Shown here: positions 1 through 41,267 of the stretch, one piece after another
Position numbering within the stretch: the first letter of the stretch is position 1
Layout: every line of letters starts with the position of its first letter
Source of the DNA: a virus
Direction: 5' to 3' (one strand)
Virus record (IMG/VR): IMGVR_UViG_3300010400_000015
Coordinates: 1 to 41,267 of that record
DNA length: 41,267 nucleotides
Position numbers and translations under genes: made by a program
Notes under the pieces: generated by a model
What the model saw: the letters and a program-made list of their open reading frames with translations, nothing else
Told to the model about the DNA's origin: nothing
The model's database searches: none

Positions 1-114
1 GCCATTCGTATAAATGGTAAAATCATCTTTATTGAGATTTATCTTACAATAACAATCATTATCTAATAACAAACATCCCAGGATTAAATATTCTACATCA
101 CCTCCTTGTTTCAT
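1..114 (-). CDS. Replicative helicase, 5' end (duplicate copy of the start of the 39750-41258 gene)
   Basis: This is the first 38 codons of the helicase gene described at 39750-41258, present a second time because the window ends overlap. The ATG is at 114-112 on the minus strand. This copy shows the real upstream context: the stop codon of the HTH gene (126-128) lies 11 bases before the ATG, and that gap contains a purine-rich AAGGATGAAGG that serves as ribosome site. The HTH regulator and the helicase are therefore one leftward operon across the join. Confidence 0.9.
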   Translation of the reverse strand, partial: MKQGGDVEYLILGCLLLDNDCYCKINLNKDDFTIYTNG

Positions 115-123
115 CCTTCATCC
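1..123. repeat. Terminal direct repeat, left copy (identical to 41145-41267)
   Basis: Bases 1-123 are identical to the last 123 bases of the window. A helicase gene reads leftward through this segment and starts just inside it. The simplest reading is that the sequence is a closed circle (or circularly permuted, headful-packaged linear DNA) cut at an arbitrary point, with an assembler overlap left at both ends. The unit genome would then be 41,144 bp. A true short terminal repeat is possible but less likely, because the repeat lies inside a coding region and the packaging genes look P22-like (headful). Confidence 0.93.
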
Positions 124-125
124 TT

Positions 126-305
126 TTAAGTGTTGTCTTCGTCTTCCAAAAATTTTGCAATTATTTCAAAATGACTTAGTCTTATAAATTCATTTCGCCT
201 ATTAATTATGGATCTAATAACATGATATGGTAACCCCGTTCGCTCTTGAATGAATGATGTCTTATATTTTGCTAATTTTGCAGCTATTTCTTTAAAATCT
301 AACAT
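126..305 (-). CDS. Small helix-turn-helix transcriptional regulator (Cro/repressor-like)
   Basis: This 59-residue protein begins at the ATG at 305, preceded by a strong GGAGGAAATTA ribosome site; a TTG at 344 is in frame but has no such site. Residues about 13-45 read as a lambda-repressor/Cro-type HTH: a first helix, then FIQERTGLPYHVIRSIINRR as the turn and recognition helix, then LSHFEIIAKFLED as the closing helix. It lacks a cleavage or oligomerisation domain, so it is a minimal Cro-like or MarR-independent DNA binder. It is the first gene of the leftward operon with the helicase and faces the early operon, so it is the obvious candidate to bind the dyads in 306-451. Family assignment is by pattern; DNA binding is likely, its exact target is inferred. 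Confidence 0.8.
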   Translation of the reverse strand: MLDFKEIAAKLAKYKTSFIQERTGLPYHVIRSIINRRNEFIRLSHFEIIAKFLEDEDNT

Positions 306-322
306 TAATTTCCTCCGATTTT

Positions 323-330
323 TGTGATCA
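323..330. promoter_or_regulatory. TGTGATCA octamer, copy 1 (candidate operator)
   Basis: TGTGATCA overlaps the -10 box of the leftward promoter. The same octamer is at 430-437, in the leader of the rightward early operon. Both contain the palindrome TGATCA. One protein bound at both could affect the divergent transcripts; this is inference from position. Confidence 0.4.
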
Positions 331-355
331 TAGCCTATATTCAAAATATTTTCAA
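327..355 (-). promoter_or_regulatory. Leftward sigma70-type promoter for HTH regulator and helicase
   Basis: On the minus strand, TTGAAA (355-350), a 17-base spacer and TATGAT (332-327) lie just upstream of the ribosome site and ATG at 305. The -10 box overlaps a TGTGATCA octamer (323-330) that recurs downstream of the opposing promoter. Confidence 0.7.
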
Positions 356-370
356 TATTATTTAAAATTT

Positions 371-396
371 TTAAAGAAAAACTTGACTTTCTTTAA
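371..396. promoter_or_regulatory. 26-bp perfect-arm dyad over the early -35 box (candidate operator)
   Basis: TTAAAGAAA (371-379) and TTTCTTTAA (388-396) are exact reverse complements separated by 8 bases. The dyad covers the -35 hexamer TTGACT (383-388) of the rightward early promoter. Size and position suit a dimeric HTH repressor blocking RNA polymerase, most simply the adjacent HTH protein. A single half-site TTTCTTTAA also occurs at 287-295 inside the regulator gene. Confidence 0.6.
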
Positions 397-411
397 AAAA
401 TAATTTAATAT
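383..411 (+). promoter_or_regulatory. Rightward early promoter (TTGACT - 17 - TATAAT-like TAATAT)
   Basis: TTGACT (383-388), a 17-base spacer and TAATAT (406-411) stand 41 bases before the first early start codon at 452. It probably drives the tightly packed genes from 452 to 6387. The -35 box sits in the right half of a 26-bp dyad. Confidence 0.78.
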
Positions 412-429
412 CCCAACATGGCAAGCAAA

Positions 430-437
430 TGTGATCA
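430..437. promoter_or_regulatory. TGTGATCA octamer, copy 2 (candidate operator)
   Basis: Second exact copy of TGTGATCA, about 19 bases downstream of the early -10 box and just before the AAAGGG ribosome site of the gene at 452. See copy 1 at 323-330. Confidence 0.4.
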
Positions 438-451
438 AAGGGTAAGTTAAA

Positions 452-1393
452 TTGAATATTCTATGTCTAATGAAATTTGGCTCTCATTTATATGGGACAA
501 ATACAGAAAATTCTGACACAGATTATAAAGGTATTTGTTTACCTTCCTTTAGAGATTTAATCTTACAGAATGTGCCTAAATCGATTAATAGCATTACAAA
601 AAAAACATCTAACGCAAAAAATACACCGGATGATATAGATCACGAGATATATTCCATACATTATTTCTTAAAATTAGCCTTAAAGGGAGAGACAGTAGCA
701 ATCGATATGCTCCACGCGCCCGAAGGATGGGAATGCACTACAAGTACTGCCTGGGAATCTTTAAAAGCAGAAAAAGAACATTTCTATACTAAAAATCTTA
801 GAGCCTATATGGGTTATGTTAGGGTTCAAGCAGCTAAATATGGCATTAAAGGCTCACGGCTAAATGCAGCAGAGACATTTAATAACTTCCTTAAAAAACA
901 TTTAGATAGAAATATGAAGTTAATAGAATTATTTGATGATATAGAAGAAACTGAATTTGTCTGTAAAAGAATAATTGCCGAAGCTTCGCAAGACGATAAA
1001 AGGGCGATTGTTGTCTTAGATAAAATATTTATGGTAACAACCCCTATAAAATATATTATTGAATGCTTAGATAAATTTATAGAAGATTTTGGTCACAGAG
1101 CACGACTTGCTAAGGAAAATAAAGGCGTAGACTTTAAAGCAATTTCTCATGCTTTTAGAGCAGCTTATCAATTGGAAGAAATATATACTACTGGCAATTT
1201 GGTATTCCCTCTTAAACAAGCTGAATTTTTACTTGGAATTAAAGAGGGTAAATATCATTATGCTAATGAATTAGCCTCTTTGTTAGAATATATGGTTGAA
1301 AGAATATATAAGTTAGCTGCTGAATCTCACTACCCAGAAGAAGCGGATGTTTCATTTTGGAATGAATGGTTAACGGAGGTATATCTTGATTAA
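452..1393 (+). CDS. Predicted nucleotidyltransferase, GSHLYG/RlaP-like (pol-beta fold)
   Basis: A 313-residue protein. Residues 9-26 carry the minimal nucleotidyltransferase signature: the GS motif as GSHLYG (10-15) followed by SDTDYKG with the paired acids D22 and D24 that would hold the catalytic metals. This matches the family of predicted phage and bacterial nucleotidyltransferases often called RlaP (RNA-ligase-associated); the rest is helical. It would transfer a nucleotide to an unknown acceptor; no RNA ligase is seen nearby. The start chosen is TTG 452, with AAAGGG 9 bases upstream; ATG 470 is in frame but has no ribosome site and would leave almost nothing before the GS motif. It is first in the early operon and overlaps the next gene by 8 bases, so the two are probably translated together. 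Fold assignment is strong, substrate unknown. Confidence 0.85.
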   Translation: MNILCLMKFGSHLYGTNTENSDTDYKGICLPSFRDLILQNVPKSINSITKKTSNAKNTPDDIDHEIYSIHYFLKLALKGETVAIDMLHAPEGWECTTSTAWESLKAEKEHFYTKNLRAYMGYVRVQAAKYGIKGSRLNAAETFNNFLKKHLDRNMKLIELFDDIEETEFVCKRIIAEASQDDKRAIVVLDKIFMVTTPIKYIIECLDKFIEDFGHRARLAKENKGVDFKAISHAFRAAYQLEEIYTTGNLVFPLKQAEFLLGIKEGKYHYANELASLLEYMVERIYKLAAESHYPEEADVSFWNEWLTEVYLD

Positions 1394-1922
1394 AATTGAG
1401 GAGGTAATTGCATACGCCCATAAACATTTTGAATTATGCGATGTAAAAAGAAAATATACTGGCGAATCTTATATTATTCATCCTATTCGCGTAATGCTTT
1501 TAGTTAAAAAAGGTGGTCATACCGATAAAATGTTAAGTGCCGCCATTCTTCATGATAGCGTAGAAGATTGTAAAACAGTACGCATTCTAGAAATATGTAG
1601 AAAATTTGGGATAGAGGTGGCGACTCTTGTTGAAGAGTTAACTGATATATCAAGACCAGAAGATGGTAATAGAGCAATTAGAAAAGAAATAGATAGGAAA
1701 CATATAGCTAAATCATCTCCTCAAGCTCAAGCAATTAAATTAGCCGATTTAATTGATAATGCACAGGATATTGTTATACATGATGAAAATTTTGCAAGAA
1801 TTTATTTAAGAGAAATGCATCTGCTTTTAAAAATTATAGGAAATGTCTGTAGTTTATATGATCTATCGGTAAAAGTTTTAAATGAATGCGCAAATAGACT
1901 AGGAGTAGATCTTCCATCATGA
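1386..1922 (+). CDS. HD-domain small alarmone hydrolase-like protein ((p)ppGpp hydrolase family)
   Basis: A 178-residue single-domain protein of the size of small alarmone hydrolases. It shows the RelA/SpoT-type HD motifs in order: YIIHPIRV (H32), AILHDSVED (H56, D57, E60, D61) and IKLADLIDN (D121). These are the Mn-binding and catalytic positions of (p)ppGpp 3'-pyrophosphohydrolases, and no synthetase or TGS/ACT regions follow. It starts at TTG 1386, with an excellent GGAGG 6 bases upstream inside the nucleotidyltransferase gene. In established work, phage-encoded small alarmone hydrolases can neutralise toxic alarmone synthetases; a role in lowering ppGpp or related nucleotides during infection is inferred here. 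Hydrolysis of another nucleotide is the main alternative. Confidence 0.85.
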   Translation: MIKIEEVIAYAHKHFELCDVKRKYTGESYIIHPIRVMLLVKKGGHTDKMLSAAILHDSVEDCKTVRILEICRKFGIEVATLVEELTDISRPEDGNRAIRKEIDRKHIAKSSPQAQAIKLADLIDNAQDIVIHDENFARIYLREMHLLLKIIGNVCSLYDLSVKVLNECANRLGVDLPS

Positions 1923-2071
1923 TAAATTTTATAATAACAATGATTGCAACTGCTATTGGCGCCTATATTGGGGCCTGTCTAGCTTATAGACAATATATAA
2001 AACGCAGATCACACGATTTATGGAATGAATTACGGAAACTTGGAGCTTTTGATTATTATCAAAATCATTAA
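1919..2071 (+). CDS. 50-residue single-span membrane protein, unknown function
   Basis: The ATG overlaps the previous stop codon as ATGA (1919-1922), a classical coupled start. Residues 2-24 form one hydrophobic helix (IITMIATAIGAYIGACLAY) followed by basic residues KRRSHD, so the C-terminus should be cytoplasmic by the positive-inside rule. The tail is short and charged and ends FDYYQNH. No family recognised. It is one of two small membrane genes between the alarmone hydrolase and the recombination ATPase. ATA codons are heavily used here (four in the first 25), in keeping with the phage-encoded tRNA-Ile2. Confidence 0.7.
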   Translation: MINFIITMIATAIGAYIGACLAYRQYIKRRSHDLWNELRKLGAFDYYQNH

Positions 2072-2088
2072 TTATATGGAGATACTTT

Positions 2089-2286
2089 ATGGCATATTTA
2101 TTAACTTATGCTTTCACAGCTACATTTGGATTTATTGTGTTTGATGTTCATTACCAAATATTAAAAAGAACAACAAAACGAGATTATTTATATTGTGCCA
2201 TACGCGCTTTATTAACTTCATTAGTTGTTACAATTCCTGTCGGAATAATGATTATGATTTTCACATCTTGTATTTTTGGAGGATAG
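2089..2286 (+). CDS. 65-residue two-span membrane protein, unknown function
   Basis: It starts at ATG 2089 behind a TGGAGATACTTT ribosome site. Two hydrophobic stretches, about residues 3-22 and 41-62, flank a basic loop (KRTTKRD), which should face the cytoplasm. The stop codon lies inside the ribosome site of the next gene, so the operon is continuous. No family recognised; with its neighbour at 1919 it may alter the envelope during early infection, but nothing in the sequence shows how. Confidence 0.75.
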   Translation: MAYLLTYAFTATFGFIVFDVHYQILKRTTKRDYLYCAIRALLTSLVVTIPVGIMIMIFTSCIFGG

Positions 2287-2287
2287 A

Positions 2288-3202
2288 ATGAAAATAGAAC
2301 GCGCGATTAAAAGAAAACAGAAGTTACGACTAGGAATTATGGGCGCTTCTGGGTCTGGCAAAACTTACAGCTCATTATTATTAGGACTAGAACTTGGCGA
2401 AAAAGTATGCGTGATTGATACTGAATCAGGAAGCGCTTCTTTATATGCTGATCAATTTAGAGAATATGACACTATTTCATTATCTCCTCCTTTTGAACCC
2501 AGACGATATGTTGAGGCGATGAAATTAATAGAAAATACTGGATATGATGTCATTATTATTGACTCATTAACGCACGAATGGTCGGGCGTTGGCGGCTGCT
2601 TAAGTATGGTTGACGCTATCACTAAAGCATCATCACGTGGAAATAGCTATACTGCATGGGGTAAGGTTACGCCTGAACATAATAAATTGATGGAGGCCAT
2701 TCTAAGCTCTAAATGCCATGTTATCGCTACATTACGAGCTAAAACAGCTTATGACACTGTCCAAGTAAATGGAAAAATGCAGCCACAAAAAGTAGGAATA
2801 GAAGCTGTGCAGCGCGAAGGAATGGAATATGAATTTACCACCCTATTTAGCTTGACTCAAAATCATAGTTTTACTTGCTCAAAAGATCGGACAAAAATCT
2901 TTGACAATCCAGATATCCCGGAACTTTTCACCAAAGATATAGCTATTAAACTTTTAGAATGGTTAAATAAAGGAGAAGAAAATATTGCCACTGAAGAATT
3001 TGTTGACCCACCATCTTTAGAGGATATTTTTAGAGAAAAAGCAAGTGAATTATTCGTTAAAATACGTGATGGGAAAATAGACAAAGAAAAAGGAGCTGAA
3101 GATTGGCATTTATTGCATTCATCTGCAATAATAGATAATCTACCCATTTCGATAGAAATGGAAACCGCTTTTAAGAATATTCTTACTACTAAGGAAAATT
3201 AA
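2288..3202 (+). CDS. Sak4-like RecA-fold ATPase (AAA_24 family), putative recombination protein
   Basis: A 304-residue P-loop ATPase. The Walker A motif is GASGSGKT (19-26), Walker B is DVIIIDS (about 87-93), and a RecA-type core extends to about residue 215. A charged helical C-terminus follows. This layout matches the phage AAA_24/Sak4 group, ATPases that help anneal DNA strands together with a single-strand-binding protein. The neighbouring gene is a DUF669 SSB-like protein, which supports that pairing. ATG 2288 is chosen because GGAGGA lies directly before it; an upstream in-frame ATG at 2276 overlaps that ribosome site and the previous gene. Role in phage recombination/replication is inferred from family and context; other ATPase roles cannot be excluded. 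Confidence 0.85.
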   Translation: MKIERAIKRKQKLRLGIMGASGSGKTYSSLLLGLELGEKVCVIDTESGSASLYADQFREYDTISLSPPFEPRRYVEAMKLIENTGYDVIIIDSLTHEWSGVGGCLSMVDAITKASSRGNSYTAWGKVTPEHNKLMEAILSSKCHVIATLRAKTAYDTVQVNGKMQPQKVGIEAVQREGMEYEFTTLFSLTQNHSFTCSKDRTKIFDNPDIPELFTKDIAIKLLEWLNKGEENIATEEFVDPPSLEDIFREKASELFVKIRDGKIDKEKGAEDWHLLHSSAIIDNLPISIEMETAFKNILTTKEN

Positions 3203-3643
3203 ATGACTGATACGTTAGATTGGGCTGGTCCTTATGAAGAACCGCCGGAATATAATAGAAAATTAATTCCACGAGGTCTTTATAAGGCCATTATTCATGA
3301 CTGTAAAAATCTCATAGATGAGAAAGCGGATGCTAAATATACTTCTATTATATGGCGTATTCCAGCTCAGGGAAATTTCATGTTCGAACAACGCTGTTAT
3401 TATGCTGGTAAAACTGATGTGGCTCATAAAATATCTAAAGATACTATTAATAGGCTTAGATTAGAAGCAGGGATGAAAGATGCTAGCGCTCCCCAAGAGT
3501 TTATAGGTGCCGTAGTCGCTATTTATGTTAAAAATGATGGTAAATTCAATAATGTTTCAAATATTTTTGATATTCAAAAACATCCTGAATTAGATGAAAA
3601 GGTGGCTAATATTGTTCGCGCAAATGAGAGCATACCATGGTAA
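3203..3643 (+). CDS. DUF669-like protein, putative single-strand DNA-binding partner
   Basis: A 146-residue protein whose ATG directly follows the stop codon of the ATPase gene. The N-terminal part (DTLDWAGPYEEPPEYNRKLIPRG) followed by a beta-rich body and a helix DTINRLRLEAG looks like the DUF669 group of phage proteins commonly found next to Sak4 or other recombination ATPases and thought to act as SSB-like factors. The C-terminus, NESIPW, is short and aromatic, resembling SSB tails that recruit partners. Family assignment is by pattern and context. It overlaps the next small gene by 7 bases. Confidence 0.75.
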   Translation: MTDTLDWAGPYEEPPEYNRKLIPRGLYKAIIHDCKNLIDEKADAKYTSIIWRIPAQGNFMFEQRCYYAGKTDVAHKISKDTINRLRLEAGMKDASAPQEFIGAVVAIYVKNDGKFNNVSNIFDIQKHPELDEKVANIVRANESIPW

Positions 3644-3813
3644 TAGATGATCTAATACAAAATGAAGGACAATTAATCCTCACTCCTCTTAGAGACAAAA
3701 TGCTTATTGAAATAGCTTCTGGCATTCGGGATATTGTGATAATACTTGAAGAAATAAAATATGAGTTAGGTTGTCTAAGAATTGATTATCAGCATAATAA
3801 TGAACGGAGTTAA
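3637..3813 (+). CDS. 58-residue hypothetical protein
   Basis: It starts at ATG 3637 inside the last codons of the SSB-like gene, in another frame, and ends two bases before the next ATG. It is predicted to be largely helical, with a central amphipathic stretch LIEIASGIRDIVIILEEIKYELG. No membrane span, cysteine cluster or known motif is seen. The continuous spacing with both neighbours is the main support. Confidence 0.65.
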   Translation: MVIDDLIQNEGQLILTPLRDKMLIEIASGIRDIVIILEEIKYELGCLRIDYQHNNERS

Positions 3814-3815
3814 AT

Positions 3816-4637
3816 ATGAATAAAGATTTCCTTGGTGTTAATCTTACCGATGCCGAAAAAAGATGGCTGCTACATATAATTGGAGATAAACAAACTGTGG
3901 AATTTGATGTAAATCACTTAAAAGAAAAACTGGAATTTAAAGATAAAAATTTCCTAGAAATTAATTTTGATGATTGCGAAAAAAGAATCCTAATTGAATT
4001 GCTCGAAAGAGAAAGGTGCAACTCTTCTTTTCAGGAAACCCGTGATTTTCCTTCCGAAATTCTCTATCGAGCTGAATGTGAAATTATAAAAGTTCAATTA
4101 AAATTGATAACTGACACCCCAAAACTGTGCATTTTTAGATATCAAATTGATATTTTATTAAAATTAATCGATGAAATTATCGTTAAAGAGTCCGACACAT
4201 CCACTATTCGTTTCTATGTTGAACACTGCAAAATGATCCAAGATAAATTAAAGAAAACAATAGCGGCAGCGGCATTTGTTGGCAGTTCACAAAAACCTTT
4301 AAATATGTATGAAACAACATTAAAAGAAACGAATTGGTATCTTAAACCTAAAGCAGGTGATAAAATAAATATTATTACTCCAGATGGAATGCGCTATGAT
4401 TTTTATATTAATGAAAATGGCATAAAATATAAAAAAGCGTCTATCGCTCCCTATCTTGAAAAAATATCGCCAAACATTTACCTTTCTAAAGAAGAAATAG
4501 ATGTTGTATTAGCAGATTTAAAAGTTCAATTATGCACAAGATGCGCTTTAATTCCTGAAGATATTTCGGCAATCGAATTATTGAAACAAATTATCAACAA
4601 ACTGGAGAATATAAATGAAAATAATGGGGCAAATTAA
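3816..4637 (+). CDS. 273-residue hypothetical protein with an N-terminal internal duplication
   Basis: It starts at ATG 3816, preceded by CGGAGTTAAAT. Two similar segments follow each other: VNLTDAEKRWLLHII (residues 8-22) and INFDDCEKRILIELL (about 49-63), suggesting a duplicated helical unit. A long helical middle leads to a compact C-terminal part (about 175-273) with GDKINIITPDGMRYDFYI. No known family recognised. It sits among early DNA-metabolism genes and overlaps the next gene by 23 bases. Function unknown. Confidence 0.8.
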   Translation: MNKDFLGVNLTDAEKRWLLHIIGDKQTVEFDVNHLKEKLEFKDKNFLEINFDDCEKRILIELLERERCNSSFQETRDFPSEILYRAECEIIKVQLKLITDTPKLCIFRYQIDILLKLIDEIIVKESDTSTIRFYVEHCKMIQDKLKKTIAAAAFVGSSQKPLNMYETTLKETNWYLKPKAGDKINIITPDGMRYDFYINENGIKYKKASIAPYLEKISPNIYLSKEEIDVVLADLKVQLCTRCALIPEDISAIELLKQIINKLENINENNGAN

Positions 4638-4974
4638 AAACGCTTGTTTTGGCTTAGTCCAGATACCTAATAAAGACTTAGCAGGTGGACTGCATCTGGA
4701 GTTTGATTTTGGCGGTGATAATAAAGGCACATATCAACTGATTGAAGATGTATGCGATGATATCGGAGGTGACTTCGAAGTCGATTGCCGAGATTCAATT
4801 CATAAATGCGGAATGTTATTTTTTAGAACAATGGAAATCTTGCAAAAATCCAAATGCGGCCATGTTGAGCTCTTAAAGGGCAAGTTTATACTTGCCGATA
4901 TAGAAGATAATAAAATTAAAGCTATTCAATTCGATTTAAATACCGAGAATAGTCGAGTACTTTTAAATGAGTAG
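4615..4974 (+). CDS. 119-residue hypothetical early protein
   Basis: ATG 4615 follows CTGGAGAATATAA, a good ribosome site located inside the previous gene. The protein is soluble, mixed alpha/beta, and contains GGLHLEFDFGGDNKGTYQLIED and three cysteines at scattered positions. It overlaps the next gene by 8 bases. No family recognised; its place in an unbroken early operon makes it a real gene. Confidence 0.75.
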   Translation: MKIMGQIKNACFGLVQIPNKDLAGGLHLEFDFGGDNKGTYQLIEDVCDDIGGDFEVDCRDSIHKCGMLFFRTMEILQKSKCGHVELLKGKFILADIEDNKIKAIQFDLNTENSRVLLNE

Positions 4975-5338
4975 AGACAATGATTTAATTTGTTCTTATT
5001 TAGATGAAGATTTGTGTGAGTTAGAACTGGATCTCGGGAACGATCAAGAACTTGTACAGTTGCCCGAAGGCGTTTTCAAAGAGATGGATAATCTCAGTCC
5101 TAAAGGTATCAAACGATATCCTATTGTTCTACGTGGAACAGCGGCATTGATTGAAGTAACAGTCTTTCAAAGTTCGACAGTTCCGGAAGGCGCGCGTGAT
5201 ACTGAAGCTTTTTTCATTGAATATGATATGTACGATGTAGATGGGAATCTAGACGATTCCTTGCATAGCGAAATATCCTCCGAAGTACATTCTTTTATTA
5301 ATGACATGATTATTAATGATTTGGCGCCTGATGAATAA
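4967..5338 (+). CDS. 123-residue acidic hypothetical protein
   Basis: It starts at ATG 4967 overlapping the previous stop region and ends where the next ATG begins (TAATG). It is very acidic, with Asp/Glu-rich N- and C-termini (YLDEDLCELELDLGNDQEL and NDLAPDE). Small acidic proteins of this kind in phages sometimes mimic DNA or titrate host DNA-binding proteins, but nothing specific supports that here. No family recognised. Confidence 0.72.
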   Translation: MSRDNDLICSYLDEDLCELELDLGNDQELVQLPEGVFKEMDNLSPKGIKRYPIVLRGTAALIEVTVFQSSTVPEGARDTEAFFIEYDMYDVDGNLDDSLHSEISSEVHSFINDMIINDLAPDE

Positions 5339-5559
5339 TGAAAATTAACATAAAAGTAGAAAAAATCTTAGCTTATATAAACATTCTTACGAATGAAAAT
5401 ATAACAGATGCCGAGAAAATTACTGCTATATGTAATTTGTTCGATCCAGAATGCAAAAGAATTATAACTTATACTGAAAATATTCCTGAAAGAGCAAGAA
5501 ATCAATTGGCGATTAAAGTAGCTCAAACATTAAGCAATCTACCGAATAAAAATAAGTGA
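5338..5559 (+). CDS. 73-residue hypothetical protein
   Basis: Its ATG overlaps the preceding TAA as TAATG, a coupled start. The protein is soluble and helical (KVEKILAYINILTNENITDAEK and ARNQLAIKVAQTLSNL). No motif recognised. It ends 9 bases before the next gene. Confidence 0.7.
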   Translation: MKINIKVEKILAYINILTNENITDAEKITAICNLFDPECKRIITYTENIPERARNQLAIKVAQTLSNLPNKNK

Positions 5560-5568
5560 GATATTGTA

Positions 5569-5949
5569 ATGATTAGAGAATTTGTGGATATGTGGGAAGC
5601 GCGTAAAAATAAATTAAAACTTAAATATTATCATAACTATCCTGCTAGTTATGATGAAATAGTTCAAGATGTTATCGAATTGTTCTGTGTAAATCTAGAT
5701 CAATCAAAAATACATATTATTGATGACGGTGATTTTCAAGGCACTCGTTTATATATAATTCCAGAAAAATGTTACCAACCTTCTCATTATTATTCAATAT
5801 TTGTTGATTATGGCTCATGCTCTGGATGTGATACTTTTGAAAAGCTAATGGAAGAAAATGATGAGAAAATAATTCTCGATGGATTGATGAGTTTGGCTCT
5901 TCATATGGTGCAAGATTTAAAGCTTGTAGGTAATCATAATATAGATTAA
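5569..5949 (+). CDS. Conserved-type phage protein with a YGSCSGCDT motif, unknown function
   Basis: A 126-residue protein. Residues 83-96 read FVDYGSCSGCDTFEKL, a motif I associate with a recurrent group of phage and bacterial hypothetical proteins in which YGSCSGCDT follows a beta strand beginning ...YYSIFVDYG. The two cysteines suggest metal or thiol chemistry, but no activity is established that I know of. It starts at ATG 5569 and its stop codon is immediately followed by the ATG of the nuclease gene. Confidence 0.75.
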   Translation: MIREFVDMWEARKNKLKLKYYHNYPASYDEIVQDVIELFCVNLDQSKIHIIDDGDFQGTRLYIIPEKCYQPSHYYSIFVDYGSCSGCDTFEKLMEENDEKIILDGLMSLALHMVQDLKLVGNHNID

Positions 5950-6387
5950 ATGAATATTAAATCTCTCTCTGAACATGAAGAGCAAAAACTTTTAGTAGAT
6001 ATTTTTCATTTGAAATATAAGGGCGTTCTTATCCATGCCATAGCAAATGGCGGTCATCGTCATATAGCTGTCGCAGTCAAATTAAAAGCCGAAGGGGTTT
6101 TAAGTGGCATTCCTGATTTGTATATTCCAGCATGGAATTTATGGATAGAAGTAAAAACTACAACCGGAAAATTAAGTCACGCACAAAAACAATGTATAGC
6201 TTATCTTAAAAGTATAGGCGATACTGTTATCGTAGCTTATGGCTCAGATGATGGCCTTAATAAAATTAATGAGTTTCTAGCGCAGTTTCCTCGCGGGGGT
6301 CCGGATAAAATTTCTTTGAAAGCTCAAAATGACCTAAATCTTGCAGTTTTCCAGCTGCTCCTTTCCAGTCTCCACCCCATACAATAG
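5950..6387 (+). CDS. VRR-NUC domain nuclease
   Basis: A 145-residue protein. The VRR-NUC (PD-(D/E)XK-type) core covers about residues 8-112: the E/Q-rich first helix EHEEQKLLVDIF, then NGGHRH, SGIPDLYIP with the catalytic D, WIEVKT with the catalytic E-x-K, and the helix GKLSHAQKQCIAYL. Members are structure-specific or Holliday-type nucleases; in phages they accompany replication and recombination genes, as here. The start is the ATG directly after the previous stop. The last 40 codons (6266-6387) lie on the opposite strand of the endolysin gene and are outside the nuclease core, so the C-terminus has been shaped by that overlap or is a read-through extension. Confidence 0.88.
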   Translation: MNIKSLSEHEEQKLLVDIFHLKYKGVLIHAIANGGHRHIAVAVKLKAEGVLSGIPDLYIPAWNLWIEVKTTTGKLSHAQKQCIAYLKSIGDTVIVAYGSDDGLNKINEFLAQFPRGGPDKISLKAQNDLNLAVFQLLLSSLHPIQ

Positions 6388-6706
6388 GTATTTTTAATTG
6401 AATAGCAGCTCTTTTCATAGCTAATGCTATCTTAGAATAAAGCATAGATGGTTTGTAGAGAATATGGCCATCTACATATGCGCCTAAATCAACTGCAAAG
6501 CCATATATATGGCGACTTTTAAGCGTAGTGGTTACTTTTTTTGATTGCGCCATTAATTCAACTTGCCTTTCTTTGCTTCGCAATCCTTCAATCACTGTAA
6601 AATCAATGCTCGTAAATTGTATTGCGAGCTTTATGACTGAAACTAAATCACGGTGAACGCCTTCTAATCTATCGATAGAACGTTGACTTAATACATATTT
6701 AGACAT
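6266..6706 (-). CDS. Endolysin, M15-family L-Ala-D-Glu/D-Ala peptidase
   Basis: A 146-residue single-domain zinc peptidase of the M15 type, close in size to the phage T5 endolysin. The zinc and catalytic positions are visible: SRHIYGFAVDL gives H66 and D73, and LGHFEL gives E128 with H126. An early LRSKERQ segment matches the conserved arginine region. It would cut peptidoglycan stem peptides or cross-links at the end of infection. No signal peptide is present, so release needs the membrane protein encoded just upstream (6699-7034, overlapping by 8 bases). Its 3' end overlaps the convergent VRR-NUC gene by 122 bases. Confidence 0.9.
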   Translation of the reverse strand: MSKYVLSQRSIDRLEGVHRDLVSVIKLAIQFTSIDFTVIEGLRSKERQVELMAQSKKVTTTLKSRHIYGFAVDLGAYVDGHILYKPSMLYSKIALAMKRAAIQLKIPIVWGGDWKGAAGKLQDLGHFELSKKFYPDPREETALETH

Positions 6707-7034
6707 TTGTTATATTATCAGGCTTTCTTTTGGTTAAAGGAGGAGGAATATTATACCAATTATTCGCCGGTAATGTCGAGGGTTCATTTTTTTCTTTTAA
6801 AAGTTCATTTGTATTTTTTTGCTCTGCTAATATTTCATTCTGAATATCACATATTTTCTGCAAAATATCATTCTGTTTATCTAGTATTGCATGAGTCTGC
6901 GCTCTATCTTCTACAAAAGCTGCATATCCTTTAGCTGCTAAACTTATTAATGATTTAGAAAACCAGGCTACAGCACTTATAATAGCAATTTGTATATTAC
7001 TTGATGATGCAATTGTAGCTAAGTTTAATTCCAT
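6699..7034 (-). CDS. Holin candidate: small membrane protein with coiled coil
   Basis: A 111-residue protein. A hydrophobic segment at about residues 14-40 (IQIAIISAVAWFSKSLISLAA) can form one membrane helix; an amphipathic/coiled-coil region (about 45-85, DKQNDILQKICDIQNEIL) and a proline-rich basic tail follow. Position directly upstream of and overlapping the endolysin is the usual place of a holin, and size is right. With only one clear span it could be a class III-type holin, an antiholin, or a virion membrane protein. It is preceded by the fibre genes with a gap of 2 bases, so it is in the late operon. Confidence 0.55.
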   Translation of the reverse strand: MELNLATIASSSNIQIAIISAVAWFSKSLISLAAKGYAAFVEDRAQTHAILDKQNDILQKICDIQNEILAEQKNTNELLKEKNEPSTLPANNWYNIPPPLTKRKPDNITNV

Positions 7035-7036
7035 AT

Positions 7037-8551
7037 TTAATCTACTTTCTCTAATAAAAATGTTAATTTTAAATTGCCAGCACTATAATCTGTTGTGCCG
7101 CCTGAATAAGAAACTTGCAAAGCCGCCACAGTCTGGGTATTGATAGCTCCTGATGCTGGCAATGGAAGTGCAGTTGCACCCCATACAGCATTGGTTAAAG
7201 ATTGCGCTGTTGCAGCTGGAATTACGCTATAAACTGTCGTCCCATCGGTAATTTGAATATTCCTATTACCACCACCGCCAGAAAAGTTGGTGCCATTAAT
7301 ATTCAATTGAAGCGCTCTAATTCGATAACCGGCACTAGAAGTCACTTCATAAACGCCAGCAGATACTAAATCAGAAGAAGTTATAGTTACATCTTTTGAG
7401 ATTAATGCAGCCGAATTACCAACATTAGTGGCTGAGCTAACCAATACACTTTGGTTAGCAGTTAATGCATCCCCAATAGTATAGGTTGTGGTTTGGCTTA
7501 AATTAGGGAAAGTTTGAAAGTTAGTTCTAAAATTTCCACTAGCGTTAGAACAACGCAATACAAAAGACCCAGAAAGTGGATCGCCTGGATAAATGAATAG
7601 AGCGCCCGCTATTCCATTACTACCCGTTGAAATATCTCCTCCGCTAACCGATAAACCACCACTGTTAATGAATTGATCTCCCGGCGCTTCGGATAAAATA
7701 AAATAACTGACAGGAGCACGACTATCTGGAATACGTACTACGGTAGATGCATCATGGCTTTGATTGGTAACCAGAACTGTTACATCCGCGGATGCATTTG
7801 CCGTCGCAATAATATCCAGTTTACCAGCATCAAAAACTCCTGGAAACATTGAAATCACACCATCATTACTATGAAGTGTAATAAATCCAACAGTTAAATT
7901 TCCATTAATTAAAGTAACCTCACCATTGCGAACTATTAAATCACCTTCAGTTAGCTCTAAATTGCCCGTATTAATGTATTGTGTATCTGGGTTATCCGAT
8001 AAAATAACTCTGCTTTCAGCAACGCCACTTTCTGGAAACAATATTGATGCACCAGCATCATGGGACTCATTGCTAATTAATACAGCAACACCTGCTCTAT
8101 TAGGGCGAGCCCCATAAATAACCGTCCCAACATCACCCTCACCAGAAAAAGCAATAAAACCACCTTGACTATCTCTTGTCCCAGATTGAACAAATCCAGT
8201 AGCCCTAGCAATGACAGAGCCATCTTTTAAAGCGCCATCGGTATTAGCGAAAGTTACAATATCATCAGTTACAACTGGCAATCCAATTACATTTCCTGCA
8301 GACGCTGGCGGTACTAAAGTTATAATCCCAGTACTATCAATACTAATGCCATAGTTTGAAGTTTTACTATCAGTTGTATAAACCAAGGCCATTTGCTTTT
8401 CACTAAATTGAGCCCCAGCTTGATTTAAATATCCCGCAGTTAATACAGTTGTTTCTGTATCATCAGTATCAATCTTAACCCATGATGGCTCAACACCCAC
8501 TGCTCCTATTTCAGAAGCAGGGGTTAAGGGTGTTATCTTTAAAATAGCCAT
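7037..8551 (-). CDS. Fibre/virion surface protein, larger paralogue (504 aa)
   Basis: A long beta-rich, Gly/Ser/Thr/Asn-rich protein with no membrane span. Its first ~125 residues (MAILKITPLTPASE..., FSEKQMALVYTTD) and last ~140 residues (SSAGYRIRALQLNINGTNFSGGGGNRNIQ... LLEKVD) are clearly related to the 320-residue product of the gene upstream. The middle is an insertion absent there and itself contains a duplication: SNESHDAGASILFPES and TNQSHDASTVVRIPDS, each followed by a Q(Y/F)IN(T/S)G block. The start overlaps the upstream stop as TAATG. It is most likely a tail-fibre or head-surface protein; direct assignment to a host receptor role is inference. Confidence 0.75.
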   Translation of the reverse strand: MAILKITPLTPASEIGAVGVEPSWVKIDTDDTETTVLTAGYLNQAGAQFSEKQMALVYTTDSKTSNYGISIDSTGIITLVPPASAGNVIGLPVVTDDIVTFANTDGALKDGSVIARATGFVQSGTRDSQGGFIAFSGEGDVGTVIYGARPNRAGVAVLISNESHDAGASILFPESGVAESRVILSDNPDTQYINTGNLELTEGDLIVRNGEVTLINGNLTVGFITLHSNDGVISMFPGVFDAGKLDIIATANASADVTVLVTNQSHDASTVVRIPDSRAPVSYFILSEAPGDQFINSGGLSVSGGDISTGSNGIAGALFIYPGDPLSGSFVLRCSNASGNFRTNFQTFPNLSQTTTYTIGDALTANQSVLVSSATNVGNSAALISKDVTITSSDLVSAGVYEVTSSAGYRIRALQLNINGTNFSGGGGNRNIQITDGTTVYSVIPAATAQSLTNAVWGATALPLPASGAINTQTVAALQVSYSGGTTDYSAGNLKLTFLLEKVD

Positions 8552-9513
8552 TATGTCACCTTTTCAAGTAAAAGCGTCAAAGTTAAGCTACCGGCCGTAT
8601 AGTCTGTAGTACCACCTGAATATGCTATAAACAACGTTCCAGTGGTTTGTCTATCAATCGCAACAGATGCTGGGAAAGGCATATTAGTTGCAGTTCCCCA
8701 AACAAGATTAACCGCAGCTTGAGCAATTGCTGCTGGAATAACTGTGTATACTCCTGTACCATCAGAAACTTGGATAAGTCTATTACCACCCCCGCCAGAG
8801 AAGTTAGTGCCACCAGAATTAAGCCACATATTGCGTACTTTATAACCACCACCTTGAACAATTCCTAAAGCTTGGGCGCTAGCTAAATCAGTATGCGTAA
8901 AAGTAATGTCATAGGTTTTTAATGCTGCAATATCACCAACATTAGAAGCGCTCGTTGTCAACACAGTTTGATTAGCGGACGCAGCATCGCCGAATGTATA
9001 AACAGTATCTTGATCTAAATCATCAAAATTTTGAAAAGTTGCAGTAAAATCGCCATTATCACAATCAACCGCCTGCATAATCATTCGGCCTTTACCCGCG
9101 GTTGGAGGATAAGAAATAAATCCACCCTCAATATCACCATCACCCGCCTGGATACTGCCTGGATTTCTTGCAATCGTAGCACCATCTTTTAGCGTCCCAT
9201 CTGTTCCATAGAAAACCGCAATATCATTAACGACTACGGGGAGCCCTTCAACTGTTCCAGGCGCTCCTTCCTGAACCAAGCTAATAACACCAGCCCCATC
9301 AATACTAATACCATATTGAGATGTTTTCTTATCCGTCGTATAAACAAGTGCCATTTGTTTTTCACTAAATTGAGCTGTTGTTTGATTTAAATACCCAGGC
9401 ACTGAAACAGTTGCATCTGTATCATCTGTATCAATATGGACAAATGATGGATTGACACCCACAGAACCCAATTCAGATGCAGGGAATAAAGGGGTTATTT
9501 GTAAAATTGCCAT
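8551..9513 (-). CDS. Fibre/virion surface protein, smaller paralogue (320 aa)
   Basis: ATG 9513 follows AAGAGGATTTTAAA. It is beta-rich and shares its N-terminal block (MAILQITPLFPASE, FSEKQMALVYTTDKKTSQYG) and C-terminal block (GGGYKVRNMWLNSGGTNFSGGGGNR, LLLEKVT) with the 504-residue product downstream. It lacks that protein's duplicated middle, so it is either the ancestral form or a deletion derivative. Together they look like alternative or hetero-oligomeric surface proteins fed from the late operon. No enzymatic motif is seen. Confidence 0.75.
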   Translation of the reverse strand: MAILQITPLFPASELGSVGVNPSFVHIDTDDTDATVSVPGYLNQTTAQFSEKQMALVYTTDKKTSQYGISIDGAGVISLVQEGAPGTVEGLPVVVNDIAVFYGTDGTLKDGATIARNPGSIQAGDGDIEGGFISYPPTAGKGRMIMQAVDCDNGDFTATFQNFDDLDQDTVYTFGDAASANQTVLTTSASNVGDIAALKTYDITFTHTDLASAQALGIVQGGGYKVRNMWLNSGGTNFSGGGGNRLIQVSDGTGVYTVIPAAIAQAAVNLVWGTATNMPFPASVAIDRQTTGTLFIAYSGGTTDYTAGSLTLTLLLEKVT

Positions 9514-9542
9514 TTTAAAATCCTCTTGTTAAACATAATTAA

Positions 9543-9548
9543 ATTATA
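9543..9548 (-). promoter_or_regulatory. Possible internal -10 box before the fibre-lysis genes (weak)
   Basis: TATAAT on the minus strand in the 52-base gap 9514-9565, the largest gap of the fibre region. No good -35 hexamer is found at 16-18 bases upstream (best CTGTAA), so this is only a candidate for extra transcription of the two paralogues and lysis genes. Confidence 0.25.
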
Positions 9549-9565
9549 CAGTAAATTGACCTAAT

Positions 9566-9919
9566 TTACAGCGCTTTATATTTCTTCTCAATTAATGCCA
9601 ATTTAGCCTTAATGGTCAAAAATGATACGGCCTGTGGTATTTCGAACCTATCAGCTAAAATTGTAAGTTCATCTGTTACAGCCTCTAACCATTCGTGAAT
9701 ATCTGGTAATTCACTTTTTTTTTGCAACTCCAAATCACGTTTGCCTTGAAATTGGACAAAGTCGGCAGCTGCCTTTTCCATTTCTTCATTAGTTGGCGGT
9801 GTTTCAGGCTTATGAAATATAATATCTAGACCTTCAAGTTTGATACCATGCTCATATTCGATATCACCTTTGATTGTCATCTCAATGCCCATGAACGAAA
9901 ACAATGTACTTAATTTCAT
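9566..9919 (-). CDS. 117-residue hypothetical protein, possible fibre-assembly or structural accessory
   Basis: ATG 9919 follows a strong AGGAGATTTT ribosome site. The N-terminal ~30 residues are beta-like (MTIKGDIEYEHGIKLEGLDIIF); the rest is highly helical with charged repeats (NEEMEKAAADFVQFQGKRDLELQKK). It lies between two fibre paralogue groups. Small helical proteins in this position are often fibre chaperones, but there is no recognisable family here, so that is only context. Confidence 0.7.
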   Translation of the reverse strand: MKLSTLFSFMGIEMTIKGDIEYEHGIKLEGLDIIFHKPETPPTNEEMEKAAADFVQFQGKRDLELQKKSELPDIHEWLEAVTDELTILADRFEIPQAVSFLTIKAKLALIEKKYKAL

Positions 9920-9927
9920 AAAATCTC

Positions 9928-10710
9928 CTAAACGAATTCAATAACCATAATAAAAGCAGGAACTGTAGAGCCATCAAAAGTTGTTGTTGTGTTTGTATTA
10001 TTTGTAGCCATTCGCAATGTGTAAGTGTGCGTAGATGTGTCGTTAGATATTTCAGTCCCAGATAAATTAACGCATTCATATTGCGGCACCGCATTCGTAC
10101 CGGGAGTATTGTTAACAACTCTGCCGCAGTTAGCCGTTGCGATTACCGCTGGGGTTCCGGTACTCCTATTAATATCAAATTTGAATATACGTGTCGCAGG
10201 GCTTGCTGCTGTTCTTTCATTTTTAGCAAATCCACCCGCTATTATCCATAAAGTATTACTACCTCCAGCCGGTGTATAGTTAATAGTTAACGAAGTGTTA
10301 ACCTGACTAGAGCTTGTCGTAGTATCTGTTGCTGAGGATGTCGCATAAGCAGCTTTTATTATTTTTGTATTTTGAGTTAATGGTGTACTTAATGTAAATT
10401 TACTTGATGCAGAGTTATAAGTTAAAATTCTTCCATCAGTTGTTGACAAATCAGCAGCTGGAATGCTAAATGCATATAGTGTATTTGTGCCATCATTAAA
10501 TTGCGGTAATGGCGTCATGCTAGTAATGCTGGTGTCAATTGCTATTTGTCCAGCTGATGTGGTTGTCGGAGCCCCGCTATTAGGGATTTCAAATGTTAAA
10601 GCACCACTGCAATCAATTGTTCCTGTTACTGTGGAAGAATCACTCCCAACAATTGATCCCGTGCCGGTTGCTCCTGATAAATTGCTTCCAAAAACATTGA
10701 TATTTGTCAT
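9928..10710 (-). CDS. Fibre paralogue 3 of a tandem triplet (260 aa)
   Basis: It begins at ATG 10710, overlapping the upstream stop as ATGA. The N-terminal ~110 residues have the shared pattern of the triplet: MTxINxxG...LSGxTGxxxxVGS, then (S)GAPTTTSAGQIAIDTS, a line naming YDG/NDGTxxxY, and ADxxxTDGxxxxYNxASSKF. The C-terminal half is a beta-rich domain with TYTLRMATNNTNTTTTFDGSTVPAFIMVIEFV, also shared in outline. Low charge, Thr/Ser/Asn rich, no enzyme motif. It probably forms or decorates the distal tail. Relationship to the two neighbours is seen directly; receptor binding is inference. Confidence 0.75.
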   Translation of the reverse strand: MTNINVFGSNLSGATGTGSIVGSDSSTVTGTIDCSGALTFEIPNSGAPTTTSAGQIAIDTSITSMTPLPQFNDGTNTLYAFSIPAADLSTTDGRILTYNSASSKFTLSTPLTQNTKIIKAAYATSSATDTTTSSSQVNTSLTINYTPAGGSNTLWIIAGGFAKNERTAASPATRIFKFDINRSTGTPAVIATANCGRVVNNTPGTNAVPQYECVNLSGTEISNDTSTHTYTLRMATNNTNTTTTFDGSTVPAFIMVIEFV

Positions 10711-11483
10711 GGTGCTATCTCCATCAATATCATAAATGCTGGATAAGTGCTTCCAACAATATTTGCGGTATAACTGGTAGATGCTAACTGACCATATTGC
10801 AATTCATAAGTTTGAGATGATGTTGCAGGAACTGTTTCTGCGCCTATTAACTGTACATTTCTATAGGAGTTTGGAGAAGCATTAGCTGTTAGATTTGTTT
10901 TCCCGGTTCTAGCTTGCGATATGGTCGCAGCACTTCCGCTGGTACGTCTTATTCGCATATAGAAAGTTATGTCTGTTTGAGTGCCTGTGTTAACGCCTAC
11001 ATTGGCATAACAGCTTGTTAATATATAAATGCTGTTAGATGTGCTTCTAGGTGTAATGGAAGCAGATAGACTTGATGAAGCAAAGCTTATGCTCGTTGTT
11101 GAATCATTGGTTGTGCTCGTGGCAACGACGTAATTAATGAGCTTACCATTAGCTTGTTGTGTCATAGCTAATTTTGAAAAGGTATTGTTATAAGATATTT
11201 GGTAATTATCGGTTGCGCTGAAATCGGCACTTGCCATTCCTAATATGGCCATTTCTTGCGTACCATCATAATATTTAAAAAGTCCTGGGTAACCGCTAAC
11301 ACTACTGTCTAATGCCATTTGTCCAGTTACATTTACTGTTGGTGTTGCACTTACAGGAAATCTAACAAAAGAAGCCCCAGACCAATCCAAATTACCAGTT
11401 AACACAGAATTTGAACTTCCAACAAAGTTTATTGTGCCTGTTGTTCCTGATAAGCCAATACCTGCATTATTAATGGTGGTCAT
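10707..11483 (-). CDS. Fibre paralogue 2 of a tandem triplet (258 aa)
   Basis: Same two-part plan as its neighbours: N-terminal MTTINNAGIGLSGTTG...FVGSSNSVLTGNLDWSGA and ADFSATDNYQISYNNTFSKL, then a beta-sandwich-like C-terminal part ending TYPAFMILMEIAP. It starts at ATG 11483 with an ATGA overlap and ends with another ATGA overlap, so all three genes are translated as a coupled set in similar amounts. The N-terminal halves are the more conserved, the C-terminal halves more diverged, as expected if the N-terminus attaches to a common structure. Confidence 0.75.
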   Translation of the reverse strand: MTTINNAGIGLSGTTGTINFVGSSNSVLTGNLDWSGASFVRFPVSATPTVNVTGQMALDSSVSGYPGLFKYYDGTQEMAILGMASADFSATDNYQISYNNTFSKLAMTQQANGKLINYVVATSTTNDSTTSISFASSSLSASITPRSTSNSIYILTSCYANVGVNTGTQTDITFYMRIRRTSGSAATISQARTGKTNLTANASPNSYRNVQLIGAETVPATSSQTYELQYGQLASTSYTANIVGSTYPAFMILMEIAP

Positions 11484-12235
11484 GGCAGCATCTCCAGCAA
11501 TATCATTGTTGCTGCAAAGCTACCCTTATAAGTAGATGTGAAGCTTGCTCCTGGTACCGAATGTCTTAAAACATAAGTATGTGTGCTTGTATCCGGAGCT
11601 GTTTCATAGCCATACAATGATATAAAGCTTCTTGTATCTGTGTTTTCGACAGCGCCATTATGAACCCCCACTAGAGTGGTGGCTAAGGTGGTAGCCGTAC
11701 CAGTTGTCCTTCTTAAATCATAAGTAGAATAACCGTCTACATTATTAATTCCTATTGAATTAAAGTCACATGCATAAGCCATTATCCATATTTTATTGCT
11801 AGCGCTATTTGGCGTTATGTTGGCGGTTAAAGTAGTGTTAACCATGCTGGTAGAGCTAGTTGCGCCATCAGCTGTATCGGTAAAAATAACAAATTGTACA
11901 ATGCCAGATTGCTTTTGCATTACAAATTTTGTTGACGCAAGATTGTAAGCAACTAAATAGGCGTCTGTTGCGTTGATATCAGCGGGCAAAATAGCCGGGC
12001 AATATTGCTGAGATCCGCTATAATAAGTCATCATGCCGCTGAAATTGGTGAAAGTAGTATCTACGGCTAAATCACCATTGGTTGAAACTGTGGGTGCCGC
12101 GCTATTCGTTATTTTAAGAGTTGTCGCGCCACCTGCATCAATTGGACCATCAAATACAGGCGACACAGATCCAACAAATTTACCATTGCCCGTAACGCCA
12201 GAAAATGCATTTCCGAAATTATTAATAGTCGTCAT
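11480..12235 (-). CDS. Fibre paralogue 1 of a tandem triplet (251 aa)
   Basis: ATG 12235 overlaps the stop of the large fibre gene (ATGA). N-terminal pattern MTTINNFGNAFSGVTGNGKFVGS...GPIDAGGATTLKITNS and ADINATDAYLVAYNLASTKF aligns with the two downstream paralogues; C-terminus ends SFAATMILLEMLP. No known catalytic motif. It is the first of three tandem copies that follow the repeat-rich fibre, which suggests that they assemble with it. Confidence 0.75.
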   Translation of the reverse strand: MTTINNFGNAFSGVTGNGKFVGSVSPVFDGPIDAGGATTLKITNSAAPTVSTNGDLAVDTTFTNFSGMMTYYSGSQQYCPAILPADINATDAYLVAYNLASTKFVMQKQSGIVQFVIFTDTADGATSSTSMVNTTLTANITPNSASNKIWIMAYACDFNSIGINNVDGYSTYDLRRTTGTATTLATTLVGVHNGAVENTDTRSFISLYGYETAPDTSTHTYVLRHSVPGASFTSTYKGSFAATMILLEMLP

Positions 12236-15200
12236 ACGATGGTATAGGTTCCTGTATTATCAACTACTATCCAATCCGTATTGGCAGTAATACATTTAAG
12301 TGTTATTGAATCATATCGCTCTATGGCCGTTAGTGAACCGCCTGTTCCCGTAGTAGTCGAGGAGCTAACGAATCGAATTACTTGGCTTGCATTCTGGGCA
12401 ATTTTAAATAAACCGGCACCTTTTCCGAGTACTTGAACAAATTCCCCAAGTGCCGCAGTTGTTGGTAAAGTCAATGTAACTAAAGATGCATTATTTGCAA
12501 TGTACGTAGTATTAACAGCCATAGATTGACTTGTTCCAGTTACCTCACTCGTTGCTGGCACTGAAGTTGCAGCAATCGTAATGCTGGCAGGTCCATTTGT
12601 AATAGTTACCCCAGTTCCTGCAGTTAATGTTGCAGCAGTTGGCGTTGCAGAAGTACTACCTATAATCAACTGGCCATTCGTCATAGTGCTTGACCAAGCT
12701 GGAACACCGCTTGAATTGGTAACAAGTACGGCACTATTGGCAGTTGCTAATCCTGTGACTGTATTAGAGCCATTAGAGTAAAGTAGATTGCTAGCTGTAT
12801 AAGTATCTGCAAATGTAGCCGTACTGTTAACTATGTTAGTCCCATTGGAGCGTAAAATCGTCCCGCTTGTACCACTGGTCCCGGGATAGGTTGCGGTGCT
12901 ATTTACCCAGTTGGTACCGTCCGATCTTAATATTGTTCCTGCTGTGCCACCTGTATTTGGATAAGTTGCTGTACTTGCAACCCAATTGGTACCATCAGCT
13001 CTTAAGATTGTGCCCGTACCTGAAGCACTATTAGGATAAGTTGGCGTTGAACTAACGATATTGGTGCCATTCGATATTAGTATCTTACCCGATGTTCCAG
13101 CAGTTGTTGGGTAGGTCGCTGTAGTCCATGTGTAATTTGTTCCATTAGATTGAGCTAATGTTCCTGTTGCACCTATTGCTGAAGTTGTATTAGTGCCTCC
13201 ATTAGCAATGGATACAGGTGTACTTAATGCTACAGTAATTGTCCCGGCACCATTTGTAATGGTCATCCCTGTACCTTGAGTCAAAGTCGCCGCTGTGGGC
13301 GTTGCCCCCGTAGAGCCGATAATGACTTGGCCATTGGTCATAGTAGAAGACCACGCCGGAACGCCTGTGGAATTAGTTACTAAAGCCGCGCTATTAGCTG
13401 TAGCAAGGCCCGTAACCGTATTCGCACTTGAAGCATATAAAATAGTGCTAACAGAATAAGTATCGGCAAACGTTGAGGTGCTATTAATCCAGTTTGTTGC
13501 ATTTGAGCGCAGAATAGTCCCAGCCGTACCTGCTGTAGATGGAAAAGTGGCTGTGGTAAAAGTGTATTTCGTTCCATCCGATTGAGCTATTGTTCCACTT
13601 GCGCCAATAGCGCTACTAGTATTAGTGCCACCATTTGCTATTGGTAATACGCCTGTGACACCATTAGATAAATCAATTTGCGCCCATGCAGGATTATTGC
13701 TCGTTCCGGTATTGCTTAAATAGCGGGTAGCAGATGTATTCTTGGCTAAACTGGTCCATGTATTAGCAGCGCTTCCATACAATAAATCGCCTTGTGTGGC
13801 TGTATTAGGTAAAGTGGCGCTACTTGCAACCCAATTAGTACCATCTGCGCGCAAGAAAGTTCCTGTTCCTGTTGCGGTCGCTGGAAATGTTGCGGTTGTA
13901 AATGTATAAGATGTTCCATTTGACTGTGCTAAAGTGCCGCTAGCGCCTATTGCTGCCGTACTATTCGTACCACCATTAGCAATGGAAACTGGTACTGAAA
14001 GATTTATCGTCACATCAGTTGATGAAACGCCAAATGCAGCCATACCAGTACCAACTGCCAAACCCTTCGTGAATAGATTTGGCCCAACTCCATCATTAAC
14101 CAGTGTGGTTGTTCCGGCATTACTAAGCGTAACTGTTGCACCGGCATCACTATTTGTAATAGTAACGCTTACCCCATCACTAGAAAGTGATATACCTGTA
14201 CCAGCTGTGAGACCTTTCGTAAATAGGTTAGGGCCCACTCCATCATTAACTAATGTTTCTGTTCCACCTGCACTGCTTAAGGTAACAGCAGCGCCGCCTG
14301 AAGTATCTACATAAGTTTTTATGGCAAGACCCGTATATATATTTGTATCAGAAGCGGCCGCCATGGTGGTATCAGTTAGGATAGATGTTACTCTGGCATC
14401 TGCTCCTCCTAAGCGGATACCGCTATCGGATATGTCCATTCGGCTTGAACCACCAGTTTGGAAATTCTGGGTATCAGTTCCAAAGGTTATTTTATTGTCT
14501 GGGTCACCGGCATGGGTTAAATCTTGTTCAATTAATACAGTGGGAGAGGATAAATCAATTGAACTGGCGCCATCAGTAATAATCGTAACGTTACCGCTGG
14601 TTGCCTCTATATTCTGACCCGTTACAAAAAATGTTCCACCTAGTGTTAATGTTCCAGGAGTAATGATCGTTGCAGATAAAGTAAAAGTTGGATCACTAGC
14701 CCCATCGCCATCTATGATATCTATCTGATTCGTTGTTCCAGTTAAAACGCGAGTATTAAGTACCCCGGTAGAAGTTGTGCTCGCTAAAATACCAGTAGGC
14801 TTTAATGCTAATGGGTCTGAATTGGGGAGACTTGCCGTTTCATCGGTATTGGTGATGAAAGTTTGACCAAGACTTGGCGTGCTGCCATCAACATAAGCTT
14901 TTACCGCTTGTTGCGTTGGAAGAGTCACAGCACTATCAGCGGACAAGGTTGGATCGTTAGATACATACTTATAAACATCGCTGGAATTAACAATAATCCC
15001 ACCCATGTTTGTATCCATGTAAATATCGCCGCCACCTAATAGGGCAATCTCAATATCACCATTTTGAGGTGATATAAGATATAGGGTGCCATCAGCATGA
15101 GATTTTACAACTAAATCAATATGTTCATCATTACCATCTGATGAAACTATAACGGGAGAGCCAGTAATGCTGCTTGTAAATTGAACCCAATTAGTGGCAG

Positions 15201-15363
15201 TTGAACCACCACTTATCCATTTTACAAGAAAATTTCCATCAGCATCTTCAATACCATCACCTGGAAAATTAAATTTATAGTTTGTAGAATCACGCAAACC
15301 AGCGACAGTATCGCTAGTTCGCATTATATTCCCTTCTGTAAACTGACTAAATTTCTTTGACAT
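12232..15363 (-). CDS. Large repeat-containing tail fibre (1043 aa)
   Basis: A very long, low-charge, Thr/Ser/Gly/Asn/Ala-rich protein. Order: a unique N-terminal part (about 1-160) ending in LPTQQAVKAYVDG, a segment common in phage fibres where it joins the shaft; a shaft with repeated blocks VxNDGVGPNLFTKGL (twice), IANGGTN(S/T) units (three) and, near residues 750-860, four tandem 25-residue repeats of the form TYPxTxGTxGxILRSxGTNxVxST; and a C-terminal globular domain (about 930-1043) with AVNTTYIANNASLVTLTLP and WIVVDNTGTYTIV, probably the tip. It should trimerise and bind the host surface. ATG 15363 is preceded by AGAAGTAA. No depolymerase residues are recognisable. Confidence 0.85.
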   Translation of the reverse strand: MSKKFSQFTEGNIMRTSDTVAGLRDSTNYKFNFPGDGIEDADGNFLVKWISGGSTATNWVQFTSSITGSPVIVSSDGNDEHIDLVVKSHADGTLYLISPQNGDIEIALLGGGDIYMDTNMGGIIVNSSDVYKYVSNDPTLSADSAVTLPTQQAVKAYVDGSTPSLGQTFITNTDETASLPNSDPLALKPTGILASTTSTGVLNTRVLTGTTNQIDIIDGDGASDPTFTLSATIITPGTLTLGGTFFVTGQNIEATSGNVTIITDGASSIDLSSPTVLIEQDLTHAGDPDNKITFGTDTQNFQTGGSSRMDISDSGIRLGGADARVTSILTDTTMAAASDTNIYTGLAIKTYVDTSGGAAVTLSSAGGTETLVNDGVGPNLFTKGLTAGTGISLSSDGVSVTITNSDAGATVTLSNAGTTTLVNDGVGPNLFTKGLAVGTGMAAFGVSSTDVTINLSVPVSIANGGTNSTAAIGASGTLAQSNGTSYTFTTATFPATATGTGTFLRADGTNWVASSATLPNTATQGDLLYGSAANTWTSLAKNTSATRYLSNTGTSNNPAWAQIDLSNGVTGVLPIANGGTNTSSAIGASGTIAQSDGTKYTFTTATFPSTAGTAGTILRSNATNWINSTSTFADTYSVSTILYASSANTVTGLATANSAALVTNSTGVPAWSSTMTNGQVIIGSTGATPTAATLTQGTGMTITNGAGTITVALSTPVSIANGGTNTTSAIGATGTLAQSNGTNYTWTTATYPTTAGTSGKILISNGTNIVSSTPTYPNSASGTGTILRADGTNWVASTATYPNTGGTAGTILRSDGTNWVNSTATYPGTSGTSGTILRSNGTNIVNSTATFADTYTASNLLYSNGSNTVTGLATANSAVLVTNSSGVPAWSSTMTNGQLIIGSTSATPTAATLTAGTGVTITNGPASITIAATSVPATSEVTGTSQSMAVNTTYIANNASLVTLTLPTTAALGEFVQVLGKGAGLFKIAQNASQVIRFVSSSTTTGTGGSLTAIERYDSITLKCITANTDWIVVDNTGTYTIV
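12805..13110 (-). repeat. Four tandem ~75-bp repeats encoding 25-residue fibre units (limits approximate)
   Basis: Within the large fibre gene, the pattern TYP-x(3)-GT-x-G-x-ILRS-x-GTN-x-V-x-ST recurs four times in a row with exact 25-residue spacing. A more distant copy is near 13,440-13,560. At DNA level the units have drifted, so they are old enough to have diverged but could still recombine. Such arrays allow changes in fibre length. Confidence 0.75.
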
Positions 15364-15382
15364 TTACTTCTCTTCTAAAAAT

Positions 15383-15781
15383 CTATGCATTTGGTAATGA
15401 ATAGAAACAAACATTAACAGCTGCGCCACCACTATCATCTGTTTTAAATGAAAGCGTATCGCCACCTTTAACATATCTACCTGTAGTTTCAGTTATTAAT
15501 TCTGAAGATGTTTCCGTAAAATCTGTAAGTCCAGATGCTGTAACAACAGTATCATTCACGCACCACCATACATTCTTTCCGGCTTGTGGTTTAATTAAAA
15601 CAAGACATTTTTTAATATCGCTAATACTAAGACCCATACAGCCATTATCATCAAGTGGAACATCAACACTTTTGGCTGTTCCAGCAGCTAAAGCAACGCT
15701 ATATTTTTTAGTTGATATTGCGGCACTAAAATCATCAACAGCTCCATCTGAATATCTTTGTTGAAAAACGCTTATTGTCAT
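15383..15781 (-). CDS. 132-residue putative virion protein
   Basis: Starts at ATG 15781 after AGGAGATTTTTT. It is beta-rich, with SVALAAGTAKSVDVPLDDNG, a WWCVND segment and a GG-rich end DDSGGAAVNVCFYSLPNA. It lies between two large fibre or spike genes in the late operon and most likely is a small tail or decoration component. No family recognised. Confidence 0.7.
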   Translation of the reverse strand: MTISVFQQRYSDGAVDDFSAAISTKKYSVALAAGTAKSVDVPLDDNGCMGLSISDIKKCLVLIKPQAGKNVWWCVNDTVVTASGLTDFTETSSELITETTGRYVKGGDTLSFKTDDSGGAAVNVCFYSLPNA

Positions 15782-15796
15782 AAAAAATCTCCTGTG

Positions 15797-17959
15797 TTAT
15801 AAAACAATGCCTAGACGGCTATCAGCAATAAAATGAAGTATCATTACGTTTAGAGGTGATGATGCTATTATCGATCCTGTATTGACAGTACCAGCGGCAA
15901 TATAATATGCACCTACTTTACTGTTACCAGATAAAGTGTAATGTCCTGATACTGTAATATCAGAAGTTATTGTATTACCATAATAATAAACATTATTAGC
16001 AGCACCAGTTATTGGTGAATAAAGAGTAACATTTGGAGTTACTCTTTTAACACCCTGATATCTTATTGAAAATGCATCAGTTGAATCTGTTATAGTTGTA
16101 GCTGGAGGGATAAGTACAGTATGAGCTTGAATAAAAGATTGAGCACCTAAAACAGTTGCAGTACCGGCATATACATCCTCGCCATAACTTTTCTCATAAT
16201 ATTTTTGAAGGGCGAGCAATGTTAAGTTATAAGGCATTGGGGCAACAGGAACTGCTAATGCACCCGGTGTAACAGATATAGAATCAACGACAATATTATG
16301 AGCAGAACTGCTAGCTTCAAAACCAACAACAATTGCACCATAAGTCGCTGCGCCATTAATTGCATTGGTGGAACGATTCCACCCATTAATCGCTATTGGT
16401 TGCCATAAAGCATCTCCATTAAATGGAATTGTAAATCTTGCATCTCCTCTATAATTTCTTGGTATTTCAGTCCAATTGCCATGAAATGCAGTTGGTTTGC
16501 CATTAGAATCAAGAGTTTGAACTAAAGATAGATTTGTGCCCGCGGCTACATTGGGTAATGTTGCATCTGTTGTTTGCCAAAATGAAACAGTGCCGCCAAT
16601 ACCAGCAGCTAAATCTGTATAAGCTTTAATGAGTACTGAAAATTCATTAGATAGAAGCTGATTTAAATCACTGCCATCTATATATTGAATTAATGCTATT
16701 TGCCCTGCGCTTCCCGCATGGCTAACAGTCAACGATCTAGGAACCGCTCTTGAAACTGACAGCAAACTATTAGCAGATTGGAAACCTATTAATTGATCCC
16801 AAAGATATTGAGATGCCACAGCACCCATTGAAACAGATGAGCCAAATTGCGCTGGGTTAACCTTAAAATCCCATCCTTGAATAATACTAGGAACAGGAAT
16901 AGCTTGAATTAATGAATTATAATAATGAAATAAATAATCTTCTTGACGATTAACCGTTTGTTGGTCATATAATACATCTTCTTCATCACTATTAAGACCT
17001 ACAACTTGAACGCTAGTAATAGCCATTTGGCCATTAGTTGGCAATATAATTTGTATTAAAACATACCCATCTGGCGGTGCATTAGTATTGGTTCCAGCAT
17101 CAAGCTCAATTGTTCCTGAAAAACGAGTATAACCAGAATCGCCCGTTACACCTGTTAGAATAATATTAGAAGCAGGCGCAATACTTGGTGCATAAACCAA
17201 TTCAATAGTATGGGGAATACCATCTAAAGATGCTGCGACAATACTGCCAGCTATAAAGCCATTTGACCATATATCAGGATTATTGTTTAGCTTTTGGCTT
17301 AATTTAAGGCTTGTAATACTGCCACTTTGAGGGTCAATCTCTAATTGATATGGCGGATTGGTGATGATATTCGATGAGCCAGCAATAGCGGTTCGCGAAA
17401 TTGCAATGGTTGCATCACTGTTCGAAGAAACTATAAGCTGCCAATCTGGAGCAATATCATAAACTGCATTAGTAACAGCGCCACCAGTAGAAATTGATAC
17501 TCCATATTGATCATTGAATAATACTTCCACAAATTGCGAATTAGAAAGTTCATTAGTAATGCTATTTTCGGTTCTGGTTGGATCGTCTCCCGCAGTTATA
17601 TTAGGCCATGCTTGGCGTTGTTCTTGAAGAATATCATCTGTACCGACACCATTGCTAAATATTTTTACATAATAGAGGTCTAAATCGCCCAAATCATCAT
17701 AAGGAAAAGCATAAATAGCAGTATTTGCACCAGAATTATCAACGCAAACACCATTAACGATGTCCACGGGATTTGGAAGAGCAACATAAGTATAATTAGG
17801 GGGGGCGCCTGTTAATTGATAAACCAATTTTGGAGTTGAACGACTATTATCTTCAAAAAATTGAGCATATCCATTTAATGGTTCGCCAGTATCTTTATCT
17901 AAAAATACTTGATTTAAACTAATGGCTGTGACGTAGCGTTCATCTAGCATTCTGTTCAT
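15797..17959 (-). CDS. Large tail protein (720 aa), tail-spike/fibre base-like
   Basis: A beta-rich 720-residue protein with no membrane span. The N-terminus, TAISLNQVFLDKDTGEPLNGYAQFFEDNSRSTPKLVYQLTG, resembles the head-binding N-termini of phage tail-spikes and fibres, in which a short strand-rich segment ends in 'F.D..R..PK.VY' and sets default parameters for trimer attachment. Following parts (about 120-700) look like carbohydrate-binding jelly-roll modules (SSAHNIVVDSISVTPGALAVPVAPMPYNL). No glycosidase acids can be assigned. It overlaps the upstream ejection protein gene by 20 bases. It may be the shaft or base on which the larger fibres sit. Confidence 0.75.
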   Translation of the reverse strand: MNRMLDERYVTAISLNQVFLDKDTGEPLNGYAQFFEDNSRSTPKLVYQLTGAPPNYTYVALPNPVDIVNGVCVDNSGANTAIYAFPYDDLGDLDLYYVKIFSNGVGTDDILQEQRQAWPNITAGDDPTRTENSITNELSNSQFVEVLFNDQYGVSISTGGAVTNAVYDIAPDWQLIVSSNSDATIAISRTAIAGSSNIITNPPYQLEIDPQSGSITSLKLSQKLNNNPDIWSNGFIAGSIVAASLDGIPHTIELVYAPSIAPASNIILTGVTGDSGYTRFSGTIELDAGTNTNAPPDGYVLIQIILPTNGQMAITSVQVVGLNSDEEDVLYDQQTVNRQEDYLFHYYNSLIQAIPVPSIIQGWDFKVNPAQFGSSVSMGAVASQYLWDQLIGFQSANSLLSVSRAVPRSLTVSHAGSAGQIALIQYIDGSDLNQLLSNEFSVLIKAYTDLAAGIGGTVSFWQTTDATLPNVAAGTNLSLVQTLDSNGKPTAFHGNWTEIPRNYRGDARFTIPFNGDALWQPIAINGWNRSTNAINGAATYGAIVVGFEASSSAHNIVVDSISVTPGALAVPVAPMPYNLTLLALQKYYEKSYGEDVYAGTATVLGAQSFIQAHTVLIPPATTITDSTDAFSIRYQGVKRVTPNVTLYSPITGAANNVYYYGNTITSDITVSGHYTLSGNSKVGAYYIAAGTVNTGSIIASSPLNVMILHFIADSRLGIVL

Positions 17960-20021
17960 CCTTATCTTGTTGAGATGGCCTTACGCGAGCCAAATATCTG
18001 GACAGCACTTGAGAGCCAATAGTTGGATCGTAAATAGGTGCGCCCTTTGATTGGGCTAGCATTTGGTTAATTAATGACCTGCGAACTTTGGGGCTTGTCA
18101 TTAATTTTCCTAATACTCTGGAGCCGACTAAAGTCCCTGCCGCTGCGCCTAACGCTGAATCTGGATAGTTCGCGGCAAGTCCACCGGCAGCACCTGCCCC
18201 TGCTAAATGGCCAAATGATTTCAAGGTAGAAAATCCAGTTTTAGGATTGGCCATGTAACCTAACGCATCTCCACTCATTTTTCTTAATGTCAATAAATCT
18301 GATAATTTGCTTTGATTTTGAGTTGAGAATAATGATTTAAACTGGCGGCTTCCCAATGAATTAATTAATTCAAAAAATTTTTTCTGATCAACTTTTCCGC
18401 CATCGCCAAGTGCATTTTGTAAGAATGCATAACCTAATATATGCTGCTTGTCTTCTGGCAATAAATTATTTATTTTCTCAATATCTGAATATTTATCATT
18501 TAATTTTGATGGGCCAACAACCTGACGTGCGAGAGCATCTGCTGGCCGAGATTCATCTAAATATTTATAAAGACCTTTGTCTAAAAAATTACCAAATGTG
18601 CTTTTATAATATTTAGTTGCATCATTAAAGGCATTTTTTAAATCTAAAGAGCCAGTTGTTTCAATGCTTTCTTTAATATCTGTTCCTATGGCTTTAGATA
18701 AATCTTTATATTTTGCTCCTAACCCTCTTTCAACTGCAGAAGCAGAGGATTGATATTTTTGGCCTTGATTCCATAATTCATTTTTAATTAAATTAGCTTC
18801 TTTAATAGAAGGTGCTCTAGGTTGCTCTATTGGTGTTCCTTTTTCTGATAAAATAGCGCCTTCTTTTGGCACTCCTTTCTCATACCCACCAATATTATTA
18901 AAAAATGAGCGTAATTTTGCATTTCCTTGTAGTAAAGGAGAATCTTTAATTAGATTCATAGATTCTTGAGCTTTCTGTTTAAAAGAATTTAAATTAAGTT
19001 CATGACCTTCATCAGCCGCTATTTGATCAACATTATTATATAAATTATTTTTTACTTTTGTGGCTTCTTTTTGCGCTTGCCCTAATGCGGTTTTAAGCTC
19101 ATCATTAGCATCTTTACCAGATATTTTTGCTTCATCACGTAAATTAGAAACAAAATTAGTAGTTTCATTTTCCAAATTAGAAACAACACTTTTTTGTTTT
19201 TCAGCAATCCCAGCTCCTGGAATATTAGCCAAAGTATTTTCATAAAGCTTATTTGTAAGCGGACTTTTAGTTATCTGGCCAATTGGTATCTGCGATTCGC
19301 CAGCAACCATAGCATTTCTTGCCAGTTCTTCTGGCGTCGCTGTTCCACGAACTAAGCGAGAAGGTATTGATTTAGCGCCTCTATATAAAGCGACACTACC
19401 TGGAATGGCAGCGCCCATTGCAAATCCTGAAGCGCCATTACCGCCAGCAGCTTCATTATATAAAGCGCCTTCCGTTCCTTTTGCTAAAGTTGCCCTTAAA
19501 GCTGATAGTCCTTTAGAACCCTCTGTAGTTAATCGGCCGCCTAAAGCAGGAATTGCTTCTTCACTTAATTCTGGAGCAGCTAAAAAGGGCAAAATAGACA
19601 AAGTTGTATCACCACTTTGAGGAGCTCCAATACCAAGTTTTTGACCAAAATCAGTCTTTTGCCCAACAGGGTATGGACTAAATTTTTCAAGCATAGTCTT
19701 TTGGTCAGGCGTAGTGGGCATCAAAAGATTTGCGCCACCTTGAATTAAATCTAAAGCAGAAGCACCAGCTACTCTTCCGGCTCTTGATGGATTATTTGTT
19801 AATTGCGAATAAGCGCCTGCTATATCAGTGCCAGCAGCTCTGCCTACCGATTTTATTTTATCCATAAAAGATGGCTGTTGTTGCTGGATTGGCTCTGGCA
19901 TTTTCAATCCTCGAGCTTTAGCTTCAGCGGCATAATCTTCTTTAGAAAACTGTTGCGCTTGGTTGGGGGCTATTAAGCCCCGTGCTATTGCTTCATTTAT
20001 GTAATCTTGTTGCGCGCTCAT
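17940..20021 (-). CDS. Large DNA-ejection (injection) protein, gp16/gp20-like (693 aa)
   Basis: A long, mostly helical, Ala/Gly/Lys/Gln-rich protein. Two tandem copies of a short motif open it: DYINEAIARGLIAP and DYAAEAKARGLKMP. The middle has charged coiled-coil regions (about 270-480) and the C-terminal part is Gly/Ala-rich with hydrophobic stretches (LAGAGAAGGLAANYPDSALGAAAGTLVG), as in proteins that leave the P22 head and line the envelope channel. It overlaps the 356-residue gene upstream by 4 bases. Assignment rests on composition, length and on its place after the DNA-stabilisation protein; sequence identity to P22 gp16/gp20 cannot be judged by eye. Confidence 0.7.
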   Translation of the reverse strand: MSAQQDYINEAIARGLIAPNQAQQFSKEDYAAEAKARGLKMPEPIQQQQPSFMDKIKSVGRAAGTDIAGAYSQLTNNPSRAGRVAGASALDLIQGGANLLMPTTPDQKTMLEKFSPYPVGQKTDFGQKLGIGAPQSGDTTLSILPFLAAPELSEEAIPALGGRLTTEGSKGLSALRATLAKGTEGALYNEAAGGNGASGFAMGAAIPGSVALYRGAKSIPSRLVRGTATPEELARNAMVAGESQIPIGQITKSPLTNKLYENTLANIPGAGIAEKQKSVVSNLENETTNFVSNLRDEAKISGKDANDELKTALGQAQKEATKVKNNLYNNVDQIAADEGHELNLNSFKQKAQESMNLIKDSPLLQGNAKLRSFFNNIGGYEKGVPKEGAILSEKGTPIEQPRAPSIKEANLIKNELWNQGQKYQSSASAVERGLGAKYKDLSKAIGTDIKESIETTGSLDLKNAFNDATKYYKSTFGNFLDKGLYKYLDESRPADALARQVVGPSKLNDKYSDIEKINNLLPEDKQHILGYAFLQNALGDGGKVDQKKFFELINSLGSRQFKSLFSTQNQSKLSDLLTLRKMSGDALGYMANPKTGFSTLKSFGHLAGAGAAGGLAANYPDSALGAAAGTLVGSRVLGKLMTSPKVRRSLINQMLAQSKGAPIYDPTIGSQVLSRYLARVRPSQQDKDEQNAR

Positions 20022-21088
20022 TGTAAACCTGCCAATATTTCTTCATCGCTTAAATGAGCTAATGCAGGATTTCGCTGTGGTTGCGAATTAGCTTGAGGTC
20101 CATTTACATTTATGCCAGTATTAAAACCACTAGCTAATTTTTTAGCAGTATTCATATTTTTAAATTGGATAGTGTTGTAGAATTTTTTAACTCTATTTCT
20201 ATATCCTGATTGTGATTCTCCTTGAAGAGGAGTTAAATTTTTAATAAATTTATTTAAATTTTCTTCCGTACTATTTAAATTTGAAGCTGATAAAAGTCCT
20301 TCAGCCGCAGTATTAATCGCAGCCAATCCTTGTGCGTATTGACTTGGCAAATTTGTATCTACACCAAATGCATTTGCGAAATTACCAAGGCCGATCATAT
20401 TAGCTGCAGATGCGACACCTCTTTCAAATCGTTTGCCTGGTGTTTGAAATTGCGGCATTGATTTAATTATTTGGTCTATAAAAGGCGCTGCTGTTTCCTC
20501 TCCAAGTTGAGCATTTTGAATTTTTGATGTATTTTGACGAGTTGGCTGTGAAATAACATTCCCATCAGCGTCAATCATTAATTTACCACCCATACTCCCA
20601 GTGCCACCTTTAGAACTGCCACCTATTTGCACTAAAGGCCTTCCATTTTCATCTACACCTACGGTAATTCCATTATCGGTACGATTTAAATCCGCCATAT
20701 TCTTAGCTATCTGGCTACGCGTTAAAGGTTCATATAAATTGGCTTCTTGATTGGTCAATCTTGTGCCAGCCATTGCTTGACCTGTTAATGCTTTTATTTG
20801 CTCTATTTGTGCATTACTTAAGCTCGGGAAAGCGTTATTCTGTAAAACTTGTCCTTGCGTTGCTGCATTAGTTTGAGCCAATTGAGCATCTTGCATCTGC
20901 GGATAATAATAATTTTGCATCTGATTTCTTTCTAACTCAGATTGCTGCAGAGCGCGTTGCATTTTTAATTGCTGAGGCAATTGGGCTAACATATAACCCT
21001 TCTGCAAGCTTTGAGTTAAACTCGGCAAAGCATTTAATTGTGGAGCAGCATTCGGATCTGCCCTAAAATCAGGATAATTTATTGCCAT
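20018..21088 (-). CDS. Ejection-type virion protein, Gln/Asn-rich (356 aa)
   Basis: ATG 21088 overlaps the upstream stop by one base (TAATG). The N-terminal half is a Gln/Asn/Leu-rich helical stretch (LQKGYMLAQLPQQLKMQRALQQSELERNQMQNYY), followed by NAQIEQIKALTGQAMAGTRL; the C-terminal part is helical and basic (RNRVKKFYNTIQFKNMNTAKKLASGF). It resembles in composition the middle-size injection proteins of P22-like phages. No enzyme motif. Confidence 0.68.
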   Translation of the reverse strand: MAINYPDFRADPNAAPQLNALPSLTQSLQKGYMLAQLPQQLKMQRALQQSELERNQMQNYYYPQMQDAQLAQTNAATQGQVLQNNAFPSLSNAQIEQIKALTGQAMAGTRLTNQEANLYEPLTRSQIAKNMADLNRTDNGITVGVDENGRPLVQIGGSSKGGTGSMGGKLMIDADGNVISQPTRQNTSKIQNAQLGEETAAPFIDQIIKSMPQFQTPGKRFERGVASAANMIGLGNFANAFGVDTNLPSQYAQGLAAINTAAEGLLSASNLNSTEENLNKFIKNLTPLQGESQSGYRNRVKKFYNTIQFKNMNTAKKLASGFNTGINVNGPQANSQPQRNPALAHLSDEEILAGLQ

Positions 21089-21765
21089 TATGTATACCTC
21101 GGAGAGTAACCGCCAACAGCAGGAGATGCATTTGGATCGTAACCATAATATTGATTAGATGGCTGATTGCGCGTGCCCATATAACCAGTACCAGCGCCAA
21201 TAGCAGTTCCTAACAGTCCAAACCTATTTGAAGCTTGTTGCGCTTTCATTTGATTTTTAAATGCTTCGCCCTGATAAGCTAAACCTGCTTCTTGAGCTAG
21301 ATTCTGTCCTAATAGATTTGCAAGATTACTGGAGGCATCATAGCCTTGATGGAAATAATCCATCCCAGCATTCATGCCTTTATTCTGAATACCCATTAAA
21401 TTATTGAAATATTCTTGTTCATCTTGCGATAAAAGTCCGTGAGTTAGCTCGGCTTGTCGACCTTGATCATAAGGAGTTCCGGCAAAACCGCCTGCCGCTG
21501 CTGCAGCTCGTTGTTGATTCATTAATTGTTGCTGATTAAAATTATATTGGTCAGATGGTTCATAGCCAGACATCATTCCATTGTAAAATGCTCCTGGATC
21601 AGTCGCCATTTGTTGTTGTATGGGCGCCATAGTTCTAACAGCACCTTTCCCAAGATTTATTGCACCTTGATAATATGGGGTAACTGTTTCAGGAATTTGT
21701 TGCATATATGGCATAGCAGCATCTGCTGGATTGCTATAATGCTGAGTGTGATGAAAAATACCCAT
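21088..21765 (-). CDS. Ejection-type virion protein, gp7-like position (225 aa)
   Basis: A Gln/Ala/Gly/Tyr-rich protein of 225 residues beginning MGIFHHTQHYSNPADAAMPYMQQIPE. Repeated short motifs with QQQ, NQQRAAAAAGGFAGTPYDQGRQ and a Gly-rich hydrophobic stretch (RFGLLGTAIGAGTGYMGTR) precede a Tyr/Pro tail. The combination fits the small ejection protein found first in the ejection-gene trio of P22-like phages. ATG 21765 follows an AGGAGTTAATT site. Confidence 0.68.
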   Translation of the reverse strand: MGIFHHTQHYSNPADAAMPYMQQIPETVTPYYQGAINLGKGAVRTMAPIQQQMATDPGAFYNGMMSGYEPSDQYNFNQQQLMNQQRAAAAAGGFAGTPYDQGRQAELTHGLLSQDEQEYFNNLMGIQNKGMNAGMDYFHQGYDASSNLANLLGQNLAQEAGLAYQGEAFKNQMKAQQASNRFGLLGTAIGAGTGYMGTRNQPSNQYYGYDPNASPAVGGYSPRYT

Positions 21766-21774
21766 AATTAACTC

Positions 21775-22017
21775 CTATATTGGTGCCGTAGTAAAAGCAA
21801 CAAGAACACCATTTTCCTTACCCACATATCTATGATTGTCTGTGTCATACCAAATCACACCATTAGGAGCTTGAGCTCCTAAAGAAGTAATATTGGCACT
21901 CGATTGTTGCGGTGATGGCAATCCATTGTCACTTAATGTTTGCTGTAACACCGCATTCAAATCAGAGTCATACAAACTCTTATCTTGGCCTTGTATATAA
22001 AATGGAACTTTAGCCAT
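21775..22017 (-). CDS. 80-residue putative virion protein
   Basis: The chosen ATG (22017) overlaps the upstream stop codon by one base (TAATG); longer in-frame starts lie inside the previous gene without a ribosome site. The product has KVPFYIQGQDKSLYDSDLNAVLQQTLSDNG and then a beta-like GVIWYDTDNHRYVGKENGVLVAF, the latter resembling small capsid or fibre 'label' domains. It sits between the DNA-stabilisation and ejection genes. Function unknown. Confidence 0.68.
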   Translation of the reverse strand: MAKVPFYIQGQDKSLYDSDLNAVLQQTLSDNGLPSPQQSSANITSLGAQAPNGVIWYDTDNHRYVGKENGVLVAFTTAPI

Positions 22018-23645
22018 TACGTTAATATCTCCAACATTGCATTGCCGCATACCACTCTGCCAGCTGTCCAAAATTTAAATTTGGGTGTAAATTCATTAAT
22101 CTGACCGAATCCAGTCCATTCCGTAATGTTTTGTCTTTCAGCTGTATAATTCGAAATAGCCCTAACTTCATTACTCCAAGTTTGAGCACCATCTTGAGAA
22201 AACGAGAAATCTATTCCTGGAACATAAGTAAAGCATTGAGTGCTTCCTTCAGTTATTACATCTTCACCTTCTTCTGTAATAACTGTTTCGCCTTCTTCGG
22301 TAATAATTACATCCGAGCATCCGGCAGTAACACTTAATTCCGAATAATCTAAATCTTGTCCTTGCTCTACAGCTAAAGTTAAACGAATTCCACATACTGG
22401 TTGCGGCATAAGCTCACCATTGAATCTATAAGTTCCACAAACAGCTTGCCGAGGGATAATATGATTGTGTTCGGGAAGATAATTAGGGCGCCCTTTCTTG
22501 GCTATATTTTCATCATAGGTAGTAAAATCAGTGCCTGTCTCATAAATTGCACCATTAGTTAATGAAATGAAAAATGTTCTTTGCCCTACATAAATTACTT
22601 GACGTGCAGGATGAAAGTTTAAATTGTAATCACTTAAATTAAGGAAATTCTTTTCGGTAAAATCATAAGCAAGTGTAAGATTGTCTTGCTCATCATAGAA
22701 TGTTATTTGATAAAATAAATGTCCGTCTTTCTTATAGAAGAAACCAACAGATTTACCGGGATTTTTAAGAGTTCCAAGTTGATAGTTAATGCCATCTGTA
22801 GAAATAGTATGGTGAGCATTACCATCAAAATACATAATAACAGGAGCGCTTTTTTCATTTATAGCTAACCAACACACCATATCATCAGAGCTAGCAATAG
22901 TAGCAAGACTTAATACACCATAATCAATATTAATTGTAGGAATTCTTTGATATAAAAGAGTTTCAAGTCCTGTTGTAAGTGGACTATTTATATGTATTTC
23001 TGTAACTGCAGTTCCAAATACAATAACATTTTTACCTTTTTCAGATAATCTAACGATAGCTCTTGCATAATCTGGTTTTGTTTGTAAAGATAAAACACCT
23101 CCATCTGCAACTTCGATAGTTGAATCTGTTTCAAATTGAAATACATACCATTTAGCACCATTACCTGTAGTATTGCCATTACCTATATGGAAATAAGTAT
23201 CATGAAAACAAACCATTACCGGAATTAAATCATCGGGAATAGTTGTAGTTTGTCTGGTCAAAGAATTGGTAAATCTATTGTATATATATGCATATGTTCC
23301 ATCAACAATACATGTTTGTCCATTTAAATTTTCATCCATAAATACAGGGCCACTAGCGGTAGAAATATTTCCAATAAAACTAGCTCCAATGCTCTCATCT
23401 AAAAGCCATACAGATGAATTAACAACAGCTAGAATAAGATTGCCTCGAATGCTCCTGAAAAAACCGCGCCCTTCTACAACTTGATTTGCACTTGATTCAA
23501 GTTCAATTATTTTTTTCCACCCGGAAAAATTAACAAGCCAGCCATCAGACATAAATAAATTGTATATTTTTTGCGAAGATATCTTTAAATATCTCCCAAA
23601 AGTAGAACCTCCTACCACGGTTATTGGAATAAATTCTCTAGCCAT
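22017..23645 (-). CDS. Packaged-DNA stabilisation / tail hub protein, P22 gp10-like (542 aa)
   Basis: A 542-residue beta-propeller-like protein. The N-terminus with FIPITVVGGSTFGRYLKISSQKIYNLF and GRGFFRS, followed by repeats of strands naming YIYNRF, VCFHDTYFHIGNG and VFGTAVTEIH, and the late HIIPRQAVC, fit the family of P22 gp10 (471 residues) that closes the portal and holds the packaged DNA. It starts directly from the gp4-like gene (TAATG). A short acidic tandem ITEEGE(T)VITEEGEDVITEG (about 445-470) is unusual and looks like a micro-duplication of about 8 residues. Family assignment is moderate to strong by order plus pattern. Confidence 0.78.
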   Translation of the reverse strand: MAREFIPITVVGGSTFGRYLKISSQKIYNLFMSDGWLVNFSGWKKIIELESSANQVVEGRGFFRSIRGNLILAVVNSSVWLLDESIGASFIGNISTASGPVFMDENLNGQTCIVDGTYAYIYNRFTNSLTRQTTTIPDDLIPVMVCFHDTYFHIGNGNTTGNGAKWYVFQFETDSTIEVADGGVLSLQTKPDYARAIVRLSEKGKNVIVFGTAVTEIHINSPLTTGLETLLYQRIPTINIDYGVLSLATIASSDDMVCWLAINEKSAPVIMYFDGNAHHTISTDGINYQLGTLKNPGKSVGFFYKKDGHLFYQITFYDEQDNLTLAYDFTEKNFLNLSDYNLNFHPARQVIYVGQRTFFISLTNGAIYETGTDFTTYDENIAKKGRPNYLPEHNHIIPRQAVCGTYRFNGELMPQPVCGIRLTLAVEQGQDLDYSELSVTAGCSDVIITEEGETVITEEGEDVITEGSTQCFTYVPGIDFSFSQDGAQTWSNEVRAISNYTAERQNITEWTGFGQINEFTPKFKFWTAGRVVCGNAMLEILT

Positions 23646-24355
23646 TATGGGTAAAATCCTGTATTGGCTATATTTATTACACCCCAGTTCAAAGCATTGT
23701 TCTTTCCTAATGTGGATATTTTGCTTACACTCAAATCAGGAGGTGAAATCTGATTTGCCATAGTAATATCGTAATATTTCATTAAATTTAATAGTTGTTG
23801 CGTAGGCTCTGTGCCATAATAAATGCATAATCTTAAAGCTATTGCTGCTTTTAAATAGGCCAAATAAAATGGATCGTAATATAAAGATAAATCTGTATAT
23901 GGAGTGGCCGCTGTTGTTAAAGCAAACTTACCAACTAATTCAAATGGATAAATTTGATTGGGAAAGAAATACATTGAAAGATTAGCGCCACCCTTTACTC
24001 TTTCAACAAAGTAAATCTGGGGTAATGAATCTATGCCATTTGCTCTAATAGAACCCCTATATTGATCGCGACTTACAAACTCCATGGGCAAACGCAAAGT
24101 TTGAAATTCATATGTCAAAGTATCGCATTCAACTAAATCTGGAATAAAATAAGTTTCGACATTAGGCTCCGTATCGAAAGCATACGTAGCATAATAAGGA
24201 TTAAGTGAGTCATCTACAGATTTCTCAGCTAGAATATCATTTAAGGCGCTCACGCCATCCGAAATATTCGTAGGCGTGAGATTAGTGAAGCCACGACCGT
24301 AAATCTTAGCAATAAAGAATGCAATTGATACGATACTGTAAGCGGTTACGGCCAT
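23645..24355 (-). CDS. Head-tail adaptor / tail accessory factor, P22 gp4-like (236 aa)
   Basis: Mostly helical N- and C-termini enclosing a strand-rich middle: DGVSALNDILAEKS, then YTTDL-like segments, and the late LAYLKAAIALRLCIYYG, which is typical of gp4-type adaptors that bind the portal from below. P22 gp4 is 166 residues; this one is longer by an inserted middle. It sits between the capsid genes and the gp10-like gene, the position expected. ATG 24355 follows AAAAGGTGGTGAAGC. Confidence 0.75.
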   Translation of the reverse strand: MAVTAYSIVSIAFFIAKIYGRGFTNLTPTNISDGVSALNDILAEKSVDDSLNPYYATYAFDTEPNVETYFIPDLVECDTLTYEFQTLRLPMEFVSRDQYRGSIRANGIDSLPQIYFVERVKGGANLSMYFFPNQIYPFELVGKFALTTAATPYTDLSLYYDPFYLAYLKAAIALRLCIYYGTEPTQQLLNLMKYYDITMANQISPPDLSVSKISTLGKNNALNWGVINIANTGFYP

Positions 24356-24369
24356 GCTTCACCACCTTT

Positions 24370-25113
24370 TTAAAGCCCTAAAATTTCATCATAACCAGCT
24401 AAGTAAATGGTTACTGCATCAGAGGCACTCTGCAACTTATATTCAAAAATGGCGCTCGCATCACACATCACTTGTGCTTGCATTTTTTGCGCAACAGCCG
24501 CAACTACACCGGTTAAGAACACATTTGCTACACCAGAATTACCATTTATTCTCAAATCACATTCATCTCCAGCCACATTTGGAGTTAAATTGACATTTAA
24601 ATGAAGGTTTGACTTTCTAGCTGGAGCATATGCAGAGCAATCTACATCAGTGAATGAAGTAGCAGCGCCACCAGTAAGAACGGCAACCGCCGTTCTATAT
24701 AGCATCGTGCGAACTAATCCATTACCAACATAATCAAAAGGAAGAATATGGATTGAGCCATCAGTTTTGATATGCCCAATCATTAATTGCATATCATAAC
24801 CAGCCGGCATTACACCCACTACAGATTGATTTGTCGAAACAACATAACCAGCAGGATTAGCTTGGTTAGAATCGCCAACTGCATAGATAGTATACAAAGT
24901 GCTAGCAGCAAATGTACCAAAATCTAATCCGTTAATACCATTTGTTGACATATCTACCGTGGTCAAGGAATCAACAATAATATCATTAATATTAGTTGAG
25001 TTGCGGCAAGCCCCAGCTGTCACTGTAAACGTGGTATTAGAAACATATGCAGGTATCATTCCATTTATGTAGATAGTACCCGCATTAACAAAAGGTTGAC
25101 TAATTTGACTCAT
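24370..25113 (-). CDS. Putative capsid decoration or head-associated protein (247 aa)
   Basis: A neutral, beta-rich protein of 247 residues directly after the coat gene, starting at ATG 25113 behind an AACTGGAGTTTTAAA site. It has FTVTAGACRNSTNINDIIVDS, a hydrophobic middle with YDMQLMIGHIKTDGSIHILPFDYV, and an Ig-like end DAVTIYLAGYDEILGL. Placement between coat and gp4-like adaptor suggests a protein that decorates the head or caps the vertex. No named family recognised. Confidence 0.68.
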   Translation of the reverse strand: MSQISQPFVNAGTIYINGMIPAYVSNTTFTVTAGACRNSTNINDIIVDSLTTVDMSTNGINGLDFGTFAASTLYTIYAVGDSNQANPAGYVVSTNQSVVGVMPAGYDMQLMIGHIKTDGSIHILPFDYVGNGLVRTMLYRTAVAVLTGGAATSFTDVDCSAYAPARKSNLHLNVNLTPNVAGDECDLRINGNSGVANVFLTGVVAAVAQKMQAQVMCDASAIFEYKLQSASDAVTIYLAGYDEILGL

Positions 25114-25129
25114 TTTAAAACTCCAGTTA

Positions 25130-26392
25130 TTAACTTAAAGGTATACAAATTTCCATGCCATATTCGGCCATCAATTTACCACCCCATATACCGTCCCAAA
25201 CAAATCCTTGGAAGTTTGAGCCAGGGCCACGTGAACCTTTGGTTAAACGCATGGACATACCATCTTTTGAACGAGCCACAGAAGTGCTGAATGGATCTTG
25301 ATCCATCAATGGAGGCATCGCTAAATAGAAAGGATCACCAGCTGTTAATAAGCCGCATTGTCTGCTGCCAATAACTTTAACTTTCATACCAGCCTGTACT
25401 TGCTGATTAATGTTAGCGTTATTATCATTTGTAGCGTACAAAGGAGGGAAAATCGGAATAGTTACGCTACTTGATACAGCAGGAGCATTTGCAGTCGCAC
25501 GCATTTGAACTGGGTTACCAGAAACAATTGGCGTATCCCATACCAAATAGCGCATATTTACCGGAAAACCAGCTACGTTATCAACAAAATAGAGCTTGTC
25601 ATTTTCTTTGATACAATCCACATCATTAGCAGAAGTAGTACCGCTACAAACTAAACCAATAATACCGCCGTCAGCTTGAGTCTCAACAGCTGTAATTGTT
25701 AATAGATTGTTAGCGTTTTGCCCTTCAGTACCAGCAAAATGGGTTGCTAAAATATTAGTTTTATACCAATTAGTGTCATAAGAAGGTGTTAATTCCCAAC
25801 TTGCAGCTTCTTTATCATTTCGAGCACCTACAAATTGGTTTAAATCGCTACCGATGATACTTGGAACCATTAAATCAGAAATATAACCTTTTGCTGTACC
25901 TGCAGCCGAACCATAGTTCTCAAATTGAGCTTTCATCTGCATTAATTGCAAGCGAGTTGTAATAGGTGTGCGACCATCACCGAAAAATCTATAAGTATCA
26001 GTTAAAGCATGTCTGGCAAGATTATTGCCAATGACTGAGCCAGCACGGTTAACAGCTGCTTCACCCCAACGAGACATATATTCATTAATATTGTTTTCAA
26101 CTAATTGCTCACTATTAAATGCCAAAGCAATTGAAATTGGTTGGTCAATAGTTAATGTTTCGAATCTTTGTTGAGCGCCCTGGAATTGCGCCTCTAAACT
26201 ATTCGCGTGACTTACTAATGGGGGTTTTTCGATTAAAACACTAGGACCTAAGTTATTTACGATCCCACTCGTAAAATTCTTGTACTTATGATTTAAAGTA
26301 CCAATCCAAGGATTAATTGACATCAGACTACCTAAAAGGGCATTCGAATAGGTAGCCACATTAACTAGGCTATTTGAAGGAACAGCAGACAT
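25130..26392 (-). CDS. Major capsid (coat) protein, P22 gp5-like
   Basis: A 420-residue protein, near the length of P22 coat (430). Recognisable coat-type blocks: the N-terminal arm with NPWIGTLNHKY; QQRFETLTIDQPISIALAFNSEQ, typical of the P-loop region of P22-like coats; an inserted I-domain-like middle (about 200-290); and the C-terminal MSMRLTKGSRGPGSNFQGFVWDGIWG. ATG 26392 follows GAGGTGTAAA and is preferred to an in-frame TTG 12 bases upstream, which overlaps that site. It follows the scaffold gene, and both are downstream of a perfect-consensus promoter, in keeping with the need for many copies. Confidence 0.88.
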   Translation of the reverse strand: MSAVPSNSLVNVATYSNALLGSLMSINPWIGTLNHKYKNFTSGIVNNLGPSVLIEKPPLVSHANSLEAQFQGAQQRFETLTIDQPISIALAFNSEQLVENNINEYMSRWGEAAVNRAGSVIGNNLARHALTDTYRFFGDGRTPITTRLQLMQMKAQFENYGSAAGTAKGYISDLMVPSIIGSDLNQFVGARNDKEAASWELTPSYDTNWYKTNILATHFAGTEGQNANNLLTITAVETQADGGIIGLVCSGTTSANDVDCIKENDKLYFVDNVAGFPVNMRYLVWDTPIVSGNPVQMRATANAPAVSSSVTIPIFPPLYATNDNNANINQQVQAGMKVKVIGSRQCGLLTAGDPFYLAMPPLMDQDPFSTSVARSKDGMSMRLTKGSRGPGSNFQGFVWDGIWGGKLMAEYGMEICIPLS

Positions 26393-26434
26393 TTTACACC
26401 TCAAAATTAAATTAAAGCGTAAAAAGCCTATCTA

Positions 26435-27103
26435 TTAATGTCTAAAGACTTTTGCAAAATCCTCAACACTCAGGGGGCCATTATTTACGCTAGCAACTCC
26501 TGATTTAACTTTGGTATATGGGGCAACAACATCACCGGTATATTCCGTATTTTTATTAGTTGCCAAAGAATCTGACAGCTCTTTTAACTTTTTATTAAAA
26601 GTGCGCCAATCTCTTATATTAGCGTATGACTGTAGTTCAACAGCTTTTTTGCGATCACTCCAGACTTCTTTCAATACATCTGTTGTATTTGGCATCTTAT
26701 CTGCCGCTAATACCACATCTCTGTAAACATCAAAGTCAAAATCTTCCTGCAATTTAACGAAGTCTTTGTCTTCTTGAGCAGCTTTTTCCATCTTGCTCAA
26801 TAAACTCTGCGTTGTCTGCTCATAAGCCTGACGCTGCAATAGCTCATTTTGCTCCCTATTTTTCTGCTCCATTTCTTCCAACATTTTCGCCCTAAATTCA
26901 CCATAAAGTTCATCTTTATTTACAGATGGACTTGCTGGCTGACTTTGTTGCATAGCGTATTCTCGTCGCAATTTTTCTTCTTTTGCGGCAATCTTAGCTG
27001 TCAATAAATCATTCACTTCTTGGTCACTATATAACCTAGGAGCTTGTTTAGGACTAGACGACTCCATAGCTGAAATATCAGCATTCACTAATTCATTATC
27101 CAA
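26435..27103 (-). CDS. Scaffolding protein (222 aa)
   Basis: A strongly helical, highly charged Glu/Lys/Gln-rich protein with coiled coils (AAKEEKLRREYAMQQSQ; EEMEQKNREQNELLQRQ; SKMEKAAQEDKDFVKLQEDFD). It directly precedes the coat gene, as scaffolds do, and ends in a short basic/aromatic tail (EDFAKVFRH), like the C-terminal coat-binding helix-loop-helix of P22 scaffold. It starts at TTG 27103, with TAAGAGGT 8 bases upstream; no ATG is in a better position. P22 scaffold is 303 residues, so this is a short one. Confidence 0.8.
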   Translation of the reverse strand: MDNELVNADISAMESSSPKQAPRLYSDQEVNDLLTAKIAAKEEKLRREYAMQQSQPASPSVNKDELYGEFRAKMLEEMEQKNREQNELLQRQAYEQTTQSLLSKMEKAAQEDKDFVKLQEDFDFDVYRDVVLAADKMPNTTDVLKEVWSDRKKAVELQSYANIRDWRTFNKKLKELSDSLATNKNTEYTGDVVAPYTKVKSGVASVNNGPLSVEDFAKVFRH

Positions 27104-27124
27104 AATAAAACCTCTTATTGACTA

Positions 27125-27177
27125 TTAACCCCGTCACGGCAACCCTGCTACGTGCAGCACGCCTATCTTTAACCCCG
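27125..27177 (-). repeat. Duplicated TTAACCCCG and hairpin-forming segment in the late leader
   Basis: TTAACCCCG occurs at 27125-27133 and again at 27169-27177. Between them lies CGTGCTGCACG-like self-complementary sequence (around 27150-27165). All lie within the ~120-base leader of the late transcript, so the RNA may fold, perhaps to affect stability or translation of the scaffold gene. Function unknown. Confidence 0.5.
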
Positions 27178-27228
27178 ATAAGTGGGCAAACCTGTATTTT
27201 TTATAGCTCAACAGCATTGCATACATAA

Positions 27229-27256
27229 ATTATACTACATATTTTTATTATGTCAA
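27229..27256 (-). promoter_or_regulatory. Leftward late promoter, perfect consensus (TTGACA - 16 - TATAAT)
   Basis: On the minus strand TTGACA (27256-27251), 16 bases, TATAAT (27234-27229). Both hexamers match the sigma70 consensus exactly. The transcript has a leader of about 120 bases to the scaffold TTG at 27103. A dyad GTATGAATTTATAC lies 6 bases upstream of the -35 box. Confidence 0.85.
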
Positions 27257-27262
27257 TAATTT

Positions 27263-27276
27263 GTATGAATTTATAC
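27263..27276. promoter_or_regulatory. Late-regulator dyad GTATGAATTTATAC (candidate site, copy 1)
   Basis: GTATGAATTTATAC is one base away from the perfect palindrome GTATAAATTTATAC at 36437-36450. Each lies 4-6 bases upstream of the -35 box of a leftward late promoter. A related half-site, TGTATAA, is at 27292-27298. Probably the binding site of a regulator common to both late operons. Confidence 0.55.
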
Positions 27277-27340
27277 ATGAAGGCAATTATCTGTATAAGA
27301 AAGTTGATTTCATATAACCGGCTTCGGTAAAACGTTCGCA

Positions 27341-27350
27341 ATTCGCGAAT
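27341..27350. repeat. 10-bp palindrome ATTCGCGAAT
   Basis: A perfect GC-centred palindrome in an AT-rich control region, about 95 bases upstream of the accessory promoter. It could be a dimeric regulator site; no partner is identified. Confidence 0.4.
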
Positions 27351-27394
27351 CACGAATAGATATAGATATGGAAGTCATGCGCGTGGGAAATCCC

Positions 27395-27423
27395 GAAATC
27401 TTACGAAATTATGAAATCTTACG
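27395..27423 (+). repeat. Two direct repeats GAAATCTTACG, 18-base period
   Basis: GAAATCTTACG at 27395-27405 and 27413-27423. The second ends 20 bases upstream of the -35 box of the accessory promoter. Tandem 18-base spacing is not one helical turn, but is close to two. They may be binding sites (operators or iterons), for example for the adjacent HTH protein. Confidence 0.5.
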
Positions 27424-27443
27424 GAATATTCATCACAAAACAA

Positions 27444-27472
27444 TAGACAACCACACGAAACCATGCTATTAT
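27444..27472 (+). promoter_or_regulatory. Rightward accessory promoter (TAGACA - 17 - TATTAT)
   Basis: TAGACA (27444-27449), 17-base spacer, TATTAT (27467-27472), with the ATG of the HTH gene 38 bases further. It should drive the HTH, the zinc-knuckle protein, the tRNA and probably the genes to 30130. Confidence 0.65.
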
Positions 27473-27510
27473 CTGCGTATGTATATGAATCTAGTTAAAA
27501 GCAAACGAAT

Positions 27511-27723
27511 ATGAATGAAGATTATTATGATGCGTTACCTAACTCCAAGCTGTTATCTATAAAAGAGGCTGCAGAATTTTTAGACGTAACTCCTAGCGCC
27601 CTACAAGCATGGCGTACATGCGGACGATATGATTTGCCTTATATAAAAGTAGGGAGAAAAGTTAGATATCGGTTAGAGGAGCTAAGGCTGTTTCTAGAAA
27701 ATAGAAAAAGATTGCATACATAG
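27511..27723 (+). CDS. Excisionase/MerR-type helix-turn-helix protein (HTH_17)
   Basis: A 70-residue protein with the HTH_17 pattern: LLSIKEAAEFLDVTPSALQAWRTCG (HTH, about 13-37) then the wing LPYIKVGRKVRYRLEELRLFLENR (43-66). Such domains occur in excisionases and in small activators or repressors. No integrase or att-like repeat is seen, so a transcription factor role is likelier; its gene is next to promoters with the late dyad and GAAATCTTACG repeats, so it may regulate one of them. It starts at ATG 27511, which lacks a strong ribosome site (AAGCAAACGA). Confidence 0.8.
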   Translation: MNEDYYDALPNSKLLSIKEAAEFLDVTPSALQAWRTCGRYDLPYIKVGRKVRYRLEELRLFLENRKRLHT

Positions 27724-27735
27724 TGAGGATATATA

Positions 27736-27966
27736 GTGGGCGAAAGTATAAGCTCGGCAGAATTTGGTCGCTGGATTAGATGTGGTGTTTGTTTAAATGA
27801 AAGAAATGCTCTTGAACAAACAGTATTTTGCTTAGAAGGCGATAAAGAAACCATGAAGATATGCATGCAATGCATTATTGATACGATTAAATGGATTTAT
27901 GATAAAAGAAAAGATGAATCTTTAAGAAGGAAGAATTGGTGGAGATCGCTTTTTTCTGGCCTATAG
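27736..27966 (+). CDS. 76-residue zinc-knuckle-like protein whose stop codon lies inside the tRNA gene
   Basis: Starts at GTG 27736 after GTGAGGATATATA. Cysteines are arranged as CGVCLNE ... CLEGD ... CMQC, which could bind zinc, followed by a basic, Trp-rich C-terminus (KDESLRRKNWWRSLFSGL). No family recognised. Its last codons (TCTGGCCTATAG) overlap the first 10 bases of the tRNA gene, so translation of its end and tRNA maturation compete for the same RNA bases. Confidence 0.65.
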   Translation: MGESISSAEFGRWIRCGVCLNERNALEQTVFCLEGDKETMKICMQCIIDTIKWIYDKRKDESLRRKNWWRSLFSGL

Positions 27967-28032
27967 CTCAGTGGTTAGAGCAGAGAACTCATAATTCTAC
28001 GGTCGCAGGTTCAAGTCCTGTTAGGCCAACCA
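27957..28032 (+). tRNA. tRNA with CAU anticodon, most likely tRNA-Ile2 (CAU, lysidine-modified)
   Basis: A full cloverleaf is visible: acceptor stem TGGCCTA/TAGGCCA fully paired, D-arm GCTC...GAGC, anticodon loop CTCATAA, variable CGGTC, T-arm GCAGG-TTCAAGT-CCTGT, encoded CCA. The anticodon is CAU. The acceptor T1-A72 pair excludes initiator tRNA. The D-arm, GTCGC and TTCAAGTCC follow bacterial tRNA-Ile2 more than elongator tRNA-Met, so it probably reads AUA after lysidine modification by the host enzyme. Only the 27-43 pair of the anticodon stem is mismatched. AUA is common in this genome, which gives it a use. Confidence 0.93.
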
Positions 28033-28066
28033 GATATAAAGAAACGGACTGCCCTGTGCATCGCTG

Positions 28067-28132
28067 GTTTGTTATTTGGAGTTAGATAACAAACTGCCCA
28101 CTTTGCCGCTAGTGGTAAAAGAAGCGGTTTTT
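28067..28132 (+). terminator. Two hairpins after the tRNA, the second with a T-run (candidate processing/terminator region)
   Basis: Hairpin 1: GTTTGTTAT (28067-28075) with ATAACAAAC (28086-28094), 9 bp, 10-base loop that contains ATTTGGAGT. Hairpin 2: CCGCT (28106-28110) with AGCGG (28123-28127), 5 bp, 12-base loop, followed by five T's. A weak factor-independent terminator is possible; alternatively this is the tRNA 3' trailer. No gene lies in 28033-28146. Confidence 0.4.
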
Positions 28133-28146
28133 AATTTGGAGTGATG

Positions 28147-28626
28147 ATGGGCTATACGCAAGGTTTAATTATGGGAATGCTTCTAAATAAGCCGATAATT
28201 GAAATGGGTGCTGGCAAAGGTTATTGGGCCTCTCTTTTAAATGAATATGGCGTCAAAATAGAATGTTTTGATAAATATGTGGTAGCTAAAAATAAATCTA
28301 CTGATCAACAAGAAGCCTTTTACAAAATAAAAGTTGGCTCTTATGAAAAATTGAAGAAAAACAAATATGAATATTATGCTTTACTGTTATGTTGGCCACC
28401 TTATGGTGAGCCGTTTGCTTTTAATTGCCTACGTACTTATCAAGGCGATACTGTAATTTATATAGGAGAAGATGCAGGAGGGTGTACAGGATGTAATAAA
28501 TTCCATGATGAGTTAGATAAGTGGTGGGAATTAGTGGAAACTGTTTCCATTCCTTGTTATACAGGCATCTATGATCAGCTTTATATATACAAAAGAAAAC
28601 AAGTGGTATTTGCTATTAAGGATTGA
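28147..28626 (+). CDS. Methyltransferase-like protein (Rossmann fold), unusual WPPYG family
   Basis: A 159-residue protein. Residues 17-28 read IIEMGAGKGYWA, a class I SAM-binding motif I; the acidic end of strand 2 is CFDKY (40-44). A motif-IV-like CWPPYGEPFAFNCLRTYQGDTVIYIGEDAGGCTG follows in pieces (81-115): WPPY stands where N/D-PP-Y is usual, and the Gly-rich GEDAGGCTG is a hallmark I associate with a widespread, uncharacterised set of methyltransferase-like proteins. It is shorter than most full methyltransferases, so the target is unknown. ATG 28147 is chosen as the start, 5 bases after GGAG; GTG 28141 and ATG 28144 are also in frame. Confidence 0.65.
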   Translation: MGYTQGLIMGMLLNKPIIEMGAGKGYWASLLNEYGVKIECFDKYVVAKNKSTDQQEAFYKIKVGSYEKLKKNKYEYYALLLCWPPYGEPFAFNCLRTYQGDTVIYIGEDAGGCTGCNKFHDELDKWWELVETVSIPCYTGIYDQLYIYKRKQVVFAIKD

Positions 28627-28629
28627 TAG

Positions 28630-28800
28630 ATGAATGAAAAATGTTGCAATCTAGAAAACTTTGAACCGAACGGTGTTGTTACCGATTGTTGCCCTGCTAT
28701 CTTAGAAGGGTATTGCAAAGTTTGCGGTAAAAGTATGGGTGTATTTGAAGATATGATTTGTGAAGTATCATTTACAAGTATGGAGATAAAACTTAAATGA
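28630..28800 (+). CDS. 56-residue Cys-rich protein, zinc ribbon-like
   Basis: It starts at ATG 28630, 3 bases after the methyltransferase-like stop, and ends overlapping the next gene as ATGA. Cysteines are at CC (5-6), CC (20-21), CKVC (29, 32) and 44, so it could bind zinc through CC...CxxC. Nothing further recognised. Short but with coupled ends on both sides. Confidence 0.62.
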   Translation: MNEKCCNLENFEPNGVVTDCCPAILEGYCKVCGKSMGVFEDMICEVSFTSMEIKLK

Positions 28801-29249
28801 AAAAGATAATTAAAAATAATGATGACGCTATCATCTATATCTATGATGGCGAGAATGCTTCTTTAAGTAACGTTTTAGAACATTGCGCCATTAATAACAT
28901 CTCCTTAAAAGGCGCCAATCTAAAAGATGCTGATTTAAGAGGCGCTAAGCTTGATGGTTTAGACTTGCAGAATGCCAATCTAATTGGCGCTAAATTTCAT
29001 GATGCTAGTTGTTATGGCGTTAACTTTAAAAGTGCTGTGTTAAGGACTGCTTCATTTATGCGAGCTGATTTAAGATGTGCTGATTTTACAGGCGCTGATA
29101 CACGATTCTGCAATATGACATATAGCAGGAAAGATGGCGCGATATTCCAAGGCGCGGTTTCATTCTTTAGAAAAGGAATGCCTCAAAGCTTTATATGCGC
29201 TGATGGCGAGGTAATGACGTTAGATATAATAAGAATGGATGGAGTTTAA
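28797..29249 (+). CDS. Pentapeptide-repeat protein
   Basis: A 150-residue protein with a continuous run of A(D/N)LxX pentapeptide repeats at about residues 34-108, for example LKGANLKDADLRGAKLDG, LQNANLIGAK and MRADLRCADFTGAD. These form a right-handed quadrilateral beta-helix; known members include DNA-gyrase protectors that mimic DNA (Qnr, MfpA) and many of unknown role. The N-terminal ~30 residues and the C-terminal Gln/Phe-containing tail are not repeats. In a phage it could protect gyrase from, or present it to, inhibitors, but that is conjecture. It overlaps its neighbour upstream by ATGA. Confidence 0.85.
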   Translation: MKKIIKNNDDAIIYIYDGENASLSNVLEHCAINNISLKGANLKDADLRGAKLDGLDLQNANLIGAKFHDASCYGVNFKSAVLRTASFMRADLRCADFTGADTRFCNMTYSRKDGAIFQGAVSFFRKGMPQSFICADGEVMTLDIIRMDGV

Positions 29250-29250
29250 T

Positions 29251-29433
29251 ATGGGTGGTTATATAGTTGTAATCGCAATAGCTGCCACAGTAGGGCTTAT
29301 TATTGCCACAGCAACCAGCCTGAGGCAAGCTGAAATTGCTCATAATTATGTCGAAGCCAATCAATGCCATCTAATTAAATCAGGTAAGATATATTTATGT
29401 CCTAATGGTGAAGCTGTATTTTACGGAGGTTAA
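29251..29433 (+). CDS. 60-residue single-span membrane protein
   Basis: ATG 29251 follows GGAGTTTAAT inside the end of the pentapeptide-repeat gene (an upstream ATG at 29239 overlaps that site). Residues 4-24 (YIVVIAIAATVGLIIATATSL) form one membrane helix; the remainder is small and soluble with two Cys (QCHLIKSGKIYLCPNG). The paired cysteines suggest an outside-facing disulphide. Function unknown. Confidence 0.68.
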   Translation: MGGYIVVIAIAATVGLIIATATSLRQAEIAHNYVEANQCHLIKSGKIYLCPNGEAVFYGG

Positions 29434-29436
29434 TTA

Positions 29437-29769
29437 ATGAGCGCATGGCAAGTTTATTGGGTATTTGGTGTTTTAGCTAATTTAGGTTATATATTTTTAG
29501 TTATGCTTATATTTTGCACAATTTACGGTTTTTGCTCAACAAAAAAATGTGCGGAAAATGGGTGTGATGCAGAATGCCGAGGCCATAATGGGCTGATTAT
29601 AGCATTTGCGTTTTCAATAATATCTATATTAGGTATGATTTTCTCACCATCGAAAGACTTATTAACCAAAATGTATATAATTCCGTATGTAACACAAAAT
29701 AAAGATATCAAAGAATTGCCCATTAATTTAGCAAAATATATCAATAAAGAGTTGGCGAAAGATGAGTAA
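29437..29769 (+). CDS. 110-residue two-span membrane protein with a Cys-rich loop
   Basis: ATG 29437 has an excellent GGAGGTTAATTA site. Hydrophobic segments at about residues 5-30 and 50-70 flank a loop CSTKKCAENGCDAEC with four cysteines, likely to hold a metal or disulphides. The C-terminus is charged and cytoplasmic or periplasmic. Together with its neighbour upstream it forms a small membrane module. Function unknown. Confidence 0.72.
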   Translation: MSAWQVYWVFGVLANLGYIFLVMLIFCTIYGFCSTKKCAENGCDAECRGHNGLIIAFAFSIISILGMIFSPSKDLLTKMYIIPYVTQNKDIKELPINLAKYINKELAKDE

Positions 29770-30130
29770 AGAAAAACCACAAAAAATACCCTATATAGAA
29801 GGGTTGCCAGCCATTGGGCTTAGGATGTTGGAAATGGAAGGGCTTTCAGTAAAAGAGTGCGTAGAAAATGGTTTTTTAATTCAAGTAAGCTGGAAAGAGT
29901 TTAATAAGAGGCGTTGGATTGTAGAGGGTTATAAGCAGCTTAAAGAAAAATGGCTCGAAGAAAATAAAGATTTACCGTTTATCGCTCTTTGGTGTGATGA
30001 AAAATTCCAGGAAGATTTTCGAGCCGTGAGAGAGCTGGCCGACACTATGGATTTTCCAGATTATAACATTCAAGAACATTGTCAAAATCTTGAAGAGCAG
30101 CTGCAACTGTTTCCCCTTCACCAGAAATAA
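29762..30130 (+). CDS. 122-residue hypothetical protein, last gene of the accessory operon
   Basis: It starts 8 bases inside the previous gene (ATG 29762, after GGCGAAAG). The protein is soluble and helical, with SWKEFNKRRWIVEGYKQLKEKWLEEN and an acidic C-terminus. Its last 86 bases are antisense to the convergent gene 30045-30245. No family recognised. Confidence 0.68.
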   Translation: MSKEKPQKIPYIEGLPAIGLRMLEMEGLSVKECVENGFLIQVSWKEFNKRRWIVEGYKQLKEKWLEENKDLPFIALWCDEKFQEDFRAVRELADTMDFPDYNIQEHCQNLEEQLQLFPLHQK

Positions 30131-30245
30131 ATGGATTTTCAGTATCATAAACATAACACATTGGCCATATCCCAGCTTCGGGAAGGACGTATGTATCCCT
30201 AAAAATGTTTAAGATGCGATTGTTGCGTTTAACTTGCCATTCCAT
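30045..30245 (-). CDS. 66-residue hypothetical protein, end of the terminase-portal operon
   Basis: Starts at ATG 30245 with a strong AAAGGAGGGGCTA site; longer in-frame starts would include that site. The product is a small, mixed protein, EWQVKRNNRILNIFRDTYVLPE... ENPFISGEGETVAAALQDFDN, resembling short phage proteins with an alpha-beta fold, but no family is recognised. It is the last gene of the leftward late-1 operon and its 3' end overlaps the gene at 29762-30130 on the other strand by 86 bases. Confidence 0.7.
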   Translation of the reverse strand: MEWQVKRNNRILNIFRDTYVLPEAGIWPMCYVYDTENPFISGEGETVAAALQDFDNVLECYNLENP

Positions 30246-30429
30246 TAGCCCCTCCTTTTTTAAGCATTCTTTTATACAGCTCAATTACACTTGCTCTTTT
30301 TTCTTCTGCATCGGGAGGTTCGGGAGCATGAATATCATCCATGACAATCCATCGGCCATCTCTGAGCCATTTAGAATCAAAATCTAAAGTTACCGCCAAA
30401 TCATTTTCACCTGCGCGACAAATGCACAT
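30229..30429 (-). CDS. 66-residue hypothetical protein
   Basis: ATG 30429 lies in the end of the upstream gene (overlap 23 bases), and its end overlaps the start of the next gene. The N-terminus CICRAG and the internal LDFDSKWLRDGRWIVMDDIHAPEPPD suggest a compact soluble protein; the C-terminal helix is basic. No family recognised. Confidence 0.6.
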   Translation of the reverse strand: MCICRAGENDLAVTLDFDSKWLRDGRWIVMDDIHAPEPPDAEEKRASVIELYKRMLKKGGANGMAS

Positions 30430-30712
30430 TATTATTTCCCTCTAAACCATTCCGCTCCGCTTCTTGACTTATAGTAGCTAAATATTCGTTTATACTTTCA
30501 ACTTCTTCTTTTAATGATTCAAGCTCTACCTTATTAATCAATTTAATTAAATTAGAGATTTCCATCTTTAATCCGCTTAATTGAGTTAAATTCCAAGCAC
30601 CATTCTCGGTTGCCTGCCTATGCATACGTTTAACATATTTTAATAACAGTTGTATTGCAATACTGTTAAATATCAAAACAAATAAACAAAGAATAATTAT
30701 TATATTTTGCAT
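30407..30712 (-). CDS. 101-residue protein with N-terminal membrane anchor and coiled coil
   Basis: Starts at ATG 30712, two bases after the DUF6496-like stop. Residues 2-24 (QNIIIILCLFVLIFNSIAIQLLL) form one membrane helix or signal anchor; residues about 45-85 form a charged coiled coil (MEISNLIKLINKVELESLKEEVESINEYL). Such an anchor plus coil resembles an Rz-type spanin or a membrane adaptor, but it lies away from the endolysin, so a role is not assigned. Confidence 0.65.
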   Translation of the reverse strand: MQNIIIILCLFVLIFNSIAIQLLLKYVKRMHRQATENGAWNLTQLSGLKMEISNLIKLINKVELESLKEEVESINEYLATISQEAERNGLEGNNNVHLSRR

Positions 30713-30714
30713 TA

Positions 30715-30849
30715 TTATTTCTTCTTCTTACTCTTCCCAGCCTTACTCATAGCAATAGCAACAGCTTGGTTTTGTGGTTTACCGGCAGCCATTTCAGTTT
30801 TGATATTATCACTGATTACTTTCTTCGATTTGCCTTTCTTTAATGGCAT
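30715..30849 (-). CDS. 44-residue basic protein, DUF6496-like
   Basis: [20 protein letters not shown] and then [24 protein letters not shown]: a short Lys-rich protein of a type found near the terminase and portal genes of many phages (DUF6496, as I recall it). ATG 30849 has GGAGGACAGAA, an ideal ribosome site. It is likely a small DNA- or RNA-binding protein; function not established. Confidence 0.75.
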
Positions 30850-31004
30850 TTCTGTCCTCCTGTTTTTTCACAAAACAACCTGTATTTTATATTAGCTTCG
30901 CAAGCTGCCTTATATAAATCTGCTGCATAATCTACTGCCATTCTTTTTAGAAGCTCATCTATAGCTTTGCGCGATGATTCATAAATAACTGCGTTGCTAA
31001 ACAT
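30840..31004 (-). CDS. 54-residue hypothetical protein
   Basis: It starts at ATG 31004, one base after the stop of the gene upstream, and overlaps the next start by 10 bases. The product [22 protein letters not shown]...[24 protein letters not shown] is helical with three Cys. No family recognised; the junctions fit a compact operon. Confidence 0.6.
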
Positions 31005-31005
31005 A

Positions 31006-31218
31006 CTATTTCTTCTTCTTGCCCAGCACTTTATTCGCCTTAGCGTCAATCTTGGCTTTAGAAGAAGCTGATAGCTTTCCTTCATCTTCCATCTGCGATG
31101 CCCTGGCTTTGGCATTAGCTGCGTGAAATTTATCAGGCATCGGGTACTTTTTTTCGCCTGCCAACCCAAATTCGCTTTTAGGAATTTTCTTGCGTTGTTT
31201 CGTCGTTAATTTGGACAT
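31006..31218 (-). CDS. 70-residue basic protein, DUF6582-like (phage LTTKQRKKIP type)
   Basis: MSKLTTKQRKKIPKSEFGLA, then YPMPDKFHAANAKARASQMEDEGKLSASSKAKIDAKANKVLGKKKK. This is a recurrent phage protein type located near head genes; the family label DUF6582 is from memory and unverified. It is Lys/Ala-rich and helical, probably nucleic-acid binding. ATG 31218 follows AGGAGTTAGAAA within the upstream gene (41-base overlap). Confidence 0.72.
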   Translation of the reverse strand: MSKLTTKQRKKIPKSEFGLAGEKKYPMPDKFHAANAKARASQMEDEGKLSASSKAKIDAKANKVLGKKKK

Positions 31219-31489
31219 TTTCTAACTCCTCTTTCACTTCTTTCACTTCCCAAAATAATTTTTCCGCCTCATAAATAAATAAATTAAATTCGGCAACAAA
31301 TCTATTAAATTCATCGCGCGTCATCTCATTGTATAAAGCTGTATAAGGTCTCTGGTCTTTATCCTCATGGCCCTTAAGGTTCAACCAAAGAAATCTTATT
31401 CCGTCAGTTGCTTGGATAGTTATTCCAAGTTTGGTTTCATGAAAATCATGCCCTATTCTGGCGCTTACTTTAATTTTCTTTTCATCCAT
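31178..31489 (-). CDS. 103-residue hypothetical protein
   Basis: ATG 31489 follows GGAAGTAAGAG. N-terminal beta-rich part (KIKVSARIGHDFHETKLGITIQATDGIRFLWLNLKG) and a helical acidic C-terminus (EAEKLFWEVKEVKEELENVQ). No known family. It is part of the string of small genes downstream of portal and overlaps the following gene by 41 bases. Confidence 0.68.
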   Translation of the reverse strand: MDEKKIKVSARIGHDFHETKLGITIQATDGIRFLWLNLKGHEDKDQRPYTALYNEMTRDEFNRFVAEFNLFIYEAEKLFWEVKEVKEELENVQINDETTQENS

Positions 31490-31492
31490 CTC

Positions 31493-31888
31493 TTACTTCC
31501 CCTTCATTAGAGATTGTATCTTAAATGCGTCGCTTATTTCTTCATGAGTTAACTCTTTCTTTATATTTCTAGCTACTTTCTCAACTTGCAATATAAGCGC
31601 CGTGATTCCGCGCTTCATTTCATGCTCGATATAAAATGGCATCTTTTCGACAAACATTCTTGCTATCGTTTCGTCCCTGCATTTAACGGATAAAGAATCA
31701 CCATTTTTAAAAGTAAAAACTAATCCCCACGATAGCTTTTCTTCTGGTATTTCGTGGAATTTTGTTGTATTTAATCCCGCATATGAATGAGCTGAAAAAT
31801 GATCGTACACAACATAAACATAGCTCAAATCATTTATATTAAAATATATAGGCGCTTCATCCACTTGACTAGTAATTATGGTTAGCAT
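31493..31888 (-). CDS. 131-residue hypothetical protein, paralogue of the next gene upstream
   Basis: It opens MLTIITSQVDEAPIYFNINDLSYVYVV, closely matching the start of the 85-residue protein encoded upstream, MLVIVKSTEDESIYFDINTLLGVYL. Both then have FxFxxxDxxxVKC, so they are tandem duplicates; this one carries an extra helical C-terminus (EEISDAFKIQ). ATG 31888 overlaps the upstream gene by 7 bases. Function unknown. Confidence 0.7.
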   Translation of the reverse strand: MLTIITSQVDEAPIYFNINDLSYVYVVYDHFSAHSYAGLNTTKFHEIPEEKLSWGLVFTFKNGDSLSVKCRDETIARMFVEKMPFYIEHEMKRGITALILQVEKVARNIKKELTHEEISDAFKIQSLMKGK

Positions 31889-32139
31889 CCAAATCTTCCT
31901 TCGACTGCTATCATTGCTACCTCTTCTTTATCTCTTACTGCAGCATGAAGACGATTAACCGTAAAATAAAGTGTTTCTTTTGCCAATTGAGGAGAAAGGC
32001 ACTTTACATTTTGACGATCGCTATTTCTGAAACAAAATACTACTAAATTAGGATCTTCCCTGGAAAGATAAACGCCAAGTAAAGTATTTATATCAAAATA
32101 TATGGATTCATCTTCAGTGCTTTTAACTATTACTAACAT
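31882..32139 (-). CDS. 85-residue hypothetical protein, shorter tandem paralogue
   Basis: Its ATG (32139) is inside the portal gene's end (17-base overlap), a coupled start. It shares the MLxIVxSxxDE.IYFDIN...VY block and FCFRNSDRQNVKC with the 131-residue product downstream and ends earlier. Probably a small, soluble beta-rich protein. Function unknown. Confidence 0.68.
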   Translation of the reverse strand: MLVIVKSTEDESIYFDINTLLGVYLSREDPNLVVFCFRNSDRQNVKCLSPQLAKETLYFTVNRLHAAVRDKEEVAMIAVEGRFGC

Positions 32140-34429
32140 TATCTACACCATCCCTATTCGCTTGCGATACTTCATGCTTATGCTTTTCCCATTCTAGCGC
32201 ATCTGAGCTCAAAGCGGTAGTTAGTTCCACCTCGGTCCTAGCTTTTTCAGCATCAATTTGTTCAGCTTTTAACAATTGATCAACCTGAGATTGTTGCAAT
32301 TTACCAGCATCAAGCATTACTACCGCATCAGCTTTCTTGTTATCAATAGCCACTTCAGCTGCCTTTATTTGCAAATCTTGCGCATTTTTCTGGGCTTTTT
32401 GGATGTAATCAGCCACAAATTGCGATTCTTGATTCTCCACTTTTTGTCGCTCTATATCTGCTGCAGTCTGACCACGAGTAATTTCAGCCATTAATTTAGC
32501 TTTCTCCAATTGCGCTATTTCCTGTTGTTGCTGGCCTTGAGCCTCCATTTCTTGCTGTTTACGAGGCAAAAATTCATCTTCAAATATTGCTTTAGCCCTA
32601 TCTGAGCCTCTAAATTCAATATTATCCATAAGTACGGATGCTCCATCAGTTGAGAAAAATTCATTTATTAAAGGACTTATATTCATTATATTAGAGATTT
32701 GTTGTACAGCAAGTTGTTTTTGTACCGCAACACTAGGACCAGCTTCAATCGTCACCAACATATCATCAGCATCATATTGCATTTGAATTGAGTTAGGGTC
32801 AGGCTGTTTATTAATCTTGTTGTTAACAAGTTCGTAGCTACGTGTGCCGTCATTTTTCCTTACAGGGATGTGGCGAGGACCTTTAAGAATCTTAGGTAAT
32901 ACTGGCAATATCACCTGGGCAATGCGGTCTAAGCCTCTAAAATAGCCTACAAGCCATGGGCTAGCACCTTGACTAGTTTGTAATGCGCCCTGTTTAAATG
33001 CTTCGCCAGACATGTAACGAGAGTTCATGGCCATTTCATCATCATAGTCACCAGTGATAGTCTGCAACAATCTATCGCACTGCAAGAATGTTTCCATCAC
33101 AATAGGCGGCGTATCAACCCGAGCAACAGGCTGCGGAGGGCTTAAACGAATGTTCGGGTCTTGTTTGTACAGCTCTTGCCACACCATCGTATTAGGCTTC
33201 TGATAATTCTGATAAGCGCGTTGAAATTCTTTATCATCGGGGATAGCTTCCACAGATATCATGAACTTATGCATCACCATATTCTCAAGCTCATTACCTA
33301 ACGTTTGGCCAGCAAAGTTTTTGAGCTTCTGCGTATCAACCGCATGATGAGCCCAACTACGCGTAACTTGCTTCAAATTAGCGCCTGTACCACCTACTGA
33401 TTCTTCGGATATAACCGAATTACCATCAATAAACACTAATGGCAACTTATCAAACACAGTTTCTTCATAGTTTAAAATCTGGCCTTCACAAACCGTATAA
33501 ACACAAATAGTTGTTTCATCCGTCCAACGGTCAGCAACAGGTTTTGGAGGTACAGCCATAATGCCAGCCTCTTTCCATTCTTTTAAGAACTCTGGATATC
33601 TATCAGCATCCATTGTCTTACCGGTTGCCAATTGCAATATTTTCTTAGGCGTAACTTTCTTATCGTAGTACATGCCAACCATAGCAATTTCACGTGACGT
33701 GCCAGTATTGTAAGACCAATTAAAGCCTGAACCTTCGCCAGAGCCGGTAAAACTAATATTCTTAGCAGCTTCTTTACCGAATGTTCGAGTTAATTCTTCC
33801 TTGGTCATTGGTATGATTTCAGACGCCCATTGGCCATCACCTTTGTGAGATTCTTGTGCTGCTGGATCGAACACGCAAAATGGCGGGTAACGGCGTTCAA
33901 GCATGATATTCTGTTCAAAAGAACGTGGAGTTCGATAATCGGTAGATACACGAGCAACACTCCAGCCGCCAATTAATAAGTCACTCCATACCTGATAACC
34001 AAATCTATCATTCTGTGGATTGTATAAGAGTTCGCGGTAATACCCTTCTAACAGCTCCATTCTATCGATAAATTCTTTAGTCAACTCTTGCGGTAACATA
34101 CCATCAGTAGCTCGCACCGTAATAGATGGTTCTTGAGTCATGAAGATGGAGCGGAGTTTGGATATCTTGGCCTCAATAATGTTAAAGCTAATAGCTGGTT
34201 TTTTCAAATCATTTAATGACTGATATTCTAATGGCCCTAAGTTATCTACGCAGATAAAATGCACATTCTTTTTATAGCGCTCGATATTATCACGAAAATA
34301 CGTATACCCTTCTTCGATATTTTTTTTGATATCTTCAAGTTTTTCTTGGAACTCCGGCGTAGAAAAATTCTTGGTTGGCTCTTTCTTGCTTTTGTAGGGT
34401 GAATCATCGTCAATCGAATAATTTGTCAT
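32123..34429 (-). CDS. Portal protein, P22 gp1-like long form
   Basis: A protein of about 768 residues (774 if the ATG at 34447 is used). P22 portal is 725, unlike the ~500-residue portals of other types. The wing/stem core carries portal-type segments (KPAISFNIIEAKISKLRSIFMTQEP; GYQVWSDLLIGGWSVARV; ETFLQCDRLLQTITGDY; MSGEAFKQGALQ). The last ~150 residues are a long charged Gln/Glu/Lys helix region (RKQQEMEAQGQQQQEIAQLEKAKL...), the barrel known in P22-type portals, which senses packing. ATG 34429 follows GGAAATAAATATC, whereas ATG 34447 overlaps terL and has no ribosome site. It forms the dodecameric DNA channel. Confidence 0.9.
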   Translation of the reverse strand: MTNYSIDDDSPYKSKKEPTKNFSTPEFQEKLEDIKKNIEEGYTYFRDNIERYKKNVHFICVDNLGPLEYQSLNDLKKPAISFNIIEAKISKLRSIFMTQEPSITVRATDGMLPQELTKEFIDRMELLEGYYRELLYNPQNDRFGYQVWSDLLIGGWSVARVSTDYRTPRSFEQNIMLERRYPPFCVFDPAAQESHKGDGQWASEIIPMTKEELTRTFGKEAAKNISFTGSGEGSGFNWSYNTGTSREIAMVGMYYDKKVTPKKILQLATGKTMDADRYPEFLKEWKEAGIMAVPPKPVADRWTDETTICVYTVCEGQILNYEETVFDKLPLVFIDGNSVISEESVGGTGANLKQVTRSWAHHAVDTQKLKNFAGQTLGNELENMVMHKFMISVEAIPDDKEFQRAYQNYQKPNTMVWQELYKQDPNIRLSPPQPVARVDTPPIVMETFLQCDRLLQTITGDYDDEMAMNSRYMSGEAFKQGALQTSQGASPWLVGYFRGLDRIAQVILPVLPKILKGPRHIPVRKNDGTRSYELVNNKINKQPDPNSIQMQYDADDMLVTIEAGPSVAVQKQLAVQQISNIMNISPLINEFFSTDGASVLMDNIEFRGSDRAKAIFEDEFLPRKQQEMEAQGQQQQEIAQLEKAKLMAEITRGQTAADIERQKVENQESQFVADYIQKAQKNAQDLQIKAAEVAIDNKKADAVVMLDAGKLQQSQVDQLLKAEQIDAEKARTEVELTTALSSDALEWEKHKHEVSQANRDGVDNVSNS

Positions 34430-34434
34430 GATAT

Positions 34435-36000
34435 TTATTTCCGCCATAAAGTTTGATGGGCTCGTTCATAGGTGTCTATATAACCACCATAGTTTTGAGT
34501 GAATTGTTTTGTTTCTGGACTGCTGTTTAATTGATTTAAAATAGTCCTGTCAATAAATGTAAATTTAATTGCATCATATGCTGTATCACAAATATCATCA
34601 TGCGCATGCGTTTCATTGGCCGTAATACGACGCATATGTTTAATGCATTCATCATAATGCGCAGCATAAGCGCTGAAACTGATGAATTGCTGAGCAACAT
34701 AAGGCTGCATACTTAAGAATCGAGATGTCTTGTTGCCATCCTTCTTGGTGCGCTCTATTTCTCTAACCTGGAGCCCACGTAATTCGCTTAATAAACTGAG
34801 CAAAGTCACGCCCGTAGATTTCTTTTCAATTGCAACCATTTGAGGGGGCTTTTTATGCAATTGACAACGATGCCAGAAGGCAAAGAAAGCATCTTTTAGT
34901 TCTCGGGGCTCAACTTTAATTTGCATACAATCAATCCAATGCAAGCCAAACTCGCCAGTTTCTTTACCAAGTTGTCTAATCTTGTAAATACCCCAAAAAC
35001 TAAATACCGTGAAATCGTTATACGACTTAGTGCCTTCCGCGGTATCAGCCGTAATAAAGCTGTATAAAATTTCAGGTTCATAATCCAATACAGGGAACAT
35101 ATCATCCTTGAAAAGAGAGCCGCCAGAAGGTTGAGGGTCTTGTTGGAATTGTGCTGCAAAAGTGTAAATATCAGTCTTCTGCTTGATTAATAATTGCTCT
35201 AACGTATTCTTGTGAGGACAAAGCACGTGACCAAGCTCATCAATCGCTTTCAAGATAACGCGACGCCATTCATGGCCATCATTGCCCTCTAAGAGATAAC
35301 CGCCGATATCATCTTCACGTAACCGTTGAAAGATGCCTATGATTGGCACGTTAAAGCCCCTAGGGCGCTGCTCTATAGTTTCTCTATAGTTGCGTAAGGC
35401 ATGTAGGCGTTTCGCGTCACTATGGACGTCATCGGGCTTGTGAAAGTCATCGATGATAACGCAACCACTAAACCTGTCTAAACCTAACCTGCCCGCATTA
35501 CGGCCGGTCACGGGACCACCTGAGCCGAAGGCAGCGCATTCGCCGCCAGCGGTCGTTCGGAAGAACTTCTTGCCTCGTGCATTTTGGTCAATAGCAACAT
35601 TAAATAGCGCTTGATATTCAGGCAGCATGATAATGCGCTTTACGGTTTCATTATGTGTTTGCGCCAAGTCGAGCGAATAGGAGATATAGATAAAATTGCA
35701 ATCAGCATAGCGCGTATAAGCCCATGCCATAAAGAATACTAAGATAGTAGATTTACCCGAGCCTGGCTCAACATTAATCATCGAACGATTGTTTGGATTA
35801 TTGAACAAATATACTAATTCTTTACAGATAGTGATGACGTGTGATTCACGAGCGACTGGCTGTGGAATAATAAAGGGATTGCCAGTTAATAATGGATAAA
35901 AGTACTTAATAAACTCCAATAATGAGGCCTGGAGCGTGGTTTTGAGGTCCAACAGAGGGTCAATTTCAAGAATATCTGCCACATTAGATGTCCTTAACAT
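34435..36000 (-). CDS. terL: Terminase large subunit
   Basis: A 521-residue packaging motor. The ATPase part has a Walker A-like VEPGSGKST (about 77-85) with the catalytic lysine, and Walker B CVIIDDFHKPDD (170-181). The nuclease part is visible as ITADTAEGTKSYNDFTVFSFWG (D-rich first acidic strand), VAIEKKSTGVTLLSLL (second acid) and HAHDDICDTAYDAIKF (third acid pair), the RNase H-like set of terminases. It packages DNA into the prohead through the portal and cuts concatemers. The ATG at 36000 overlaps the end of terS by 7 bases; the stop is 6 bases before the chosen portal start. Confidence 0.95.
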   Translation of the reverse strand: MLRTSNVADILEIDPLLDLKTTLQASLLEFIKYFYPLLTGNPFIIPQPVARESHVITICKELVYLFNNPNNRSMINVEPGSGKSTILVFFMAWAYTRYADCNFIYISYSLDLAQTHNETVKRIIMLPEYQALFNVAIDQNARGKKFFRTTAGGECAAFGSGGPVTGRNAGRLGLDRFSGCVIIDDFHKPDDVHSDAKRLHALRNYRETIEQRPRGFNVPIIGIFQRLREDDIGGYLLEGNDGHEWRRVILKAIDELGHVLCPHKNTLEQLLIKQKTDIYTFAAQFQQDPQPSGGSLFKDDMFPVLDYEPEILYSFITADTAEGTKSYNDFTVFSFWGIYKIRQLGKETGEFGLHWIDCMQIKVEPRELKDAFFAFWHRCQLHKKPPQMVAIEKKSTGVTLLSLLSELRGLQVREIERTKKDGNKTSRFLSMQPYVAQQFISFSAYAAHYDECIKHMRRITANETHAHDDICDTAYDAIKFTFIDRTILNQLNSSPETKQFTQNYGGYIDTYERAHQTLWRK

Positions 36001-36368
36001 TCATACTTCGCCTCTTTCTCTTTCAGCATCGTCGCTTCGGCATCAGTGCGCATCTTCTCTTTAACCTTATCAATCAGCTCTTCCATTGGCATAGAACTCC
36101 ATTTATGGATTGTGTCTAGCAAATAAGTAGCAGCTTTAATCGACGCCATCTGATTCTTTCCGTGGGCATGTCGCCATAAAATCTTGTGCAATTCCACTTC
36201 ATGAATAAGCTTGCCACAGTCCAGTTCGCGCTGATAATATTTGTTCAACGTATCAGTATTGATTTGCAGCATCTTACAAATGCCTTGATTAGGTATGCAC
36301 CTAGCCGCAAATAACATTACCGCAAGACGGTCTTCCTCATTGGGTGTATACTTAAGCCCTTGATCCAT
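35994..36368 (-). CDS. terS: Terminase small subunit
   Basis: A 124-residue helical protein with an N-terminal HTH (TPNEEDRLAVMLFAARCIPNQGICKMLQINTDTLNKYYQRELDCG) followed by a helical oligomerisation part, the plan of small terminases that recognise the pac/cos site. It directly precedes terL with a 7-base overlap. The ATG at 36368 is favoured because longer in-frame starts (to 36467) would run through the promoter at 36405-36432. Transcription begins about 30 bases upstream. Confidence 0.83.
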   Translation of the reverse strand: MDQGLKYTPNEEDRLAVMLFAARCIPNQGICKMLQINTDTLNKYYQRELDCGKLIHEVELHKILWRHAHGKNQMASIKAATYLLDTIHKWSSMPMEELIDKVKEKMRTDAEATMLKEKEAKYEC

Positions 36369-36404
36369 TTTAATACAATTCTCACTTTCCGAAACATGTT
36401 CAAA

Positions 36405-36432
36405 ATTATAACATAAGCGGCTAAACTTGCAA
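36405..36432 (-). promoter_or_regulatory. Leftward terminase-portal promoter (TTGCAA - 16 - TATAAT)
   Basis: On the minus strand, TTGCAA (36432-36427), 16 bases, TATAAT (36410-36405). Spacer length is the same as at the coat/scaffold promoter, and the same 14-bp dyad lies 4 bases upstream of the -35 box. It should drive terS through the small genes down to 30045. Confidence 0.75.
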
Positions 36433-36436
36433 TACT

Positions 36437-36450
36437 GTATAAATTTATAC
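36437..36450. promoter_or_regulatory. Late-regulator dyad GTATAAATTTATAC (perfect palindrome, copy 2)
   Basis: A 14-bp perfect palindrome immediately upstream of the terminase promoter. It differs by one base from GTATGAATTTATAC at the other late promoter (27263-27276). In both places TG or CTG precedes it, giving TGTATRAATTTATAC. It should bind a dimeric regulator of both late operons. Confidence 0.6.
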
Positions 36451-36542
36451 TGCATCAATGCTAACAATTCTGTTTATTTGCTGTATCACAACATTTAATT
36501 TCAAATTATTTTCAATATTCTTTAAAAAAATCTCAAAATTAC

Positions 36543-36570
36543 TTGAAATATTTGCAAAGACTGTTATACT
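36543..36570 (+). promoter_or_regulatory. Rightward promoter for the small-gene block (TTGAAA - 16 - TATACT)
   Basis: TTGAAA (36543-36548), 16 bases, TATACT (36565-36570), 29 bases before the ATG at 36600. A TATTTTCAATATT-N-TTTAAA segment about 30 bases upstream (36505-36525) closely matches the sequence around the leftward early promoter (347-365), so both may share a regulator. Confidence 0.65.
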
Positions 36571-36599
36571 CACAATACAAACTAAACAGGGGCAGAGAC

Positions 36600-36824
36600 A
36601 TGAAAGATCTCATCGCAATAGATAACGCGATTAAATTACTAGAAGCTAAATATTTATTCTGTACACAAAATGGTTTTTTAAAAACTGCTGGATATCTCCA
36701 AAGAATTATTCAGATTGGAAAAGCTTATACAACAATAGATTGGGTAAATCATGATGAAGTAGCAGATATATTAAGGCGCACTGGAGATGAAATTACAACA
36801 GCAGGAATGGGAGTGAATAAATGA
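36600..36824 (+). CDS. 74-residue hypothetical protein, first gene of the right-hand small-gene block
   Basis: ATG 36600 follows CAGGGGCAGAGAC; longer in-frame starts run through the promoter. A soluble, all-helical protein (KDLIAIDNAIKLLEAKYLFC, then GYLQRIIQIGKAYTT and NHDEVADILRRTGDEI). No family recognised. It overlaps the next gene by ATGA. Confidence 0.7.
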   Translation: MKDLIAIDNAIKLLEAKYLFCTQNGFLKTAGYLQRIIQIGKAYTTIDWVNHDEVADILRRTGDEITTAGMGVNK

Positions 36825-37057
36825 GCAAATATAAAGTACTAGATATGATGATTGAATTAATCCGCGATGAAATCGAAAGTTCTAGAGGAGATGTGTCAGA
36901 TCAAATTCTAGACTGTTTTGAGGCAATGAATATATTAGCAGAAAAGCTCAAAGAAGCATCTGTAAATCCAAATGTAATAAGAAAAATCATGCTGTATTTC
37001 GCTGAATCTTTACGTGAAGTCACTGAAGAAGAAGGTTGGGGTTTAGCTTGCAACTAA
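36821..37057 (+). CDS. 78-residue hypothetical helical protein
   Basis: Coupled ATGA start at 36821. Helical, acidic: KVLDMMIELIRDEIESSRGD ... DCFEAMNILAEKLKEAS and an acidic end SLREVTEEEGWG. No family recognised. Confidence 0.68.
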   Translation: MSKYKVLDMMIELIRDEIESSRGDVSDQILDCFEAMNILAEKLKEASVNPNVIRKIMLYFAESLREVTEEEGWGLACN

Positions 37058-37083
37058 GTGCAAAATTAAAGGAATTGATTATC

Positions 37084-37389
37084 ATGGATGTAAAAACAAA
37101 AGAAAAGTTATTCTACACAGCCGCTCATAATTTTCTAATTGACTATAGAAAGCTTCGTCTAAAAATGTTATTACCTATAGATGTGGTAGATAGTTATCGC
37201 TCTAGAGTAATGGCGGCATTTAAAAAAATTGAATCTAAACTGGATGATATTAATCAGCCGGCTTTTTTTAAAACAATTACTCAAATAAACGCCATTATAT
37301 ACAACCTAAAAACTTTAGCAAGAAATAGACATTTTGAGCAATTAAAGATGACAATAAAAGAACAGTTATCATTAGAGAGGATTGAATAA
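37084..37389 (+). CDS. 101-residue hypothetical helical, basic protein
   Basis: ATG 37084 follows AAAGGAATTGATTATC; longer in-frame starts at 37036 overlap the previous gene's end. It is helical and basic (FLIDYRKLRLKMLLPIDVVDSYRSRVMAAFKKIES; LARNRHFEQLKMTIKEQLSLERIE). No family recognised. Confidence 0.66.
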   Translation: MDVKTKEKLFYTAAHNFLIDYRKLRLKMLLPIDVVDSYRSRVMAAFKKIESKLDDINQPAFFKTITQINAIIYNLKTLARNRHFEQLKMTIKEQLSLERIE

Positions 37390-37400
37390 AGGAGATTATC

Positions 37401-37715
37401 ATGGAGAGATGGACTTCTCGCAAAATATCAGCAGCAATAAGACGATTAAACATTAGATATGGCGAAGAACGATATATGTATCGCAATGACAGGATATATG
37501 AGCGCGATATAAAAAAGGATGTATATAGATGTATATGCAAAGCAGATAAAATGGAGTTATTAATTCAAAGGAGTGTTAAAAATGATGTTACTACTAGATG
37601 CTATATTATTGGTTATAGGATTTTTCATAATAAATCTAATCAACGAAAAAGTGCGTATACTCTTTGTAATTGGAATGTTGATAATCAGCATGTCATTTAC
37701 AGAATGGCTAAATGA
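37401..37715 (+). CDS. 104-residue basic hypothetical protein, overlapping the next gene by 134 bases
   Basis: ATG 37401 has an excellent AAAGGAGATTATC site. The N-terminal part (SRKISAAIRRLNIRYGEERYMYRNDRIYERDIKKD) is strongly basic and Tyr/Arg-rich. The rest (from about codon 61) is in another frame of the 59-residue membrane gene at 37582. Both starts have good ribosome sites, so the two may be genuinely overlapping, or the end of this frame may be unselected. Confidence 0.55.
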   Translation: MERWTSRKISAAIRRLNIRYGEERYMYRNDRIYERDIKKDVYRCICKADKMELLIQRSVKNDVTTRCYIIGYRIFHNKSNQRKSAYTLCNWNVDNQHVIYRMAK

Positions 37716-37761
37716 AACGCCAGTAAATCACAATCATATACAAATGGAGATAATGAAATAA
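37582..37761 (+). CDS. 59-residue two-span membrane protein
   Basis: ATG 37582 follows AAAGGAGTGTTAAA. Two hydrophobic helices, residues 2-20 (MLLLDAILLVIGFFIINLI) and about 26-43, are followed by a hydrophilic C-terminus with an NHNH repeat. It overlaps the 37401 frame and ends by a TAATG overlap with the next gene. Function unknown; membrane location likely. Confidence 0.66.
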   Translation: MMLLLDAILLVIGFFIINLINEKVRILFVIGMLIISMSFTEWLNETPVNHNHIQMEIMK

Positions 37762-37934
37762 TGAATATATATAAATATAAAGCTATTTGCCCTATTTGCG
37801 AAAATAAAAGAGAGCTTATGGATTGGGTGCCGCAAGAAGATATCTCTTTAAAATGTGAAAAATGCAACGAAATAGAAGAAAACATCAAACGTAAAATTCA
37901 TTTTGAAAATATGGAAAAGGAATTAACCAAATGA
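37761..37934 (+). CDS. 57-residue zinc-ribbon-like protein
   Basis: Coupled TAATG start. Two CxxC knuckles, CPIC (10-13) and CEKC (32-35), are separated by about 18 residues, the spacing of a small zinc ribbon. The rest is charged and helical. It may bind nucleic acid or a host protein. It overlaps the following gene by ATGA. Confidence 0.65.
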   Translation: MNIYKYKAICPICENKRELMDWVPQEDISLKCEKCNEIEENIKRKIHFENMEKELTK

Positions 37935-38080
37935 TAGCAGCAATATTGCATCTAATAATTAGCTTGGTCTTTGGTTCAGCTGTTGGAAGAGAGCTTGCTC
38001 ACGAAAAATATGGGTGGGCAATATTTTACGCAATTGGACTTTTTTCCAATGTAACCATAATTGTCATGAATCTCACATAA
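37931..38080 (+). CDS. 49-residue two-span membrane protein
   Basis: ATGA start at 37931. Hydrophobic segments about 1-17 (MIAAILHLIISLVFGSA) and 29-48 (WAIFYAIGLFSNVTIIVMNL) are separated by a charged loop GRELAHEKYG. No family recognised; a phage membrane micro-protein. Confidence 0.62.
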   Translation: MIAAILHLIISLVFGSAVGRELAHEKYGWAIFYAIGLFSNVTIIVMNLT

Positions 38081-38090
38081 GGACGCTAAA

Positions 38091-38306
38091 ATGACTGAAT
38101 TATCCGCCCAACTAATGCAAAAACTTTCGCAAGAAATTTTCACATATATGCGCCATTCACCTAAGGAATTTGTTGAAGCTTTTGATTTACAGATAGAGGA
38201 TCATTTCTTACCCCATCTTTATCAATTTGCAGGTTTCGCAGCTGTAAAGATAGATATAATCATTGCTAAAATTTTTGAAGATTTACAACAACTGGAGGAA
38301 AAATAA
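38091..38306 (+). CDS. 71-residue hypothetical protein
   Basis: ATG 38091 follows AAGGACGCTAAA. Helical, soluble: QKLSQEIFTYMRHSPKEFVEAF and FAAVKIDIIIAKIFEDLQQLEEK. No family recognised. Confidence 0.66.
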   Translation: MTELSAQLMQKLSQEIFTYMRHSPKEFVEAFDLQIEDHFLPHLYQFAGFAAVKIDIIIAKIFEDLQQLEEK

Positions 38307-38307
38307 A

Positions 38308-38736
38308 ATGAGTTTAACTGCTAAAGAGTTATTGAATTCAAAATTGAAGGTAATATCAGATATTGCCGAATCTGTTATAGATAACAGCCCCAATACTAGC
38401 CCAGGCGAGGATAGCTGTCTATTTGTAATAATGGAAGTAGTTAACGATATTTTTAAAGAATTAAATAATGGGCCAAGTGTATTAGATTGGTTTTTGGCTG
38501 AGATTAAAGGCACCAAGAAAGATGATGATGTAGATGAGCTTTATTATAACAGTAATGTTCGTCGTATGGAAATAACTAGAATGTTGCTTTTAAAGAAGCG
38601 CCATCATACAGATTATCGTTTATTTTTTGATAAAACTGCTGGCGTTCTTAAATTAGAAAAAAGAGAAGGTGAAGGATGCGATAGTTGTGGTGAAGAAGTT
38701 AAAGCAAATAGCTCTGATGATAAAACTATTCATTAA
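38308..38736 (+). CDS. 142-residue hypothetical protein, last of the block
   Basis: ATG 38308 follows GGAGGAAAAATAAA. It is acidic and helical (VMEVVNDIFKELNNG..., TKKDDDVDELYY, RMEITRMLLLKKRHHTDYRLFFDK) with a late CDSCGEE pair of Cys. No family recognised. Its stop is 51 bases from the end of the convergent gene 38788-39072, with an inverted repeat between. Confidence 0.7.
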   Translation: MSLTAKELLNSKLKVISDIAESVIDNSPNTSPGEDSCLFVIMEVVNDIFKELNNGPSVLDWFLAEIKGTKKDDDVDELYYNSNVRRMEITRMLLLKKRHHTDYRLFFDKTAGVLKLEKREGEGCDSCGEEVKANSSDDKTIH

Positions 38737-38749
38737 AGATAAATTAGGT

Positions 38750-38812
38750 TGAGGGAGATCACCGGGGAAACTAGCAAGCAGAGAAAGTTAGGATGGTGAG
38801 CAATCTCCCTCA
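38750..38812. repeat. Inverted repeat TGAGGGAGAT/ATCTCCCTCA across convergent gene ends
   Basis: TGAGGGAGAT (38750-38759) and ATCTCCCTCA (38803-38812) are perfect 10-bp complements; CACC (38760-38763) and GGTG (38795-38798) can extend the stem with a bulge. The right arm lies within the last codons of the gene at 38788. There is no T-run on either side, so it is not a standard terminator, but it may stabilise or process both transcripts. Confidence 0.6.
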
Positions 38813-39072
38813 GAAGGTACAAATTGATTGTAGAGCAATTTATGCGCTTTAGCAAGGTCACCTTTGTACTTCTTCATAAATTTATAATACATATCACTTG
38901 TTAAGTAAGTCTTCTCATTAATGCTCCATGCAGCCATATTATTCAAATACGAATTTTTTAATAGTGAAATAAGAAAGAAATTATTACCATCGTAATTAAC
39001 CGAAATAATTCCTCCGCCCTCAGCTGGAAACGAAAAATCAAGCCAGTACATCTTTCTTTTCTTTGCTGCCAT
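38788..39072 (-). CDS. 94-residue hypothetical protein
   Basis: ATG 39072 follows AGAGGGATATTTGT. The N-terminus is basic (AAKKRKMYWLDF), then beta-like (SVNYDGNNFFLISLL) and a helical end (SDMYYKFMKKYKGDLAKAHKLL). It stands alone between the palindrome-rich gap and the rightward block, read leftward. A TATAAT on the minus strand at 39101-39096, with no good -35 box, is the only promoter-like element seen. Function unknown. Confidence 0.65.
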   Translation of the reverse strand: MAAKKRKMYWLDFSFPAEGGGIISVNYDGNNFFLISLLKNSYLNNMAAWSINEKTYLTSDMYYKFMKKYKGDLAKAHKLLYNQFVPSEGDCSPS

Positions 39073-39316
39073 ACAAATATCCCTCTCAATAATCGATTAT
39101 ACGTCAATATTAGCGTGGTAGAGAGCGTTTTAACTGCAACCCGCTACCTTCGTATTGTTTTCAAATGAAAGCTCTTAAATCGCCTAAAATTTAAAATACT
39201 CACGATTGTTATTATAAACCCAAATCCGTTAAACGCAAATGTATTATACAATCCTTTCTCTATGCTTATTTTTTGCTCAAAAGGCTAGCATGTGTAAAAT
39301 ACGAGCACATATTCAT

Positions 39317-39381
39317 AACGCTACGCAGCGAAGCGGAGCGAAGCCCTTGGCAAGCGTAGCACAGCGCAGCGTAGTAGCGTT
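39317..39381. repeat. GC-rich patch with inverted AACGCTAC/GTAGCGTT and repeated GCGTAG, GCGAAGC
   Basis: AACGCTAC (39317-39324) pairs with GTAGCGTT (39374-39381). GCGAAGC occurs twice with a 10-base period (39328-39334, 39338-39344), and GCGTAG at 39354-39359 and 39369-39374. Several alternative stems are possible. Its composition is far more GC-rich than the genome, so it may be foreign or structurally selected. Confidence 0.6.
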
Positions 39382-39399
39382 TATAATATATATATTATA
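39382..39399. repeat. 18-bp perfect AT palindrome TATAATATATATATTATA
   Basis: A perfect palindrome directly between the GC-rich patch and the 32-bp palindrome. All A/T, so easily melted; suits a DNA-unwinding element or the stem of a cruciform. Confidence 0.7.
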
Positions 39400-39430
39400 T
39401 ATAACTACTACTACGTAGTAGTAGTTATAT
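39399..39430. repeat. 32-bp perfect palindrome (arms of 16, centre at 39414/39415)
   Basis: The left arm is ATATAACTACTACTAC (39399-39414) and the right arm its exact complement, GTAGTAGTAGTTATAT (39415-39430). It contains a triplet run (TAC)n facing (GTA)n. It is a perfect palindrome without a spacer and so could form a cruciform or a single-strand hairpin. Confidence 0.8.
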
Positions 39431-39581
39431 TCAATATATAAACGATGCTCGCTAAAAGCTCGTATGCATGCAGTTTTGCCTCCAAATTGTTCAAAAAAAG
39501 AATATAGATTAATTAATAAACATTTTTATGTATTTATTTTGACTTTATGTTCATGGAAAAACCGAAAATTGCTCTATAGCC

Positions 39582-39613
39582 TGAGGCAAGATTCTTGCCT
39601 TGAGCTTGCCTCA
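39582..39613. repeat. Alternative hairpins built on AGGCAAG/CTTGCCT words
   Basis: AGGCAAG (39584-39590) can pair with CTTGCCT (39594-39600) around a 3-base loop, or TGAGGCAAG (39582-39590) with CTTGCCTCA (39605-39613) around a 14-base loop. CTTGCC also occurs at 39615-39620. A similar small hairpin, GCAAG-gag-CTTGC, is at 39722-39734. The two folds exclude each other. Confidence 0.55.
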
Positions 39614-39749
39614 GCTTGCCTTCTTGCTTCCGTTTGGTTTAAAATGTATTCAACGGATAGTTTGTGAGCTATTTTTAGAGTTGTAGTTAAACAGTTGGAT
39701 TATATTTTATACTATTCGGAGGCAAGGAGCTTGCTTCTACCGATCGGTT

Positions 39750-41258
39750 TTATTGCATGTTTGAATTATGAGCAACAGAAACGAGATTTTCATCATAAAT
39801 TATCCAATATTGAGCATTTTCTATGCTAATTAAATTGATCAGTTCCGCATGATAAAGACGGCCGGGGAATCTATTTTTGTCCTTTCTACGCACTAATTGG
39901 GAAGCCCATTTTGCTTTAAAGTTCTTTTTTTGGACCAAGTACTCAGCCATTAAATCACAAGCTATCCATGGCTGTTGCTCTTTATTTAATTCTTTTCCAG
40001 CCCATACCCATATCTCAATAAATAAATCTGCATCTTCCTTAATTTTTGCATCATCTAATTGCGGCATTACTTCTTCATGAGATTGCCTTAAAATTACACT
40101 AGACACAGGCTCATTATCCTCATCATAACACCCATTAATAATTACTTTATGAAATTCTAATAGTAATGAACTTGCGGCTTCATCATCTCTATCTTTGGTT
40201 TGTTTAACCTTAATCAGCTTACCTTCTTCGCTTATATTGATATCAATATCGATAGACATGCGCCATATTCGACTACCCATACCTCTGGAATCGTCAGAAT
40301 GGCCTGTATGATGAACAAGAATAATGGTCGCCCCAAACAGCTGCTTTAAGTTATCACAAGCCTTAACGAGCTTATTAGCTTCCTCGTAATCGCTTACATC
40401 TCCTTGCATGAAACGATGAACTGTATCAACCACAATAAGGATAGGTTTAAGATTGCTTCTTTCGATAGCATTTGTGGTTTCTAGCAATCCTTCCGGCGTA
40501 TTAAGCTGAAGACCTCTATTTGAAATAAATAGATTAATTTGTGCCGCATTATGATATTGAACCCATGCCTTAATTCGTTTTTTAAGGCCTATATGGCCTT
40601 CGCCGGCAAGATATATAACACTTCCCCCATGGACGATATTATCCATCCAGAAGGGCTTATTTGAGGCTATATGTAGAGCTATATCTAAAGCTAAAAAAGT
40701 TTTACCTATACCAGGCTTAGCATTTATCATAACTAATGCTTGAGCTGGTATCCAATGCTTTATAAGCCAGGAATAAGGAATATCTTCTTGGATAAAGTCC
40801 ATTATATTAGCCAGTAAAGGCTTTGCAGTTTTATAAGAGGGCAATAACAAAGAAACTTGTTGAACAATATCTTGGGCAATTAAAGAAGCATCAGCTTGAG
40901 GTAATTGAGTAGATTGGGAACTTTTTGCAAGCAAAGTCGCCAAAGTCGCCAAAGTCGCACGACTTTTAACTATTTCTGCATAAGCACTAACATTGGCAGT
41001 AGAGATAACTTCGCTAATAAGTTTGAAAAAAAAAGTTGGCCCCAGCTGTTTAATAGCTGGATTATCTTCTAGATAATCGCTAATAATAACAGCATCAATT
41101 GGCTTGCCTTGGGCAATAAATGACTGAATAGTCTCAAAGATAATGCCATTCGTATAAATGGTAAAATCATCTTTATTGAGATTTATCTTACAATAACAAT
41201 CATTATCTAATAACAAACATCCCAGGATTAAATATTCTACATCACCTCCTTGTTTCAT
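39750..41258 (-). CDS. Replicative helicase: DnaB-type N-domain joined to RepA/AAA_25-type motor
   Basis: A 502-residue protein. Residues 5-100 (VEYLILGCLLLDND, DFTIYTNGIIFETIQSFIAQGKPID) match the DnaB N-terminal helical domain. Residues about 160-345 hold a RecA-fold motor: Walker A NAKPGIGKT (179-187), Walker B ILIVVDTVHR (D278), and an arginine/His motif ILVHHTGHSDDSRGMGSR (about 313-330), which follows the RepA/AAA_25 type rather than classical DnaB. A ~110-residue C-terminal extension (about 390-502) of unknown fold follows. It would unwind phage DNA; a primase is not seen, so host DnaG is likely recruited. A short tandem TLATLATLA (103-110) comes from 9-base repeats. It is the second gene of the leftward operon led by the HTH regulator. 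Confidence 0.85.
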   Translation of the reverse strand: MKQGGDVEYLILGCLLLDNDCYCKINLNKDDFTIYTNGIIFETIQSFIAQGKPIDAVIISDYLEDNPAIKQLGPTFFFKLISEVISTANVSAYAEIVKSRATLATLATLLAKSSQSTQLPQADASLIAQDIVQQVSLLLPSYKTAKPLLANIMDFIQEDIPYSWLIKHWIPAQALVMINAKPGIGKTFLALDIALHIASNKPFWMDNIVHGGSVIYLAGEGHIGLKKRIKAWVQYHNAAQINLFISNRGLQLNTPEGLLETTNAIERSNLKPILIVVDTVHRFMQGDVSDYEEANKLVKACDNLKQLFGATIILVHHTGHSDDSRGMGSRIWRMSIDIDINISEEGKLIKVKQTKDRDDEAASSLLLEFHKVIINGCYDEDNEPVSSVILRQSHEEVMPQLDDAKIKEDADLFIEIWVWAGKELNKEQQPWIACDLMAEYLVQKKNFKAKWASQLVRRKDKNRFPGRLYHAELINLISIENAQYWIIYDENLVSVAHNSNMQ

Positions 41259-41267
41259 CCTTCATCC
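41145..41267. repeat. Terminal direct repeat, right copy (identical to 1-123)
   Basis: Exact copy of bases 1-123. It contains the helicase start codon and its ribosome site, so the ends overlap within a gene. See the left copy. Confidence 0.93.

Follow-up and report, generated by a model that had tools for sequence, protein, structure and literature searches.

A nucleotidyltransferase (NTase) gene and an HD-domain gene overlap near one end of the 41,267-base virus contig analysed here (the window), and their association recurs in other genomes as a non-obligatory trait of certain lineages, many of them represented solely by metagenomic sequences or prophages. The HD protein is predicted to be a phage-type small alarmone hydrolase (SAH), and the NTase probably belongs to a family of predicted RNA-repair enzymes. 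The pairing, together with the RNA-repair genes found near a number of these loci, speaks for a pair that repairs RNA ends (mainly those of tRNA) and counters host defence, in preference to one that produces and breaks down a signal. We give roughly an even chance to the reading that the two proteins form a phage module which reverses the damage that defence systems inflict on RNA ends, with the 3' ends of tRNA as the likeliest target.

Organization of the locus

The features of the locus are presented in Table 1. The two open reading frames occupy the positions originally assigned to them and share 8 bases, and the strong GGAGGT motif inside the NTase gene favours coupled translation of the HD gene. 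The pair had also been described as the first genes of an early operon. This is plausible, since the pair does head a run of plus-strand genes, divergent from a small ORF on the minus strand, but the record gives no completeness for the contig. Promoter-like matches in the window were in no excess over a shuffled background.

Table 1. Features of the NTase-SAH locus and of a tRNA gene in the window
Feature	Position	Strand	Details
Small divergent ORF, possibly an HTH regulator	126..344	-	72 aa; without family match
Nucleotidyltransferase, probably of the RlaP family (T4 NrdC.11 / phrog_388)	452..1393	+	313 aa, TTG start; GSHLYG, D22, D24, D63, E65
Shine-Dalgarno sequence GGAGGT of the HD gene	1375..1380	+	Inside the NTase coding end, 5 bases 5' of the HD start; read directly
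Predicted small alarmone hydrolase (RelA/SpoT-type HD, PaSpo-like)	1386..1922	+	178 aa, TTG start; R22, H32, H56-D57, E60-D61, D121, N125
AAA_24 / Sak4-like recombination ATPase (phrog_1366)	2276..3202	+	Downstream of the pair, same gene run
tRNA-Met(CAT) gene, phage-encoded	27957..28032	+

The nucleotidyltransferase

The NTase matches PF10127 (RlaP; E 4e-13, 50.1 bits against a cut-off of 23) and, over its full length, phrog_388 (E 1.3e-89), and it carries the GS, DxD and third acidic position of the pol-beta type that accompany a PF10127 match in RlaP proteins. Across 40 diverse homologues G10, D22 and D24 are invariant and D63 and E65 nearly so, in agreement with the initial recognition of a GSHLYG-type nucleotidyltransferase with D22/D24. 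In view of this conservation, the protein is expected to be enzymatically active. It shares approximately 40% identity with many homologues of T4-like phages, and it is probably a member of the RlaP / T4 NrdC.11 family, whose enzymes are predicted to act in RNA repair. Relatives were found in 1,470 of 50,697 cultured-phage records; most of these are T4-like phages, in which the gene bears the name nrdC.11. Unlike the window NTase gene, that of T4 has no adjacent SAH gene.

The AF2 model is confident (pLDDT 91.9) but shows only weak matches to solved structures, the TM score reaching at most 0.43 among HalB, Tam41 and aminoglycoside NTases, so the structure indicates a pol-beta-type NTase and leaves its substrate unfixed. 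A sequence search of the PDB gave nothing usable. Examination of the protein for the PolyA_pol head and RNA-binding domain of CCA-adding enzymes yielded the RlaP match only.

It had been pointed out that NTase-fold proteins are common in toxin-antitoxin and defence systems, and several such candidates were considered. The MntA-type antitoxin model (NF047752) scored 13 bits against a cut-off of 60 (E 0.07), PADLOC gave no match to a known defence-system protein, and no match supported a CD-NTase-like protein. Nor does the NTase match a RelA/SpoT synthetase family, and its similarity to the CapRel fold is slight (fold probability 0.14, TM 0.10).

The HD protein

The HD protein matches HD_4 above its cut-off (E 6.4e-13) and the RelA/SpoT model (E 2.8e-17) below the whole-protein cut-off, because the hydrolase domain alone is present. 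Residues R22, H32, H56-D57, E60-D61, D121 and N125 align with those of human MESH1 and are invariant in 29 homologues, which bears out the earlier statement that all of the RelA/SpoT-type hydrolase residues (H32, H56-D57, D121) are in place. The predicted structure (pLDDT 96.6) resembles MESH1 most closely among PDB entries (TM 0.82-0.83), followed by bacterial SAHs. With these residues, a length of 178 aa and no synthetase domain, the protein has the features of an SAH, and its assignment to the phage-type SAHs is supported by both the profile matches and the model.

Among characterized phage relatives, the closest is PaSpo of Salmonella phage SSU5 (SSU5_099), with 47% identity over residues 21-151 and 39% over the full alignment. 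Both are phage proteins with the same HD active site and an LTxxxRPxDGNR segment; unlike the window SAH gene, the PaSpo gene is not accompanied by RlaP within the surrounding stretch that was inspected, and the C-terminus of PaSpo is longer. Relatives of the SAH occur in 177 of the 50,697 cultured-phage records. In one locus, that of Komagataeibacter phage phiKM1 (L005, 4391-5570), a HicA/HicB toxin-antitoxin pair is followed directly by the SAH gene.

Recurrence of the pair

Relatives of both proteins were gathered from IMG/VR and GTDB genomes, and every locus was searched with both profiles. Alignments were needed as queries in IMG/VR, where single sequences returned one relative each. The NTases were clustered at 80% identity into 191 clusters, 187 of them without annotated reference phages. 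The original prediction had been made to depend on a conserved neighbourhood elsewhere, and such a neighbourhood exists: an SAH gene lies within 600 bp of the NTase gene in 17 of the 191 clusters and within 2 kb in two more. When the annotated reference phages are excluded, an SAH gene is found within 1.5 kb in 19 of 187 clusters. Most NTase clusters have no SAH neighbour. In the 29 loci that hold both genes, the two are invariably co-oriented (29 of 29) and are adjacent in 17, compared to about 2.3 expected under uniform placement, a generous null that ignores the clustering of phage genes by function.

Both gene orders, NTase-SAH and SAH-NTase, occur among the pairs. Across the NTase tree, at least 11 switches of the pairing label are counted, and among the paired loci there are six switches of order state (NTase-SAH, SAH-NTase or fused); the identity between paired NTases falls as low as 32%. 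Support in the HD tree is low, and that tree carries little information on a single origin. One of the locus scans was seeded with paired members and is therefore biased in its sampling; a scan started from the window together with unselected phages yielded, among 80 loci, three pairs at close distance (L126, L141 and L157), along with further co-occurrences at distances of 4-10 kb. Three NTase loci, apparently already seen, were found in a sample of 397 genomes of one bacterial order, with one SAH and one RtcB at short range. FBKp34 encodes another HD_4-like protein at a distance of 2.8 kb and in the opposite orientation, but it is too divergent to be counted as the same pair.

Two loci may have received insertions at the pair: an HNH-type ORF (9390-10007) lies between the SAH and NTase genes of L157, and an HNH-like stretch precedes the SAH gene of L244 on its 5' side. 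Both could be homing elements.

In a single metagenomic contig (L249, IMGVR_UViG_3300001083_000002), one ORF consists of a whole NTase followed by a whole SAH, with both active sites retained and with RlaP and HD_4 Pfam matches that both exceed the cut-off; being limited to one contig, the fusion could also reflect an assembly or indel error. The 3' end of this ORF is overlapped by a tRNA-His gene (2620-2693).

Among cultured phages, the fused protein as query matched 1,675 places in 1,670 records, so that at most about five records hold both genes, which is close to independence for 1,470 NTase and 177 SAH carriers. With this query, none of the 50,697 records contained the two genes side by side, and plasmids were likewise without an adjacent pair.

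The RNA-repair neighbourhood

The neighbours of the NTase gene offer a better internal control than uniform placement: within 5 kb, the commonest real gene families are SAH and RtcB, with 21-22 loci each (the larger groups in this count are frames that overlap the NTase itself). RtcB (PF01139) is found at this distance in 21 of the 187 NTase clusters, a metallophosphoesterase in 13, and Thg1 (PF04446) and RNA ligase (PF09414) in seven each. The corresponding numbers for the 70 SAH clusters that are free of an NTase are one for RtcB, none for Thg1 and one for RNA ligase. In L077 and L171, RtcB is located upstream of the NTase-SAH pair itself. Profile scans of the window for RNA ligase, RtcB and Thg1 found none of the three. 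A set of related phages (L119, L120, L121, L128, L142, L145 and L155) has RtcB at roughly 2 kb and SAH at roughly 8-9 kb from its NTase gene, and L119 and L121 contain many tRNA genes.

In about 16 other NTase clusters a different, CCA-enzyme-like HD protein (PF01966) abuts the NTase, nearly always downstream and overlapping (among others in L091, L094, L096, L097, L099, L100, L102, L104, L107, L113, L114, L115, L117 and L136). Complete CCA-adding enzymes that adjoin RlaP in Synergistaceae contigs (L222 and L237) have an HD domain to which the profile of this HD type also extends; as the profile was an iterated one, the match is suggestive of kinship between the two HD types. One of these loci, L237 (JAISWV010000043.1, a Synergistaceae MAG; 1046-6376), has its genes in the following order, all on the same strand: an AAA_33 kinase, Thg1, an HD_4 protein bearing residues of the RelA/SpoT type, a CCA-adding enzyme and a double-length RlaP. 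It has the appearance of a compact tRNA-repair operon and is the best indication that hydrolases of the RelA/SpoT type can form part of an RNA-repair operon.

Relation to known systems

The combination had been put forward as one that is not an established phage system, and our literature search, the scope of which did not include the 2016 paper that defined RlaP, likewise found no account of the NTase-SAH pair. The separate parts have been treated before. Restoration of nucleotides in RNA repair has been predicted for RlaP, and in jumbo phages the HD-alarmone phosphodiesterases and the RNA-repair systems have both been predicted to act in counter-defence; in the part of that account available to us the phosphodiesterase and RlaP are kept separate, and neither their pairing nor their fusion is reported (PMC7824862).

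The SSU5 enzyme PaSpo is reported to remove the tRNA modification installed by FaRel2, i.e., the pyrophosphate that toxic alarmone synthetases place on tRNA CCA ends (PMC11559606). PaSpo was also co-expressed with CapRel during the purification of the latter (PMC9712102). In the FaRel / ATfaRel operon, an SAH neutralizes the products of its neighbour's chemistry (PMC11782079). As in that toxSAS operon, the window SAH gene is found beside a partner gene; the partner, however, is an RlaP protein and not a RelA/SpoT-type synthetase, so the pair is not a toxSAS by composition. In CCA-adding enzymes, such as those of E. coli and M. tuberculosis, an NTase is combined with a C-terminal HD domain; this domain shows phosphatase activity, and its presumed task is the cleaning of tRNA 3' ends (PMC10673834). 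The window pair resembles them in this combination and differs from them in its NTase family, in its HD subfamily and in being, as usual for the pair, two genes.

Proposed function and alternatives

According to our proposal, the SAH-type HD protein would remove the 3'-pyrophosphate with which toxic alarmone synthetases of the FaRel2 or CapRel type mark the CCA ends of tRNA, and would probably hydrolyse (p)ppGpp or (p)ppApp as well, while the RlaP-family NTase would restore nucleotides lost from RNA 3' ends. Since CCA-adding enzymes join an NTase to an end-cleaning HD domain, and since it is this 3' end that toxSAS enzymes block with pyrophosphate, the simplest reading is that the SAH unblocks the end and RlaP rebuilds it. 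Family membership, intact active sites, the conserved pairing, one fusion and the RNA-repair neighbourhood form the basis of this proposal, and from them we infer the substrates of both proteins, a shared RNA target and a role in counter-defence during infection. The specific version, in which an alarmone hydrolase has turned into an RNA-repair enzyme of a tRNA 3'-end repair module, the SAH stripping defence-made pyrophosphate from the CCA end and RlaP rebuilding that end, with both at times fused into a single protein, is more tentative, and we consider its chance of being correct to be somewhat below even.

The strongest competitor, which we regard as a real but lesser possibility, holds that the two are independent counter-defence genes in a shared, defence-facing early operon, brought together by the clustering of accessory genes: the SAH would lower (p)ppGpp or (p)ppApp and keep the host permissive, and RlaP would repair RNA separately. 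The cultured phages agree with it, as each family is common there alone and the two almost never occur together, and so does the separate handling of the two systems in the available part of the jumbo-phage account (PMC7824862). Independence is harder to reconcile with the tie between SAH and RtcB as commonest NTase neighbours, with the occurrence of both gene orders, the repeated switches of pairing across the NTase tree and a fusion, or with the RelA/SpoT-type HD protein inside the tRNA-repair operon of L237.

It had also been suggested that the pair makes and removes a nucleotide signal, and a wider form of this reading has the HD protein reverse either a signal or a target modification for which the NTase is responsible, as in bifunctional RelA/SpoT enzymes or a toxin-antitoxin pair. 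Opposed activities in adjacent or fused genes do recall the RelA/SpoT architecture, and the weak fold matches include HalB, a defence-system NTase solved with oligodeoxyadenylate. The pair, however, lacks the synthetase domain that accompanies the HD domain in RelA/SpoT, the NTase falling in the RlaP family and outside that of the synthetases; CapRel is barely matched and PADLOC not at all, and the NTase occurs mostly without an SAH, in the company of RtcB, Thg1, RNA ligase and CCA-type HD proteins. We therefore consider a signal made by the NTase for the HD protein to remove improbable. The counter-defence role, offered as the other option in the original prediction, is the better reading.

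A role as NADPH or 3'-phosphonucleotide phosphatase has been proposed for metazoan MESH1, and the MESH1 structures closest to the HD model carry bound NADPH or PAPS; a chiefly metabolic phosphatase that serves the phage nucleotide pool, with the NTase pairing as secondary, is nevertheless very unlikely, since PaSpo, the closest characterized phage relative, has pyrophosphorylated tRNA as a substrate and works against toxSAS enzymes, and the RNA-repair neighbourhood would be left unexplained.

Implications

The recurring linkage of two widespread phage families provides a substrate hypothesis for each of them, namely damaged or pyrophosphorylated tRNA 3' ends. If the end-repair reading is correct, one module would tie the RNA repair of phages to both toxSAS and tRNA-cleaving defence, and the presence of an alarmone hydrolase in some phages that have no synthetase would be explained. 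Under the more specific and more tentative version, many phage "alarmone hydrolases" would be RNA-repair enzymes rather than regulators of the stringent response.
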